DNA from: Deltaproteobacteria bacterium
GTDB lineage: Bacteria; Desulfobacterota; Desulfobacteria; Desulfobacterales; ETH-SRB1
NCBI GenBank assembly: GCA_003647525.1
Contig: QMMZ01000147.1
Span: 1-5,980, forward strand
Length of the DNA stretch: 5,980 nucleotides
Reading direction: 5' to 3'
Part shown: positions 1 through 5,980 of the stretch, in pieces
Layout: every line of letters begins with the position of its first letter
How positions within the stretch are numbered: the first letter of the stretch is position 1
Notes under the pieces: generated by a model
What the model saw: only the letters and a program-made list of their open reading frames with translations
What the model was told of the DNA's origin: nothing
Database searches by the model: none
Position numbers and translations under genes: made by a program

Positions 1-6
1 GAACTG

Positions 7-573
7 TTACGTTGTTTGCAAAAAATTCCTTAAAATACGCTTTCCGACCGATGTCATGATAGATTCAGGATGAAACTGGATTCCTTCTGTTGGATGTTTT
101 CGATGTCTGATGCCCATGATTTCGCCGTCATCGGATTCCGCACTTATCTCTAAACAATCGGGCAGATTTTCTCTTGATACAGATAAAGAGTGATAACGCA
201 TAGCCGTAAATGGTTTGCGTATGCCCTGATACAAAGTTTTTCCATCAGCCTTTATTGTGGAGGTTTTTCCATGCATTAACCGTTTGGCTGAAATTACTTT
301 TCCACCAAAAGCAACGGCAATGGTCTGATGCCCTAAACACACACCAAGGATTGGAACCAGGCCGGAGAAATGCTTAACAACTGAAAGCGATATTCCCGCT
401 GTTTCAGGCCTGCCTGGTCCTGGTGATATAACAATTCCCGAGGGTTTCATGGTAATAAGATCAGAAACAGAAACCATATCATTGCGAAATACTTTGACCG
501 GCGCTCCAAGCTGTTCAATATATTGCACCAGGTTGTATGTAAATGAATCATAGTTGTCAATCATTACGATCAT
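7..573 (-). CDS. trpG: anthranilate synthase component II (glutamine amidotransferase subunit)
   Basis: This 188-aa class I glutamine amidotransferase hydrolyses glutamine and passes ammonia to TrpE, which makes anthranilate from chorismate in the cytoplasm. The start MIVMIDNYDSFTYNLVQY is typical of TrpG/PabA. The oxyanion-strand motif SPGPG is at residues 50-54, the nucleophile Cys79 is in GVCLGHQ, and the His168/Glu170 pair is in FHPES, so the triad is intact. The length is normal for a stand-alone subunit. The start at 573 is supported by a strong AGGAGG-type ribosome site (minus strand, about 589-581) placed 7 nt upstream. That site overlaps the TAG stop of trpE, so the two genes are probably translationally coupled. 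Only 6 nt follow the stop inside the window. By operon convention trpD might come next, but it is not visible. In many bacteria one such subunit also serves PabB in folate synthesis. The trp attenuator upstream makes the tryptophan role the primary one. Confidence 0.95.
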   Translation of the reverse strand: MIVMIDNYDSFTYNLVQYIEQLGAPVKVFRNDMVSVSDLITMKPSGIVISPGPGRPETAGISLSVVKHFSGLVPILGVCLGHQTIAVAFGGKVISAKRLMHGKTSTIKADGKTLYQGIRKPFTAMRYHSLSVSRENLPDCLEISAESDDGEIMGIRHRKHPTEGIQFHPESIMTSVGKRILRNFLQTT

Positions 574-587
574 ATGTGTTTCTCCTC

Positions 588-2072
588 CTATGAGATGCTT
601 TTCTGTAATAGTTGCAGCGCCTTTTGTATTGCCATTGCTTTATTGACGGTTTCAACTCGTTCCCGTTCAGGATCGGAGTCAGCAACTATTCCTGCGCCTG
701 CCTGTACGGTCAGCAGTTTGTTTTCAATGCTGGCGGTTCTTATGGTAATGGCCAGATCCATATTGCCGTGAAAAGAAATATATCCAACTGCGCCCCCATA
801 CGGGCCTCTGGGTTCCTGTTCCAGTTCTGCGATGATTTCCATGGCTCTTACTTTAGGAGCGCCAGATAAGGTTCCGGCAGGGAATGAAGCTGATAGAAGA
901 TCCCATGCATCACAATCAGAACGCAGGTCACAGCATATGTTGGATACAAGGTGCATTACATGAGAATATCTTTCGACAATCATAAGATCTGTAACCTGAA
1001 CCGTACCAACTTTTGCAACCCGTCCGAGGTCATTGCGCCCTAAATCTACCAGCATAAGGTGTTCGGCTCTTTCTTTTTCATCTTGAAGAAGCTCATTTGC
1101 AAGTGCCCTGTCTTCCTGCTCCGTTTTTCCTCTGGGTCGTGTTCCGGCAATAGGGCGAAGGGTGGCGACTCTGTTTTCCAGCCTTACCATTGTTTCCGGT
1201 GAAGAGCCGACGAGTGCCATATCATCGAGATGCATGAAAAAGAGATAGGGAGAAGGATTAATATATCGTTGGGCCCGATAAAGTTGCAGAAGGTCAGGAG
1301 GAGTTTCACAGATAAAGGGCTGAGATATTACAGTTTGAATAACTTCTCCTTCATGGATATATTTTTTTACTGTTTTTACGTTTGATCGAAAAGTATCTGC
1401 TTCCATTTGAGCAGTCAGTTTGTATTCAGCTTGACTTTTTTGGATATTTTTCTCCCGCGGATTGCTATCCATTGATTCAAGCATGGCCTGTCTTCGAGCT
1501 GCAGCCTCTTCATAAGTTTGTTCGGGATCCTGATTTTCATCCAAAAATGCGATGATTATGCCGAAGAACGTATTGTGGATATTGTCAAAGATAATAAGTT
1601 CGTCAGGTATTATAAAATGAGCAAAAGGCTTATTTTCAGGCAACATGTTCGGGATTTTTTCAAAAAAGGAAACCATTTCATAGGTTAAATATCCTACCAT
1701 TCCTCCCCAGAACCTGGGAAGTTCAGGGATATCAGCCGGTTTGTATCTGCTCATAAAATCTCTAAGGATCGCCAGCGGTTTTCCATTATGAGGGATCTTA
1801 TTGAAGCTACCGTTGCCCTGAATTTCCACTTCTTTTTTAAACACTTTAATATGAAAGCGTGTTGAGTAGCCAAGAAAGCTGTATCTTCCCCATCTTTCAC
1901 CTCCTTCTACACTTTCAAAGAGAAATACAGGCCCTTTATTTTTATAAATTTTCTTAAAAAGAGAAACAGGGGTCTCAGTATCTGCCAGGATTTCTACACA
2001 AACAGGAATTACGTTATTGTGCCCTGCCAATTGGATAAATTTATCTTTGTCTGGAAATTGTTTTATAAGCAT
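588..2072 (-). CDS. trpE: anthranilate synthase component I (chorismate-binding subunit)
   Basis: This 494-aa protein converts chorismate and ammonia to anthranilate and pyruvate, with TrpG supplying the ammonia. The N-terminal domain carries the tryptophan feedback site: FES at residues 52-54 matches the LLES motif, and NPSPY at 272-276 is the other half of the pocket. The C-terminal chorismate-binding domain shows PIAGTRPRG (307-315), VDLGRNDLGR (342-351), FPAGTLSGAPK (397-407), YGGAVGY (425-431) and AGAGIVADSDPE (458-469), all intact. GEVIQTVISQPF (242-253) has the SQ pair usual for TrpE, which argues against the paralogue PabB, as does the Trp-codon leader upstream. The ATG at 2072 has an AAAGGAA ribosome site 5 nt upstream. 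The stop TAG at 590-588 lies within the trpG ribosome site. Expression is probably controlled by the attenuator at 2207-2455, and enzyme activity by Trp feedback. Confidence 0.96.
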   Translation of the reverse strand: MLIKQFPDKDKFIQLAGHNNVIPVCVEILADTETPVSLFKKIYKNKGPVFLFESVEGGERWGRYSFLGYSTRFHIKVFKKEVEIQGNGSFNKIPHNGKPLAILRDFMSRYKPADIPELPRFWGGMVGYLTYEMVSFFEKIPNMLPENKPFAHFIIPDELIIFDNIHNTFFGIIIAFLDENQDPEQTYEEAAARRQAMLESMDSNPREKNIQKSQAEYKLTAQMEADTFRSNVKTVKKYIHEGEVIQTVISQPFICETPPDLLQLYRAQRYINPSPYLFFMHLDDMALVGSSPETMVRLENRVATLRPIAGTRPRGKTEQEDRALANELLQDEKERAEHLMLVDLGRNDLGRVAKVGTVQVTDLMIVERYSHVMHLVSNICCDLRSDCDAWDLLSASFPAGTLSGAPKVRAMEIIAELEQEPRGPYGGAVGYISFHGNMDLAITIRTASIENKLLTVQAGAGIVADSDPERERVETVNKAMAIQKALQLLQKSIS

Positions 2073-2100
2073 AAATGTTCCTTTATCTGGAATAGTTTAC

Positions 2101-2130
2101 CACGGATTTTCACGGAATTACACTGAATTA
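2101..2130. repeat. three-unit 10-nt tandem repeat in the trpE 5' untranslated region
   Basis: On the plus strand three 10-mers follow one another: CACGGATTTT, CACGGAATTA and CACTGAATTA. They lie between the second terminator and the trpE ribosome site, so in the trp mRNA they appear as repeated CCGUG units. CCGUG is also the core of the first arm of both upstream terminator hairpins. No function is evident. The arrangement may be a chance low-complexity repeat or a fragment of a dispersed repeat. Confidence 0.6.
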
Positions 2131-2173
2131 TCAAAATGCTTTTATAAATTCTTTTTGGTGAAAAAAACATAAT

Positions 2174-2205
2174 AAAAAAGGCCGTGAACTTTTTCACGGC
2201 CTTTT
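2174..2205 (-). terminator. second intrinsic terminator in the trp leader (T2), near-symmetric
   Basis: A perfect stem of GGCCGTGAA (2180-2188) with TTCACGGCC (2193-2201), extended by A4/T4 to 13 bp, closes a 4-nt loop. On the minus strand it is followed by six T residues (2179-2174), the signature of a Rho-independent terminator acting on transcripts entering trpE. On the plus strand it is also followed by T4, so it could work in both directions. It lies about 100 bp upstream of the trpE start and downstream of the attenuator terminator. Any transcript from the leader promoter must therefore pass it. Confidence 0.85.
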
Positions 2206-2206
2206 G

Positions 2207-2243
2207 AAAATAAAAAACCGTGGGTTTTGGGTCTGCCCACGGT
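2207..2243 (-). terminator. trp attenuator terminator (3:4 hairpin, T1)
   Basis: On the minus strand CCGTGGG (2242-2236) pairs with CCCACGG (2224-2218) across an 11-nt loop, extended by A2243 with T2217. The stem is followed by TTTTTTATTTT (2217-2207). The upstream arm (region 3) can instead pair with the distal part of the leader-peptide gene (region 2, 2379-2367), so termination and antitermination are mutually exclusive, as in classical trp attenuators. Confidence 0.87.
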
Positions 2244-2255
2244 CCTTAAAGCTTA

Positions 2256-2361
2256 TATAGACTTTCAGATAATTAATTTCACTGCGTTATCAGTCGTCGA
2301 CGTATAACTAATACGCCTTCCTCCTTCTAGCCTTGTGAAATTAATTATCTGAAAGTCTATA
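2256..2361. repeat. 106-nt element with a perfect 27-bp inverted repeat
   Basis: The arms 2256-2282 (starting TATAGACTTTCAG) and 2335-2361 are exact reverse complements over 27 bp and flank a 52-nt centre. The centre holds a second small hairpin, CGTAT-aacta-ATACG (2301-2315), the hexamer GTCGAC (2296-2301), and a pyrimidine tract that reads AGAAGGAGGAAGG on the minus strand. No coding potential is seen. The element starts one base after the trpL stop codon and ends just before the antiterminator region 3 segment. It resembles a small non-autonomous dispersed repeat (MITE- or REP-like). I believe similar hairpins occur in deltaproteobacterial intergenic regions, but this is from memory and unverified. 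No clear target-site duplication is visible. Confidence 0.9.
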
Positions 2362-2362
2362 G

Positions 2363-2455
2363 TTAATAAAGTTCCGGTGACATCTCCGCAAATTCGAGCC
2401 ACCACCAGCAACATTTAACGTTTATATTATTTTTAGTATTTATTATTTTTAGCAT
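2363..2455 (-). CDS. trpL: trp operon leader peptide
   Basis: This 30-codon ORF starts at ATG 2455-2453 and stops at TAA 2365-2363. The peptide begins MLKIINTKNN and has the run KCCWWWLEF in its middle: Trp17, Trp18 and Trp19 are consecutive UGG codons (2407-2399), a density not expected by chance. Its role is regulatory: the translating ribosome senses charged tRNA-Trp and sets the fold of the downstream attenuator. The stop codon lies just downstream of attenuator region 2, where a ribosome would mask it. A weak ribosome site, AAGAGA (2471-2466), is 10 nt upstream of the ATG, and a TATAAT box lies about 28 nt upstream. The peptide is not expected to have an enzymatic role. Confidence 0.88.
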   Translation of the reverse strand: MLKIINTKNNINVKCCWWWLEFAEMSPELY

Positions 2456-2482
2456 AATTGATTTATCTCTTGGATATAACTT

Positions 2483-2488
2483 ATTATA
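2483..2488 (-). promoter_or_regulatory. probable -10 box of the trp promoter
   Basis: A perfect TATAAT lies on the minus strand, placing transcription start near 2476, about 20 nt before the leader-peptide ATG. The matching -35 is poor: the hexamer at 17-bp spacing is CCCAAA. A TTGACA at 2523-2518 is 29 bp away, too far to pair with this box. The -10 is convincing from its position. The -35 is unresolved and the promoter may need an activator or another sigma factor contact. Confidence 0.6.
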
Positions 2489-2569
2489 CGACTTAATTAG
2501 CTGTTTTTGGGGGTGGTTGTCAAGGTGTTTTTAGATATACTCAGGGGGATTTGTTCAGGCACTAATTAC

Positions 2570-2598
2570 TTGACAATTAATATATGAAGAACTATATT
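2570..2598 (+). promoter_or_regulatory. sigma70-type promoter of the arsR operon
   Basis: TTGACA (2570-2575) and TATATT (2593-2598) are separated by exactly 17 bp, close to the housekeeping consensus. Transcription would start near 2605, giving a leader of about 20 nt before the arsR ATG. An arsR ribosome site, GGGAG (2617-2621), is 6 nt from the ATG at 2628. The promoter is divergent from the trp promoter about 100 bp away. Confidence 0.8.
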
Positions 2599-2614
2599 CC
2601 AAAATAAGAATATA
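2593..2614. promoter_or_regulatory. putative ArsR operator (dyad over the -10 box)
   Basis: TATATTC (2593-2599) and GAATATA (2608-2614) form a perfect 7-bp inverted repeat with an 8-bp spacer, overlapping the -10 box and probable start site of arsR. ArsR/SmtB repressors bind AT-rich imperfect dyads over their own promoters, so autoregulation through this site is the natural reading. The specific binding is inferred. Confidence 0.6.
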
Positions 2615-2627
2615 TAGGGAGAACAAA

Positions 2628-2972
2628 ATGAAAGAATTCGTCAAAGTAATGAAAGCCCTTTCTGATATTAACAGGGTAAAAATCGTCAAGCTGCTTCAGC
2701 ATAAGATGATGTGCGTATGTGAACTTCAGACCGCATTAGAGGTTGCCCAGCCCACGGTTTCAAAACATTTAAAAATACTTGAACATGCCGGTCTTGTTGT
2801 TTCAAAGAAAGAAGGCCTGTGGGTTAACTATTATCTTTCTGATGGTAGTGCTTCACCTTATGCTGCGAGTATGCTGGGGAACCTGAGACACTGGCTTGAT
2901 CATGATCCTGAGCTTAAGGAAATAATTGAGAGATTACCTGGTATCCGCAGAGATCTGATTTGTAATATTTAA
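2628..2972 (+). CDS. arsR: ArsR/SmtB-family metal(loid)-responsive repressor
   Basis: This 114-aa winged-helix repressor has the ArsR family layout: N-terminal helix MKALSDINRVKIVKLL, then the metal-binding segment MCVCEL (Cys29, Cys31), the recognition helix with QPTVSKHLKILEHAGLV (about 41-57), and the wing KEGLWVNYYL (61-70). In the well-studied E. coli ArsR, arsenite or antimonite is bound by three cysteines in ELCVCDLC. Here the first two are kept and the third position is Gln34. A lone Cys112 at the C-terminus could supply a third ligand, as in other family variants, but this is speculation. Apo-repressor would bind the dyad at 2593-2614 and release on metal(loid) binding, inducing the permease and thioredoxin genes downstream. 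Family assignment is firm; the inducer, arsenite, antimonite or another thiophilic metal, cannot be fixed from sequence. Confidence 0.93.
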   Translation: MKEFVKVMKALSDINRVKIVKLLQHKMMCVCELQTALEVAQPTVSKHLKILEHAGLVVSKKEGLWVNYYLSDGSASPYAASMLGNLRHWLDHDPELKEIIERLPGIRRDLICNI

Positions 2973-3022
2973 CATAAATATGGCTAAATCCCTATATGGC
3001 TATATTTTGGAGTAAAATATTT

Positions 3023-4195
3023 ATGAAAGAACGGACAAAATTATTGCTTATTATACTGGTTTTTCTTGCATGTTACTATGTGCCATGGAGTCATCCAACT
3101 ATAAGACAGGCAGGACTTGAAGCTTTTATGATGCTTCAGGAATATGCCAGAGAGCATGTTCTGACCTGCCTTATCCCGGCTTTTTTTATTGCCGGAGCCG
3201 TTGCTGTTTTTGTATCACAGGCCTCGGTACTAAAGTACTTTGGCGCATCAGCAAAAAAAATTCTTTCCTACTCTGTAGCCTCAATATCAGGATCCGTTCT
3301 TGCTGTATGTTCCTGTACTGTTTTGCCCCTTTTTGCAGGAATTTATACAAGAGGTGCCGGTATCGGTCCTGCTACTGCTTTTCTATATTCAGGCCCGGCA
3401 ATAAATGTTCTGGCGATTGTTTTGACCGGAAGAATACTGGGCTGGCAGATGGGTTTGGCGCGTGCTGTTGGAGCAGTAATTTTTGCCATTATTACAGGAC
3501 TTCTAATGGCTTTTTTCTTCAGAAAAGATGATGCTGCACGCGAAACAGGCCAGATCTATGTTCCAGAAGACGAAGATAAAGGCCGCACCCTGAGACAGAA
3601 TGCTTTTTACATGCTGACAATGGTTTTGATTCTTGTTTTTGCAGCTTTTGCAAGACCGGCTCCAGGTTCTGCCGGGCTTTGGCAAATTATCTTTGCCGCA
3701 AAATGGTATATAACGGCTTTTTTTCTGATAGTATTATTTATTATGTTAAAAAGCTGGTTTACAAAGGATGAAAGAATAAACTGGGTGCAATCTACCTGGG
3801 GATTTATGAAACAGATTTTTCCTCTTCTTGGAGCGGGTGTTCTTGTTGCCGGTTTTATGCTGGGCAGGCCGGGACATTCCGCTCTTATCCCTGAGCATTA
3901 TATTCAAACCCTGGTAGGAGGAAATTCTTTGTGTGCTAATTTATTTGCTTCTGTTTCAGGTGCTTTTATGTATTTTGCCACCTTAACCGAAGTCCCCATT
4001 CTTCAAGGTCTTATTGGCGCTGGTATGGGGAAAGGGCCTGCGCTTTCACTTCTTCTAGCAGGACCGGCGCTTTCACCTCCCAATATGCTTGTTATTGGTG
4101 GGGTTATGGGGGCGAAGAAAACTCTTACATTTTGTTTGATAATTGTAGTTTTGTCCACGATTGCCGGTACGGGTTATGGATGGATTGCGGCTTAA
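3023..4195 (+). CDS. PF03773-family permease (ArsP_1-like)
   Basis: This 390-aa integral membrane protein has about ten predicted hydrophobic segments. Its family signature lies in two pseudo-symmetric halves. The first half has AVCSCTVLPLFAGIY with a CSC pair at residues 96-98, then FLYSGPAINVLAI (120-132). The second half has FATLTEVP (318-325) and AGPALSPPN (346-354). A charged cytoplasmic loop (about 167-193) separates the halves. Members of this family include the organoarsenical exporter ArsP and other metal-linked permeases. The arsR upstream suggests thiophilic metal or metalloid efflux, with the CSC cysteines as candidate ligands. The exact substrate is unknown, so no symbol is given. 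An in-frame ATG at 2996 would add nine residues but has no ribosome site. The start at 3023 has GGAG (3009-3012) 10 nt upstream and leads into a positively charged, then hydrophobic, N-terminus. The gap from arsR is 50 nt with no terminator, so the two are probably cotranscribed. Confidence 0.87.
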   Translation: MKERTKLLLIILVFLACYYVPWSHPTIRQAGLEAFMMLQEYAREHVLTCLIPAFFIAGAVAVFVSQASVLKYFGASAKKILSYSVASISGSVLAVCSCTVLPLFAGIYTRGAGIGPATAFLYSGPAINVLAIVLTGRILGWQMGLARAVGAVIFAIITGLLMAFFFRKDDAARETGQIYVPEDEDKGRTLRQNAFYMLTMVLILVFAAFARPAPGSAGLWQIIFAAKWYITAFFLIVLFIMLKSWFTKDERINWVQSTWGFMKQIFPLLGAGVLVAGFMLGRPGHSALIPEHYIQTLVGGNSLCANLFASVSGAFMYFATLTEVPILQGLIGAGMGKGPALSLLLAGPALSPPNMLVIGGVMGAKKTLTFCLIIVVLSTIAGTGYGWIAA

Positions 4196-4514
4196 TGAAG
4201 AGCTATACCGCTTCAGGTATAATCAAATTAAAACCATGAAAAACTCTCGCATAACATATCATAAAGAAAGAACTCGCAGCGAATTTAAAGATATTATTAC
4301 AGTTAAGCGAAGTATTATAGAAAAATACATAATCCTGTCAGGTTCTTTCTTAATGATATCTAATGCGTTCAAACAGTTCCCTGATTTTAATTTGATCATA
4401 CCTGAAGCTCTTTCGCAAATATAGCTGTTGTCATAAATATATTCCGATTGGTTATAAACGGAACATTAATCTAACGAACACTATAAGTGTGCGAAACTTG
4501 AGGAGGTATCGTTA
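4196..4514. other. 319-bp non-coding gap between permease and thioredoxin genes
   Basis: No convincing gene is seen. A weak hairpin TATACC-gcttca-GGTATA (4204-4221) follows the permease stop but lacks a T run, so it is not a clear terminator. An open frame through 4424 has no ribosome site and no recognisable product. The last 80 bp hold a candidate promoter and a dyad upstream of the next gene. The downstream genes may therefore have their own promoter as well as readthrough from arsR. Confidence 0.6.
4475..4493. promoter_or_regulatory. dyad upstream of the two-domain thioredoxin gene
   Basis: CG-A-ACACT-ATA-AGTGT-G-CG is a near-perfect 19-bp palindrome with one mismatch pair, ending 7 nt before the AGGAGG ribosome site (4501-4506). 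It could be a repressor operator or a small mRNA hairpin. A weak promoter, TTGTCA (4428-4433) with TATAAA (4453-4458) at 19-bp spacing, would place the dyad just downstream of the start site. It does not match the putative ArsR operator at 2593-2614. Confidence 0.4.
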
Positions 4515-5009
4515 ATGTCACGGGATGATACCAGACAGATAAAAGTAGGTGGCCACAGTATAGGCATTATTGGCATGGCACAGGTTCTGGAAGAAGTAGC
4601 AAAAGACTTTGTCGAAAGGGATGACTCGGAAATCCAGATCGAACTTTTAAGCAGACTTTCAAGAAGCAACTATATCCCTGAAAGCATGCGAGATAGTTAC
4701 GATAGAGCTTTTTTGCACGAATTCAAGAAATATATTGTGGAACCTTATGATGAAGAGGTTTCAGAAGGGCTTGAGATAAAAGTACTGGGCCCTGGATGCT
4801 CTCAGTGCGACATGCTGGATAAAATATTGATTGAAGTTTTGTCTGAGATGAACATTCTGGCTGATATGGAGCATGTTAGAGACATCAAGGAGATAGGCAA
4901 ATACGGAGTAATGGGGACTCCGGCATTAGTAATTAATGGAAAGGTGGTATCGGTTGGTAAGGTACCAGGCAAAGAAAAGCTCAAAGAATGGCTTAGTGAA
5001 TCAGCATAA
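4515..5009 (+). CDS. two-domain protein with C-terminal mini-thioredoxin (redox-active disulfide) domain
   Basis: This is a 164-aa cytoplasmic protein. Residues 87-164 are a mini-thioredoxin of the 'redox-active disulfide protein 2' type (TIGR00412-like): beta strand LEIKVLGPG, active site C95-S-Q-C98, cis-Pro in GTPA (134-137) and the ending SVGKVP...KEWL. It closely parallels the stand-alone 80-aa protein at 5181. Residues 1-80 are a separate, mostly helical and acidic segment with the landmarks VGGHSIGIIG, NYIPESMRDSYDRAFLHEF and no cysteine. I do not recognise it by name, though I have the impression it occurs as a small partner domain in other anaerobes. The start is supported by AGGAGG (4501-4506) 8 nt upstream. 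The protein probably supplies or senses thiol reducing power next to the permease and ArsR. The N-terminal domain may dock it to a partner. Confidence 0.85.
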   Translation: MSRDDTRQIKVGGHSIGIIGMAQVLEEVAKDFVERDDSEIQIELLSRLSRSNYIPESMRDSYDRAFLHEFKKYIVEPYDEEVSEGLEIKVLGPGCSQCDMLDKILIEVLSEMNILADMEHVRDIKEIGKYGVMGTPALVINGKVVSVGKVPGKEKLKEWLSESA

Positions 5010-5010
5010 A

Positions 5011-5167
5011 CTAAATTGAGCAATTAGCCATTAGCTTTTAGTAGTTAGCACAATAATTTCAGTAGCTTTGCTAAAGGGTAACATTTCACCCAAAGGGTGA
5101 AAATCGAATTGCTGGTAAACACCGAAATAATAAGAGCTAATTGCTAAGAGCTAATCGCTTATTTTAG
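5011..5167. repeat. nested imperfect inverted repeat between the two mini-thioredoxin genes
   Basis: The ends 5011-5035 and 5143-5167 are inverted copies agreeing at 20 of 25 positions, pattern CTAAAnTnAGCnATTAGCnnTTAGC. At the centre is a perfect hairpin TTTCACCC-aaa-GGGTGAAA (5084-5102). The TTAGC/GCTAA word recurs several times in each half. No T run follows, so it is not a simple terminator. No coding potential is seen. The element fills nearly all of the 171-bp gap, ending 2 nt before the next ribosome site (AAGGAG, 5170-5175). It looks like a MITE-like or other dispersed palindromic element, or an mRNA-processing hairpin. Confidence 0.75.
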
Positions 5168-5180
5168 TTAAGGAGAAAAA

Positions 5181-5423
5181 ATGGAGATAAAAATACTGGG
5201 GCCAGGTTGCCCAAAGTGCAAACAGACCGAGGAACTTGTCAGGAAAGTAGTAATTGAAACCGGTGTTGACGCAAACGTAGAGAAGGTGAGTGACCTAATG
5301 GAGATCGCTGGCTATGGCGTTTTTGGAACTCCGGCTGTGGTTGTTGATGAAAAGGTCAAGAGTGTTGGCAAGGTTCCAACAATGGAAGAGATAAAGACAT
5401 GGATTGGAAGGAATATATTATGA
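5181..5423 (+). CDS. mini-thioredoxin (redox-active disulfide protein, TIGR00412-like)
   Basis: This 80-aa single-domain thioredoxin-fold protein begins MEIKILGPGCPKC, with active site C10-P-K-C13, cis-Pro51 in FGTPAVVV and the ending SVGKVPTMEEIKTWI. The length is normal for this family, which is shorter than thioredoxin and common in anaerobes and archaea. It has no signal peptide, so it acts in the cytoplasm as a dithiol/disulfide carrier. It is a paralogue of the C-terminal half of the 4515-5009 product, suggesting tandem duplication with an extra domain on one copy. AAGGAG lies 5 nt before the ATG. Its TGA stop overlaps the next start in an ATGA (5420-5423), implying translational coupling to the exported thioredoxin. 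Confidence 0.92.
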   Translation: MEIKILGPGCPKCKQTEELVRKVVIETGVDANVEKVSDLMEIAGYGVFGTPAVVVDEKVKSVGKVPTMEEIKTWIGRNIL

Positions 5424-5797
5424 AAAATAGTAGAATAAAAACGTTCCTGTATGTTCTATTAATTTTTTGTGCAGGTACAGCATATGCTTTTTCAGACGAA
5501 TTTGAAAAAATGCCGGTAAAGGGAATGGTAACCATGATAGATCTGGGGGCAAAGAAATGCATACCATGTAAAATGATGGCTCCGATTCTGGAAAAGATGG
5601 AAAAAAAATACAAAGATAAAGCAGACATTATCTTTATTGATGTTTGGGAGAACAATGACGAGGCAGGAAGATTCGGTATACGTTCCATACCAACGCAAAT
5701 CTTTTTTGATCAACAGGGTAAAGAGGTGTATCGCCATGTCGGATTTATGAGCGAAAAAGCCATTGTTAATCAATTAAAGAAAATGGGAGTTGAATAA
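5420..5797 (+). CDS. exported thioredoxin-fold protein with CIPC active site
   Basis: This 125-aa thioredoxin-fold protein has an N-terminal signal peptide: basic MKNSRIK, hydrophobic core FLYVLLIFCAGT, probable signal peptidase I site AYA|F after residue 23. The mature domain has active site C47-I-P-C50 in LGAKKCIPCKMMAPIL, FIDVWEN, cis-Pro91 in RSIPTQIFF and the final GF...I..QLKKMG. The Cys in the signal peptide is preceded by Phe, so a lipobox is unlikely. An upstream in-frame ATG at 5399 would hide the signal peptide and lacks a ribosome site. The 5420 start has AAGGA 7 nt upstream and a 4-nt overlap with the preceding stop. It probably acts in the periplasm as a thiol reductant fed through the CcdA-like protein that begins next. 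It may serve metal(loid) handling or another disulfide target. Confidence 0.9.
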   Translation: MKNSRIKTFLYVLLIFCAGTAYAFSDEFEKMPVKGMVTMIDLGAKKCIPCKMMAPILEKMEKKYKDKADIIFIDVWENNDEAGRFGIRSIPTQIFFDQQGKEVYRHVGFMSEKAIVNQLKKMGVE

Positions 5798-5807
5798 GAG
5801 GATACAG

Positions 5808-5918
5808 ATGCTCGAGACATTTTTTTTGACCATTAATGAATGGATTGCCGGCGGCGCAACATTTGCCCCTGTGGGCTACCAACGTAAGGCGGGACAGCCC
5901 GTAAATTCAATCAGTTAG
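5808..5918 (+). pseudogene. ccdA: CcdA-like thiol-electron transporter, interrupted after about 23 codons
   Basis: The ORF starts at ATG 5808 with ribosome site AGAGG (5797-5801), 10 nt after the exported thioredoxin stop. It reads MLETFFLTINEWIAGGATFAPVG, which resembles the N-terminus of CcdA/DsbD-beta proteins of deltaproteobacteria that go on to a Trp-Gly-rich membrane helix and SPCHLASIP. CcdA passes electrons from cytoplasmic thioredoxin across the membrane to exported thioredoxins, exactly the missing link in this operon. After about Gly23 the sequence YQRKAGQPVNSIS is unlike the family and stops at TAG 5916-5918. The gene is therefore disrupted by an insertion, truncated by rearrangement, or joined to foreign sequence by assembly error. 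The short match was made from memory and is suggestive only. Confidence 0.5.
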
Positions 5919-5980
5919 CAACTCCCTATCTTTTGCTTGATTGTGGAATTGCCATAGAGCCCAAAAGGCCGAAACTGTCC
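5878..5980. other. unidentified sequence at the ccdA break, possible end of a mobile element
   Basis: This stretch does not continue the CcdA-like frame. It is flanked by short inverted repeats: GGGCT (5873-5877) with AGCCC (5896-5900), and GGACAG (5892-5897) with CTGTCC (5975-5980) at the window edge. Two partial frames run off the end. A plus frame is open from 5887 without a start codon, and a minus frame ends at 5926 with ...GSMAIPQSSKR. Neither is recognisable. An insertion-sequence end is a reasonable guess, but no family can be named. Confidence 0.35.

Follow-up and report, generated by a model that had tools for sequence, protein, structure and literature searches.

A putatively mobile 106-nt hairpin repeat within the predicted two-terminator trp attenuator of a Desulfobacterales bacterium

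The trp Leader and Its Surroundings

The window, by which the whole analyzed stretch of 5,980 nucleotides is meant (contig QMMZ01000147.1 of assembly GCA_003647525.1, from a deltaproteobacterium of the order Desulfobacterales), carries on its minus strand trpE, encoding anthranilate synthase component I (588..2072; Pfam PF00425 and PF04715), and trpG, encoding the glutamine amidotransferase component (7..573; PF00117). The leader upstream of trpE is read on the same strand in the order trpL, a 106-nt hairpin element, region 3, terminator T1 and terminator T2, after which trpE and trpG follow. The trpL frame (2363..2455, minus strand) encodes a leader peptide of 30 amino acids, MLKIINTKNNINVKCCWWWLEFAEMSPELY*, with three consecutive Trp codons at 2407-2399, and leader ORFs with Trp codons are also found upstream of trpE in relatives. 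A probable trp promoter, TTGACA-18-TAATTA, was read by eye at 2494..2523 (minus strand) and is absent from the output of a promoter scan of the window; promoter-like sequences similar to it are present in L040, L042, L043, L045, L046, and L178. Further along, at 2628-5797, Pfam assigns a row of an ArsR-type regulator, an ArsP_1 permease and three thioredoxin-like proteins.

The element (2256..2361) begins at 2361, one base past the trpL stop on the minus strand, and ends in TATAG...CTATA (TATAGACTTTCAG ends). Its arms, 2335..2361 as the 5' arm in the trp leader RNA and 2256..2282 as the 3' arm, are 27 nt each, 100% complementary and spaced by 52 nt, and by simple arithmetic the chance of a perfect 27-nt match in 6 kb is negligible. 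Region 2, the 5' half of the antiterminator (about 2369..2387, minus strand), lies on one side of the element, and region 3 (about 2230..2247, minus strand), which serves both as the 3' half of the antiterminator and as the 5' arm of T1, on the other; both were placed by RNAfold, the former also by 2:3 co-variation in 59 other leaders. The initial annotation had placed the perfect 27-bp inverted repeat one base after the trpL stop, with antiterminator regions 2 and 3 on either side, and this placement is confirmed. Among 25 inverted repeats listed, of 27 in the window, the element's arms are the sole 100% pair, and two longer ones are imperfect (32 nt at 88% and 28 nt at 71%). A search against Rfam at E up to 1 returned no family, the single match being a microRNA precursor model that scored 22.3 bits against a gathering threshold of 144 and is taken as chance.

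Downstream of region 3, the attenuator terminator T1 (3:4; 2213..2247, minus strand) is followed by T2 (5:6; 2176..2205, minus strand), a second terminator that the initial annotation had not included; region 5, its 5' arm, is able to pair with region 4, the 3' arm of T1 (4:5). Other repeats are visible in the window as well. Two imperfect inverted repeats (32 nt, 88%; 26 nt, 88%) are nested at 4210-4408 and are probably another mobile repeat; a sequence similar by eye lies upstream of trpE in L046. Just upstream of trpE, at 2101-2135, the sequence CCACGGATTTTCACGGAATTACACTGAATTATC appears to be another dispersed repeat; by eye it occurs twice in L040, and a near-identical sequence stands beside the element copy in L008.

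A Dispersed Repeat Family

In the nearest genome, G001, 36 places, several with truncated copies, match the 106 nt at E < 1e-11, and at E <= 0.001 the element is matched in 26 of 58 related genomes (17/17 in the nearest family, 9/41 among the others). Counts of the 27-nt arm in eight genomes of the genus, made with up to 3 mismatches on both strands, came to 65, 69, 138, 148, 74, 30, 150, and 2, so that seven of the eight congeners hold 30 to 150 and the eighth 2, and the reversed arm pattern, used as a control, gave 0 matches in the same eight genomes. An exact 40-nt pattern of the element is found in 20 stretches of the named genome collection, all of which bear titles naming metagenome-derived Deltaproteobacteria, Desulfobacterales or Desulfobacteraceae, and one has a contig name labeled EthSRB1; the carriers of the repeat include uncultured Desulfobacterales. 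A 1.2-Mb sample of G004, chosen by contig rank and independently of any match, holds 31 arm pairs shorter than 300 nt, 19 of them of exactly 106 nt and 3 of those perfect-stemmed, and its ORFs of at least 150 aa contain none of the 31. Plasmid and phage collections gave no match to the element at E 1e-5, nor did viral contigs contain its 21-nt inner pattern as an exact match.

The element is thus short, non-coding, dispersed and multi-copy, it has terminal inverted repeats, and its site in the trp leader is empty in six congeners, as expected of a miniature inverted-repeat element (MITE). The mobile repeat proposed in the initial annotation is borne out by these copies in the genomes of relatives (dispersed, TA-ended), which support the assignment of the 106-nt hairpin to a dispersed mobile repeat family, and transposition is the presumed means of its spread. 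In 64 copies searched for direct repeats with k from 2 to 10, no sign of a target duplication appeared; a duplicated TA would look the same as the palindromic TA ends. As for an IS630-type partner, 0 of 11 DDE_3 loci, drawn from three of the eight congeners, bear the element's arm, and as for a parent transposon, no neighboring arm pair measures 0.3-5 kb in the 1.2 Mb of G004. Outside trp, six alignments were inspected for empty sites, of which one is filled in both genomes, one retains a left-arm remnant and four are too unclean to fix the target, and at the trp site itself occupied and empty flanks differ by about 5 nt, which obscures the exact ancestral target.

A target preference for hairpin loops was tried and rejected, 3 of 61 copies being above the 5% level in a shuffle test; by eye, the copies in L005 and L006 lie within palindromes, and these are among the 3 of 64 copies omitted from that test for flanks shorter than 35 nt, so that a weak loop preference may still exist. 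Two further repeats were seen next to or inside element copies: truncated G001 copies (L018-L026, L029, L041) abut a repeat with CTAACCGCACAGG ends, which in L041 stands immediately before trpE and may contain a small ORF, and a different hairpin repeat with GGAACGTGGACGAA ends (L042, L082, and L083) is nested within copies of the element and is also present in the trp leader of G002.

Occupied and Empty trp Leaders

At the trp site, the element is missing in six congeners (L040, L043, L044, L045, L046, and L178; the contig of L044 starts inside the site, and its trpL is out of view). When leaders with and without the element are compared, as the initial annotation had proposed, the two sides of the element prove to be colinear halves of one trp leader, with the same predicted 2:3 helix. 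The trp leader of G002 has a different hairpin repeat and, by eye, no WWW-type trpL. In G001, a copy abuts T1 at the same base as the element of the window, with unrelated sequence on the trpL side; beyond T2 come other repeats and then an ORF resembling a pilT-type ATPase (by eye), and trpE sits on another contig. This leader region (G001:C323) looks chimeric or rearranged, and its filled site next to T1, with unrelated sequence in place of trpL, makes any dating of the insertion tentative.

As for the stem, 44 copies of 106 nt (that of the window included), which were drawn from loci matching the window and are therefore biased towards window-like copies, have perfect stems in 13 cases, one mismatch in 17 and two in 14, and their variability per position averages 1.4-3.2%. 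Two other species have copies identical over the 106 nt at different loci (G008:C298 and G002:C377; L031 and L032), and a third copy, G002:C325, is given at 100%. Because perfect stems occur in 13 of the 44 copies, the perfect stem is a trait of the family rather than something kept at the trp site, and together with the identical copies elsewhere this means either a recent insertion or homogenization across the family. The initial annotation had offered a recent insertion or maintenance by selection as the two alternatives; the former agrees with the copies elsewhere that differ from this one at 0 positions, whereas selection on the stem at the trp site finds no support, with perfect stems across the family and the same 106 nt elsewhere in other species. 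Most likely, the copy in the trp leader is a recent insertion that is tolerated.

Folding of the Leader With and Without the Element

In RNAfold predictions for an RNA ending at region 3, the same 2:3 helix is formed with and without the element, at equilibrium energies for the RNA alone of -10.8 kcal/mol for the empty leader, -61.2 for the occupied leader and -48.2 for the element by itself. The initial annotation had argued that regions 2 and 3 meet at the base of the folded hairpin and that the attenuator could thus keep working, and in silico this holds, as the 2:3 helix is unchanged by the element. In an RNA extended through region 4 and past it, T1 plus T2 has the lowest energy, element or not, and antitermination would for this reason have to be kinetic. 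No break is seen in the window in the trpL frame, its Trp codons, 2:3, T1 or T2. The leader has the leader peptide with regulatory Trp codons of a classical trp attenuator as well as a mutually exclusive antiterminator and terminator, the latter judged from predicted folds and from co-variation in relatives. Between the trpL stop and T1, 59 other leaders have 9-59 nt (median 26) and the window has about 115 nt, and timing may therefore differ.

Two Tandem Terminators and Their Co-variation

Among 49 trp leaders read by hand, 44 have two tandem terminators. In an automatic count over 125 regions upstream of trpE, from the window and its relatives, 112 contain a candidate leader peptide, for which the loose requirement was two TGG within three codons, so that some may be false; across the order, 91 of these candidate leaders have two tandem hairpins and 21 have one, the terminator rule being an undercount, as four of the 21 (L165, L166, L169, and L172) were read as tandem by hand. 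Co-variation was tested on 59 non-redundant leaders, that is, the 91 tandem ones minus near-identical rows, the window among them, and minus L042, which passes the leader-peptide rule and has by eye no WWW-type trpL.

For each pair of regions, the pairing energy with the own partner was compared with that with partners from other species, centered by row and column, over 5000 permutations, a procedure that leaves some effects of shared ancestry in the signals. The own-partner gain is -4.66 kcal for 3:4 (z -12.4), -5.98 kcal for 5:6 (z -16.6) and -2.82 kcal for 4:5 (z -8.6, 0/5000), while the controls 3:6 (-0.26 kcal, z -0.9, 869/5000) and 3:5 (-0.13 kcal, z -0.6, 1461/5000) are close to zero and 4:6 gives a weaker signal (-0.57 kcal, z -2.9, 14/5000). 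By the same method, with 3000 permutations, z is -8.4 for 2:3 (0/3000), -3.6 for 1:2 (0/3000) and -0.3 for the control 2:4 (1172/3000), so that 4:5 and the classical 2:3 co-vary to a similar degree. The 4:5 signal persists when outer A/T pairs are stripped (z -7.2, 0/5000, versus z -2.5, 27/5000, for 3:6 and z -1.9, 160/5000, for 4:6), in a stricter set of 35 leaders (z -6.0, 0/5000, versus z -2.5, 35/5000, for 3:6) and in an earlier hand-read set of 31 (2/5000, versus 423/5000 for 3:6); a small 3:6 signal would be expected indirectly if 3:4, 4:5, and 5:6 are all kept. On average, E45 is weaker than E56 (-18.75 vs. -23.15), and seven congeners have a stronger 4:5 (-17.1 to -20.0) than the window (-14.0). 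Taken from the sequences, this pattern suggests a relay attenuator, in which 2:3 plus 4:5 would correspond to read-through and 3:4 plus 5:6 to a stop.

Interpretation

The locus is best explained, with high probability in our judgment, by a recent insertion of a 106-bp non-autonomous MITE in the antiterminator loop, tolerated by a two-terminator attenuator that looks intact as its host. The RNA of the element would fold on itself, so that regions 2 and 3 stay neighbors and a ribosome stalled at the Trp codons could still allow 2:3 to form. Formation of 2:3 would leave region 4 free to capture region 5 on its emergence, and both T1 and T2 would be avoided; upon full translation of trpL, 3:4 and 5:6 would form and transcription would stop. 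The fast-folding hairpin would make the insertion tolerable without being required. That the trp operon of the order is under a relay of exclusive helices (1:2, 2:3, 3:4, 4:5, and 5:6), and that the relay of the window still works with the mobile element in it, we hold to be somewhat the better bet. The repeat family, the empty congener sites, the preserved 2:3 fold and the co-variation of 2:3, 3:4, 4:5, and 5:6 are computed, whereas transposition, a working switch in living cells and the order in which the helices form over time are inferred.

The insertion can coexist with a processing role by analogy with Correia repeats, in which RNase III would cut the stem, part the trpL RNA from the trpE mRNA and set the stability of the message. 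Cleavage of transcripts at Correia repeats is among the findings reported for these elements (PMC10969869) and a perfect 27-bp stem would be a likely substrate, but a cut after the termination decision would leave attenuation unchanged, and such processing is here a tentative proposal. Slightly more doubtful is an impaired attenuation, in which the extra 106 nt would delay region 3 until the ribosome has left the stop and 1:2 or 2:3 reforms, with constitutively low or raised expression as the outcome. The long stop-to-T1 distance, outside the range of the 59 other leaders, and a 4:5 helix that is the weakest among the eight genus leaders compared are what this reading would lead one to expect; against it, no part of the switch from trpL to T2 is damaged in the window, and a strong local hairpin should fold while it is being made.

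A scaffold role, for which the initial annotation had considered domestication of the repeat, appears improbable. A stem kept to hold regions 2 and 3 together and improve the switch is compatible with the fold, in which 2:3 is nominally about 2 kcal/mol better with the element (-61.2 minus -48.2 = -13.0 vs. -10.8), and with the G001 copy that abuts T1 at the same base. However, the six congeners do without the element at the trp site, the empty leader makes its own 2:3 helix, the perfect stem is common to the family, and the zero divergence from copies elsewhere gives no sign of site-specific selection, so that the proposal is left without support. An assembly artifact, in which a misjoined repeat copy would have ended up in the trp leader, is very unlikely, as the sides of the element are halves of one trp leader and colinear with the empty leaders of congeners, even though many G001 copies lie at or near contig ends and G001:C323 itself looks chimeric or rearranged.

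With a tolerated insertion as the preferred reading, the element provides a natural test of the distance by which antiterminator halves can be parted if the insert folds, and antiterminator loops would be able to accept large hairpins. The relay, if true, would let one ribosome decision control two terminators for a tighter shut-off, and the 4:5 helix yields simple mutational predictions. Of the two findings, the relay is the more novel; the literature searched, which covered few subscription journals, described neither linked terminators in trp leaders nor a MITE in an attenuator.

Comparison With Known Systems

With the classical trp attenuator, the leader of the window shares a trpL with tandem Trp codons, the helices 1:2, 2:3, and 3:4, and the place upstream of trpE; beyond these, it has a further terminator, linked to the first by 4:5 pairing, and a MITE between regions 2 and 3. 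The element resembles, in architecture and on that basis alone, the Correia or NEMIS repeats of Neisseria, described as having a form of about 107 bp with long terminal inverted repeats, TA ends, many copies and an RNA hairpin (PMC2229807, PMC10969869), but its hosts belong to a different group, and a transposase partner, or a target duplication beyond an ambiguous TA, was not seen here in a limited search. RUP of Streptococcus pneumoniae, given as 107 bp long, inserting at TA and present in about 100 intergenic copies (PMC2229807), is likewise similar in architecture and has a proposed IS630 partner, whereas none was found here in a limited search. Among tandem arrangements, the rimP-leader of Gammaproteobacteria has a tandem second terminator and a potential antiterminator (PMC2965389); it precedes another gene, and the parts of its description consulted contain neither a leader peptide nor a 4:5 relay, unlike the trp leader described here. 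In Salmonella mgtCBR, tandem attenuators, more than one per leader, are reported (PMC3641672), and they respond to two independent signals through stem-loops unlike intrinsic terminators, whereas in the trp leader one signal would act on two linked terminators.
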